NCBI RefSeq assembly: GCF_000801105.2
Contig: NC_079511.1
Location: forward strand, 22,529,792-22,593,791
DNA: 64,000 bases
Source of the DNA: Raphanus sativus
Taxonomy: Eukaryota; Streptophyta; Magnoliopsida; Brassicales; Brassicaceae
Direction of reading: 5' to 3'
Shown: positions 1 through 64,000 of the stretch, in pieces
Layout of the letters: each line of letters begins with the position of its first letter
Position numbering within the stretch: position 1 is the first letter of the stretch
Notes under the pieces: model-generated
The model's input: only the letters and a program-made list of their open reading frames with translations
Database searches by the model: none
What the model was told of the DNA's origin: nothing
Program-made: the position numbers and the translations under genes

Positions 1-575
1 CCAAAAACAACAATAATTATTGGTAATTTAACCAATGAAAATTCAGACTGCAGAATGAATACAAATGGTCAAAAACACCAAATTATATTTATTTTTTAAA
101 TAAAAATTTGAGAATATCACTTAAAATGAAACAATTTTTTTTCTTAGAACCCTACTTAAAAGTGAAACGGAGGAGAATACCTAAAAAAACTTATTTGCTA
201 AATAACCAAAAAAAAAAAAAGAGTTAGATTTTTGGATATAAGAAAGAGAAAGGAGAGTTTTTGGTTAGTTAATGAATTATAGTTTTTTTTGTTAGTAGAC
301 CTAATTTCCGTTAAAAAAACGAAAATCAAAACACGGTGGCGACTTTATGGCACAGCCAATGACCAAAGACTTTGGAGCATTGACTTTGAAGCAAAGCCTG
401 AAAATAGCAAAACCATAGGCATTAAATCGAAGTCTCTCTCTCTCTCTCACACTGCAAATCTCAAACAACATTAAAACCCAAACCTACGAGAATCTCTCCC
501 TTCCTTGGTTGAAACCTCGTAAAGACAAAACCTTTGATCCTTTCTCCTCCCCCGAGACTCGTCCTCTCTCGCTTC
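1..575. promoter_or_regulatory. Upstream region and 5' leader of the FUT11-like gene
   Basis: The sequence is AT-rich without a convincing reading frame to about position 430. It is followed by a CT-microsatellite at about 433-450, then a less AT-rich CT-containing leader up to the ATG at 576. CT-rich tracts of this kind are common in plant 5' leaders, so transcription probably starts between about 430 and 500 (inference). No TATA box can be fixed with confidence. Confidence 0.4.
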
Positions 576-2639
<2,064 letters not shown>

Positions 2640-3068
2640 TTTCATACTCAAAGATATATTTCATCATTTCCATCTTTAGTTTCGAAGGCATTTCTCTCTG
2701 TGTTACAATCGCTAAGTGGAAGAAACCGAATATATGAGACAAAAAGGTCAATTTAGTTATGACACTGGTTTGTTTTAGCCAAGAGATTTCTCTGTGTGTA
2801 AAGCAATTCGGACATTGCAGATGATTTGTTGTTGCTTTCTTGGTGCAGATATGTTTGAAGGTTTTGATGAATTTGATAGTTTTTTTTCTCTTTAGAATTG
2901 GGTTTTTATGTTTAAACAAAAACCACTTTCCCACTAGTTTAAATTATAACCTCGTAAGTAGAAGAAAAAAATTGCTTTACATGTTTACAAAAAAAGTAAA
3001 AGAAAATGGTCAATTTGAAAGTATACTTTCAGTAATTAATGGTGAGACATACGATCCAATTATATATA
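2640..3068. other. 3' UTR and intergenic DNA after the FUT11-like gene
   Basis: The sequence stays mixed in composition to about 2940, consistent with a 3' UTR of 200-300 nt, and then becomes strongly AT-rich up to the proposed Helitron 5' end. Short frames here have no recognisable content. Confidence 0.4.
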
Positions 3069-4721
3069 TCTAATCTATTAATTTAGGGTTCTATTTTTAT
3101 CTACTATTAACAAGTCATAGTAGGACCACTTAAAGAATTAGTCAATATGACATATTTGATTATTTGTATTAACAATAAACCAACTATAAATATATTAACA
3201 ATAAACCAACTATAAATTTGATTTTTTTAATTATAATAAAATCTGTTGAGAAAGAATCTAACAAAATCTTAGTTTAAAATTTAAATATTTTTTTATAAAT
3301 AACACATTAATATATTTCGAAATTAGTAATATAATATTATTATAAGTAAATTTAACTAAAACTTATTATAAAAAAGAAAATAAAAAATTCTTTATACTAA
3401 CTTTTTTATAGATTCTATGATATATTCCGTATTATATAAAAATAGAAGTGCTATATGAATTAAATATTAAAAATATATTAAATAGGTAAATTAACAAAAA
3501 AAATTATTTTATTTTTTAACTTAAATAAATTATTGATCATAATTATAAGGGATTAAACTTCTAAAACTATATAATACTTTTATATTAAAATAAATGTATT
3601 AACATAAGTTAAAATTTTATATTTACAGCCATACATTATCTTTTTATTTATTTTGAAACTATTAGCAATATATTGCTTAAAAATGTTTATATACAAAAAT
3701 ATAATAGTATATAATAACCTTTAGTTCATATACTATTTAAAAATATGTTATTAGTAAAATATGAAATTTCAGTAATTCATTTAAAATATTAGTGACAAAA
3801 ATCAAATTTTAATTATAAATTTTGTTTTATTTTAATTGTAACAAAATTTGTTGATAAAAGAATTAAAAATATCACCAAAAATTCAAATATTTTATAAAAT
3901 GATACAGTAATGTAGTACCAAAACAAATTCAAAGTTCATGTATTATTCCAAACTCAAATAGTTGTGTAATTTTCCAAAGTTGTCTCGAAAAAATATATTA
4001 TTTTGAAAATAAATATTCAAACTCAAAATGATAATATTTCAAATTTTACAAAAGACAAAAATCATGGATAATAAAGATTAACTTTTTGAAATGTACCTGA
4101 AAAAAACTAACTATATATGTTGTAAAAATTTAAAGTAACCTAATGTTTTGACGTCTTAATTTAAAAAAAAAATAGAACTTAATATCATAACATCCAAAAC
4201 AAATATCCTATATAATAAATTTAATAAAATAGTATGATAGATACTACTATGTATAAAGTTTACTAAAACAATAGGATTATATTATTTAAAATAAATAAAT
4301 CCCGTAAAATACTAAAATGAGATATGTTAAAGTATATTTTCTTAAACACAACATGTAAATGTAATTATTTTAGTCATATTTATTTTCTATAATATAAATA
4401 AATAAAATTTAAAAATGTATTATATGCAAAATGTTTAAATTAAAGAAAACAACATAATTTGAATGGGGTTCTCTATTTGAGTATTTCATATTTTATTTTA
4501 TTTTATATTAGTAAGTAATAAAAATCAATAACAAAGTAAATTTTTTTTAAAAAACCATTATATATTAATAATACTGAATAAGAAATATAAACAATAATAT
4601 GATATAGTAATACAATATATAACACTAAAATAGAAATTATATATTTAAAATATTTTTAATAATATAAAATATATTTAAAAAATATAAATATATCCGCACG
4701 AACGTGCGGGTTAAAATCTAG
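3069..4721 (+). mobile_element. Non-autonomous Helitron, about 1.65 kb
   Basis: The right end has all hallmarks of a Helitron 3' terminus. A GC-rich hairpin (CCGCACG, AA, CGTGCGG at 4694-4709) stands in extremely AT-rich DNA, followed after eight bases by CTAG (4718-4721) and a target T. The proposed 5' end, TCTAATCTATTAATTT at 3069 preceded by A, resembles the TC-starting ends of the other Helitrons in this window. The interior is AT-rich and has no coding capacity. The 3' end is secure; the 5' end is inferred. Confidence 0.65.
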
Positions 4722-4884
4722 TATTTTTTTAAATATTAGTAATTACCATATATTCTGACCAATAATTCTTAGGAGAAATATCCTAAAAGTATAAAATTAT
4801 ATTTACATAAAGTATAAAATATATGCAATACCATTTAATTCGCTACTTGAATATTTAAGACTAGAAATAAAAATATTTAAGATT

Positions 4885-5140
4885 AGAACAGATCATCGTG
4901 GTCTAATAGTAAGGACCGGGTTCCTACCTCTACCCATGTAATGAGTTCGAACTCTAATAGAGGGAACTATTTCACGATGCATATTGCATCTGTTCACCAT
5001 ATTAATATAAGTCCATGTTTTATGATCTATTTAAATATCCGGGAGAGAGTCTATCCGTATGATGCATCTCTCATCCGAGATTTAGGTTGGTGTTTTTAAT
5101 AGATCCGGGTTTAACCTTTTACTTTAACAAAAAAAAATTA
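4885..5140 (+). mobile_element. tRNA-derived SINE
   Basis: A Pol III-like A box (TGGTCTAATAGTAAGG, about 4900-4915) and a B-box-like GAGTTCGAACTC (about 4943-4954) stand in a moderately GC block inside AT-rich DNA. The block continues with a non-tRNA body and ends in an A-rich tail at about 5130-5140. This arrangement (tRNA head, body, A/T tail) is typical of Brassicaceae SINEs. Target-site duplications could not be fixed by eye. Confidence 0.65.
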
Positions 5141-5606
5141 AAATTGTTGGAACAATCAATGAAACAAAGCACTCTATGGAATATTTTTTGATGTAAAAAA
5201 AAGGAAAAAATTAAGACTATTTTTTTGATCAAAAGGTTAAACTCTAAGCAACACTATCAATCTATGCATCAAGACTATAACTTTTAGAGAATCAGAAAAA
5301 AATATCTACAAAATAAAAAGACGGAACAAAAAAGATGAGGTAATATTTGCAGATTTCAAAATTTAGGCATATTATTCGATAAATAATTAAAGTAGTAGAG
5401 TAAATATCGTTAAAATATCAAAACAAATCTTTGCGAATCTTATTTAGAAACCGAATAAAAACTATAACAAACTCAACAACTGTATTAGTGAGTTTCCTTT
5501 GCGCAATCTCCGACTCATATTTAAACAAACCAACAAGAACCTCATTATTCACCTGATTGAAGTTTTTTTTTAATCAAAAAAAAATCTCGTACTGGGGTTT
5601 CAAGTT
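5141..5606. other. Upstream region of the TIGR01589-type gene
   Basis: AT-rich DNA with no feature recognised. The last 100 bases before the ATG at 5607 are less AT-rich and presumably hold the promoter and 5' leader. Confidence 0.3.
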
Positions 5607-6699
5607 ATGAGTAGAAATCAGACTGTTCTAGAGAAGATTACAAACCATGTATGATTTTTCATTCTTTCTGTGTAAATTCTTTTATGTTCATGCCTCATAA
5701 GTTCTTTTCAAACTTTGTTTCAGATCAAGGAGGAAATCGAAAGATGTATTAAAAAATATATGAATTTGGAACAAACCATTACGTATCTAGGTGAAAAGCA
5801 CCATATTCATCATGTGATCACTATCGCAAGTAAGTAAACAATCAAATTTGATTTCAATTTCTCAATCTTTTCCTCTCCTGTAAAATTTTGTTTTTGTTTG
5901 CAGTTTGGGAACGTCTTCAAGAAGGTAATCCAGATTTCTTCGAAGAATACTACAAAAGATGCGAAGTAGCTCGTCAAATAGCTACCTTCAACGACTTGCT
6001 TGCTCAACAAGTAGACCTAATGCACCAACTTAGTAATGTTGCACCAGGTAACTAATAACAGTTAGAACACTGTTATGTTTCTCGTTAAGCTTATTACTCA
6101 AATTGTTCTATGAAAGACCTGATTTGTGTGTCTTTTTGTAGTAACACAGCTTCAGCAACCTATTGATCAACTTGATCATCATAATCAAGTAAATCATCAC
6201 CATCAAGATCATATTTATGATCAGTGGATTGCATCTAATGATTTTGCTTATATAGAGAACTCAATCTCTTCTTTCATTGACCGGTCATGGATTGCTGCAC
6301 CACAACAATCAGATCTTTTTAATTACGGTACTGATTTTCAAGATATGATGAGGATAGAGCAATTCACTAGAGATTTAGATCAAGAACAACAAATATTGCA
6401 ACTAAAATCTCAGCAACCACAACATCTAACAGATCAACAAGTAGAATATTGTCCTCAGAAACATTACTATACGACATTACCTGTGCAACAAGTGCCTCCT
6501 CCTCAATCTCAGGCTTCTTCTAACAGTCTTGATTTTGGTAAACTAGCTTAAAAAACTTTTCACGCACACATGCACACTACTAAATATGGTTTCTTTGTTT
6601 TTTTCTCTTGAAGTAGGTGATGGATTCACCAACACCAACGGCTCAAAAGCAACAACACAGAGTGAAGCAACAAAAGAAATTCGCAAAAACAATCAGTAA
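5607..6699 (+). CDS. Plant-specific TIGR01589-domain protein, function unknown, five exons
   Basis: Exons 5607-5648, 5724-5829, 5904-6047, 6142-6537 and 6617-6699 join in frame with GT-AG introns to give 771 nt, or 256 residues, ending at TAA 6697-6699. Residues about 12-85 carry the pattern of the uncharacterised plant domain TIGR01589. It has a helix with IERC, a YMN motif, an aliphatic stretch leading to IWERLQEGNPDFFEEYY, and a third helix (RQIATFNDLLAQQ). Gln/His-rich low-complexity sequence follows (for example HHNQVNHHHQDH), then a Ser/Thr/Lys-rich tail. No catalytic motif, signal peptide or membrane segment is visible. Some members of this family have been discussed as small nuclear or regulatory proteins, but nothing here proves a role. 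The tail exon is inferred from splice sites and frame; without it the protein would stop at 6549 after intron read-through. Confidence 0.85.
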
Positions 6700-7119
6700 T
6701 GCATATTTTAGAACTTTTCTTGTTTCCTTTTTCTTCTTTTGCTCAGTTCCTTTACTTCAGAACACTTGTTTGAAATAAACGGAGCTGACAATAAAGTGTC
6801 GATTTCATGCAATATCAAAGATCCTGTTCACTTACTCTCTGTAAATATATCAGCCATGCATATTTTTCTTGCATTTGTGTGAAGAATTAAAGAAAAAATC
6901 CACAATATTTCTGCAAGATTTTAAGGAAAAGAATTAGTGTAAAAATAGCAGCAAAATTGAGACAATGGCCAACTGTACCAACGGTGGTATACAAAATATG
7001 TAGTCATACTAGAAAACGGATGTAAAAGAAAACCAGAATACAACCGGTTTAAAAGTTGGTTTAATCTTTTGGTACAGATTAAATTTCAGATTAGTATTTA
7101 TTATTTAACAATAACGAAA
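6700..7119. other. 3' region of the TIGR01589 gene and spacer to the 7SL promoter
   Basis: Probable 3' UTR to about 6900, then mixed sequence without recognisable genes. Confidence 0.3.
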
Positions 7120-7162
7120 GTCCCACATCAGAAGAAACATGGTTTTCCTTAACGTATATATA
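7120..7162 (+). promoter_or_regulatory. Plant Pol III snRNA-type promoter: USE and TATA box
   Basis: GTCCCACATCA at 7120-7130 matches the plant upstream sequence element (consensus RTCCCACATCG) except for the last base. A TATA box (TATATATAA, from about 7155) lies 24 bp further on. In plants this shorter USE-TATA spacing marks Pol III genes such as U6 and 7SL, whereas Pol II snRNA genes have a longer gap (known biology). The 7SL-like RNA start lies about 31 bp after the TATA box. Confidence 0.8.
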
Positions 7163-7185
7163 AGTTTAGTTCACAAGTACTTAAC

Positions 7186-7435
7186 GTCGAGCTTAGTAAC
7201 GTTAGCTTGTGATCCGAGTGGAGACAATAAGGTGATGGAAAAATTGGGTCGACTGGCCGGGGGTTGGTTTGGTTAGGATTACCTATTTGCCAAGTTTGGG
7301 AGTTCAGTTACATGAGTTGCTTCGGCTTTCATGTTTCTCACCTGTTAGTCTCCTAGAGGGGAAGGAATATTGGACTCTGTTAGTCTTAACCACAACTATG
7401 ACCCGGTACGTCCGTTCCAATTAGACTGTTACTTT
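7186..7435 (+). ncRNA. 7SL/SRP RNA-like gene, divergent short copy
   Basis: The transcript would begin GTCGAGCTTAGTAAC and contain TTGTGATCC, matching the 5' Alu-domain pattern I recall for plant 7SL. Its first 55 bases closely match the second copy at 9343. The distal parts can pair: about 7240-7280 is similar to the reverse complement of the 3' end, as expected for the long SRP helix 5. It ends at T-runs (7432-7435 and 7441-7449), which suit Pol III termination. At about 250 nt it is shorter than the usual 300 and lacks most of the central S-domain segment present in the second copy (around 9560-9600). It may therefore be a pseudogene or a divergent paralogue despite its good promoter. Confidence 0.65.
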
Positions 7436-7449
7436 TGCTATTTTTTTTT

Positions 7450-7824
7450 GTTTAAAAAATATTTAACGTATTTCTAATAGTTTTAACTTTCTAGTTTCTC
7501 ACCTGTTTGATATTCATGGGTTGATGGTTTAGGCCTTAGTGTTAGCTTTACAGGTTGTCTAATCTTAGTTTATTGGAACCAAAAGTTATAAACCACTTCT
7601 TTCTATCCAAACCAAAATTCTAAGAATTTTTTCTGAAGCGATCAGAAGAATTCATCAAATCCAGTCTTTTTTTTTGGGCTTGTTTTTCTTCGGTTCGGTA
7701 GGTTATAGTTTATTTTGAACAATTCAGCAGCTGACGCCTCACCCAAGGAAGTTCTGCTCGTTGCTACTCTGTAATCCTTCGTATTTTTAATGAACAGTAT
7801 GTCGTTAAAAAAAGGTAAGTTGTA
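7450..7824. other. Spacer after the first 7SL-like gene
   Basis: Mixed composition with no recognised gene. A short minus-strand frame at 7642-7848 has no family resemblance. Confidence 0.25.
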
Positions 7825-8690
7825 GTTTTTTGAATTGTTGGATTTCAAGAGTCAGGTTGGGAACACCGAACAATGAATAACAGTGCTTCTTGCTTTCTTA
7901 ACGTTCTTGTTCATAGACGATTATGATAGTCGACGGGTGGGTTAACCTTAGTCCTTCACCGATTCGTGGGTTAATCATATTGTATGACCATTCGACATTG
8001 GCGAGTCTTTTGTTTACAAAGGATGGTGAAGGACCATTCAACTTGACTATATTTCCCTTATGAATATGAAATACAAAATTTATTTTGACCTTAACAGATG
8101 AAATGTATGTAGATCTTTAACACTCAATCATCCAGAGACCATAAAATCAACATCATACTAGAAATATCTAGTCATTCTAATTTTTTTGAGTTGTTGGATT
8201 TTTGTTGGATTTCAAGAGTGAAGTTGAAAACATTGAATAGAACTGCATCTTGGTTCCTTAACATCAAGGGTGGGCTAATCTTATCGTATGACCCATTCAC
8301 AACTGCAAGTCTTCTGTTTACAAAGGATGGTGAAGGACCATTCAACTTGATTATCTCTCCCTTATGAATATGAAATGCAAAACTTATTTTGACATTATTT
8401 CCCATTAATAACAGATGAAACCATATATAGATTTTAACGCTCAAAGATCCAGAGATCACCAACAAATCATGACAACAAAACCATAAAAACATTGATGGAC
8501 ACCAAATTCAGAAAGAAACTCTTAGAAATCAGCAATCATAACCATCACTTTTGATATTGAGCTGTTGGGTTAGAACTTAGAAGAGTGAAATTAGGAACAA
8601 TGAATATCATTATATCAGTGCTTCTTGGTTCCTTAACGATCGTGCTCGTCAACAAGATGCCGATAGATTCATTCATACAAAACTACCCAT
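7825..8690 (+). repeat. Three degenerate tandem units of about 360 bp
   Basis: The same block recurs at about 7825, 8181 and 8550. It runs: TTTTGA(A/G)TTGTTGG, AAGAGT, a GAACA/GAATA stretch, then CTTCTTG-(C/G)TT-CTTAACG. The first two units also share a long distal part (TTTACAAAGGATGGTGAAGG, then CCCTTATGAATATGAAAT, at 8015-8070 and 8317-8375). The third unit is truncated. Units differ by scattered substitutions and small indels. The identity of the unit is unknown, and no open frame spans it. Confidence 0.75.
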
Positions 8691-9275
8691 GGTGTTTTGC
8701 GAATATCAGAAAACAATGGTGACAACATGGAAGACAGAAGTTCAGAACAATGGTTTCAATGTTATGTTCCTTTTTTAATAAGCTTGTTGTTTCTTGAGAC
8801 ACAACTTGTCTATAGATGTGTTAGTGGCTGCATATGAACGAACCCTATTCTCATTTTTAGTAAAGTCTACAAAAGCTTTGTTTCTGTTCCATGTCTTTAG
8901 TCTCATGTGTGTTTCACACTGCGCATCTCTGGGAGTGAAAGCAGGTCTACTGTGGGAGATCGTTTAGCTATGATGCTAGCTTCAAAGATCAATTATGACG
9001 GGGGTATTTTAGGTTCCTCTGCTTGAGTTTGTTTGTGCTTCAAGAACAAATTGAGAAGACAATGTGCTGGATCGTTATCATGAAAGCAATGTCGAATGAA
9101 GGGAAGCTACGATTCAGAAAATGAAATCAAAGGACGAAACGGGGCGATTGAAAGAAAGTTTAACATTAGTCTCTCATATTCAGAATATGAAACTGAAAGA
9201 AAAACAAAATTGATTTGAAAGTACAGAGTGTGAAATCTCAAACATAAAATGAGTGAAATGTTTTGTTTATTATAA
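8691..9275. other. Unassigned spacer before the second 7SL-like gene
   Basis: No gene recognised. Positions 9187-9245 hold a block of about 55 bases (around AACTGAAAGAAAAACAAAAT and GTACAGAGTGT) that recurs at 12933-12991 on the far side of the 7SL array and the viral insertion. Confidence 0.4.
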
Positions 9276-9320
9276 AGTCCCACATCGGAGAAAACATGCA
9301 TTTAGTTGTTGCATATATAA
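9276..9320 (+). promoter_or_regulatory. Pol III promoter of the second 7SL gene: USE and TATA
   Basis: GTCCCACATCG at 9277-9287 is an exact match to the plant USE. TATATAA at 9314-9320 lies about 26 bp downstream, and the RNA start at about 9343 lies a further 29 bp from the start of the TATA box. This is the architecture known for Arabidopsis 7SL and U6 genes. Confidence 0.85.
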
Positions 9321-9342
9321 GTCTAGGTAACAATAACTATAC

Positions 9343-9650
9343 GTCGAGCTTAGTAACACAAGCTTGTGATCCAAGTGGAGACATTAAGATGATGGGACAT
9401 TGGCCAAATCTCTTTGGGCCGGGTTCGGTCAGGGCTAATTCTGGCCTGCCCATTCCAAGTCGGGAATTGAGGATATGGACTCGAGCGAAGGCTTGTGGTT
9501 TGGACCCTCTTAGAGCGGAGGAGACTGCGTGAGGCTGGTTTCACAGAGCAGCGTTCACCTCTCGCTTTCGACGGTGGAAGGATTACAGGCTGGTGCCTTC
9601 TGAGCCCACTATCACCCAATAGTTCGACTCTAATTGGACCATCATTTTTT
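9343..9650 (+). ncRNA. 7SL RNA (signal recognition particle RNA) gene
   Basis: The RNA scaffold of SRP pairs with SRP proteins and targets ribosomes to the ER. The 5' end (GTCGAGCTTAGTAACACAAG, TTGTGATCC, GGAGACATTAAGATGATGG) follows the plant 7SL Alu domain I remember. The 5' flank of the S domain (about 9396-9445) resembles the reverse complement of the 3' end (about 9595-9645), so a long helix 5 can form. The central block includes AGAGCAG and a GC-rich hairpin around CTCTCGCTTTCGACGGTGG. The total length of about 305 nt is right for 7SL, and it ends in six Ts (9645-9650). I cannot verify the helix 8 asymmetric-loop residues by eye. The 3' part is repeated three more times downstream. Confidence 0.75.
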
Positions 9651-9682
9651 ATTTAATGTTCCATCGCTTCGTGTGTGTTTTT

Positions 9683-9895
9683 ATTCTGGCCTGCCCATTC
9701 CAAGTCGGGAGTTGAGGATATGGACTCGAGCGAAGGCTTGTGGTTCAGACCCTCTTAGAGCGGAGGAGACTGCGTGAGGCTGGTTTCACAGAGCAGCGTT
9801 CACCTCCTGTTTTCAACGGTGGAAGGATTACGGGCTGGTGCCTTCCGAGTCCACTATGACCCAACAGTTCGACTCTAATCGGACCATCATTTTTT
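9683..9895 (+). pseudogene. Partial 7SL copy lacking the 5' Alu domain (copy b)
   Basis: From ATTCTGGCCTGCCC to the terminal T-run it parallels 9438-9650 with scattered substitutions. It has no Alu-domain half and no USE or TATA directly upstream. Confidence 0.85.
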
Positions 9896-9979
9896 GTTTA
9901 ATGTTCCATCGTTTCGTGTGTGGTTTGATTTTTTTTCCGGTGATGTTTATCTTCTAACTCTTATTATATTTGTTTGTTC

Positions 9980-10128
9980 GGACCCTCTTAGAGCAGAGGA
10001 GACTGCGTGAGGCTGGTTTCACAGAGCAGCGTTCACCTCCCGCTTTCGACGGTGGAAGGATTACAGGCTGGTGCCTTCTGAGCCCACTATGACCCAATAG
10101 TTCGACTCTAATCGGACCATCATTTTTT
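9980..10128 (+). pseudogene. Partial 7SL copy (copy c)
   Basis: Starts at GGACCCTCTTAGAGC, inside the S domain, and ends at the T-run 10123-10128. It is nearly identical to 9502-9650, differing for example at CCCGC versus CTCGC. It has no promoter of its own. Confidence 0.85.
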
Positions 10129-10160
10129 ATTTAATGTTCCATCGCTTCGTGTGTGTTTTT

Positions 10161-10373
10161 ATTCTGGCCTGCCCTTTCCAAGTTGGGAGTTGAGGATATG
10201 GACTCGAGCGAAGGCTTGTGGTTCAGACCCTCTTAGAGCGGAGGAGACTGTGTGAGGCTGGTTTCACAGAGCAGCGTTCACCTCCTGCTTTCAACGGTGG
10301 AAGGATTACGGGCTGGTGCCTTCCGAGTCCACTATGACCCAACAGTTCGACTCTAATCGGACCATCATTTTTT
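10161..10373 (+). pseudogene. Partial 7SL copy (copy d)
   Basis: Duplicate of copy b, from ATTCTGGCCTGCCC to the T-run 10368-10373, and lacking the Alu domain. It differs from copy b by a few substitutions only. Confidence 0.85.
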
Positions 10374-10681
10374 GTTTAATGTTCCATCGTTTCGTGTGTG
10401 GTTTGATTTTTTTTTCCGGTGATGTTTATCTTCTAACTCTTATTATATTTGTTTGTTGTCCATCATTGTTAAACCTTTTTATTTTTTTTTCGAAATGGTT
10501 TTTTAAATCTTCTATCGTTATACACTTGTTATTTTCTAATTATTTAACTTTCTTGTTTAATCCTTTTCTTTCTTCTAATTGCCTATTATTTAATTGTTTG
10601 TAATCTTTTCTTCAAGTTCTTTATTTTTTTTTGTTTTAGTCGTTCTAAATCGTTATCTTGTCTTTTTTCTATTTCCTAGTA

Positions 10682-11333
10682 TCTATCTTATTAAAGTAGA
10701 AGTACATTTTGGAAATGTCTGGAAACAAGGATAGTAGTAAAAAAATATAATGTTGTTTGGAAACATAGATAGAACTATATTAAAGAAAAAATGGGCTTAT
10801 CTTGAATAATAGATTATTATAGCCCAAAGTACAATTAATATTTATTCTTGGATTTTGTATGATTGTTATTAATTTGTTAAGAAAAATTATTAGAATTATT
10901 TATAGTTTCATTTAAGGGTTTTTGAATAAATAAAGAACAGAATATAAACTATATAATATATATTTCGTATTGTTACTTTCTGTTTTTGTATATTTTAAAT
11001 ACCTTTCCCAAAATTTCTTGATATATAATTTAACAAATGCAATATAACTATATAGTGATCCACCTCATGAGTTATTTTGTATATTTAAAAATGATACATT
11101 ATTATTAAGTTACAAAATTATTAAATTACAAAAAGTATATATATTTTAAAAATTCTTACTACAGTGTTTACGGTTCACAATATTTTACGGACATCTCTAT
11201 TACACGACACAGTAATGAAATACATAGTTTAAACAATAAACAAAAGTAGTAAAACTGGAACCATAAAATTTTAACTTTCTAAAGTTTGTATATACTAAGT
11301 GTATAAACAAAAGTTGTGCGGGTCAATATCTAG
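10682..11333 (+). mobile_element. Non-autonomous Helitron nested in the viral remnant
   Basis: It begins after an A with TCTATCTTATTAAAGTAGAAGT, the 5' pattern of a common Brassicaceae Helitron family. It ends TGCGGGTCAATATCTAG (CTAG at 11330-11333) followed by T. A short GAAACA-type minisatellite lies near the 5' end (about 10708-10795). The 3' hairpin is degenerate. No coding sequence is present. It postdates the viral insertion. Confidence 0.75.
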
Positions 11334-11977
11334 TTATTTTTATTTGGTCTCCAAGTTTTTCTGTCATAATTTTTCAGTTAATTTATTTATGGTTTCTGTT
11401 AGGTTTTTTTACTATTATTAATATGTCATACAATCCTTATAGTTTGTCTAGTAATAATATATATTTTTAATTTCAGAAATATCTTTTTGTAATTTTTCAA
11501 TATGTTTACTTGAATCTATAATTTTATCTAGTTTTTTCTTGAACCGTTATTTTAATTTGGTTCATTGATATGTTACCAATTATTTGGGTTTGATTGTTTA
11601 GTATTCCACATATTATTCTCAACGAATAACTTATTTTATGATCTTCTCTTATGTTTGCTTCCATCATATATTCGGTGTTTTCCATCATATTTCTTTCTAA
11701 TGGTATATTTTTTCTTTATATGGTATTCCTGGTATAGAGTATAACTCTGGATGATATTCGATAGTTTGGTTTATAATTTCGTCCATTTTATAAACTTATC
11801 AGTTTTTCTATTATTTTGATTTCTTGAATGTTTTTTGTTTATCAGATTTCCTTCATCTTCTGAGTATTCTAATGCTCGACCTTTATTCTTATTTACGACT
11901 GCACAAAATACTTTATATTCTCTTGTTTCTGTTCATTAATTTTTTCAAATTTATTACTATCTTTACTCGGTTTTGGT

Positions 11978-11990
11978 GGCTCTGATACCA
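11978..11990 (-). other. tRNA-Met primer-binding site of the endogenous pararetrovirus
   Basis: The minus strand reads TGGTATCAGAGCC, complementary to the 3' end of plant initiator tRNA-Met. Members of Caulimoviridae and many plant LTR elements use this primer site. Its position beside movement-protein-like frames favours Caulimoviridae over an LTR retrotransposon. Confidence 0.75.
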
Positions 11991-12020
11991 ATTTTTTCTT
12001 ATATTTCCGACCCTGCTTTT

Positions 12021-12755
12021 TCATAGTTTATTATCTAGTGTTGTTATCGATCGGTCTATTTTATTTAGTTTTTGATTAATTTGTTGTAACTCATATGAAC
12101 TACTAATTGAATTTATTCTTTCGTTGAAGGTTCTGTCTCTATCTACTCTTGATCCACTAGAGCTCGGTTCCAAAAAATTTAACTGTGGTGTATGTGTCCT
12201 ATTTTTTTGGTCATCTATTTTTTTCTTTGGTATAAACTTAACAGTGGTTGTTTCTTTGAACAAGTTTTCTAGATATATATCATTCTTGTTTGTAAATTCA
12301 ATACTATGTGCTGATGAGGATAAAACGTACCCAACAGCATACGTAATTGATAGCAGATGATCTCCGTCTTCCATAATATCATGTCTTTGGAAATCGTAGA
12401 TAATTCCGATTGAATTGTTAAGTTTTTTTTTTGTTAATAGGATGCCAAATTGACAGACCCCATTAAATTTAACAACTGAGTGTTTTAAATTGCTATTTAT
12501 TATTCAAATTATTTTATCGTTTTCGTCTTGAATTCTGTTGACGGTTACTACTAATCTAATTAGGGAATCGATATTCCTTTTAAATGTTGACCTTACTATT
12601 ATTTGAATTGTTCCTATGTGTATATACAATATTTTTTCTTGATGACTTGATTTCGTTTTACTTATTTTTTCGTTTAAGGCTTCAGATGAAGTAAAGAATA
12701 ATAGAGGCTTGTAATTTCTGTCGGAATCCAATATTTTATTCGCATTCAATTGCAA
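12021..12755 (-). pseudogene. Broken caulimovirid movement-protein-like region
   Basis: Two minus-strand frames, 12755-12504 (83 residues) and 12374-12021 (117 residues), are separated by stops and a frame change. Their order and character fit the 30K-type cell-to-cell movement protein of Caulimoviridae. The first holds a beta-rich segment around YIHIGTIQIIVRSTF, the second a stretch around LLSITYAVGYVLSSSAHSI and then a coiled-coil-like tail (LQQINQKLNKIDRS). The region is interrupted, lacks a proper start, and is T-rich on the plus strand like the rest of the remnant. The assignment rests on remembered family patterns only. Confidence 0.6.
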
Positions 12756-12784
12756 GAATGATGAGGTTTGAATATTGATTCGAA

Positions 12785-13090
12785 TCTAGCTATCTGGCTT
12801 TTGACTACGGATTCTTATCAATTAAAAACTGAATGATGCGACTCGTGTGGAAATCAATAAAAGCAAAGAGTCCTTGTGTAATTGGTAAGAATCGGTAGTC
12901 AAAAACCAGATAGCTAGTGAATATTCTAGTTGTGAAACTGAAAGAAAAACAAAATAGATTTGAAAGTACAGAGTGTTAAATGCCAAACAGAAAAGGAGTT
13001 GTATTCTGGTTTTTGACTACTGATTCTTACCAATGAAAGATGCGGACTCGTGTGAAAATCATTAAATGCGAAGAGTTCTTGTGGAAATTG
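12785..13090. repeat. Inverted repeat (38-bp arms) plus a direct partial copy
   Basis: TCTAGCTATCTGGCTTTTGA and onward (12785-12822) is matched in reverse complement at 12881-12918, with about three mismatches and a loop of some 58 bases. The left arm plus loop then recurs in direct orientation at about 13002-13085 (TCTGGTTTTTGACTACTG, ACTCGTGTG, AAATGCGAAGAGTTCTTGTG). The structure could be a MITE remnant. No target-site duplication was identified. Confidence 0.75.
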
Positions 13091-13764
13091 TGGTACTATA
13101 CTGGTTGTGAAATATATGTTTTGAAGTCAAACCAAGAGTTGTAGTGAGTAAAACAAATCAGCATTTTCACTTGAGCTTTGGTTTAGAAATATTCCCTGGC
13201 CATGCATTATCTCATGATATGTGATTGGACCTGTGAATGATTTTCTTAGAGTCATGATTAATTTCAAGTTACTGATCTTCTCATAGGTAGCCTCTAAGTT
13301 TTTACTATATGTGCAAGTGAAGGTTCTATGTTTTATAGTGTTGCTGTGTTGCTTGTGTGGGAGGCCAGGCGAAAGGGCTTTGCTGTTATGATGGCTCATC
13401 ACATAATCACCATCTCTCATTTTCTCCTCTATAATTTGTGGGGTAATCAGATTAATTTTGATTTGGCTATATTTGCATTTTGTTGAAATGACTTGTTGAG
13501 ATTGGATATTAACTTAGAACAACACATATAGTATTTATATGAAATTACTTAGGTAAGAAGAATTTGATGTGCCTGGTATACCTCCCATGTTGGATCATCA
13601 GGGTTAGGAGGTACACTACACACGTTTATCAACTAACTCCTAAAGGAAAAAAACTCTTTTAATTCTTTTGTCGATTTAGTGTGTGATGATTTTTATGTAA
13701 TATTTCAGCTTGAACTAATAGAATATTTGGATATGACATCAGCGAAAGACGTATTAATGTACTA
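13091..13764. other. Unassigned spacer
   Basis: A minus-strand frame at 13420-13127 (97 residues) is open but has no recognisable domain or gene context. No other feature is seen. Confidence 0.25.
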
Positions 13765-15249
13765 CTAGATTTTGACCCGCGCTTTTGAAGCGCGGGATAT
13801 TTTACGATGAAAAATTTCACTAATAATTTAACAAATATTTTGGTTATTTTTAAAGAGTGTGTATTTGAAATATTTTTGCATTTAATTCAGTATTTTTAAA
13901 TTCAACCCGATTGTGATTATACCGGTTAATCCGGAGATCTGACAATTCAATTTATGTTTTTAAAATCAATACAATTAAAACAGCAGACATTTTTCAGACA
14001 TTCCCTTAGTTTTTCAAATTATTTACAGGAATACCACTGAAATGTATTAAATATTTAATATTTAAATTACTTAAAATATTTTGAAGAAATCTTTAGAAAA
14101 TCTAAACAAACAATATTCCGCCTGATTTAGTTTCATATAGAATTTGAATTAAATAGTCACCTTTTTATTTGTATATGTGATAATACATAGACGTTTTTTT
14201 CCTACGTAAACTTACTTTTTTATTTTCTTTGTTTTAATATATATTATCATCATAACTAACTTAGATAGGTGGGGTTTAATATGATTATAATATAACTTAG
14301 TGATGATAGTTTACTGCACAACCCAATTAGTTAAATTCAAACAAAAGAACAATACATATATAGTTTTATTATATGAAAATAACTTTGAAATCATATTCGA
14401 TACTATATATATTATACAATTATATTTATTTTTACAAATTCCAAAATAAGTGTTCCATTTCTATTTTTAAATCAAAATTGAAAACAATATTTTATAATTA
14501 TAATAAGACAGAAAATAACATTTCTAATAAATGATTACTCATCCAACTTTAAGCTGGAAAAAATGAATATACCGCATATTCAAATTTTATTAAAGATACA
14601 AAGTTTGAACTCACTGAAAAATAATTAAAAAAAATATCTATGTGAATCTTAACATAAATTATATATGATGAAATAGAAAAATGTAAATTTACTATAATTT
14701 CAAACCATAAATTACTTCAGCTTCAGAAACACGGATCAAAATATTTATATTTTCAAAATAAAATGTACAAACAAAATAACCTTGCTGTTAAAGTACGGAT
14801 CATAGGTTACCACGATAAGATATTTCAAAAAATACTCGGTTTAGATATATTAGGGGTGGATAAAAAGTCAAATCGAACCGAGACAAACCGAACTAACTGA
14901 ACCGATACCGATTCAAACCGAACCGAAATTTTTTTCAAATAATTTGATTGAAGATTTATCCAACCCGAATGGTTCGGTTCCAAACCAAACTAAATATGAT
15001 TTACTTCAGTTGGAAACTACTAGAACTGAACTAAACAAACCAACCCAAACCCGAACACAACCGAGAAGATAACCGAAGTACCCACCCCTAAAATATCTGG
15101 TACGAAAAACTCATTTGATTTTGAAATCAACAATCCATATCAGAGTTTCAATATAGTAATAAAAATGTTTTTATAAAAATCATCTTTAATTTTTTTGTAC
15201 TAAATTATAAAAAAGGTTCCGCACTTTTAAAGTGCGGGTTAAAACCTAG
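13765..15249. mobile_element. Segment bounded by two outward-facing Helitron 3' ends
   Basis: The left edge carries a minus-strand Helitron 3' terminus: CTAG at 13765-13768, with a perfect nine-base-pair hairpin (CCCGCGCTT, TTG, AAGCGCGGG at 13776-13796). The right edge carries a plus-strand 3' terminus: hairpin CCGCACT/AGTGCGG at about 15219-15238, then CTAG at 15246-15249 and T. AACCGAACC-type low-complexity sequence lies at 14870-15070. No Helitron 5' end was found between them. These are either two elements with lost or hidden 5' ends or one element with inverted ends. Confidence 0.7.
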
Positions 15250-16369
15250 TATTCATATTAAAAAATCACTAAAACCCGAGACTAACCGATTGAACTGATG
15301 GATGACCGATATGTAATCTAATTGGATTTAAATTGTAATAGTTTCATAATTTGTAATCTTATAATCGAAATTTTAAAGTTCACTATTTGTAATTTATGAA
15401 ATTATGACGTTTCTACAAAATTTTAAAGAGAAAATGATAGATATAAAATAACTAAGATTAATTATTGTATTATTTGGAAACATTGATAGTAGTATAAAAA
15501 TATATTGTTTGGAAACATTGATAGTAGTATAAAGAAATAAGTATATTGTTTGAAAACATGGATAGTAGTATAAATAAAGGAACATTAGTGACTTAATGTA
15601 TGTTTAACTATAAAATATAAAGGTGTATTTAATTTAAAAACTTACAAAATAAATGTTAGGTCCAACAGAATGTTTCTGTTTTAATAAGATAGATGGCTTC
15701 AACACAATGTTACTAATGCTTTAACTTTTCCACATATATCTTGGTGGTATCTCACTTGTGCGATGATCATATTCATAAGACAGCTTCAAAACAGAGGAAA
15801 AGTTGGAGAAAACATATAAGATCAAGTAAGTCGTCGGTATTTTGTCTTTAAGATTTGAAAGTTTTGCTTCTAAGAAATTAATTATGATGGTCAGAAATAT
15901 GTTACATAAACATTTAACCATCACACATAGGAAACTCGATCATTGTTCTCTATACTGTATATATTAGCTTCTCTTATGTTGTTGTGTCTTTTCAGAGTTC
16001 TGAGTAATTCTTTTTTCTTATTATGTCATGAATAGCATATTCGATGATTCGAAGGATGATGATTAAGGGACATGGCCGGTTCTGAGCCAATCTGATGAAA
16101 CATTCGTCTCAAGCCTCCAAAATTTTTTTTAAAAAATTACATAGATATATAAGCTTCCAGATTTATAAAAAAAAATTCAACCTCCAAATTATTGAACTTT
16201 CTCTTGATTCGTTTATAACCCTCAAAATTTTTGATTCGTTTACGGCCTTCAAAATTTCAGGGCTGGTGTCCACATTGCACTTTAACCATTGTTATATTAT
16301 TGGATGAGCAAGGAGAACCATTCTTACCGGATTTTGGATAAGAACAAAAGTAATAAAACAAAAAATAGT
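15250..16369. other. AT-rich spacer with a minisatellite
   Basis: At about 15465-15585 a unit of roughly 40 bp with the core TTGGAAACATTGATAGTAG and TATAAA occurs three times. The same motif occurs near 10708-10795 and 23740-23910. The remainder has no recognised gene. Confidence 0.5.
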
Positions 16370-16442
16370 CGCGCCAGGTAGGGGTCGAACCTACGGCCTT
16401 CTGCTTAGGAAACAGACGCTCTATCCACTGAGCTACAGGCGC
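16370..16442 (-). tRNA. tRNA-Arg (anticodon CCT)
   Basis: The minus strand folds as a 73-nt tRNA. The acceptor stem starts GCGCCTG, and the D arm has GCTCAGTGGATAGAGC. The anticodon stem TCTGT/GCAGA encloses the loop TTCCTAA with anticodon CCT. The T arm reads TAGGTTCGACCCCTA, with discriminator G. There is no intron, and A and B boxes are intact. On the minus strand the DNA 3' to the gene (plus-strand bases just below 16370) is T-containing, but a clean run of four Ts is not directly adjacent. Confidence 0.95.
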
Positions 16443-16950
16443 TTTGTTTGATGATCAATTACTATACGTATACTATATTGAGTACTTAGCTGTGGTAGCT
16501 CTAGACAACAACACGTTCTCTTGCGTCGGTTTAGAAGATACAATCTTCTATTAGTGGAAAACGTTTCAAATATTTTTCCAAATAACACAGAGATTTTTTT
16601 TAAAGTTTTCTTCGTAAGAGTTTTTTTTTTCTGAAATAAAACATAGCAGACGATTGGGTTTAATATAATGAAGCATGTTGACAAAAAAAAAAAACATAGC
16701 AGACGATTTCCTGACAAAATTGTAATCTTACCGTGTAGTGATTGGCCGTTACGGTGCTAAGACAAACCGAGTTTCCGAACCGATAATTAGAGGCGTGGCA
16801 CAAGTTATCTAATACTACGGTGGGTGGGCTTCTTAAGACATCCTAAGTGGTGGTGGGGTCACTCTTATTTGGATTTTCTACTTAACCATTTCAATCTTTC
16901 CATCGATCAATCAATCAATCTATCTTCTTCTTCTAAACCTCAAAAATCAA
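16443..16950. promoter_or_regulatory. Upstream region of the SDR/MDR fusion gene
   Basis: Mixed sequence. A short repeat (AACATAGCAGACGATT) occurs at about 16641-16656 and 16693-16708. The 5' leader near 16900-16935 contains an ATCAATCAATCAATC repeat and a TTCTTCTTCTTC tract before the ATG at 16951. Confidence 0.4.
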
Positions 16951-19900
16951 ATGGAGATGAAGCCTGGTTTGTCCGCTTTTGTCACCGGCGGCGCCTCCGG
17001 GATCGGTCAGTTTTCATCTCCTTCTATTTAATTACGTACATATATGATTCCTCGTAGTTTGGTGACACGTGTGTGGTGGTGATTGAACTGTTGTAGGTCG
17101 AGCTCTCTGCTTGGCTCTTGCAGAGAAAGGAGTTTTTGTAACCGTTGTTGATTTCTCTGAGGAGAAAGGCAAAGAGACTGCTTCTCTTGTTCAAAAGGCC
17201 AATGCTCGGTTCCATCCTTCTCTAAACTCTCCTTCTGCTATCTTCATCAAATGTGACGTCACCAATAGAGGTAGTGTCCATTTGTCCTTCTAAGCTAAAA
17301 GGATTACTGTTTTTGTGTTAATTCTTTAGAGCATGAGAGCAGGTGATATCGTTGCTGCTTTTGACAAGCACTTAGCCACATTTGGAACACTGGACATCTG
17401 CATTAACAATGCTGGGATTGCCAATCCTGTACAATTTGATAAAGATGACACTGATGGATCTAAATCATGGAAGCACACCATTAATGTGGACCTGGTTGCA
17501 GTACTTGAATGTACTCACCTTGCTGTAAGTCTCCACTTCTCTTCTTCTTCCCCTAGAGCTCTTTTATTTCTTATTACATGTTTAATCAATAAACTTCATA
17601 CTACTCCAACACAAGTAGTTTCTTTCTCTGGAGGACTCTTAACCATTTTTATATGATTTGTTGCTTTTTGTGTAGATCAAAGCTATGAAAGCTAACAAAA
17701 AGCCTGGAGTTATCATTAACATGGCTTCAGCTGCTGGTCTTTATCCATCGCCTTTAGATCCTATCTACTCTGCTTCCAAAGGTTTTCTTTTGTGTTTACT
17801 TGTCTGTTACTCTTTCTTTTCATATGCTCACTGTTTGATACACTTCTACAGGCGGTGTTGTATTATTCACTAGATCATTAGCATATTTGAAGCGTCAAGG
17901 GATCCGCATCAATGTGCTTTGTCCTGAAGTAAGAAGAATATCTCTAGTGTCTTTCAAAATGTGTGGTTATTTATGATCTATAGGACTGTTTAAATGGAGG
18001 TACAACATGCATGATTAAATAAGAATGGTCAATGGCATGGAAGTTAGTACGTCATGACTGAGCCAGATGAGTTTAGATTTAGATTATTTGTTTTTCTCTC
18101 ATCAAATATCTTAGTTTTACTTCAAAAATCTATGTCGTCGATATGTATGTTACAACCAAAGTAGCTGAGTGTTGCCTAAAGTGTTGGTTCTGCACTTCTC
18201 CTGTGCAGTTTATCCAGACAGAGTTAGCTGGAGCTATTGGTGATTCCTTCCTTCAGTCACTAGGCGGTTACATGTCTATGGACATGCTGATTAAAGGTGT
18301 GTGCATATCTGATTATACTTCATATAGGTATATTAGAGATCGGTATGGTTGATTGGTTAAGTAAAATATGGAGTGGTAGGGCAGAAAGAACTAGAACACA
18401 AGAATGCTATTTTATGAATTGTTAAGGTCCTTAAGGATTATAAGCTTTACCTTCATATGATAGTCTTTGGTTCATATAAGGGACTGGTACAAGTCTGTCT
18501 GAGATCAATCTAAAATCATGAACGTGGCATCTATTTATCTGTAGGTGCTTTTGAGCTTATAACCGATGAGAGTAAAGCCGGTGCATGTCTATGGATTACC
18601 AACCGCAGGGGTTCGGAGTATTGGCCGACTCCAATGGAAGAGGCAAAGTACTTGGTGGGTTCAACTTCCAGGAAAAAAACTTCTTTCAAAGTAACTTCAA
18701 ATATCAAACTTCCTCAAAGCTTCGAGAAGATGTAAGTTAATAATGTGCCCTACATGGGACCAGAACATAAGGCAGATGTACCATATAATTTCTATCTACT
18801 CTTAGACTACACATACTGATGTCTCACTCTCTCTCCTTTAGAATTGTACATGCCCTGTCTCATAATTTCCGCAATGCTACCCGCATAGTACGGGCACCAC
18901 TAAAGTTACCCATTGGACCACACCAAGTTCTTCTGAAAATCATCTATGCCGGTGTCAACGCAAGTGATGTAAGATTTTTTTCTTAATTCAGTATTTTGTA
19001 TTGAAAACAGTCTATCACAGAGTTTAGTTTATTGTTATTAACTGATATATCTGGATGGCTCTCCTCTTAACTGTTTCTAAAAATATAGTCCTTATTGTAA
19101 ACCATGAGCAGGTAAACTTCAGCTCAGGTCGTTACTTTAGTGGTGGCTCACCGAAGCTTCCCTTTGATGCTGGATTTGAGGTAATTTTTTTTTTGTTAAG
19201 TTAAACTTCTCCATCCCTTAATTTACGTCAAAAACTCAAAAACTGTTTCACTATGTCAGGGAGTTGGACTAATTGCAGCAGTGGGAGAATCTGTTAAGAA
19301 TTTGCAAGTTGGCACTCCAGCTGCTGTTATGACATTTGGAGCATATGCTGAATACATGATAGTATGAGAGTTCCTAAACCATTTGAGCGCATCATTTTTG
19401 AGATTCTTTTGAGGCGTCAATGGTAATGTGATCCTGTCTTTTTGGTAATTTAGGTTTCTTCTAAGCACGTGCTTCCTGTTCCAAGGCCAGATCCTGAAGT
19501 TGTCGCCATGCTTACCTCAGGATTAACTGCTTTGATCGCCCTTGAAAAGGTTGGATTGATCTAGTGACAAGCTTTGTTAGCTATCTGCTTGTTATAATAT
19601 TTGTTACCTAGTATCATTCAAAACATGTGTGGATATGCAGTCTGAAAATTTCATTTGTCTTATGAGATTCACAGGCAGGACAAATGAAATCAGGTGAAAC
19701 AGTACTTGTGACTGCTGCTGCTGGAGGGACTGGACAATTCGCAGTCCAGGTATTCAAAAATCTGAAGTTGAATCTCTGATTTGTTTAAGTTCTGTAGTTG
19801 TTTTAGTTATTAAACAAAACATAGATCATATCTCTTTCATCTATGTAGCTTGCTAAGTTGGCTGGAAATAAAGTGATTGCTACTTGCGGGGGGTCAGAGA

Positions 19901-20870
19901 AAGCCAAGCTATTGAAAGAGCTTGGTGTGGATCGAGTCATAGATTATAAAGCCGAGGATATCAAGACGGTAGAAACTCTAGTTTTTTGTGTGTGTTTATT
20001 AATTATATATGTGGCTAAATAGAAAACTTAACATTCATAATTGTTCACAGGTCTTGAAAAAGGAGTTTCCAAAGGGTGTGGATATCATATATGAATCTGT
20101 AGGTGGTCGAATGTTTGATCTGTGCTTGAATGCTCTTGCTGTTTACGGACGACTCGTCGTGATTGGAATGATATCTCAGGTTCTGTTTTATAGAATTTTA
20201 TGTCTGTACATCAGTTCTTATTTTGAAGTAGTATATTAAAGTTGATATCTCTTCTCAGTATCAAGGTGAGAAAGGATGGCAACCCGCAAACTATCCAGGG
20301 CTCTGCGAGAAAATTCTTGCAAAAAGCCAAACCGTGGTATGTTGACATTGTCTGAAGTATCTGACAATGTTATCTCAAATCAAACTCATGTTGGTTACTA
20401 GAATGTTGATTTTGTTCAACTGAACATTTGCTTCAGGCGGGTTTCTTTTTGGTGCAATATAGTCAGCTCTGGAAACAAAATCTTGACAAGTTGTTCCATC
20501 TTTACTCTCTCGGAAAGCTCAAGGTAATAACTAAGCCTTAAGTCTGTTACCTTAAACCACATGTTTCTTTTGTTCAGCAAAGTTTACAACTCGCCTTTTT
20601 CTTCTTCTCACCTTTGGTAGGTCGGGATTGATCAGAAGAAGTTTATAGGTCTAAACGCTGTTGCAGATGCTGTTGAGTATCTGCATTCCGGTAAAAGCAC
20701 GGGAAAGGTAAAACAATATATAAATTCTCGTTTTCGAAAGCTTAAAGAACTTAAAGTTTTCATGGAAACATACAAATTTTAGAGTGACAAGATGAGGTTA
20801 TCTTCCAAATTTTGCTCAGGTTGTCGTTTGCATCGATCCTACATTTGAGCAGACAATGTCCAGGCTGTGA
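16951..20870 (+). CDS. SDR-MDR fusion oxidoreductase (At1g49670-type), 18 exons
   Basis: Eighteen exons: 16951-17005, 17097-17270, 17343-17524, 17676-17781, 17852-17928, 18209-18296, 18545-18731, 18842-18968, 19112-19180, 19260-19361, 19454-19549, 19675-19749, 19849-19968, 20051-20179, 20259-20336, 20437-20523, 20621-20707 and 20820-20870. They join in frame with GT-AG introns to 1890 nt, or 629 residues, the length I recall for Arabidopsis At1g49670. The N-terminal half is a short-chain dehydrogenase: cofactor motif TGGASGIG at 12-19, NNAG near 98-101, Ser about 155, and YSASK at 168-172 giving the catalytic Tyr and Lys. The C-terminal half is a quinone-oxidoreductase-like MDR domain with the nucleotide-binding AAAGGTG loop near 435-441 and no catalytic zinc ligands seen. 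The protein probably performs NAD(P)H-dependent carbonyl or enone/quinone reduction; the substrate is unknown. No transit peptide is evident, and it ends SRL, a possible peroxisomal PTS1 signal. Confidence 0.93.
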
Positions 20871-21024
20871 ACAAAATACATGGACAAATCGAAAAATGCA
20901 GCTTTGGAGGTTTTGGTAACTAAAGAAGTTGTTTAGCTTTACATTGACTTAAGGGAAAGGGTAGACTACGGTTAATAAGCTTTGAACAAAGCCTCATCAT
21001 ATTAAAACCATTATACATATCTTA

Positions 21025-22525
21025 TCTCTATTATTAAAAGAGAAGTACACTTAGGAAATGCCCATGAGTTTTCAATGTTAATTACACTTACATGCCACTG
21101 ACCCTATTAATAACATTCCTAAAAAAATGCTTGTCTTAACCAGTTTATTAAATGTGTCTTTATCACTTTCTTTATTTATAGATAGTCTCTATTTTAATGT
21201 TTGACTTTTTCAATTTAGTTAATGTGTTGTCCTAAAACAAAATTTAACTTTTCTTGTATTAAATAAATTTCGAAATTATTTATTTGTTATCAAAAAAAAA
21301 TCTAGGATTAGTTTCGAAATTATTTATTGTCGTAAAATAAAATTTAACTTCCATTCTCTATTAAAATAATTTCAAGATAAAATTGAATTTCCCTTTTCAT
21401 CTAAACCAATGTTTTATTCACCTCACATAGAGTTAGGTCTCAATAAATCTAAAAAATTATTGTATGAATAAATTATCTATGTTTTCTTCCCAGTAAAATC
21501 TGTTTAACTGAACTTGCAGAGTACTCAATATTAAATATAATATTAAATATAAGATTAAGTAAATAGTTAAGAATGAGGCAATTGCCTATATTCTTGCTAA
21601 CTACATTATTTTTAGGAAACAATTGATTTGCTTTATAAATGTTATGGACATTTATTAATTAACTAGGTGTACCTAGACATGCAAACAATATACTTTGAAA
21701 TAGAATGAAAAATAAACCAATTATTTCAAAAGAGATTTAATTACTCCATACATTGATTCGTAAAGAAAAAACATCAGATTCACAAATATCAAACATTAGA
21801 CCCTCGATTAATGAGTTTTGAAATCGTCATCGCCATGGGAGAACACCGAAAGTCGAGATATTTATTTTTTTCATTCTTCACAATTTTTTTCTAAACACCG
21901 AACGGTTACAAAACAAAATTGTCGGTTAGAATAAGAGAGGAGAGTCATGAGCCACTAGACCAACTTAATTTGATCTAAAACACTATAGCCCTAACAAAAA
22001 ATGTAATAACAATGAGCCGATTAAATTGATTTATATATGATTCAAAGTCAATTATTTCAATGTATTTTAAATTAACTAAATTGATTTATATATTTCATAT
22101 ATAATCCATCATTGTTCACTTTAAGCTTTCTTTATAATAAAAAATATTTTTCACAGATTTGATTGTTTTTTTTAATTCAAAAAGAACTCAATGTATCCAA
22201 TGGCGGACCCATCAATTTTTTTTACATGTGTCATGATATATAAAATTTTAAAAATATGATAACAAAAGTATAATTTAGAGATGTGAACCCAGATTTAGGT
22301 GTGTCAATACATACACTAATACCATTTTAGCTGCTGATTCTTTTTGGCTTCCTATACAAAACCAATTATTTCATAATTAAACATGTGTCAACTGAACCCT
22401 CTAATCCTATAGTAGGTACGCCTCTGAATGTATCACAAGTAACTATTAACAAATACATCATTTAGTGTAAATCAAAAATTAAAAAATTAAATAAATACCC
22501 GCTCGGTCGGGCGGGTCATGGTCTA
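21025..22525 (+). mobile_element. Non-autonomous Helitron
   Basis: The 5' end is TCTCTATTATTAAAAGAGAAGT after an A at 21024. The 3' end has a GC-rich hairpin (CCCGC...GCGGG, about 22498-22516) and then GGTCTA, where it runs directly into the next Helitron 5' end (TCTATAACCTATTAAAAGTG from 22522). The last bases of CTAG are therefore replaced or shared. The interior is AT-rich and non-coding. Confidence 0.65.
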
Positions 22526-25145
22526 TAACCTATTAAAAGTGAAGTACAAATGAGTACTTACCCTTATTTTTTCTTATTATTTACGTGGAGTGCCACTGCC
22601 TTATGCACTGCCGTTTCATTTAATTGCCCAACAGCCAATCTATGTCGATATATTCTTCTATTCAAACCGTTTGATTTTATTGAAAATCTGTCTATTCTAA
22701 ACAGAACGAACCAAAATTAATTTCTTTCTGCCCATAAATCTGTCGTTTCACCTTTCCAGCAAAATGAAAACTAAATATATAAATACTTAACCACTTACTA
22801 TATGATATGTCAGTTTGCTCACTATTGATACATGTTGCTTCTAGCTTTCTAAACCATTAATTTCATGTATGTATTATTATTTTTATTCTAAAATTTTGTA
22901 TGATCAATTGTATGTTTTGTAACATGGTCTATTTTAACAATACTCTTATATATAAAATCGTATTATATATTTAAAATGTATTTTCTAGATTTGATACTAA
23001 ATTTATAATAATTAAGATAGTTATTATTATCATTTGATATTAATTTTCGCAAATAAAATATCCCTAAAACTTTCCTACTTTCACGCAGTAATCTAATAAA
23101 AGAAAATATCAAGGGAAATTATTAACTAACAAAATCGTAATATTCGGCAATTCAAAATTTCCAAATCATGTTATACACTTTAATATAAACCAGAATTCTT
23201 GCTAATAACGGATTTATAGACTTCGACTTCAAGTCAAAATCGAGAATTACAAATAATATATCCAATAAATATCTCACTTACCTACATAATCACAAAATTG
23301 AACAGAAAAATCGTTTGTAAATATTTGATACGTTAAGTATATTCCTTATCTATACACAACTTGCTAACCAAGTTTTCTAATTACTAATCTATATCCTATT
23401 AAAATTTGAAGTACAAATGAGAAATTACCCTAATTTTTCATTAATATTTACAATCAAATGCCACTCAATTTAATAATAAAAATTCTCTGCAAAGTCTTTA
23501 TTCGTTAGTGGATCTCCCAAGCCCATTAAAAATATGATGACCAAAAATAATTTTGTGGACATACGATTATTGTTTTAAAAATGATTGTAAAATCAAATCC
23601 ATATTAGATTTCTTTACATTTTGATATGGGATACAAGACCTCTCGGTCCATATGCATATATTGTTATATTCCTTTTTATATCATATCATTTATATTTTGA
23701 TATCTATATTATTAAAATTGATATACAAATTAGATTTACTTGGAAACATATATAACAATTTTAAGAAGATATTTGTTTGAAAATTTGGATAACAGTTTAA
23801 AAAATAGGTTTGTTTGGAAATATGAATATCAATTTTAAAATAAGAGCTTTGTTTGAAAACATGAATAGCAGTATAAAAATGATATAATGTTGTTTGAAAA
23901 CATAGATAGCAGTGTATTAACAAAAAAAAATAAACTATGTTATTTAAAAAAAAACTGGGAATCTATTATATTATGAAAAACTATCTATTTGAGTAAACTT
24001 TAAAATATACGAAAAATGAGTTAATCTAATTATCTAAAATATCATTTATCTAAAATAATCATAAAACAAAATTCAAAAATTTTATATATATATTTCAAAT
24101 CAAAATAATAATTTAAAGTTGATTTATATCAAAAATTGATTCAAAATATACATATATTCATAATTTTATTTTTACTAAAGTCAAATTTCATATACCAACT
24201 TAAATTATAATTTTATATTTTATTATGTATAAGAAAAATACAATATAAAGTCAAATTTCATATACCAACTTAAATAATAATTTTATATTTTATTAAATTT
24301 AAAAAATATAATATATGTGATTATTTATATGATAGTACATATAAAATACTATTAGTTATAAGCTTGCTGTGTTTTTAAAGGAATAAATAGATTGTGAAAT
24401 ATAAAGTTTATTAGGCATGTTGTTTGGGTGGTGTAGTCGGTTATAGAGGTGGGCGTTCGAGTACCCATTCGGGTTTGGTTTGGGTCTGTTTGGATTTCGG
24501 GTTTCCGGGGTCAAAGATTTCAGTATCATTCAAATATTTTTAAATTTTGGTTCGGATTCAATTTAGATCTTTGCGGGTTTGTTCGAGTTCAGATAACTCA
24601 TTTAAATTATTTTTAAAATTCATTATATACTTTAAATTTCTCAAAATATATAAACAAAATAATATATTACATATAAATTTGAATAACATATATCAGAATA
24701 CCTGAACTTAACATATAAATTGATTTGATTTAAATATTTAAATAGATAATCAATAATTATTTTAAATATTTTTGGTGATTTTGGTATACTTTAACTTTTT
24801 AGATATTTACATATGACTGTTTAGGTATATTTTCAATTATTTAAACCAACTTATAAGTACTATATATTCTGAATGTTTTTATATACATTAAATCTAAAAA
24901 TAATAAAATATATAAGTATATAAATCTATTTCAAATACATTCAGGTATCTGAAATACCTTGGTTCAGATCGGATTCAGTTCTCTAAATATCTAAATTTTG
25001 ATATTTAATCAATTTCGGTTCGGGTTGATACTTTTTTCGATCGGGATCGGTTCAAATTTTTGGATTCGAATTTTTTGTCCAACTCTAATATTGACATAAA
25101 AAACAACAAATTTTATAAAAATATACCGTGCGGGTTAAAATCTAG
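22522..25145 (+). mobile_element. Stack of Helitron 5' ends sharing one visible 3' end
   Basis: Three 5'-type ends occur in the same orientation: 22522 (TCTATAACCTATTAAAAG), 23388 (TCTATATCCTATTAAAAT) and 23703 (TCTATATTATTAAAATTG). Only one 3' terminus follows (GTGCGGGTTAAAATCTAG, CTAG at 25142-25145). A minisatellite with TTGTTTGAAAACAT as core lies at 23740-23910, and AACCG/CGGGTT-type low-complexity sequence at 24440-24620 and 24950-25080. The elements appear nested or truncated. No coding sequence is present. Confidence 0.6.
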
Positions 25146-25573
25146 TTCCTTTTAAAGTTCGTGTGATCATCGTGTAGTAGCCGCATATTTGCACATTTCA
25201 TTTGTCCTTTCTGGTTATCATGTTCATGTATTAATTGTGTCAAACGTTGCTTGGGAGCAAACTAATGTTTACCCCAAATACAGACGATGAACGTTGAAAC
25301 CTAAAACCGGTAAAATGCTTTGGAGACTAGTCAAATAATAAATAAAGAGATTAGGGTTATTCCTTTTAAAGTTCGTGTGATCATCGTGTAGTAGCCGCAT
25401 ATTTGCACATTTCATTTGTCCTTTCTGGTTATCATGTTCATGTATTAATTGTGTCAAACGTTGCTTGGGAGCAAACTAATGTTTACCCCAAATACAGACG
25501 ATGAACGTTGAAACCTAAAACCGGTAAAATGCTTTGGAGACTAGTCAAATAATAAATAAAGAGATTAGGGTTA
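25146..25573. repeat. Perfect 214-bp tandem duplication
   Basis: Bases 25146-25359 and 25360-25573 appear identical by eye, starting TTCCTTTTAAAGTTCGTG and ending GAGATTAGGGTTA. The first copy begins at the very first base after the Helitron CTAG terminus. It is non-coding in all frames except for a short minus frame of no known family. Confidence 0.95.
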
Positions 25574-27250
25574 AAGATTCACTCTCAAGAACTAAAAACA
25601 TGTAGTCGAAAGCTTAAGAGCTCGTAGTCATTTTTTTCTCACTCTCCTTTTTGTCACGGTATTTATTGAGGTGTGTGAGCCGTTTTGACAGTCATCATTA
25701 TACTTGTTCCTTGTGCAGGTTTGGTGGTTTCTGTCAGCTACGATCAGCGGTAGGCGTAAACAATTGATAGCTCACTGTTTGTGCTGTTCCTCCTTGCGTA
25801 GCAAAATATCCTTCCTAAATTCGTCGATGGGCGTCCTCGTGTTAATGGGTTTTTTCCCAATCCAAATCGCGTGGGGCCAAAAGCCCTCCCACCAACAAGG
25901 AAAATTGATGATTGCGTCCACAAAACGAATTCCTTGGGAGATCTTGTGCAAAAATGGACCATGCAGGTGAATCCATCCATCATGTATTCTATATTAAGCA
26001 CCATATTCTTTGAATTTGGTTTCTCTATGCCTGCCAATATGGGAGCTGGTAATAAAAGGAAGAGAAAAGAAACGTGGAACTTGATCCAAGATGAAGGGTA
26101 AGTTGTTAGCTGGAACAGAGGAATATGGTTTGCTTATGTCGCATGCTACAATGGAAACTAGAGACCACTTACGTAAATATGGAAAGTAGTAACAAAATTG
26201 ATTCTAAAGTAACAATATAATACAAACTGGAATAAAAACGATCTTTTCGAAACCAAACCAGTGTTTTGAAACTCGACATGTATCCGCGGTCGATCCGACA
26301 AACCAAGTGATCCGGTATATAAGTTGGTTCGGATTTTAGGAAGAACAATTAAAACTCCGGTAAAATCCATTTAAAATTGTTAAAATCTAAAATCCGATCA
26401 CCGGTTGAACCACAAACCAATACATAACTTTTAACTATTATTTTTTTGGATTTTTCCAGTTATATTATTAGAATCTATTTTGTATTCTAATTAATAAGTT
26501 AAGTTTTTAAATTTTAGAAAATAAAAAATCATATTATCATGTGGATTATGAATCTATTAACAAAACTAGTTTTTATGATTTGGCATTAGTTTATTTTTTA
26601 TCGATAATGTATAAAAAAATTGTGTTTTACTTTTGGTTTATTTTGGATTTAATATTTAATTTTATTGTCACATTATACATTAAATACTTCAAAATTTTAA
26701 GTCTGGATATATATTTTATTATAGTCTGGATATATTTTTATTCTATTTCATAATTCTTAACTTGTTATAAAATTGTTAAATAGTCTAAATTATTTTATTT
26801 TTGATATTTCGTATGTGAAATGAAAATAAAAATAAAAAAACACAAGTTACATATTTCCCAAACGCTTTTTAAAACATAAAAGATTTTCTATATTTTTCAA
26901 TAGCTAATATATTATTATATAATATAATTAATTTATTTATTAATTTGCGGTTCATTTGCGGTCGATTTAATAATCCAGTGACCCGGTAAATTATCTGATT
27001 CACTGTTTAGAATTTTTTAAGTAAGACACCATTATTTGTTTTTAGCTATGTGTTTCAATCAATTATGCATAGTAACTTGAAAAGAAAGAAACTCTCCTCG
27101 ACAAAAATATGAGGCATAGGCTGCTTTGAGTAAGGAAAATTAATAGGAGATGGCGGCTAATAAGATGGACTTCAATTCTGGTTTTGGCACAATATCTATT
27201 TACTAAATTTATTCAAAAATAGCAATCTTTTTTTACTTGTCATTCACTCA
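25574..27250. other. Intergenic DNA before the CYP72A cluster
   Basis: Apart from the exon-like fragment at 25802-25966, the region is AT-rich. Positions 26260-26420 and 26940-26990 contain ACCGG, CGGTTGAACC and GCGGTCGAT motifs, resembling edges of a degenerate transposon, but no matched termini were found. Confidence 0.3.
25802..25966 (+). pseudogene. Exon-like fragment of an unrecognised gene
   Basis: An open stretch of about 55 codons with ordinary codon usage (including GRPRVNGFFPNPNRVGPKA and DDCVHKTNSLGDLVQKW) ends at a good donor site (CAG/GTGAAT). Upstream the same frame holds stops, while the neighbouring frame is open, suggesting a frameshift. I do not recognise the family. Confidence 0.35.
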
Positions 27251-27558
27251 TGTTAACACGATGTGACCAAAATACTTTTGATTAAACCTTCAATTCAAAG
27301 GAAAATAATCAGTAGACAAATCCTAACATGTTTCATATTACATAGGTTTTTAGAGAAGAAAAGTAAGAACATGGTATATATTTGAATTCACTTCTGGCGG
27401 ACTAATGTTTTCATTTGAAGTGACAAAGAAATGTCAATAATTTGACACTCATGTCTTTTTCCCTCACACAAATCCAACGGTCACAACAGAATAATTATAA
27501 GAGACGTAAAATATAAAGTATATATGACATCAGTGGTGATTTTATCACCAAAATAGGC

Positions 27559-27609
<51 letters not shown>

Positions 27610-27661
27610 AGAATATCAGCAGGTTAGCCATCTTTCTCTCTCTCTCTCTCTGTGAACGAAA
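27251..27661 (+). promoter_or_regulatory. Promoter and leader of CYP72A copy 1
   Basis: Blocks here recur before copy 2. They include ATGTGACCAAA near 27262, AATCAGT-GACAA near 27308, CACACAAATC near 27465, the palindrome TGGTGAT-N3-ATCACCA at 27534-27550, and the leader CGAGAATATCAGCAGGTTA at 27608-27626. Between the palindrome and the leader lies a (TA)n microsatellite (27560-27605). A CT tract (27635-27652) precedes the ATG. Confidence 0.6.
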
Positions 27662-30065
27662 ATGCAAACATCAGCTGCGTCAGTGATAGTTTCGATAGCT
27701 ATAGCTGTTGTATCGTGGTGGATATGGAAAAATCTAAAGTGGGTTTGGTTTAAACCAAAGATGCTTGAAAGTTACCTGAGAAGACAGGGTATTGCCGGTA
27801 CTCCTTACACGCCACTTGTCGGAGATATAAAAAGGGATTATAGCACGTTAATGGAGGCAAGGTCCAAACCCATCAAAGTAACTGACGATATCATCCCACG
27901 TGTCTTGCCTTTTCCCTCGCACATGCTCAAGACTTACGGTATGTTTCTTGATCCTATCTGTTAAGATCTTAATATAGATAACGAGAACAAGAAAACTGTT
28001 GCTGAAGTGTATGAACCGGTATTATTAAGCCTTTGATAATGATTTTAAAGATTTATGATTAACACAAACGTGGATTTCATTTTAGAAAACCGATAAAACA
28101 CGTAGGCGAGATGATAATCTCTTTCCTTATATCTAAAATTGCACGTAATGTGACGACAACCGCCATTCAAGAAGCTTATGATACAGCCGTGACAAAATCT
28201 ACATATGTAATCTGTGAACTAATATGCCTTATTTTCAAAAAAAAATCTGTGAACTTTTTTTTTTCTGTGCTTAGAGAATATATTACCAAAAATATATTTG
28301 ATGGGCCGAAGGTTCTATACCGAGAACCACTAGCCAGGGCGGGTTGATGGCAGTAGCGCTCGTGTGGGTGACTCCATCACTCTACTGATACACATAGTAT
28401 ACTGAAGCCATTTGAACTTAAAATAATGAATTCACTCCTTTATACATTTGACAATAAAAATCATAATCTTCCAATGTAGATTTTTATAAGTTCTCATTTA
28501 CACTTGTCACTTCTTTGTATCTTGATGTTGCTGGAACAGGAAGGACTTTCTTTACATGGCTTGGACCTATACCAACCATTACCATCACGGATCCTGAGAA
28601 AATCAAGGAAGTGTTCAACAAAGTTTATGATTTCCCAAAGCCACATATATTCCCTTTGAGCAACCTTATAGTCAGTGGACTCTTCCGCTATGAAGGTGAT
28701 AAATGGGCAAAACACCGAAGAATCATTAATCCTGCTTTCCACCTTGAGAAGATCAAGGTTTTTGGCTTTATTTTTCCTAGTACAGAATCAGGTTTGCATG
28801 CTTTATGTATTTTATCTGACCCAAAATGTGACTTATGTTTCCATGTATAGAAAATGGTACCTGTGTTCCACCAGAGCTGCAGAGAGGTTATTGGCCAATG
28901 GGACAAGATAGTTTCCGAAAAAGGGTCATCCTGTGAGGTGGACGTTTGGCCTGGACTTATGAGTATAACAGAAGATGTGATCTCTCGTACTGCTTTTGGA
29001 AGCAGCTATAAAGAAGGACATAGGATATTTGAGCTACAAACAGAACTAGGACAGCTCATCATCCAAGCTGTTCGGAAATCTTACATCCCTGGATATAGGT
29101 AATGAAAACCTCAATCTCCTGGCCTGATTCTTGGTATTAGAACCACTGCAATCTATTAATAATGTTATTCCTTTTTTACCAAGATATCTCCCAACAAAGG
29201 ACAACCGAAGGATAAAAACAGTAGCCAGAGAAGCCCAAGTTATACTGAGAGGGCTCGTTAACAAAAGGTTAATGGCAAGGGAAGCTGGGGAAGCACCAAA
29301 CGAAGATTTATTAGGTATACTGCTTGAATCGAATTTAGGGCAAGCTAAAGGAGATGGAATGAGCATTGAGGATGTGATAGAGGAGTGCAAGCTGTTCTAC
29401 TTTGCCGGGCAAGAGACAACTTCAGTACTTCTAGTTTGGACAATGATTCTGCTAAGCCAACACCAAGATTGGCAGGCTCGTGCACGAGAAGAAGTTAAGC
29501 AAGTATTTGGTGATAAAGAACCTGATACAGAAGGCCTTAGCCATCTCAAAATTGTAAGTCAAAATCAAAACCTTCAAGTAACTATACTCTGGTTGTGTTT
29601 TAATGTTTTTTTTTTGCGGAATGATTTGACCTCTTTCAGATGACAATGATAATTAATGAGGTCCTTAGGCTATATCCTCCAGTAACTCATTTAAAACGAG
29701 CCATTCACAAAGAGATGAAGCTAGGCGACCTGACGCTACCAGGTGGCGTTCACATCAGTCTACCTATTATGCTAGTCCAACGCGATACCCAGCTATGGGG
29801 TAACGATGCAGCAGAGTTCAATCCTGAGAGATTCAAAGATGGTGTCTCAAAGGCAACAAAGAGCCAAGTCTCCTTCTTTCCCTTTGCTTGGGGACCAAGG
29901 ATCTGCATTGGCCAAAATTTTGCCTTATTAGAGGCAAAGATGGCAATGGCATTGATTTTACAGAGATTCTCCTTTGAGCTTTCTCCTTCCTATGTCCATG
30001 CTCCTTACACAGTATTCACCCTTCACCCAGAGTTTGGTGCTCATCTTATCCTGCAGAAGCTATAA
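27662..30065 (+). CDS. CYP72A: Cytochrome P450 of family CYP72A, copy 1, five exons
   Basis: ER-bound haem monooxygenase. Exons 27662-27938, 28540-28757, 28851-29098, 29184-29553 and 29640-30065 give 1539 nt, or 512 residues, the usual P450 length, without stops. An N-terminal membrane anchor (about residues 5-22) is followed by the CYP72-type region [20 protein letters not shown]. The I-helix oxygen motif AGQETT lies near 322-327, ExxR (EVLR) at 378-381, PERF near 433-436, and the haem loop [13 protein letters not shown] with Cys about 460. The gene closely matches the Arabidopsis CYP72A7-15 cluster on chromosome 3 (recall). CYP72A substrates in plants include terpenoids, gibberellins and secologanin-type compounds; the substrate here is unknown. 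Intron 1 is long (601 bp). A paralogue lies 7.8 kb downstream in the same orientation. Confidence 0.95.
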
Positions 30066-30301
30066 TTTCATAACACGAGAGAATAAAACACTAAAAGTGA
30101 CCCTTGTATTTAAATTTACTTTCTTTCCAAGCATGTCATTACCAAACCAGAGCAGAAGTAGAACTCAAACTCAAAGGCTCTACTCACCAGATTGTCAAAT
30201 AATGTTCCCTTCCATTTTGTTATACTATCGTAATTTGATGATGACATCAAACTTATTTAGAATGATAATTTAGGACGAGTTTTTTTTTTTTAAACACAAT
30301 A

Positions 30302-30448
30302 TGCAAGATCCTGCAATCAGAGGTTATGGACATTGGTGCAGCTATTTCTCAACTAAAGGGGCTTGTGTCATTTCTGAAAGAGAACAGAGAAACAGGCTTT
30401 GAACGAGCAAAAACTGAAACTACACGAATTGCAAATGAGATGGATTAA
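30302..30448 (+). pseudogene. hAT-family transposase fragment
   Basis: The frame 30302-30448 reads 48 residues (including ILQSEVMDIGAAISQLKGL and GFERAKTETTRIANEMD) before a stop. This matches, from memory, an internal region of the zinc finger MYM-type/TTF-type hAT transposase-like proteins common in plants. Nothing else of the transposase is visible on either side. It is a relic lying 240 bp after CYP72A copy 1. Confidence 0.6.
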
Positions 30449-31944
30449 TGCCACATATTGTGAACCTGGCTCTGAACCATATTTTTTCTGGGTTTCAAAC
30501 GTAAAACCAAATGGCAATAACCAGATTGGTTCAAGTTTTTTTATATATTATTTATGTCCCATCAGAATTTCTAATGCAAAAACTTTATATCTTCACAAAT
30601 AAATACTAATAAGTTGTTTGGCGGTTGTTGTGGTTTTTGGCATTGTTAAAACAATTGCTAAACAATACACTCATGAATGTATTATACCATACACATTAAA
30701 CTACTGTTAAATTCTAAAGTAGCAAAAACCAAGTTTTATAAACCTTATTTTTACTTTTATGAAATCTTCATATCTTGTAAGTTTCTTTTGTTTAATTTCT
30801 TGGCCCACATAGTCTACTTTTTTTTTGAAAAGACACACAGAAAATATACAATTAATTTAATTAATCTCATTTTTTTAGGCACACAGAAAATATACATTTA
30901 TGAATTATTTTCCTGTGGGGCATATAAAAAATGAGATGTCAATAAGCCAATGTGTTATTAAGAGTGTGATTTGTTAGTGTTGGAGCAAATGAGAGAAAAT
31001 TAGTTAGGTGAAAAAGAGAGGAAACATAAAAGTGGGCAAGAGAGAATATGGAGTAAATACTTTTACTCTTGTGGATATGAGAGTAAACATGTGTCTACAC
31101 TTACCTCTATTTGAATAGTAATGGGAGGAAATAAAAAGAAACACACATTTTACCTGATTGGAAAATTGCTTAAAGAATATATATGTGTAAACTTAAAATT
31201 ATAATCTTGAATAATTTTCTTTTATCTATTGTTTTGGTTAAAATATTAAATCGAATTATATAAAATTAAGAGAAAATTGTTTAGATATATAATTATCAAA
31301 ACATAAAATTAAATCGTATTTTTAAAAATTTTAGATATGAAGAGGAAACAAATGATATAAGGACTAAGATAATTACAATTTTAAAAAAACTGTATAACTT
31401 TTTGAAGATTTATTTAGTAATAAAAATAATAATTGTAAAAAAATCAAATATAATTCGAATTTTATAAAATATTTTTATATTTCTACTTATATTATTATGT
31501 TATTTAATGTTATATTAATGATGATAGAGGAGTTATTACCTTATTTTAAAAATTTTACCAAAAATATAAACTAACATTAAATATGAGTGTCTATGTCATA
31601 ATTGATTTCAAACCATGTCATAATTTTTGTTAAGCCATGACATCTTTTTCTAAGGAAAATGAATGTAGCGATGACAAATAAGCAAAATTCAAAAAATCAT
31701 TTCACAAATAATTACTAAGAGATAGTTTCTTTTATGACTGGAAGATTAAAAAAAAAAACAATTCAACGGTTGTGATTCACTAGGTATTTGTTTTTATAAT
31801 AATTGTTTTATTCTACTCCTTCTACGTATATTTCTGTTTATTTTTTAATTTAAAATTATATATAACGATAATAAATATATTTTTTATTTCTATATTTTGA
31901 TATCGTTTTTAATATATATATATTTAACATTTAAAAATTAAAGA
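30449..31944. other. AT-rich intergenic DNA
   Basis: A short A(C)ACAGAAAATATA repeat occurs at 30835-30850 and 30881-30895. No gene recognised. Confidence 0.3.
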
Positions 31945-32760
31945 TATGGACGATAAAACATGGACAATATAACTGTGGATAGGAGAAACGACATGAAATG
32001 TGTGGACGCATAAACATGGATAGAAAATTATGGACATGAAGTAAAAATGAATCTCTATATCACTCGGACATTTGCAATCAGTGGAATGTCTCAAATCATA
32101 TATGAACCTAATACCATAGAAATATATATTTTTGGATTTTGATCAACTTAAAACATTGCAGTAGCAAGAGACAAGATCGAAAACAAGTTATTTAAGTTTT
32201 AATCTTTTACAAAAATACATCTCCATCAAATACACATCAAAACAGATTGGACATATGTTTATACTCTCTCCAGAGAAGTTCTGTTTTCTGATTATCCCCT
32301 GTTTTTTTATACTTGTTGTTGTGAATAACTTGTTTTTCCCTAGCCTCTGTGTATCCTACCCACGGTATATTCATCCATGAAATAACCACATACATATTCA
32401 GGAGACGCCATCCACGACACACTAACCACGAGAAACTCATCCACGATACATTCATCCATAAACCACAATTCACCCATCCATTAGTTTTATAGATGATAGG
32501 AAAGTTTTCAGATAACCTTGAATCACTACACATGCTCTCATACATGGCTCTTAAGATCACAAAGTCCAAGACATTGCATACTTGAGTTTCCACTTGATTT
32601 TATAAAATTTGAAACACAAACAACCAATTGCATAGCTTCTTTATAAAAACGTTAGCACAATTCTCTTGTCCACAAGTATTTTGTCCACAAATATCTCGTC
32701 TACAATTTTCTCTTCCTCAACTTTGACGTCCACTGCTATTATGTCAATTTCTTCCTTGTT
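31945..32760. repeat. Clusters of a short TGGACA-type motif in opposite orientations
   Basis: At 31945-32040 the plus strand repeats (A/T)TGGA(C/T) about seven times at 13-25-base spacing. At 32345-32480 and 32665-32735 the complement recurs (CATCCACGA, TTGTCCACAA, CGTCCAC). Opposed arrays of short subterminal motifs are typical of DNA transposons with subterminal transposase-binding sites. No terminal inverted repeat was identified. Confidence 0.45.
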
Positions 32761-34189
32761 TATACATTTTTTGTAACATCAAATCCAACATAAACAGTGG
32801 TGAAACCGACATAAAGAATTAGAAAACCTTTATTTTGTTGGAGAACTATGTATATTTCAACAGAGACTCTTACATAGTTTTTTTCTTAAATTGTTCATTC
32901 TCATATATATAAATTTTAAAATTTAAAACTGATCTCGGAAACAGCAATTTAGATGGAGAAAATAGATGTATCTTGGAAACGACAAGATTTGGTTTGCGAT
33001 GAAGGGTTGTCGGAGATTGCAGAAGGATGGCCATATATCAAAAGCATGATTAGGGTAATGGAGAAATTGGGGGTTTCAGTTGAAGATGAGAAAGAGATAA
33101 TATATCTTTTTATTCATTTATATTTTTTTGACATTAAACAGTGATTTTTATTACTCAAACTAGAGGTGCTCTAGATAAACCAGATTGAAATAGAATAACC
33201 AATAAAATAAAGCTCTTTATGAAAAGATTTCGCCAGTCCTAGATAAAGAGTCTGAAATCTGATTTACTTTTACTTTACTTTTATAAGACAATAAAACACC
33301 CTTTTCTAATGAAACAACAAGTGCTCTCTAGTTTCAAAGATAAATTGGTCAATGAGAAAGTGTCCTCTCAACCTAATGTGTTTTATTTGGTAATTAATAA
33401 TTCAAAAATTGTCACTGAATGTAAAGCTTTTCAATAAATTAGGCATAGTGTCAAAGAACATAACTCTCATCGGAAAATTATTCTCATGTTTTTTAAATAT
33501 TTAATAGTTAAATAAATGTTAATTTTTATATTTTCTATTTTAATAAAATATTTTTTATTACGTAAAATAAGCTTAAAATATTTATATATACATAAATTTT
33601 ATTTATTTTTAAAATATATGATGTAAAATATTTTTAGCTAGTATAATATAAATCTTTTAGATAATGATGAATACCAAACTAAAGAATGTTGTCTTGATTT
33701 ATAGATAATTATATATTAACAAATATAACCTACTTATTTATTAAGAATAATAAATATTTTTAACGTTCTAAATGTAAACGTGAGAGCGAACAAATTATTT
33801 TGTAAATAATAGTGTAATCAATTTTGAATCTTCTATCAACTTTTTCAAAAATTATTACAATAAGTGATTTTGATTGTCCTCAAAAATTTACAGTAAAAAG
33901 TAAATTATTATTCTATCTTAAATATGTATATATTAAAATAGATTCGGTTTAATACTATTAAACCAAAATATAATATAAACGTATATGTAATACTTTAATA
34001 TTACTAAATTAGAGTGTATATGTTTGGATATGATATTGTCTTTAGCATATTTTAATTATTTTCAAGATAAATGATAAATTATCAGTTAAAACACTAAAAT
34101 TATTTATTAATTAATATTAATAATTAAGTATAAATATGACTAAAACTATAATTATGGAGAGCATGAAAAAAAGCAAATTCACTTTTCAA
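32761..34189. other. AT-rich intergenic DNA with one short frame
   Basis: A plus frame at 32953-33144 (63 residues, starting MEKIDVSWKRQDL) has normal codon usage for about 45 codons. I recognise no family, and it has no clear gene context. The rest is very AT-rich. Confidence 0.25.
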
Positions 34190-35090
34190 ATAATAGTAAA
34201 ATAAATAGATATAATAAAAATAATTATTTTAGTATAACAACACAATATATAAGAATTATCTTATTTTAAAAATAATTAATATTATTAATATAAATTCTTT
34301 TTTAACTATATTAAATACATAAATAATAGTATAGATATAGATAAATTGTTAAGATAAACAACACAATATATAAGAATTATCATATTTATAAAGTTAATTT
34401 TATTAATATAGATGCACTTTTGGTTATATAATAAATTCGCAAATAATATTATAGATATAGATAAACTGTTTTATATCTTATTTTAAATTTTTATAATAGT
34501 AGAATTATCTTACTTTAAAAAGTATGATTAATATAAGTTCGTTTTAGTTATATATAAAAATTCATTAAAAGTGTCATCGACTTTAACCTCTCTAACTTTT
34601 AATGTGACAGTTTGGTTGCGAAAGATCACTTCGTAAATAATAGTATAGATAACAACACAATATATAGAATTATTTTATTTTAAAAATAATTAATATTATT
34701 AATATAAATTCGTTTTAACTATATAAAATACATAAATAATGGTTTAGATATAGATAAATTAATCTATATTTTATTTTTTAACTTCCATAACAGAAATAAT
34801 TATTTTAAGATAACAATATAATATATAAGAATTATATTACTTATAAAAATTAATTTTATTAATATACATTTTTTTGGTTATACAATAAATTTGCAAATAA
34901 TCGTTTAGATATAGATAAGTTGTTTTATATTTTATTTTTAATTTTTACAATAGTAGAATTATATTATTTTTTAAAGAATATGATTAATATATTTTTTTTT
35001 AATTATATATAAAAGTTTATTAAAGGTATCATCGATTTTAATCACTCTAACTTTTAACGTAACAGTTTCGTTGCAAAATATCACTTTGCA
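34190..35090. repeat. Two degenerate tandem units of about 457 bp, AT-rich
   Basis: The marker ATCGACTTTAACC(T)CTCTAACTTTTAA followed by a GTTGCGAAAGATCACTT block occurs at about 34573-34635 and again at about 35030-35090. Each unit also contains two or more sub-repeats (AATTAATATTATTAATATA, ATAGATATAGATAAATTG, ACAACACAATATATAAGAAT). The array ends directly before the promoter blocks shared with CYP72A copy 1. Confidence 0.7.
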
Positions 35091-35418
35091 AGATGTATCA
35101 ACTCCATGTGACCAAATGACTTTTAAGGAACGTTCAATAAATTAATCAGTGGACAAGTCTACCACGTTTCATATAATAATACATTCACTTGTACCAGAAA
35201 AATGTTTTCCCGTGCTAGAGCAAAATGTGAAAAAGCGTTGACGGTCATGCCTTTCTCCCCACACAAATCTAAATTTGCTACTTATAGCTTCGTAGCATAA
35301 AGTATGTCTGACATAAGTGGTGATGTCATCACCAACATGGAAATAAAAATATATATATACCGAGAATATCAGCAGGTTAATCCATAACTCTATTTCTCTT
35401 TCTTTTCTGGAAACGAAT
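35091..35418 (+). promoter_or_regulatory. Promoter and leader of CYP72A copy 2
   Basis: It shares, in order, CCATGTGACCAAA, TTAATCAGTGGACAA, CACACAAATC, the palindrome TGGTGATGTCATCACCA (35318-35334) and the leader CGAGAATATCAGCAGGTTA with copy 1. The TA microsatellite is reduced to a short TATATATATA. The palindrome includes TGATGTCATCA, a possible bZIP site (inference). Confidence 0.65.
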
Positions 35419-37703
35419 ATGCAAACATCAGCAGCTTCGTCAGTAATAGTTTCGGTAGCTCTAGCTGTTGTATTGTGGTGGATATGGAGAACTCTAAAGT
35501 GGATTTGGTTCAAACCAAAGATGCTTGAAAGTTACCTGAGAAGACAGGGTATTGCCGGAACGCCTTACACGCCACTTGTCGGAGACATGAGAAGAGACAA
35601 TAGCATGTCAAAGGAGGCAAGGTCCAAACCCATCAAACTAACGGATGATATCATTTCACGTGTATTGCCTTTCCCCTCGCAGATGCTCAAGACTTACGGT
35701 ATGTTTCTTGATTCCTATCTGTTAAGAACATAATATAAGCCTTTAGTCAAAAAAAAAGAAAGAACATAATAGAGATATAGAAAACAAGAAAACTATTACT
35801 GCAAAGCACGTGGGCCTGTTCAGCATTTCTAGGGATTCTAGTGCGAAAAGAAAATTAAATTAAACCTTTCAATTTTAATTAATTAAGTGATCACTAAATT
35901 TTTCTTCAAAAAAAGATGTGTAATATTTTGTAAATTTTATAACTAAAAAAGTTGATTTAAATATCGGATTCCATTCGACTCAAGGTTGGGAACTAATGAA
36001 TAATGATTGGTTATATTTACAAATTTACATAGAAATATTTTTGAGCCTTTTTAATTTAATATTTTTCTTTTTGGTATAGTAGTATATATACATACATAAA
36101 AATTGGGGACTGGGACAAGGTTTTGGGTCCCCGCGAGTACATGGTATACACAAAACGTGACATGTTTTGTATCTCTATGTGGGTGGAACAGGAAGGACTT
36201 TCTTTACATGGCGTGGCACTATACCAACCGTCACTATTACGAATCCTGAGCAAATCAAAGAAGTGTTCAACAAAGTTTATGATTTCCCAAAGCCACATAC
36301 ATTCCCTTTGAGCAACCTTGTAGTCAGTGGACTCTTCAGTTATGATGGTGATAAATGGGCAAAACACAGAAGAATCATCAACCCTGCTTTCCACCTTGAG
36401 AAGATCAAGGTTTTAGCATTATTTTTCCTGGTCTGGAGTTAGGTTTTATGTATTGTATGTGACTCAAAATGTGACTTATGTTTCTATGTATAGAATATGG
36501 TACCTGTATTCCATCAGAGCTGCAACGAGGTTGTTGACAAATGGGACAAGATAGTCTCGGACAAAGAGTCATCCTGTGAGGTGGACGTCTGGCCTGGGCT
36601 TATGAGTATAACAGAAGATGTGATCTCTCGTACTGCTTTTGGCAGCAGCTATAAAGATGGACAGAGGATATTTGAGCTCCAAACAGAACTAGCACAGCTC
36701 ATCATCCAAGCTTTTCGAAAATCTTACATCCCTGGATATAGGTAACGAAAAGCTCACTCTCCTGGCTTCAATCTTGGGTCTTAGAACCGATAAATCTATT
36801 AGGAGACATGAATAACATTTTTCTTTGTTCGTGAAGATATCTCCCAACAAAGGATAATAAAAGGATAAAAGCAGCAGCCAAAGAAACTCATGATATACTG
36901 AAAGGGCTCGTTAAAAAAAGGTTAAGGGCAAGAGAGGCTGGGGAAGCACCAAACGAAGATTTGTTAGGTATACTTCTTGAATCAAATTTAGGGCAAGCTA
37001 AGGGAAATGGAATGAGCATTGACGATGTGATAGAGGAGTGCAAGTTGTTCTACTTTGCTGGGCAAGAGACAACTTCAGTACTTTTAGTTTGGACAATGAT
37101 TCTGCTAAGCCAACACCAAGACTGGCAGGATCGTGCACGAGAAGAAGTGCAGCAAGTTTTTGGTGATAAAGAACCCAATATAGAAGGCCTTAACCATCTC
37201 AAAATTGTAAGTAAAAGCAAGTCTTAAATTTTTTTTATTCTTTTTTATTTTGGCTTGAATGATTTGACCTCTTGCAGATGACAATGATATTTAATGAGGT
37301 CCTTAGGCTATATCCTCCAGTAACTCAGCTGAGTCGAACCATTCACAAAGAGATGAAGCTAGGCGACCTGAAGCTACCAGGTGGTGTTCAGATCAATCTA
37401 CCTATTATGCTTCTCCAACGTGATACTCAGCTATGGGGGAACGATGCAGCAGAGTTCAAGCCGGAGAGATTCGAAGATGGTGTCTCAAAGGCAACAAAGA
37501 GCCAAGTCTCCTTCTTTCCCTTTGCTTGGGGACCAAGGATCTGTATTGGCCAAAATTTTGCCTTATTAGAGGCAAAGATGGCAATGGCATTGATTCTACA
37601 TAGATTCTCCTTTGAGCTTTCTCCTTCCTATGTTCATGCTCCTTACACAGTCTTCACCCTCCACCCACAGTATGGTGCTCATCTTATCCTCCACAAGCTA
37701 TAG
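35419..37703 (+). CDS. CYP72A: Cytochrome P450 of family CYP72A, copy 2, five exons
   Basis: Exons 35419-35698, 36192-36409, 36494-36741, 36837-37206 and 37278-37703 give 1542 nt, or 513 residues. Internal exon lengths equal those of copy 1 (218, 248, 370, 426). The one extra codon is in exon 1 (AASSV versus AASV). The key motifs are intact: AGQETT, EVLR, PERF and [13 protein letters not shown] with Cys about 461. Most differences from copy 1 are conservative and spread along the protein, for example [13 protein letters not shown] versus [13 protein letters not shown]. Intron 1 (493 bp) is unrelated in length to that of copy 1. It is probably an active paralogue with the same or a diverged substrate. 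Confidence 0.95.
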
Positions 37704-38345
37704 TTCCATGCTAAAAATAATAAAACATTGGACGTGATCCCAATATTTAAAGTCAATTTTTAAAGCATATTGTATCCAAGCCAGAGCAGTAAAAGTTGAA
37801 TTCAAAATCAACAGCTCTACTGACCAGATCTTCCCTGGCTGTTAAATAACGTTACATTCCATTTTTAACTGATGATAATATCGACCATTTCTGCATTCAC
37901 CAGAGATATCTGTATCAATAAAAGTTATAACATAATCGCTTCTCAAGTAATTCTTTTCAACAGAACCCTTGTGGGTATCTTATAATTGTTTTTAAATAGT
38001 CTAATACAAAATAAAATAAGAAAACAAAATTCATTTTAACAGAAACCAACTTGCGATTTATACTATTTTTGGTAAAGTAAAAAAAAAACTAGCAATTTTT
38101 TTTTAAAGAATACAATACCTTTTAAGAGTCAAAGTTATAAGTATTTTAAAATAAATATCAAATAAAATAAAAAATAAAAATAAGTCATAAATTTTTTTGC
38201 ATATGTGGAGGATAAAGATTTATTATTTTCCTAAGAAAATATGAACACAAAACAATAGTATATTAACACATATGAAGGTTAATTAAATAGCTGTAATATG
38301 ACTATTTTTTAGAAGTGATTTTGGGTATTGATCAACTTCTTCATA
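37704..38345. other. 3' region of CYP72A copy 2 and AT-rich spacer
   Basis: The first 200 bases resemble the 3' region of copy 1 (AACCAGAGCAG/AGCCAGAGCAG, CTCTACT-ACCAGAT), showing that the duplication included the 3' flank. The remainder is AT-rich with no gene. Confidence 0.45.
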
Positions 38346-38640
38346 ATTTTAGGTTATTTTGTTTATTTGTCATGTTTTTAGTGATTTTTAGCTGCCACAT
38401 TAATTAATTTATTATCATAGTTTTTAGCTGAATCATTGAATTAATTTATTACTATGATTTTATGTTATTTTGCTTATTTATCATGTTTTTAGTAAACTTT
38501 AAGCTGTCTCATTAATTAATTTACATAATATATGTTATTTCAACCTAATTTCTTCACTATCTTGATTTTAAATTATTTTGTTTATCATGTTTTAGTAATT
38601 TTAAAACCATTTATTAATTAATTTAAATAATTATTTTGCT
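38346..38640. repeat. Three tandem units of about 110 bp
   Basis: The motif TTATTTTG(T/C)TTATTT-TCATGTTTTTAGT, then TTAGCTG, then CATTAATTAATTTA, recurs at about 38353, 38464 and 38575. The third unit is the most decayed. It is non-coding. Confidence 0.65.
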
Positions 38641-39609
38641 AAATTATCTTATATTATAATTTAGTAATAGTATAGATAATATGTCAGTGATATTTATCTT
38701 AGTCTATGTAATATTATAATAATATAATGCTATACAGATAACCCATTTATGATGCTGATTCTCTTAGTATCTATCTTAATATTATGTTACAATAACATTT
38801 TTCCCTATGATAGTATATATTTCACCTCGATCATACGTTTGATGGGCAAAGTAATACAAAATTTCTCAGCAACAAAAAAAAAACTTTCAAACATTGTTTT
38901 CTTTTGAAAAAGAAGCTTGCTAATGTTGTTCTTATTGAAGATATTGATCTGGGTAAAGATTTGTACAAAATTAAAATAAAGATTTTGAAATTTTGGAATA
39001 AATGAAAAATTCAAAAACCATTTCGATTGAACTGATGTTGGTTGACATCATTATAATATATTTTTTTCGTTATTGATTCGCATTAATTATAAAATTGGAG
39101 TTAATCACTTATATTTTGATTAAAAATTTAGGAGACCAGGATGCATATTTCTGGTGATGAACATTCCCTTGATAAATTCTGATCTAAGTTATTTCAAAGA
39201 GATTCTTTTGTTTTGAGTAATTTCACAATCGGTGACGAGGGGCAGATTTAGAAATTTATTTAGACTGGGTACATAATTATATTTATTATAACTAATATAA
39301 TAATTTATTCAAAATATAATATAGCCACCATATAAGTACTCAAAGTTAAACTGAAAGTATACAATAAACAAAATAAACATTAAAACCCCCAATTAAAAAG
39401 GGAAGATTACTAAAATAATATCAAATCATGTTATTATTACTAGAATAACATACAATTATTTTTAATTACTAGATTATTTTGTATACCCATAATGCTCTTA
39501 TTTTCTTTGTTAACAAAAAAAATATTTACAAAAAATGCCAATGGCCACGTCTTAAAAAAATATTTTCGAAACATGTAAATAAGTTTGCCCTAAATAATTT
39601 ACAACACTT
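38641..39609. other. AT-rich spacer
   Basis: No gene recognised; a few short frames without family resemblance. Confidence 0.3.
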
Positions 39610-40045
39610 GATGACAGATTTATTAATCTCTCGAAGATTTATTTCTTCAGGCAGGCTTATTGTGGTAGACTTCATTTCGTAACAGATTTTTAGAGAAGTG
39701 TCTACCACACATGATGAATATTTAATTATGTTCGCATATTTGTTTTCTGTTAGCAAATTTTTTTGGGCAGATTTTTGTCTTATGATTGCAAATTTATAAT
39801 ATGTCGTAGGCTTTTATAATTGCATGCAGATTTTTCTCGTAGATCTTTTATAATTTGGCCGATTTTTCTGTTCCTAAGATAGCAGACTTAAGTTTTTTTT
39901 TGTTTGTAAATAGCAAACTTTCTGAATAAGTATGATTCGTTGCAGACTTATAAATTAATAATGAAAGTAACTTCTATGTGACAGCAGGTTTTATTATATG
40001 TTAGGACAGACTTTTAAGAAGTGACAGACTTTTTCATAATGGATC
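39610..40045. repeat. Array of a short GCAGA(C/T)TT motif
   Basis: At least ten variants of (G/A)CAGA(C/T)TT occur at irregular spacings of 20-60 bases (for example 39613, 39683, 39768, 39829, 39884, 39943, 40009, 40023), all in the same orientation. This suggests a subterminal region of a DNA transposon. Matched termini were not found. Confidence 0.4.
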
Positions 40046-40914
40046 GATTAACTATCAGAGCATATTAGAATTCTTGTTTATTCTAATTGAACCAAAAATT
40101 CGACTACTAACCAATACCAGTTACTTTTTTTTTTGAACAAACATAATTCGACTACTAACCAGTACCAGTTACTAACCAGTACCAGTACCAGTTACTAGAA
40201 CCTAGTTTCAGCCCTAAAACTTCTTCTCCAAGTCATAATTTTCTCTTTTTACAAGTGGATATTTCTTAAGATTTCCCATCTTTCTAATATGAAACATAAC
40301 TGTGCAAAGATACTAAACGTTACATTAATTCAGAAAGAACTAAAAAAATAAATTTGCCAATGTGTCAAGCTAAATCCATATATATAGTCTCATGTAGTTT
40401 GAATTTTGTTCAAGTCAGATGATGTTCTGCATAGTCTGCATTGGGTTTAAGAGTTTACTTAGTACCACGTTAGTATTCATAGTTGCTCTTTTAAGAGGAG
40501 ATGAAAACATACAAGAGTACTTTAACTGAAATGTAAGTATTAAGTGTTGTTGAGGTATAGATCGCACGAAACAAAGAGCGCTGCAGAAGAAAAATGGGCT
40601 CTTTTGTCGCAACAAAAAAATACATCTGTGTTGTGTTTTTTTTTTAGAACAATCGATGATTTTTACATAATCTGGCTTACATCTTTCTTCTTCTTGGTCA
40701 TGTAATAAAAACAAATCTTTATATACATTTGTAAACACATACACACTTCACTCTTGGGAGTCTTCTGGTGGCTTGCTATCTTCTTCATACATAGATTTAT
40801 CATATCTCTGGAGTGAATCAAGACTGCAAAAAAAAAGACAATCATGATTTCCTTAAACAGTCGTAAAACCTGAGAAAAAAATTATGTAAATATTATTATG
40901 GACATATTATTATT
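40046..40914. other. Spacer with a short AACCAGTACCAGTTACTA repeat
   Basis: CCAGTACCAGTTACT-type units occur at 40115-40196. A minus-strand frame at 40744-40415 (109 residues) is open but has no recognisable domain. Confidence 0.3.
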
Positions 40915-41737
40915 AGAGTTATTCTTGGGTTCACCCCCTAGGGTGAACCTTTAGGTTCACCAACCAATACAAACTTGTTATTTTAGATTGAGTATCTTTT
41001 AAAAAAGAGAAATACTTGGGTTCACCCCTAGAGTGAACCTTTAGGTTCACCCAGCCAATAGGATTTCGTTATTTCATATTCAGTATCTTTTGAAAAAGGA
41101 AACAAAATATTGTCAAGTTTTATTATGTTTTCAAAATAAAAAATAAATAGAAAATAATAGTAGTAGCAAAAAAAGATTTTATATTTAAAATACCGTCAAC
41201 AAAATACTAAATCCTAAACCCTAAATCATAAACCCTAAACCTATGGTAAACCCTTGGATAAATCCTAAATCTTTTGATTTTTTTTTTTAAATACACTTTT
41301 AACACAATCGGCAAAACACTAAACCCTAAATACTAAACCCTAAACCCTAAATACTAAACCCTAAACCCTTGGGTAAACTCTAAACCCTTGGATAAATCTT
41401 AAACTCTAGGATTTAGAATTTATCCAAGTGTTTTGGATTTACCAAGGGTTTTAGGTTTACCCAAGGGTTTATGATTTAGGATTTAGGGTTTACCCAAGGG
41501 TTTATGATTTAGGATTTAGGGTTTAGTGTTGGTTGACGGTATTAAAAATATATTTTTTAAACGTGTTTTTGTTTATTATTATTATTATTTATTTTTTTTA
41601 TTTTTATTTTAAAAATATAATAAAACTTGATAATATTTTGTTTCCTTTTTTAAAAGATACTGAATATGAAATAACGAAATCCTATTGGCTGGGTGAACCT
41701 AAAGGTTCACTCTAGGGTGAACCCAAGAATTTCTCTT
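40915..41737. mobile_element. Fold-back element with a telomere-like core
   Basis: The arm at about 41005-41150 (starting AAGAGAAATACTTGGGTTCA) is matched in reverse complement at about 41590-41737, ending at the assembly gap. The loop (about 41205-41525) consists of degenerate AAACCCTAAA repeats on one side and their complement TTTAGGGTTTA on the other, so it continues the palindrome. A second, partial copy of the arm (40920-40990) lies outside the left arm. Its partner may be in the gap. Non-coding. Confidence 0.75.
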
Positions 41738-41837
41738 NNNNNNNNNNNNNNNNNNNNNNNNNNNNNNNNNNNNNNNNNNNNNNNNNNNNNNNNNNNNNNN
41801 NNNNNNNNNNNNNNNNNNNNNNNNNNNNNNNNNNNNN
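41738..41837. other. Assembly gap (100 N)
   Basis: A run of exactly 100 N, usually a placeholder of unknown true length. It interrupts the right side of the fold-back element and is followed directly by a GA microsatellite. Confidence 1.
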
Positions 41838-42195
41838 GAGAGAGAGAGAGAGAGAGACAAGTGACAACGTTTTATCTCCGGAGACAGGAGAGAGTAATGA
41901 TGGACATGTGAGTAGAGGCACTGATGTGTTTCTGTGAGTATAGAAAAAGAGATATGTGAAGAAAAGGAAAAGATAGAGATATGTGGAAAGAAGAATACGA
42001 TGAAAGAAACAAGAAAAAAATAATTAAAATAATAATAATCTGTTTAATTGTATCCACTGGATGAGATTAATGAGTGGTTGTGAGCCATTGATTTAGTGGG
42101 ATCCATGCCATAAACAAATCAACCAATAAGAAGAAAGGGTGAGGATAGATAGAAGTTGATTTTGGACATTTGATCTAAATCAATCAATGGCTAAA
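41838..42195. other. GA microsatellite and spacer
   Basis: (GA)n at 41838-41857, then purine-rich DNA (AGAAAAAGAGATATGTG-like repeats) to about 42000. No gene. Confidence 0.5.
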
Positions 42196-42540
42196 AAAAG
42201 TCAATATAATGGCAAGACAAAAGTAATATAATGACAAGTCCGATGCATCGCAAACGGGCTGCATGGTTCATGCAAGGCAAAAGCAAACGTTGGCCAAAAT
42301 GGCAAGGCAAAAGCAATATAATGGCAAGGCAATGCAAAAACCAAACAGCAGGTTTGCGGTAAGGCAGTAGCAATATAATGGCAAGGCAAAAACAATATAA
42401 TGGCAAAGCCGATGCATCGCAAAACGGGCTTCATGGTTCATGCAAGGCAAATGCAGTATAATTATTAAGGCAAAAGCAAACGTTGGCCAAGATGGCAAGG
42501 CAAAAGCAAATAGCAGGTTTGCGGCAATGCAATAGCAATC
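42196..42540. repeat. Compound minisatellite (GGCAAGGCAAAAGCAATATAAT type)
   Basis: A roughly 20-base unit with GGCAAGGCAAAAGC and ATATAATGGCAA is repeated many times, mixed with GCAGGTTTGCGG. A larger unit of about 170 bp (starting AAG-CCGATGCATCGCAAA at 42236 and 42405, including CATGGTTCATGCAAGGCAA and AAGCAAACGTTGGCCAA) is duplicated over it. Open minus-strand frames here are a product of the repeat. Confidence 0.85.
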
Positions 42541-43965
42541 ATATGTGACAATTCAACAAAGAAATAATGTATATCGCAAAGTGAGAGAGCCATTAACAAT
42601 ATGAACATCAACTTATTGGATCTGATACCTAAGAAAGCCGTTGATGGTAAAATGTTGTATTTTATTTTTTTATAATTTTTTTAAATCAATAGTGATTTAT
42701 TGTTAAGAAAGGGTTAAATGAAAATTTGCCAAAAATGATGGAAACCTTTTAACAATTTTCCTTTGAAAGAGTACCATTGTGATATTGTATTTTAAAAATA
42801 AGGCATATCAACAAATGACCTTTTTTTAAATGTAAACTTTATAGAAAATTTTTCATTTATTATAAAATAAAATTAATACAAAATAAAATAAATAATATAA
42901 ATAGATCATTTAAAAAGAATTAAATTAATATATATACTAAATGAAAATTAACATAAAATTAATTAATATAAATAATTGGAGATTTTCTAAAAGTATATAT
43001 TTTTTAAAAAATACAAATCTACGCTTGATATTTAATGAAATGCAAAAGTAACCTCAAAAGTAATGAAATTACGACTGTTTTCTCATGACCAAACAGAAAA
43101 AAAGTTTACAGTATAACCTGAGAGATCTTTAAATATGTTATATATAACATTCAAGATAATCTCACATGAGTTCTATAGAAGAAAGATATATACAGGACAT
43201 TGTCTCTATATATATTAAAATTAAAAGTTTAAACGACACCATAAAAATGATATAAGCAATAGACATACCTATTTATTAAGATAGTATTATCTAAATATGC
43301 TGACAAACAAATAAATTAATAAGTATTAAAATTTTCTATCAGTCTTATAAATATTATCTGCCGATAGAAACTAGGAAAACAATTATTGAATTATATGAGT
43401 TTTGAAATTGGTTAGTAATTATTTATTACATATATGAAATGATATGTAAGATGACAAAAAGTTAACTAAACCTAGTTAAAAATTTTAAGTACACTTTATC
43501 GTATATATTTAGGTTTTGTATAAAACAACTATATAATCATACAGATGATTTAAACTTTGTTTTAATTTCAGAATCATTGAATTGTGATACCAAATTTAAC
43601 ATTTTCATAATAAAAATAAAATTGAATCAAAATTTAATCCAAATGTAAAAATAATTTTATTCTCCAAACCAGTTCATGAAAGTACATTATAAATAAAAAA
43701 AAATAGAAAATACCAAACCAGATTAAATAAAAAAATACTTTTAGACAAACCATCACCAAAACTTTATATTTAAATCATATAAACCAACAATGATCCCAAG
43801 AATTCCTGCCTCGTCCCAAAACATTAGTCTTTATTTTAATGTTGGTTTGTAGTTTTGATGACTTATTTTAAAGTTATAATTAGGTGGTGATCCACGTCTT
43901 GAGATATACATTATTATTACATTTCAATAAATGCATCAATAACCGACTTAGAAGCTTGAGACATA
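42541..43965. other. AT-rich spacer
   Basis: No gene or repeat with clear boundaries seen. Confidence 0.3.
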
Positions 43966-44221
43966 CTCCTTCCGTTCCTAAAAATAGGATTTTCTGGATT
44001 TTATTTTTGTTCCACAAAGAAAGATTTTCTATATTTTTAAGGTACTTTATATACTTTTGAGGATCATTAATTATGAATATTTGAATTGATTAAATTTTAT
44101 TGGTTGATAGTTATTGGAAATTGTATAAAACAGAAATAGTAAACTAAAGTTGGCAAATATTTATTGTAGTCTTAATAAACGTGAAAACTCTAGAAAATCT
44201 TATTTTCAGGAACGGAGGGAG
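43966..44221. mobile_element. Stowaway-type MITE (Tc1/mariner), 256 bp
   Basis: Termini CTCCTTCCGTTCCTAAAAAT and its near-complement ending GGAACGGAGGGAG lie inside TA dinucleotides (43964-43965 and 44222-44223). This is the well-known plant CTCCCTCCGT terminal sequence with a TA target duplication. It is AT-rich inside, with ATTTTCTA/TAGAAAATCT subterminal repeats, and non-coding. Confidence 0.9.
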
Positions 44222-44227
44222 TATATT

Positions 44228-44442
44228 TTTTTGGGAACTAAAGCTTGAGATATATTAAACAACGACTTACAAACCAAAAAATCAGGATCAAGTGTTCCAT
44301 CCAGAATTGAACAATACATAACAGGCTGGAACCCAGAGACACGATCACCGAAATCTTCACATATTCGTACACAGGTTGTAGGAAGGAAACCAATTTTATA
44401 AGGATGGTTGGTTGTTCGGTAAGAATCGTAAGAGGGTGTCAA
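44228..44442 (-). pseudogene. RPA70/DUF223-like OB-fold fragment
   Basis: The minus frame 44442-44228 includes YRTTNHPYKIGFLP, then GFQPVMYCSILDGTLDPDFL. This is the pattern I recall for the single-stranded-DNA-binding OB-fold of plant RPA70-like/DUF223 proteins, which expanded in Brassicaceae and are often carried by Helitrons. The frame meets a good donor site (GTAAGTCG) after about 56 codons. The preceding and following exons are not visible, so this is a stranded fragment. Confidence 0.5.
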
Positions 44443-44962
44443 AGAAAAAGAAAAAAAAACTTAGAATACCCTTGTTTCAGTAAAGGCTCAAATTGTGAAA
44501 CCAATTAATCTATCTTAACCGATGCATAGATTTTATCTCCCTTAAAAATCAAAACAAACTATAGCATCAGCTGAAACGAATAATAGTAGGTTTCATTTCT
44601 TATTCAGTTGCGACTTTGCTAAGGATGTGTGCAGCGTCAAGCCTTTCTCTACTGGTCAAACTTAGTGCTACAACCGACTCATTCCTGTCAGTCTGGTTCA
44701 AATACTTCCGGTATTGAGCCATCGTTTTCTGAGTTTGATTTTTTAATCATCACAAAGCATTTCGCCTCTCTTGGGTTATGTCACAAAGCATCTCTGTTTT
44801 ATTCTCAAATTGTTTGGCTTTACATGTATGGTTCTTTTTTTTTCTGTACTGTTTTACAAATGTCTTTTTTTTGAAAGTGGAAGAAAAAGATGACTAAAAT
44901 GAATGATAAAAAAAACAGTTAAAAGAAAAGGCCTCCCAGAAATAACAACATTAAAAATATTA
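44443..44962. other. Spacer with a short unrecognised plus frame
   Basis: The frame at 44629-44874 has no recognised domain. Possibly further remains of the gene fragment on the other side of 44442. Confidence 0.25.
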
Positions 44963-46292
44963 GGAAAATTGGCAAAACAGAACAAAAATTCAGCATGGTT
45001 GTCCCTATAGTATAAAACTATCATTTAGTTATCACTTTAGTATAATTTTTTCATAATCACAAAACTAAACCTTGATTAATCTAATTAAACATATTAAAAT
45101 AATAGAATTTTTTAAAAATTAATTAAAAATGATTTAAAAAGGAAAAATAAAAAATAGAATTTGTAAAGTTTATAAAAAAAAATAATTTACAAACTTTTTA
45201 ATAAAAAACGTTAAATAAACTTATTAAAAAAATTTTACGAAGTTTTCTTTTATAAAAGTTTAAAACATTTTTAATAAAACTTTAATTAAATTAAATTTGT
45301 AAACTTTATAAAAATAAAAACAAAACTTTAAAGAAAAATTATAAAAAAACATTTTAACAAGTTTTATTTTTATAAAAATTTTAAAATGTTTGTAAACTTT
45401 TTAATTTTATCAAACTTTTTAATAAAAATAAAAATTTTAAAATGTTTTCTATAAAACTTTAATAAAAATAAAAAATTGTAAACTTTATAAAAATAAAAAT
45501 TTAAACTTTACAAAAAGTTGTACCTAATTTCCAAACACTACATGTTGCATAGATGTGCATCATAAAGGACAAGAGTTTGGAAAAAAAAATCAAAGTAACA
45601 ACTAAGGAGAAACCATAGATTGATGAAGAAGACAAGGGAGAATCATTTTTTAAAAAAAACATTTTCACAAGTAATATCGACAATAACACGTAGAATATTT
45701 TCTAAACTGAAATTTCATTAATTTTTGCAAAAAAAATCAGGTATTCTTATCCGCAGAATGTGTCTTCTAAAAGTTTAGAAGAATGATAAAAATCACGTAC
45801 ACACTTTCTACTTTGAGTAGACGTAAGAGTACATTGTCGAAAACACATTCTCCAAAATTTAGAATACTTTATAAAAGTAAAAGATGCATTCAGAAGGAAA
45901 ATAGATACCTTTACGATTAGTGGAATGTGCATTCCTTTTATTTAGAAATTTAGTAAATAGTAGAATGGGTGTTGTAAAGGAAGTAGATGGACATATTTAT
46001 TTTATAAATTTTTTTCTACTATAACAATTTTCGTTGAATACGCATTCTACTTTTAGTAGAACATATTTTAAAATTTTTATTTATCAAGTTTTTGAACAAA
46101 AAAATTTTACCAGCTTGTGTATATGTGTATTTTATTAATTTTTTTATATTTTTAATAATTTTTTTGATTCACAAAATTATTTATTTCATTAATTTTAAGA
46201 AATATAAGGGGTAAAAAAGAAAAAAATGGACAAAAATTATTTTATACCAAAGAGACAACAACCTTATTTTTGTCTCTTTTGGCAATTTTCCC
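44963..46292. mobile_element. Non-autonomous Mutator-like element, 1.33 kb
   Basis: Ends GGAAAATTGGCAAAA (44963) and TTTTGGCAATTTTCCC (to 46292) are inverted repeats of the type seen in Arabidopsis MULEs with short termini. They are flanked by AAAATATTA and AAAATATTT, an imperfect 9-bp target duplication, the size expected for Mutator. The interior is AT-rich with many TTTTAATAAAAATAAAA repeats and no transposase. Confidence 0.7.
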
Positions 46293-46301
46293 AAAATATT
46301 T

Positions 46302-47033
46302 AACACTCCACTACCTCAATTATTTGTATATGTCCACTATATCAAACAAATAAGCATTTTGTGTTATGCACATTACTATCAGACATTGATATAAACTCAT
46401 CATCTAGCATCTCTAAAACTAGCTGTCCATCAGCTATTCACATCTAACAAAGAAAAAAAAGTCAACATTGAAAGCACCTACGACAATATAGTTTCAAATT
46501 AAAAAATCTTATATCATGACAAATCTGATATTGAAATATATTAGATTCCTTATGTATGTTATTATTTTCATTAATAATATTCTTTTGGGTTTTCCTTTAT
46601 TAGAGATTCACTTTTTACTTACGATCATTGTGAGTTGATGAGATGTGAGTCTGTGATACTATCCATTATCAGTGTGTAACTCCTTTGAAAATGTAAGAAC
46701 ATAATATAATTTTTTGGTCAAATGAACATTATCTATTATGATATTTTTTTCACAAAGTAATATTATAAATATTATTCTGTAAATGGTTAATTTATTTATG
46801 CATAAGTTAAAAATTCACTTTTTACAATAATTTCAGGACCAGTAATGTAGAAAGTGAAATAAATCATATTTTACAAAATTTTGATAAATATCTTATTTTC
46901 TACGAAGGAAAAATATAAAATTTATATATCTACTATAAAATGTATATAAAAAATTAACTAATATTTAAATTATTGTATTTCAAACAGTTAATAAATAATA
47001 TTATAAAATTTCGGCGCGTAGAGTAGTTCAGAT
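46302..47033. other. AT-rich spacer before the ARABIDILLO-like locus
   Basis: No gene. The last 60 bases before 47034 are the only non-AT-rich part. Confidence 0.3.
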
Positions 47034-47333
47034 ATGAATCGTAAGGTGCGTCAGAGAGTTGATGAAGATGGTGAGGATATGAGTAGTAGTCAGAGAGTTG
47101 ATGAAGATGGTGAGGATATGAGTAGTAGGGTGTGTCAGAGAGTTGATGAAGAAGATAAGGATATGAATCATAGGGTGGTGCGTCAGAGAGTTGATGAAGA
47201 CGGTAAGGATAAAGTGGGTTCACCAAGCTATCTTCTGACTGGTGATGAGGTTATAGCACCAAAGATTCAAGAGTCTATGGATATGACTAGTTTGACTTAT
47301 GACGTAATGTTTCATGTGTTTACTCTATTGGAC

Positions 47334-47617
47334 AACCGCGACCGAGCTAGCTTAGCATCAACATGTGACTGTGGCTGCTCTCTCTTGGACATCCTCTTGC
47401 GTGTTTTGCATTAGCATGAGAAACACCTTAGCTCCATGGCTCTGCCAGAAACTGTTCGATCCTAGTAAGTTGTTGTCTGCCAAATGTAGAAGCGTACGAA
47501 AAAGGTTCCACTCAAGCCAAACCGGTTAAGTTAGGTAACTTCTCCCAGCTCTCAGCTGAAACTCTCCATTTAATGTTCGATGTCCCGGTGACATCAAGGT
47601 AGCAAAGATAAACCACT
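47334..47617 (+). repeat. Left arm of a long inverted repeat
   Basis: Pairs with 47775-48064: AGTGGTTT, TTTGCTACCTTG, GTCACCGGGACATC, TGGAGAGTT, GAGAGCTGGGAGAAG, AACTTAACCGGTTTG, GTGGAACC, GGATGTCCAAGAGAGCAGCC and GATGCTAAGCTA all occur in reverse complement. By eye more than 85% of bases pair over about 285 bp. Most of this arm is antisense to the ARABIDILLO-like leucine-rich region; its first 40 bases are F-box in sense. Confidence 0.9.
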
Positions 47618-47774
47618 TCTCCATGCCGCACAGGTAGATGCTAAGTTAGCTCGGTCGTGGTTGTCCAGTAGAGTAAACATGTGAAGCATCAGGTGGAGAA
47701 ACCTCACCTATTCTCCTTATCTGTGGAATTCCTTGGATCTTCGCGCTCACATGTTTGATCTTTCATCAGCAGCT

Positions 47775-48064
47775 TGGAGAAGTGGTTTCTCTTTGCTACC
47801 TTGCTGTCACCGGGACATCAAATATTAACTGGAGAGTTGCAACTGAGAGCTGGGAGAAGCTATCTAACTTAACCGGTTTGCCTTGAGTGGAACCTTTCTC
47901 GTACACTTCTACATTTGGCAGAAAACAACTTACTAGGATTGAACAGTTTCTAGCAGAGCCATGGAGGTAAGGTGTTTCTCATGCTAATGCAAATCACGCA
48001 AGAGGATGTCCAAGAGAGCAGCCACAATTACAGGTCGATGCTAAGCTATCTCGGTCGCGGTTAT
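47775..48064 (-). repeat. Right arm of the long inverted repeat
   Basis: Reverse complement of 47334-47617 with scattered mismatches. The 157-bp spacer (47618-47774) itself contains an antisense F-box piece (47638-47695) that can pair with 47308-47365, and a sense piece. Confidence 0.9.
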
Positions 48065-48157
48065 GAATTTCTTGAGCACTGCAACCAGAAACAAGACTCA
48101 ACAAACAGAGATAGCGAGAATGGTCGCTTGGTTATGAGACCAAAAACCATCGAATAG

Positions 48158-49289
48158 ATATGCAATAAAGGGACTTAGAGGACCAAAAACCATGTCATTT
48201 CTATTCAAATTCAATATCGAGTGATGATCAAAGCACGTTATTCAAGAAAAGATACAAGAAAACTGTTCTAAGATCATCAAAAACGAAAAAGAAATATATC
48301 AAAACACATTAAATAGTCACCTCTGGAACAAAAGAGAAGGACTTTATCTTCGTTTATTCTGAGTGACAGAAAAAGAATAAGGAAGACTCTGAGGACTGGG
48401 TAATGAAGGTGAAGAGAGAGAGAGAGACGAGAAGAGAGCTTATATAAGAGCAGATTGTATTTGTAAGAGATGTATCTATCACCTCCTTGGCACGATACAT
48501 TTATATATGCTCTACCAGTCAATACAATAACTCCACTTTTTCTTCTAAAAATTTAAAAGTATTATAAGATATTCATAGTATCTTTTTAATTAGTATTTTC
48601 ATTAATTTTGAAATGCATATCCATACACATTAATCTCTTTAGTGAATACATAGTATTTGTTATTAATTTTTGGGTTTTTTAAATGGTATATGTAGATTTG
48701 TTTATTGATTGTAGCTAAATTTTTAAATGTCAATGGATACACAATCTCTTTATATAAAATTTTTGGTATATAATTACTAGTTAGATTTTTATTAATTATG
48801 CTAATTATTTTTAACAGTAATAACGCATATGATAAGTAAGATATGAGAGACATGTGTCTTGCGCCTTTAGTAATTAAGATTTTTTTCACAATTAATTAAT
48901 GGTTTTTGATGTTTCTTAAACAATTTAAGACTACTAAATTTTTTTCTCTGAAAATGACAATAATCATAAACCATGAATGATAGACATGTGTTCTATATCA
49001 ATATGGGGGTTTCTTCTTTAATAGTTAAGACTTTATTCAAAAGATTGACTAGTAACTCATGTTTTAGAGAAACATCCAAAAAGATGTAACAAAGTAGAAA
49101 AAGAGACCAAAGTACTAAACTAAATCACATACCACACACATTCCTTTACGAGTAAGAAAAGAAAAAATACAAGAGAAAGAGACACCTCATTGGTTGCAAT
49201 TAATAACAAAACATTATTTTCCAACCTCTTAATTTCTGTTTAAGAGAATATAAACTAAAAAATAGGAACCTAAAAAATAGGAACCGATA
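48158..49289. other. Spacer
   Basis: GA tract at about 48413-48430. Minus-strand frames (48522-48277, 48889-48602) have no recognised domain. AT-rich towards the satellite array. Confidence 0.3.
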
Positions 49290-50870
49290 TTGTTCGTTAT
49301 GAATTGAAATAAGAATTTATATTATGATTTATAAAATTAAGGAAAATTTACTGATTTTCAAATCTATTATATTAGTTTAACTAATGTTTACAAATCGGAA
49401 GATTTATCTCGAATTTAAGTGTTTATACTTTTAACTTATTAGTCAATTCAAATCAACTGAAATCAAATTTATTAACAAATATGTATGACTAATACTTAAT
49501 TAATTTATGACTAATTCTTGATTTGAATTAAATTTTATAAATTGTAGACCAAATAAAACCATTTTAAATCTATTTATGTTCGTTTTAATTAATGTTTACA
49601 ATCCAAAGATTTATTTCGAATTTGAGTATTTATATTTTAAACTTGGTAGTTAATTCAAATGTATTGATATCAAATTTATTAACAAATTAGTATGATTAAT
49701 ACTAGATTTATAACTAATTGTTTATTTGAATTAAAAAATTTAAATCGTAAAACAAATAAAACCATTTTAAAATCTATTATGTTGTGTTTAATTAATATTT
49801 ACAGTCTGGGGATTTTATTTTGAATCTGAGTATTTATGTTTTAAACTTAGTAGTCAATTCAAATCTATTGAAATCAAATTTATTAACAATTCTCTATGAC
49901 TAATACTTGATTTATGACTAATTCTTGATTTGAACTAAATTTTATAAATCGTAGACCAAATAAAACCATTTAAATCTATTTGTGTTCGTTTTAATTAATG
50001 TTTACGATCCAAAGATTTTATTTCGAATTTGAGTATTTATATTTTAAACTTGGTAGTCAATTCAAATGTCTTGAAATCAAATGTATCAACAAATCTGTAT
50101 GACTAATACTTAATGTATGCCAAATTCTTGATTTGAATTAAATTTTGTCAACCGTAAATAAATAACACCATTAAATCTATTATGTTGGTTTTAAATAATG
50201 TTTACAATCCAGAGGTTTTATTTCAAATTTGAGTATTTATATTTTAAATTTATTAGTTAATTAAAATCTATTGAAATCGAACTTATTAACAATCCGTAAG
50301 ACTAATCCTTGATTTATGAAAAATCTTGATTTGAATTAAATTTTGTAAATCGTAAAAAAAATAACACCATTTTAAATATATTATGTTGGTTTTAATTAAT
50401 GTTTACATTCAGAGATTTTGTTTCGAAATTGACTATTTATATTTTGAACTTAGTAGTCAATTCAAATCTATTGAAATCAAATTTATTAGTAAATTTATAT
50501 GCCTAATACTTGATTATGACTAATTCTTGATTTGGATTAATTTTTTTAAATCGTAAAACTAATAACACCATTTTCAAATCTATTATGTTTATATTAGTTA
50601 TTTTTGTACAATCCATAGATTTGATTTCAAATTTGAGTACTTATATTTTAAACTTAGTAGTCGACTGAAATCAAATTTATAAAAAAATCTATATGACTAA
50701 TACTTGATTTATGACTAAATATTTATTTGAATTAAAAAAATTATATCGTAAAACAAATAACAAAATTTTTAAATCTAATATGTTTGTTTTAATTGATGTT
50801 TACAATCCGGAGATTTTATTTCGAATTTGAGTATTTATCAAATTTATTAACAAATCCGTATGACTATTCT
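49290..50870. repeat. Tandem satellite, about eight units of roughly 205 bp
   Basis: The anchor TTAATTAATGTTTACAATCC recurs near 49386, 49593, 49797, 50000, 50200, 50401, 50604 and 50798, a period of 194-207. Each unit runs through ATTTATTTCGAATTTGAGTA, TTTTAAACTTAGTAGTCAA, TTGAAATCAAATTTATTAAC, ATGACTAATACTTGATTTA, CTTGATTTGAATTAAATTTT and AAACCATTTTAAATCTATT. Units diverge by perhaps 10-20%. It is non-coding and very AT-rich; the unit is unknown to me. Confidence 0.9.
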
Positions 50871-51165
50871 ACAAAAAAGACTATATTAAATCAGATAAAT
50901 AGTATCAGAAGAAAAAACTGATACTAATTCAAAATAACTTATTAGTAAGTGATGTAAAATAGTGTCTTTACATTAATAATAATACTATCTATTAATATAA
51001 CATCAATTAAATAAAACTGATATAAATTCACATCATTTCCAAATAATCAACAGTAACTATAAATTAGGATCAGTTATTTAACTGATGTTTTGTAATTTTT
51101 ATTAGCATCAATTAAAAAATGATGCAAAATTTACATCAATTATAAAACTGATGTTAATAAAATTA
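50871..51165. repeat. Region rich in ACTGAT/ATCAGT palindromic motifs
   Basis: Variants of AACTGATRT and its complement (for example GGATCAGTTATTTAACTGATG at 51066-51086, AAAACTGATGTTA at 51145) occur at least eight times in both directions. It begins CTACAAAAAAGAC at about 50869, faintly like a CACTA-element end. It is possibly the subterminal zone of such an element, cut by the LINE. Confidence 0.4.
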
Positions 51166-51447
51166 TTCTTCTGAGGCTGGTTTTTCAAACAACTGTCTAC
51201 ATGATTTGGAGGGAGTGCAATGATAAGAAGCATCTTAAGAAGCCTAAGCAATATGGTCAACTGGCTAAAATCATCGACAAAACTGTGAGAAATAGGATCA
51301 TGACTACAGGTTACGCAAAGAAGCCTCGCCTGAAAGGTCTTGTGCAACTCTGGTTTAGGACTCATACATAGAATCAAAGTTCTTTTGTACATAGAACATT
51401 CTTTTCAGTGATGATCAATAAATTTAAAATTTCATCAAAAAAAAAAT
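51166..51447 (+). mobile_element. 5'-truncated LINE: end of the reverse-transcriptase ORF, 3' UTR and poly(A)
   Basis: The frame ending at TAG 51369-51371 has the C-terminal pattern of plant LINE polyproteins: LVFQTTVYMIWRECNDKKH, then IIDKTVRNRIM, then LVQLWFRTHT at the stop. It is followed by about 65 bases of 3' UTR (AATAAATTT) and a run of ten As (about 51438-51447). Only the last 67 codons remain. A zinc-binding/RT tail of this type is usual for non-LTR elements. Confidence 0.8.
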
Positions 51448-52290
51448 ATTTGGAAAACTGACTAATTATCAAGTGCGTTTGATTTTAGTTGTGACTGTAA
51501 TTTTAAAACACTTCAATATATTAGTAATGAAAAAAATCTATATAGGAAATTAAAAAGGAGATTTGAACGGAAAAGAAAAAAAAAACAATTAAGTGGAGTT
51601 TTTGTTCTGACGAAAGAGTGTTTCAGGATCTTTGATTCAGCTGGTACTTGCTACATTTAAAAAACAATTAAAGGGCACTATATATAAATTATCAATCTCT
51701 TGTCTAACAGCATCCCAGGTTTACCTTGCTCCAGCTTGCAGCTCACTTCAGATTCAATCTCTTGGACAATATCTTTAAACCCATGTTTCAACCTTCAAAG
51801 TTCAAACAGACCTCTAGATTTCAATACCAACAAAAGTTCCGGATTCATCAAAGCGTAAGCCACGAAGAACCCTATCATGCAGCACGACCTGCAAGACAAA
51901 AACTTCAAATTATGTTTAGCGGCAAATTACACACGATATGGAAATCACCCTTGATTGAGGAGTTGATATTCTTGTAGATGAGATTGCTTCATCCATGCCT
52001 ACCATGGGATAATCGAGGTATCGAAGAGAAAAGACCGTTTGCAGTTGTTTCTGGGTTATTTTCAACTCACTTTCTCCTCTTTGCCTCTATAAGTAAAGCA
52101 ATAACACACATTAAACAATCAATCACTCATCTCCCTATATCTTATTACAAAACCAAAGAAATAAGCTTACATAAATGAGTGCAGAACTGAAATAAAGATT
52201 CGAGCTTCGGGGGATCTAACCAGCAACTATTACCGAATCCTAATCTGTTTTGCCTTGAATTGTTTCAGATACCAATTTCCATTAACTCAC
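51448..52290. other. Unrecognised gene-like sequence
   Basis: Composition is less AT-rich from 51700 to 52060, and on the minus strand an acceptor-like TTGCAG/GTCGTGC at about 51890 is followed by a short open stretch (VLRGLRFDESGTFVGIE). Plus frames at 51726-51977 and 51978-52178 are open but unlike known families. It probably belongs with the broken frame at 52291-52522. Confidence 0.3.
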
Positions 52291-52522
52291 TTAGCATCTT
52301 GAAAGAAGGATATTCGTCGTGGTAGTTGGCAAATCAGTCTCGTCTCCTCTGTTATCAGACACATAGGACCTTTTCGTTAGAGATTTAGCCGGCACCTCCT
52401 TTACAGAAACAGAAGAAGGCTCCGGAATCTCCGTGGTGGTTGCAGAAAAAAGACCAGAAGAGATTAAGAGAGATCTTGGGGATAAGATTAGGGTTTTGAA
52501 GTGAAGCAGAGATCGCTTCCAT
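52291..52522 (-). pseudogene. Frameshifted N-terminal coding fragment, plastid-transit-like
   Basis: On the minus strand, ATG at 52522 starts MEAISASLQNPNLIPKIS. Close to LNLF the frame shifts by one base and continues as SATTTEIPEPSSVSVKEV to a TAA at 52291. The Ser/Thr-rich, acid-poor start is like a chloroplast transit peptide. I do not recognise the protein, and the frame break suggests it is no longer functional, unless an unseen splice joins the frames. Confidence 0.35.
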
Positions 52523-53157
52523 ATAACCGCAAAGTAGAGAGAGCTTGGTCTGATAGAGAAAAAACAAATGACATGTATAGATATTCAAGTGATGGATGCT
52601 AACCTTTATATTGGTGTAGATACACCGTCTTACAGAGAGCAAACACGCCTTTAATGTAAGATCGTGCTTCACATTGATCTTTGGAGTTAAAAAGACGAAA
52701 AAGTCTATGGATCTGTAACTCTCAGCGTTTCAGCTGATTAGAAGAGGAAACGGAACAACGCAGAAGAACTGTTTTTGGTGTCAGAAATTGAAGAAGAGGC
52801 CAAACCTTAAAACGGTGTGTTGTTCATAAACAATATACGGGTCTCTCGATATAAGGTTCAACTCTGTAATAAAAACAAAAAATGAAACGCAGGAGCCCAA
52901 TGTCTCATTAATGAAATGCAGTGTATAGCAAGAAGGGACATGTGTCGCGCTTACACGAGCTGATTCTGTGACTGGACGCTAAAATAGATTAGAGTCTTAC
53001 CTCAGCTCTCCACATCAGCATTGAACATCTAATATTGTGACATGTGTCATGTCACTATTAAAGCATTTCATATTTTATGTTTAGGTGAACTATGTTGAGT
53101 GAGCCAGATATTTAAGAAGTTCACTGGGTTCTGTTACTGTTTTTCATACAGAGCTAG
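52523..53157. other. Upstream region of the minus-strand fragment
   Basis: Mixed composition. It may contain a 5' leader of the broken minus gene (to about 52800). No other feature is seen. Confidence 0.25.
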
Positions 53158-55730
53158 ATGTTAATAGTTTTTTTTCCTTTGCTGGAGACGCAGAGCAAAG
53201 CCGCCGATTATGATTTTGGTCGATGGTCTTCTCTGTCTGAAACGCTCACGGTCCAGCTTCTCCTCCTCATTGATGCTTCTGAGAAACGTCTGCATTTATG
53301 GCATTCAATCAACTACGTCCACTTCTTGAGCTTCAATCCCTCTTCAATTCATCAATACAATCTTTCTAGACGCTCTCTTTCTACTGTCAAGTCTGTACGC
53401 TTCGTCTTGGTCATTTGATTTAAGTGAATGGATGTAAGAAAGAATCTATAATTCTGTCTTGTGGGTATAGAAAAACAATCTGTCATCTTTTAAACTCTCT
53501 TTGTGTATATTTCTCTGCCCAGCAAAGTCAGATTTTTGGGTACTCATATTCCATGGGAAGATATATTGTCGACAGACATCTCCCTTGAAACTGTCCTACT
53601 GTCAATAGAGATATTATCGCCGATCACCATTAAATCCGGCATAAGATCTCTACCTATCAGTTTACTATATTTTTAATGCTTTTATCATATTTGCTCATGA
53701 TACTATTTTGTTGTTTGGCGCTCAATATGCGTATTTGAGTAGTTGTTCAATAGATTTTCTCTAATAGTTTCGTCACTAAAAACAATTGCAGATTTGGACC
53801 TCACTGCAAACATAGGTCCAACATCTAATTGGACAACAACCATTATATTCAACCATTGAAGAATCAGTTTTATCTCTCTTACCTTCTCTCATTGCTCGGC
53901 CATAATGTTTGCTTCTATTGAAATGGATTTACCAACATCAGTGTCTTTTTGACTAATATATCGGAAGTCTTTGCTTAATGATCTAGAACCGTTTTCGAAC
54001 AAACATAAAATTTCCCGCTGTTCACTTTGTCTCAGGTGATTTGGCAAAGAAGAGCCTAAGACATAACAGATGGAGAGCTAAGGAAAAAAAAGAGGATATA
54101 GACCATCGACACAACAAGTGATTGGTTCACTCCTTTCAGCTTCAGGTTTCTCCTAGATATGTCACGTTATACTCTACCGGATCTTTTTCTCTCGATGTAG
54201 CATTCGTAGTTGGTGGCCTTCCCATGGTAAATATTTCTTCGTTATACTACTTTTTCCAAAAAGAAAATGTGTACTTTGTTAATATAGAGATATTAATAGG
54301 ACATGTTGTGGAGAAATATGGTCCTGAAGCATGTGAAGAAAACAACACGGGCTGAAGCATAGAAACAAGGGGTTATTGTACGTTTTTTAACTCTATGACT
54401 ATGTTGTTAACTGAACCATATTAGATTCGAAAGGTCTGACTTTTCTAAAAAAAAATGTATCTTTGCGTACAGGAACTTGTGTGTTTGTACAATATGAGCA
54501 TGCTACTGACTCACTTGCTAGGGTAATCTGTATAAATACAGAAAATCTACTTCTATCACAGCCTAATTTTTACAAACAAACCCTTAGTCTTGTGGATACT
54601 TTAATCCAAAGTAGTCCGGTGATGTTATTGTTGTTGACAGTGTAATTAAAGTGAATCATATCATATTAATAATGGATCGATGAGTTTGGTCCGTGCTCTT
54701 TATTTCTCTCCTCACGGTTTTATGTTATTTTTTTTTTTAACAGGAGCACTTGAGGATGAGATGGGCGAATGCTCATATGGTTATCCAAGCCAGCTTGATG
54801 AGCCAAACTTTTCATAAACTGAGCCACTATTTGTCGTTATCGCTAACACTTATCATCTTTATAATTCAGGTATAGAACTTATGTAGGTGAGATTATAGAT
54901 AAGTTCCTATATTTTGTGTAATGCAAATCTCTTATGTGAATGTATATTCTCTGCACAATGCTTTATATTCAAGAGAGAGCAACACTTTCTACATTTGGAG
55001 AATTTGGAGGTCCAACAGAATTAACTTGGTTTTTGGGAATTTCTTAAGTTTTATGTGTCTGAATATCAGGTCAAGAAAGGTAATCAAAACCTGGTCACAA
55101 ATTTTGAGTTTAATCGAACTGAGAATTAATCACACGTTCAATGCCTTAAATGGAACATTCTACAATCTAAATGGGAAGAACTACCACGGGGAATCGGCTT
55201 CGGAGATAACTGAATGAACCTGTTTGGTTTCACCATGAAAAGAAGAAGAATTTCCTAAAATGTCTGTGAATGTATGCGTTTCTTTAACATAAAAGCTACT
55301 TGTCTTGAAAATGAGATACCGATTCTTGATAATGTTGTAATGATGAGTCTACTTTTTTTATAAAAATATTGATTCCTTTTTCAGTATTAGTAATGTGGAA
55401 GTAGATTATTCTTGCTTGTGTATAAGTATTATTGGTGTTGGTGACAACCAGAGCGGTAAGCTTTAGCCATTTAATATTTCAAAATTAGATTATTTCAGTT
55501 CCTGTTTTGTCTGATTGTTGGACCATGAAGCTTTTGGTGGAAACGGTCAAAGTAGAAATGAGAATTGTTATGAGAAGTTTCAGAGCTCTGGGATCATATC
55601 CAACAACAGAAGATTCAGTATCTTGGAAAAGAGGAAACTAAAAGATGAGTGCCGTGATGGAATTCTTCATGGACCATTGATGTGGTCATGCCTTCGGGAG
55701 AGAAGGAGACTTGAAACAGAGATGTAATAT
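53158..55730 (+). other. Gene-like plus-strand region of unknown identity
   Basis: Several separate open stretches of fairly normal codon usage occur: 53158-53418, about 54122-54240, about 54755-54815 and 55515-55727. Intron-like T-rich spacers separate them, but no family pattern is seen. The piece at about 54985-55060 (FYIWRIWRSNRINLVFGN) resembles the conserved stretch before the RNase H domain of plant LINEs. The block may therefore be a decayed retroelement with captured or chimeric pieces, or a non-coding transcript. Confidence 0.25.
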
Positions 55731-57772
55731 CTATTTAGGCCAATGCAATCAGAGAGAATAAAATCAAGCTGTGTCAATATTCATTTTCTTCTACTTTGTC
55801 ATTTTATAAGGATTTATGACATTTATATGATTTTGAAGGGTACTTCTCAAAGCCGTACAAAATAGTACGAGTCTCAGATTTATAAAATTAGTTTATAAAT
55901 GATTTGTAAACTTTATAAATACCCTTAAAATCATATAAATAACAACTAAAACAGTAGATTTTCAAATTAACCGAAAATCTAAAAACGAAAGAACATTTCA
56001 TTAGATTGAAAATCTAATATAAAACTGAAACAGCATATATTAAAAAAACATCATTTGTTGTTACATAATATGTACTAATTATAGTTATGACATTACTGAA
56101 ACTATTTTTATATTACTTTAAATAGATTTTTAAAAAACTTTAGACTTTCTTAATAAAAATATATATAATTTTTTTTAATTTCATAATTTTGTGTTCTCTA
56201 AAACAAATATTAGTGGTCTTTTAAATTCACATCAACAAAATTTAATAAAATATAATATGATCTTATAAAGTAAATTTTCATATAAAATAGTTTTAGTGTA
56301 AACTCAACCGTCCGTAGAACGTGCCAAACATCTAGTCTAAAACAGAACATACTCTCTTCTCTTAAACCAAATCAATTAACAAAACATCTAATAACTCATA
56401 TATCTATTTTTCATCAATATTCATTATTACCCATAAAAACAAAAAAAAAATATTTTTTCAAAATTTAGAAATTGTCATATATTTTTTATTTTCTTAACAT
56501 TTTATCCAAATTAATCAACAAACATATAATAATGCAATAAATCTATTTTAATAAATATTTATTTTTAACCAATCAAAATATTGACATCAAAATTTATTAA
56601 TAACTTAGTGAACCAAAAAACATAAATTGAAAAAATAATATATAAATTCTATAAATATAAATTTAAAAATCCATTACGTCATTGTTTTTCAAAATTTATC
56701 ATACTCATGCCTACAAAAATACAAGAAATTAATATAATTAATTTTCTCCTTTTGGACCACCAAATTTAAGCTTATACAAAAAAATGAAGAAAACCATACC
56801 CAAAATTTAAAACATAATCAAACTAATGATTTAGAAAAAAATAGTTAAAAATAAATAAAAAGTAGTGAAAAAAGAAAATGTAACTTAAGTTTGGTGGAAG
56901 TTAGTCAAAAATAGTATTTTCATAAAATTTATATAATATAATGTAAAAAATAAAAATATTAAGATAACTAGAAAATAATAAGAACAAAAAATAAATAAAA
57001 AATATTTTTGCAATATTCTTTCCTCATGTTTCATCGAACTTAGGACACTTAGAAAAAGAATGGGTCTAATGAAATTTGTTTTCTTTCTTTCATTTCACTA
57101 AGTTCGAGCTCAAAAAATTAATATGAAATGATAAATCAAGAACAATGATTAATACATAATCAAAACTATTTTTTACAATACTTAGTATGGAAATTAAAAA
57201 TAACAAAATATAACAAATAAAAATAACAATTTAATAAAATTTGATTTTGGTAAAAAGTCAATCAACAAATAATATTTTATTAAAATACATAAGCTAATAA
57301 AAAAATATGTAAGACATCGAATAATAATAGAAAAACAATTAAAACATAGAATAGAAAAATATATTTATGATAATATTTTCACAAGAAAATAAGAAAATCT
57401 CACATATATATTTCTTCTTTTTTCTTTCTGTCACAATCTTAAGATTTATAGAAATTAACATGAAAATAACGAAAACACATAATAACGTCTCATACATAAT
57501 AAAAACAATTTTTTTTAAAGTAACAAAATGTAATAAATAAAATAATTAAATAACAAATATATTAAATATTATTAAAGCAACGACAAATGCTAATAAAGAA
57601 AACAGAATGATTTTAAAACATCGACTCTCACAATTTTAAAAACACCTTAAAGAAATTTAGGTAGACATCGTTTTACGTGTAACACTATTTTTTTGAATAG
57701 TTTTCTGTAACGTTAAGGAATCAATACAAATTCTACCAAATGCCGCAAAAGACTACCATGTTTGTCATCTTA
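55731..57772. other. Very AT-rich spacer with a possible degenerate Helitron 3' end
   Basis: CGTCCGTAGAACGTGCCAAA and then CTAG (56332-56335) is weakly similar to a Helitron terminus, but the hairpin is poor. The rest is A-rich, with many AATAAAAATAAC repeats and no gene. Confidence 0.35.
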
Positions 57773-57984
57773 GAGCATCTCTAATCCCATTCTATAATTT
57801 ACTCCAAAATTAAAAATGGAATTGGAAATTGAGTAGAAAATGGAGTGATGACCAAAAAATAAAAGCATTACTCTATAAATGGAGTAATGCTTTTATTTTT
57901 TTGTTCATTACTCCATTTCCCACTTCATTTTCAACTCTATTTCTTAATTTTGGAATAAAATATGGAGTGGAATTGGAGATGCCC
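57773..57984. mobile_element. Tourist-type (PIF/Harbinger) MITE forming a near-complete hairpin
   Basis: Starts GAGCATCTCTAATCCCATT and ends AATTGGAGATGCCC, flanked on both sides by the target triplet TTA (57770-57772 and 57985-57987). The two halves are reverse complements throughout, meeting at the centre around AAAAGCATTACTC/GAGTAATGCTTTT (about 57861-57895). The 212 bp would fold into a single hairpin. Confidence 0.9.
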
Positions 57985-59347
57985 TTACATACCATGAATG
58001 GTGTATCCATTAGAATCTTTGCACTTATATAATAACCCAATCACATGAGGTTTCTCAAACGGCAGTTTAGAAAATACGACGAATATAATAATAAAACTAG
58101 ATTTTGGACCCGCGCGCCCGCGCGGGTGTATGTTTGGAATGCTTAAATGTTAAACATAAATTTGATGGTTTTTATATATTTTGATTTTTGGTATTTGTGT
58201 ATTTTGTTTGGTTTGTTGAGTATATGATTATAGAATTTTAAAATATATTTTTTTTTAATTTGGTAAATTTTTTTTTAAAATATATAAATGTCCATTTTTA
58301 TTAGTATTGTGGTTATTATTGTGTGTTTTGTTGACTCAATTTTTTTATAAGTTGTTTGTGTAAGTTTAAATTTTTTGTATTTCTTAATTACATAAATTTT
58401 AAGAAGAACAACTTAATGGAAATGTAAAAAAAATCTTGTTAATAAAATTGTTACATGGTTGTGACAAAAAAAAAAGAATTGTTACATGGAAGCCCATACA
58501 AACAATTAGGCCTCATTTGTTATCACTTTCACGGATCAATATATGCGAAGCCCACTTTTAGATTTTTGTCCGCGAAAGAAACAGAAAAATATTGTTAAAC
58601 ACTAATTTTCCTTTATCACAATTTTTTTTTCTCTTTTTGGTTTCTGTCGGTCAAGTTTCCTGTACCTCTCTCTCTTTCTCTCTTTCTTAACTCTTCTCGA
58701 TGTTCTTGTCGATGTTCTTCTACTTTCTAATCCAAAAAACGTGAATCAAGAACCAAACATAACTCTTCTTTTTCTTAACTTATAATCAAGTGTATGAACC
58801 GACAGAATCAAAGGTTCTCTTGCTGTTTTTTTTAATCAGATTAATCGATTTTTTTAAGCCCTAACATCACTAACGATAATCGATTGTTGTTATGTTCACA
58901 GATCCGTCGTCTCCATGAGTAGATCGGGCAGATATAACCAAGTCTTTAAGCGTTAGAGAAGTCAAATCGGTGTATTTCCAAAGACTGGTTCAACCTCGAG
59001 AAACACATCTATAAACAATGGTGCATGTTCTATCCTTGATTCTGTCTGTTTTTCTATTTAATAGATCAACTCTAAAGTTTGGATTTTACATGTAAACACT
59101 GCTTAGAAGTAACCTTGTTTGTTCAGTCTTTGTATCCCGAGAAAAAAAAATTGTTTTAAAATTATTTCACATAATTATTCTCTTAACATAATCCAGCATC
59201 AAGATCATTAGCCTTGCTAGATGCTTTATTAAAAAAATTCCACATATATTTAAGATTATTGAAGGCCGAGTGTTATTAGTAGATACTTATTTTACTTCTC
59301 TTGTAAATAAGATTTTTATTTCTGTGGTAGGTCGTACGTAATTGATG

Positions 59348-59603
59348 AATGCTAGTAGAGGAGGAGGAGCTTCAGTTAAGAAGCAATCTGCTGGTGAACT
59401 TCGTCTTCACAAAGGTCTGTCTCTATATATGTTTTGATCTTTATCTTTCTTTCCAAAGTTTTGAAATCTTTCTTGGTTGTTTTAATTTGTGTAGATAAAT
59501 CAGGCATGAATCTTCGAAGCTCTTGGACGATATCATTTGCCAATGGCAAAGATGATTTGATGAAGCGCCCATCTACATTAACCCCGATGATGGTTACTAC
59601 CAG
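59348..59603 (+). pseudogene. RCE1: Captured fragment of a RUB/NEDD8-conjugating E2 gene
   Basis: Two exon pieces, 59348-59414 (NASRGGGASVKKQSAGELRL) and 59495-59603 (DKSGMNLRSSWTISFANGKD, then a one-base frame change and INPDDGYYQ), match the N-terminal region of Arabidopsis RCE1 (RUB1-conjugating enzyme, a UBC12 orthologue) as I remember it. They are separated by an 80-bp GT-AG intron in the same phase as expected. The catalytic cysteine region is absent. The piece lies antisense to the host Helitron. With the frameshift and missing core it cannot be an active E2. Confidence 0.85.
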
Positions 59604-60063
59604 TTAAGTGATAACTCTTGCCACACTTACAACGGTTCTGAAACTCATTTTTTTTTTGTCTTATGAATGATATCATATCATATTTGCAGCTTCTGTATTT
59701 ACGTTTTAAGCCATTTGTGTTCTAAGTGTTGCTTGTTTGATGTCAATTCAGGGTGTTGTTGCGGGGCTTTTGGTTGAAAACTCTCTGAAGATCAAACTGA
59801 ATTTTGGTGAAGTTTATACATACCTGGTACACTATTTGAATTTTCTTCAGCTCTCCTCACATTACTCTTTTCCCTGACGCATATGACAAAACACTTTACA
59901 GTTCATTATAAGAAGAAATTTAATGTTTGTTATGCGTCTGCTACTTGCCTCCGCAGGTTTACAACTCACTGAAGGACAACATGATTGCGAAAGACGAAAT
60001 CTTTCAAAATTCAGAAAGAGTACATGCTTGTGAAACCTGCAACGGACGCTGCTTCTAAAGCTA

Positions 60064-61000
60064 AAATGGAAGCCGAAGCAGCTACAGCTATAGATGATGG
60101 TCGACTCCATGATGATAATGAGTCAAACATAAGGTAACAACTCAGTGAAGTAGTTTAAAATAATATATAAATCCTTTTAAATTGCAACTTGGAACCTGAT
60201 AGTATTAGATAGTATCAGAGACATAGCCACTATCATCAATCAGTAGTAGAGCTTGATCCAAATTTGTGTATCTAAAGTGAAAATTATTATTTAGGTGTTT
60301 ATGATTGTCTGAGAAGTAACATACATTCTTTTAAACAATCATCATGTTCTTCTCTAATTGTCTTTAATTTTATTACATGATCCTGGATGTTCTCCAATGG
60401 AACTCGGAATCGAGCTGCATCTGATATCTTTAAAGGAACTGGAAGCCGGAGCAGCTACAGCTATAGACGATGGTCCACTCCATGATGATAATGAGTCGAA
60501 CATAAGGTAACAACACAGTGAAGCAGTGAAAAGTAGTATATCTAAACTATTAAATTGCAACTTGGAACCTGATAGGTGTGTTATGTCTTATACCAAGGGT
60601 GGTTGATGATGAGAATGAGAAGGATACAGACGACGCAAGTGATATATCTACATATAGCAGTACAGGTTAGACTTCTCCTACCGAGTGATTGAAATGGAAA
60701 TTTAGATGGTTCTGTTAATTTAGGTTGTAGAGAAGTCTGAGTCACTTGTCTTATCTTTGTTTTACTGGTAGTTTTAAAAAACTCATAGATACAGAGCAAC
60801 ACGGTATAAAAAATATAGTACAGCTTGATCCGAATTTGGTTATCTAAAGAGAAAATGATTATTTAGGTGTTTATGATTGTCTGAGAAGTTTTAGTTTTCT
60901 TTTACACAATCCTCATGTTATTCTCTAATTCTTTTTAATTTTATTACATGATACTGGATGCAATCCAATGGAACTCGGACTCGAGCTGCATCTGAAGACA
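60064..61000 (+). repeat. A-B-A-B duplication inside the Helitron
   Basis: Block A (60064-60200, GGAAGCCGAAGCAGCTACAG to TTGCAACTTGGAACCTGATAG) recurs at 60441-60575. Block B (60251-60420, GCTTGATCCAAATTTG to GGAACTCGG-TCGAGCTGCATC) recurs at 60823-61000. Between A2 and B2 about 250 bp are present that are reduced to about 50 bp between A1 and B1. A tandem duplication of roughly 570 bp with a later deletion explains this. Confidence 0.85.
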
Positions 61001-61622
61001 ACAAAAGGAACTGGAAAGCAGCTAAAAATATGACAGAGGCCGGGAAAAGATGACAACAGAAGATCGATGCTGAAAGAGCTGCATGGAACAACACTCAAAC
61101 GGATGCAGGCAACATTAGTCTGCATAGAACAACACTGAAACGGACCAGCCAGGTAATTAGTTATCTATTTTATTGATTAAGTAGTGCCTGATTAGTTAAG
61201 GTGGAACAGTTAGTTATTAGATTGAGTAAGTTGCCTTTAGTTTTTCTTAAATATTTGTTGTTGCTTGAGTGTTGCATATCGTCGTAGATGGTAATGATAG
61301 TTTATAAAACAACCACTCTAATAGTTTAGATAGGTAAGAAAGACCAATATTATGCAATAGATTTGTAGCTTTAGAAATTTCACAATGATATCGAAATAAA
61401 TGTTAAAAAAATAACCAAAGATTGTTTGCCTTAATTAAAAATAAAAAATCAGTATCACAAAGCATTATAACACCCACGGGAAAATGAAAACGGCTCAAAC
61501 CTGCAAAGAAAAAACATGTAATTTCATATTAGTAGTTTTTCTGTATAGGAGACAGGTTTTAAAAAATTCTAAACCGTATAAGATAAATAAATCACTCCAA
61601 CACATCTATATTACCTTGAGCA
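61001..61622. other. Helitron interior between the duplications and the helicase
   Basis: 61001-61150 is gene-like plus-strand sequence (repeated GAACAACACT-AAACGGA motif at 61085-61140), unrecognised. The rest, to 61622, is AT-rich and likely includes the helicase 3' UTR on the minus strand. Confidence 0.35.
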
Positions 61623-64000
61623 TTAGAGGTTGTCGAAAACTTGTTTGAAAACCACATTCATAGTTTTCTTCTGGGGATTACCATCTTTGTCTAAAATCAA
61701 AATCTTCAAACCTTTTTTTGAAGTCACTCTAGAAACAGCAACATATAGCTGCCCATGTGAAAAAACAGGTCTAGGTAGATAGAGACCAACTTCAGATAGA
61801 GATTGACCTTGACTTTTGTTAATCGTCATTGCAAAAGCAACAGCAAGAGGCAGCTGCCTTCTCCGCATTTTAAAAGGCAATCTCGTGTCTGATGGAGTTA
61901 TCAACAATCTAGGAATATCAACAATTTCCCCAACTCTTTCTCCTGTTATAATTCTGGCTTGAACCATAAAGTCCATGAGCTGAGTGATCTGAAGTCTAGT
62001 CCCATTCATCAAGCCATCAATAGGTGTTATGTTTCTCAGTACCATAACCGGACAACCAACCTTTAGTCTAAGACTATGGTTTGGTAGACCAGGAACTTTA
62101 ATGGTGTTTAGAAAATCAGGACCAAGAGCTTCGTTGTTTACAGAACCTGTATCCGAAGGATCTATGCTATCAGCCGAGTTATAAATTTTTTCCTCACCTG
62201 AAACAGAAAACATATATTAGTTGAGAAGCAATCAAACATAAATAAGGCAGAAACAAAAAAAAAATACCTTGTAGCTTATCCAACATAAATTCATTAACTA
62301 CATTGACATCCTCGTTAGTTGGACAAAGGATAGCTCTCTCTTGAAAAAACTTCGCCTCTTTGTTTTCATGCAATGAATTTGAATCACCATAAATAGCTCT
62401 GCTGATGGCTTCTATAGGATCGTTGGAATCAGTAATCAAAAATTCCTCGGGGATATCAATCTCTGCTTGACCATCATTAGGTTCAGAAAGTTTACCATCA
62501 CCGACTTTTAATATCCACTCCGAGAAGTCCTTGAGTTCCTTTGCCTCTTCTACTGACAATCCACCCGACATCAATCTCATATTTTTAGTCAGCTTCAGCA
62601 CTTTGCAATGCTCCCAAAGATAAGATGAGTTCAGTGCAGACATCACAATCTCAGCTCTTCCAGCTCCATTTATAACAGGCAAAACCCGTCTAAAATCACC
62701 TCCAAAAACAATGACCTTTCCACCAAATGGCTGTTTGTCGTGCTTTCCAACAATATCAGATAAACTTCTATCCAGAGCTTCAAAACAATGTATGCTCATC
62801 ATTGGAGCTTCATCCCATATAATAAGTGATGCCGCTTTCACTAAATCCGATTGGTCTGTTTCATGTCTCATGGTACATGAAGAAAACTCGTCTGGATTTA
62901 GAGGAATAGAAAATCTGGAATGAGCTGTCCGACCCCCTGGTAACAACAATGACGCAATTCCACTTGAGGCCACGTTTAGAACAATCTCTCCTCGAGATCT
63001 GATAGCTGCAGAGAGTAACTTCCAGAGAAAAGTTTTCCCAGTTCCTCCAAAACCGCTCACAAAAAACATACCACCATCTGCTTCATTCACAGCCGCAAGA
63101 ATCTGATCATATATTTTCCTTTGCTCCAAAGTCATCTTCGGAATATCTCTATCAAGAGTTTCTAACAAAGTAGAGCGGCAATAGCTGCGTTCTTCCAATA
63201 CCAGGACGTTGGAATCATGACTACTTGTCTTAGGTGGCTTAGGCATAGTGGTAAATCTTTCTAATGAAGTACCATTGCGTCTTAGGAGTGATTCAATCTC
63301 TAGCAAAGCATACTTCTTTTTCTCGTCATCACTCAGCATTAGACCTACAAAGAAAAAAAAATGTCAGAATGAGAATATAGAACCCTGCGCCTAGGAATGT
63401 CATGTTGTACACGTGAGGATATCGTCACCAAGTTTACTACTAACCTGGTCTGTTGAAATTTTTCCTCATGTTGTGCTCAATATCTTCAGACAATAACTCC
63501 CAAGTGCTTTCCCAGACAGTCTCCGGCGCAGATAAAGTGTTATTCATAAGCATCATGACAAACACTTTCCGTAGCTCTCTTGCTGTGCTCTCGTAAGATC
63601 TCCTTACTATGTCATCAATGTACTCCTGATCATCATCTAGTAACCCACGGGCATAACATGCTTCTTTGTAGCCTGGATAAAGAACACCTTCATAAGTTTT
63701 GATGTCTTCATAACTGGTGGGTCCTCTCACAACATTCAAAAGTACACGCAAGAAGTAAGCATCTTCCTGGGTCCGTGGAGCATAATTAATTCTCCCAAGA
63801 GCAAAACCTCGTTTCCGTCTTTTCCACATCTTTGATTTCTTATCGTAGATAAAGAAGTTAGGAATCTGGGCGTAGGTCAATGTTTTTGCAAGGGAGTCAA
63901 TTTTACATAACTCAAACCAAGCCAAGAACATTGTATTTTTAATGAGCTTCCGACTGATGACTGCTTTCAGTTTATCCTTTCCTCTGAAAGTAACAACTTG
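61623..64000 (-). CDS. Helitron PIF1-like DNA helicase (partial at the window edge), three exons seen
   Basis: This is the helicase domain of a Helitron Rep-Hel protein, a superfamily 1B 5'-3' helicase that unwinds DNA during rolling-circle transposition. On the minus strand the exons are 64000-63445 (open to the edge), 63344-62268 and 62197-61623, with GT-AG introns of 100 and 70 bp, both in phase 1. Exon 1 contains the Helitron-specific region before the helicase (ending MRKNFNRPG). Exon 2 has Walker A GFGGTGKT (about 63054-63031), [12 protein letters not shown], Walker B IIWDEAPM (about 62820) and [11 protein letters not shown]. Exon 3 has [11 protein letters not shown] and [17 protein letters not shown] and ends at TAG or TAA near 61623. 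There is no stop or frameshift in 734 codons, suggesting recent activity. The Rep domain is not in view. Confidence 0.9.

Follow-up and report, generated by a model that had tools for sequence, protein, structure and literature searches.

A chimeric inverted duplication of ARABIDILLO 2-like gene fragments in radish and its possible small-RNA output

When fragments of a protein-coding gene come to lie in opposite orientations within one short locus, is the outcome a source of small RNAs or only debris? The question is raised by a locus at 47034-48157 of the 64,000-nucleotide stretch of radish (Raphanus sativus) DNA on C1 that we analysed, here called the window. We are very nearly certain of its structure and origin: fragments from a fast-evolving ARABIDILLO 2-like F-box gene make up a convergent, chimeric inverted duplication.

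On the + strand its pieces run in the order N-terminus and F-box start in sense (47034-47367), L1 antisense, F2 antisense, SP sense, L2 sense and F3 antisense. The locus opens with a short + strand ORF of 126 aa (47034-47414; CDCGCSLLDILLRVLH) in which N-terminal tandem repeats and the start of an F-box are followed by an antisense-derived tail; its N-terminus is ARABIDILLO-like and holds about four tandem units of 39-48 nt. F1 (47302-47367) is a sense F-box piece on the + strand, and L1 (47368-47629) is near-armadillo and leucine-rich sequence whose coding sense is on the minus strand. F2 (47629-47694, minus strand) is an F-box piece in the loop that is able to pair with F1, and SP (47695-47768, + strand; WRNLTYSPYLWNSLDLRAHMFDLSSAA) is a loop piece of post-F-box sequence in sense, missing from the mini-gene copies. 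L2 is a leucine-rich plus near-armadillo block in sense on the + strand, and F3 (48030-48062, minus strand) is an F-box piece adjoining antisense near-armadillo sequence, a repetition of the abnormal junction of the left arm. The near-armadillo sequence in the arms presumably lies at or just before the armadillo repeats, given the domain boundary that we assume. Compared with an intact ARABIDILLO gene, the locus carries pieces in both orientations, its matches stop near residue 400 of about 920, and its ORF reaches only 126 aa. On the minus strand F2 runs into L1 (47694 to 47370) as a collinear mini-gene, which has a collinear relative at C5 in an annotated 154-aa radish F-box protein, P0122; there too the F-box is joined directly to leucine-rich sequence.

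The left arm of the inverted repeat (47334-47629) and the right arm (47769-48062) align over 294 positions at 91.8% identity, with 24 differences and one 2-nt gap, and enclose a loop of 139 nt within a foldback that spans 729 nt in total. They form the top-ranking of the three inverted pairs found in the window at E<=1e-20 (E 8e-116). When 47290-48080 is folded it reaches -531.5 kcal/mol against a shuffle mean of -223.1 (z -34.45), a value equalled by none of 20 shuffles, and in the folded minus-strand RNA 48420-47290 pairing with the left arm takes in 279 of the 294 right-arm bases. Of the 276 left-arm 21-mers, only 10 have a perfect mirror image in the right arm. The fold is extended by a nested F-box palindrome (47302-47367 with 47629-47694; 66 nt, 85%). 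These results bear out the first-pass annotation in its main structural claims, namely an inverted duplication with a long foldback, the nested palindrome, and an ARABIDILLO-like origin; the gene from which the arms derive is ARABIDILLO 2-like. The right arm that it placed at 47775-48064 is present but lies a few bases away, and the leucine-rich sequence that it named as the content of the arms is there, but each arm also includes an F-box piece (about 33 nt) and a near-armadillo piece. The 25 longest of the 35 inverted pairs of at least 25 nt in 45000-50000, which we looked at as possible terminal inverted repeats of a MITE or foldback element, are outside the arms AT-rich pairs only (70-87%).

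We give next to no chance to the possibility that a false fold-back join in the assembly created the inverted repeat. The assembly does hold redundant contigs (C528, C1585 and C399, for instance, match C3 at 99.6-100%), but a false join is expected to leave near-identical arms, whereas these differ at 24 of 294 sites (8%). The window has a single run of N, at 41738-41837, and the chimeric junction recurs on other contigs with diverged sequence.

A genome search with the 1124-bp locus returned at least 82 matches on 13 contigs, and near-identical contigs were merged before family members were listed. Three divergent paralogues are full-length (C5:27.117 Mb, C5:27.266 Mb with its copy C4377, and C8:24.567 Mb) and have an open first exon of 494-506 aa; C908/C263 and C2515 are pseudogenes that carry stops. 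Canonical ARABIDILLO 2 lies at C4:51.49 Mb, and the gene at C4:42.80 Mb is presumed to be ARABIDILLO 1, going by the name that protein P0081 of the same contig bears. We did not count as further loci the three C3 copies named above, nor C4377, which is 99.4-100% like C5:27.266 Mb, and C908 and C263 (99.4% alike) were rejected as two loci.

The assembly contains three chimeric inverted-repeat loci: the one in the window, one at C5:27.258 Mb and one at C3:6.640 Mb. The latter two (L010 3612-5442 and L015 3522-5307) are convergent with the family promoter upstream, and the C5 locus encodes P0122. Independent origins of these two were rejected, as they share about 4.6 kb at 89-93% and their arms are 95.5-96.1% alike; being duplicates, they stand with the window for at least two hairpin architectures. 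Their own arms consist of leader, N-terminus and F-box and are 82.7% and 84.8% identical. The C5 locus folds to -645.8 kcal/mol (1352 nt) and the C3 locus to -643.8 kcal/mol (1321 nt), values given without shuffles, as compared with -412.5 kcal/mol in one gene stretch (1353 nt) and -455.7 kcal/mol in another (1352 nt). The abnormal junction between F-box and antisense near-armadillo sequence occurs twice in the window and also in C5 and C3, and the two leucine-rich/near-armadillo blocks of the window group with the C5 and C3 blocks in a tree of 10 sequences (support 0.92). A remnant at C6:39.977 Mb (L014 3571-5866), also a product of convergent rearrangement, joins N-terminal repeats to a leader and promoter in reversed orientation; there the promoter is 88% identical to that of the window, and a 2.1-kb stretch including the promoter is 83% identical.

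In a protein tree of 28 sequences picked from the listed matches, the divergent paralogues form one clade (support 1.00) that has ARABIDILLO 2 from the same tribe as its sister group, and the clade members come only from Raphanus, Brassica, Sinapis and Eruca. We take the tribe of these genera to be Brassiceae, and the clade appears confined to it among the matches listed, the best 120 of 558 from a limited candidate set, so that it may occur more widely. Root-to-tip distances are 0.62-0.82 in the divergent clade vs 0.28-0.31 for ARABIDILLO 2 of the same tribe, and first-exon dN/dS is 0.51-0.56 among the radish divergent members and 0.33-0.34 against ARABIDILLO 2. Brassica carinata contributes several copies to the full-length clade proteins (P0124-P0137). 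In Arabidopsis, ARABIDILLO proteins promote the development of lateral roots (PMC4286813), and because of this role a fast-evolving sister clade of ARABIDILLO 2 merits study. Among the titles and abstract openings found in the literature on ARABIDILLO and on radish inverted repeats, hairpins or siRNA, none describes the locus.

Could such a locus be transcribed? The first-pass annotation had taken the intact N-terminal frame as a sign of an inherited promoter, a suggestion that finds no support on the left side: the left flank (46400-47033) has no match at E<=1e-3 among the 13 other loci compared (14 loci with itself), and the family promoter lies on the right side, on the minus strand. Read on the minus strand, the right flank (48063-48700) aligns with the region that precedes the N-terminus in full-length genes, and with its counterparts at canonical ARABIDILLO 2, C5 and C3. 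The minus-strand segment 48331-48460 corresponds to the promoter of ARABIDILLO 2-like genes together with their 5'UTR exon, with the TATA element CTTATATAAG at 48439-48448, and 48063-48330 corresponds to their 5' leader, with the start of the leader intron after the donor AG/GTGACT. This leader is truncated: by alignment it ends before the family N-terminus and before the usual acceptor. Across nine chosen loci aligned over promoter and leader, the splice donor AG/GT is kept in all nine and the TATA element is exact in six; C6, C2515 and canonical ARABIDILLO 2 differ from it by one or two changes. Upstream of the minus-strand promoter lies a 203-bp satellite of 7.4 copies (49354-50838), and related sequence occurs near the C5, C3 and C6 loci. 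The locus has kept a family promoter and leader on its right side, and their minus-strand direction leads into the hairpin. Because TATA, leader and donor are all on the minus strand of the right flank and the left flank is unmatched, a minus-strand transcript would be the better-supported route.

The description of the locus as young is doubtful, as the arms differ by 8%, little below their divergence from C5 and C3 (9-12%). Arm divergence (K 0.086) corresponds to about 3-6 million years at assumed substitution rates of 1.5e-8 and 7e-9. Because the window blocks are 92.6% identical to each other and 88-91% identical to the C5/C3 blocks, the inverted repeat is not a great deal younger than the split from C5/C3. 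Strong gene conversion between the arms is unsupported: with derived states in the leucine-rich/near-armadillo block polarised by the majority of five relatives, the 19 block differences comprise 11 derived on the left, 7 on the right and 1 unclear. The tree node that conflicts with the arms being each other's closest relatives has a support of only 0.23, and there are 2 shared derived sites. Two separate fragments may have been joined, instead of one local inverted duplication.

If the stem were processed, which genes would its products match? We compared the 276 left-arm and 274 right-arm 21-mers with both strands of genes. In the divergent paralogues L009, L011 and L012, exact matches number 1, 1 and 1 for the left arm and 6, 16 and 9 for the right; at up to 2 mismatches they rise to 65, 91 and 77 for the left arm and 119, 98 and 115 for the right. 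Neither arm has an exact 21-mer match to ARABIDILLO 1 or 2. With up to 2 mismatches, ARABIDILLO 2 is matched by 27/276 left-arm and 21/274 right-arm 21-mers, and ARABIDILLO 1 by 5 from the left arm and 0 from the right. At up to 4 mismatches, 246 21-mers of the real left arm match L009 and 106 match ARABIDILLO 2, against 0-1 and 0, respectively, for five shuffled left arms. As targets, which the first-pass annotation sought among the functional ARABIDILLO paralogues, the intact divergent ARABIDILLO 2-like paralogues therefore fit better than canonical ARABIDILLO 1 and 2.

Neither test for selection on pairing returned a signal. Wobble-preserving changes are not in excess among the 13 inter-arm transitions (4/13 keep wobble on the + strand RNA and 9/13 on the minus strand; p 0.27). 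When the hairpins of C5 and C3 are compared, their 376 paired sites show no compensatory double change, where just 0.1 is expected and power is little. Methylation decay was set aside as an account of the inter-arm transitions, which divide into 5 CG, 3 CHG and 5 CHH with no clear bias by count, without a formal test. Between the window and C5, the chimeric ORF has dN 0.059, dS 0.197 and w 0.30 over 97 codons (Fisher p 0.007, with site numbers back-calculated from the dN/dS values); other comparisons of the N-terminal region put w at 0.42-0.78 when the window copy is used and at 0.51-0.83 with the C5 mini-gene. The value of 0.30 hints that a protein may have been constrained at some time, and it counts against a pure RNA reading, which does not predict such constraint. 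It lends weight to a chimera in which the N-terminus and partial F-box ORF would make a short protein that may compete with full-length F-box relatives, the inverted repeat being incidental; the C5 ORF of 97 aa has an antisense-derived tail similar to that of the window and is preceded by the family promoter. We nevertheless judge this decidedly unlikely, since the window ORF has no family promoter upstream, its F-box match falls under the Pfam cut-off (14 vs 20.5 bits), the C3 copy is broken at 55 aa, and gene conversion from intact relatives could mimic constraint.

The reading that we favour, tentatively and at a little short of an even chance, is a natural inverted-repeat or proto-miRNA-like locus with an inherited promoter that would make siRNAs against ARABIDILLO 2-like paralogues; we infer both its expression and its silencing activity. 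An inverted repeat forms a long hairpin here and the arms are similar to a gene family, as in natural inverted-repeat siRNA loci, and the earlier suggestion of a small-RNA source is plausible. The minus-strand promoter would produce an RNA with an imperfect stem of about 295 bp, a predicted substrate for several Dicer-like enzymes whose products, as in proto-miRNA or natural inverted-repeat loci, would be a mixture of 21-24 nt siRNAs. Their main targets would be the locus itself and the ARABIDILLO 2-like paralogues that match it closely, whereas canonical ARABIDILLO 2 and 1 would be affected only weakly. That siRNAs are made in some tissue we hold to be possible, at rather less than an even chance, and that they measurably lower a paralogue is unlikely. 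Nearly as likely as an inverted-repeat siRNA locus is inert debris, a decaying pseudogene cluster of rearranged ARABIDILLO 2-like copies that is untranscribed or silenced and functionless. The many broken family copies (the stops in C908, C263 and C2515, and C6 as a remnant), the break in the C3 chimeric ORF and the lack of any sign of pairing-preserving changes suit that account; it sits less well with a minus strand that still carries the TATA element, the 5'UTR and the splice donor, with a stem still 92% identical, and with C5 and C3 both still folding back despite 4-5% arm divergence from each other. That the locus is a genuine young MIRNA gene, from which a single precise miRNA against ARABIDILLO genes would be released, is extremely improbable. 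Coding sequence duplicated in inverted orientation has given rise to such genes, as documented for 16 Arabidopsis MIRNA loci (PMC1790633), but a long near-perfect stem favours mixed siRNAs and an Rfam search of 46900-48700 gave no family match at E<=1. We do not file the locus as MIRNA because its 729 nt foldback exceeds the 300-nt plant limit that is quoted as a warning in PMC12594335.

Comparison with known systems places the inverted-repeat siRNA reading in context. Natural inverted-repeat siRNA or proto-miRNA loci, including the Arabidopsis halleri S-locus sRNA precursors (PMC13128112), likewise have long-hairpin repeats that match a multi-member gene family, and FOLT1/FOLT2 silencing in Arabidopsis (PMC5257005) likewise involves a rearranged locus with truncated gene copies, accompanied there by small RNAs and the silencing of a paralogue elsewhere. 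Heterogeneous small RNAs and a lowered target transcript were shown for the former, and methylation and incompatibility were measured for the latter, whereas the radish locus is known from sequence alone; for TAD3 itself, PMC5257005 states that RNA-directed DNA methylation is not a key factor. The young MIRNA genes of PMC1790633 also have arms that resemble protein-coding genes, and some juxtapose two related duplicates, but the radish foldback differs in its length and in having no known precise miRNA. A possible parallel is offered by the hpRNAs of Drosophila simulans that act on the Dox-family meiotic drivers (PMC10292708 and PMC10317233), hairpin loci directed at an evolutionarily new gene family, although animal RNAi and meiotic drive operate there. 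By analogy, the Brassiceae ARABIDILLO 2-like clade would be selfish, harmful in dosage or engaged in an arms race, and the genome would have made promoter-bearing hairpins of at least two architectures from the clade's own copies to silence it, a plant counterpart of the fly hpRNA/driver system. We consider this very improbable; against it, the C5 and C3 stems show no compensatory evolution. If the radish loci are transcribed, they would be a case of a crop plant that turns a single fast-evolving F-box/armadillo clade into self-silencing hairpins of more than one form. With arm divergence of 8% in the window vs 15-17% in C5 and C3, the passage of a gene fragment into regulatory small RNA could then be followed. 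If silent, the locus documents how convergent gene fragments gather by rearrangement.

The window has other features of its own. A second long inverted repeat at 41005-41737 (arms 41005-41271 and 41473-41737, 83%) has AAACCCTAA-like repeats inside, looks like a MITE-type element, and ends at the assembly gap 41738-41837. Minus-strand ORFs at 61623-63931 resemble what we take to be a Pif1-like Helitron helicase. At 9343-10337 a plant SRP RNA gene is followed on the same strand by two partial matches to the SRP RNA family, and 27662-30065 and 35419-37703 hold ORFs of two similar cytochrome P450-like genes, presumably CYP72A-like.
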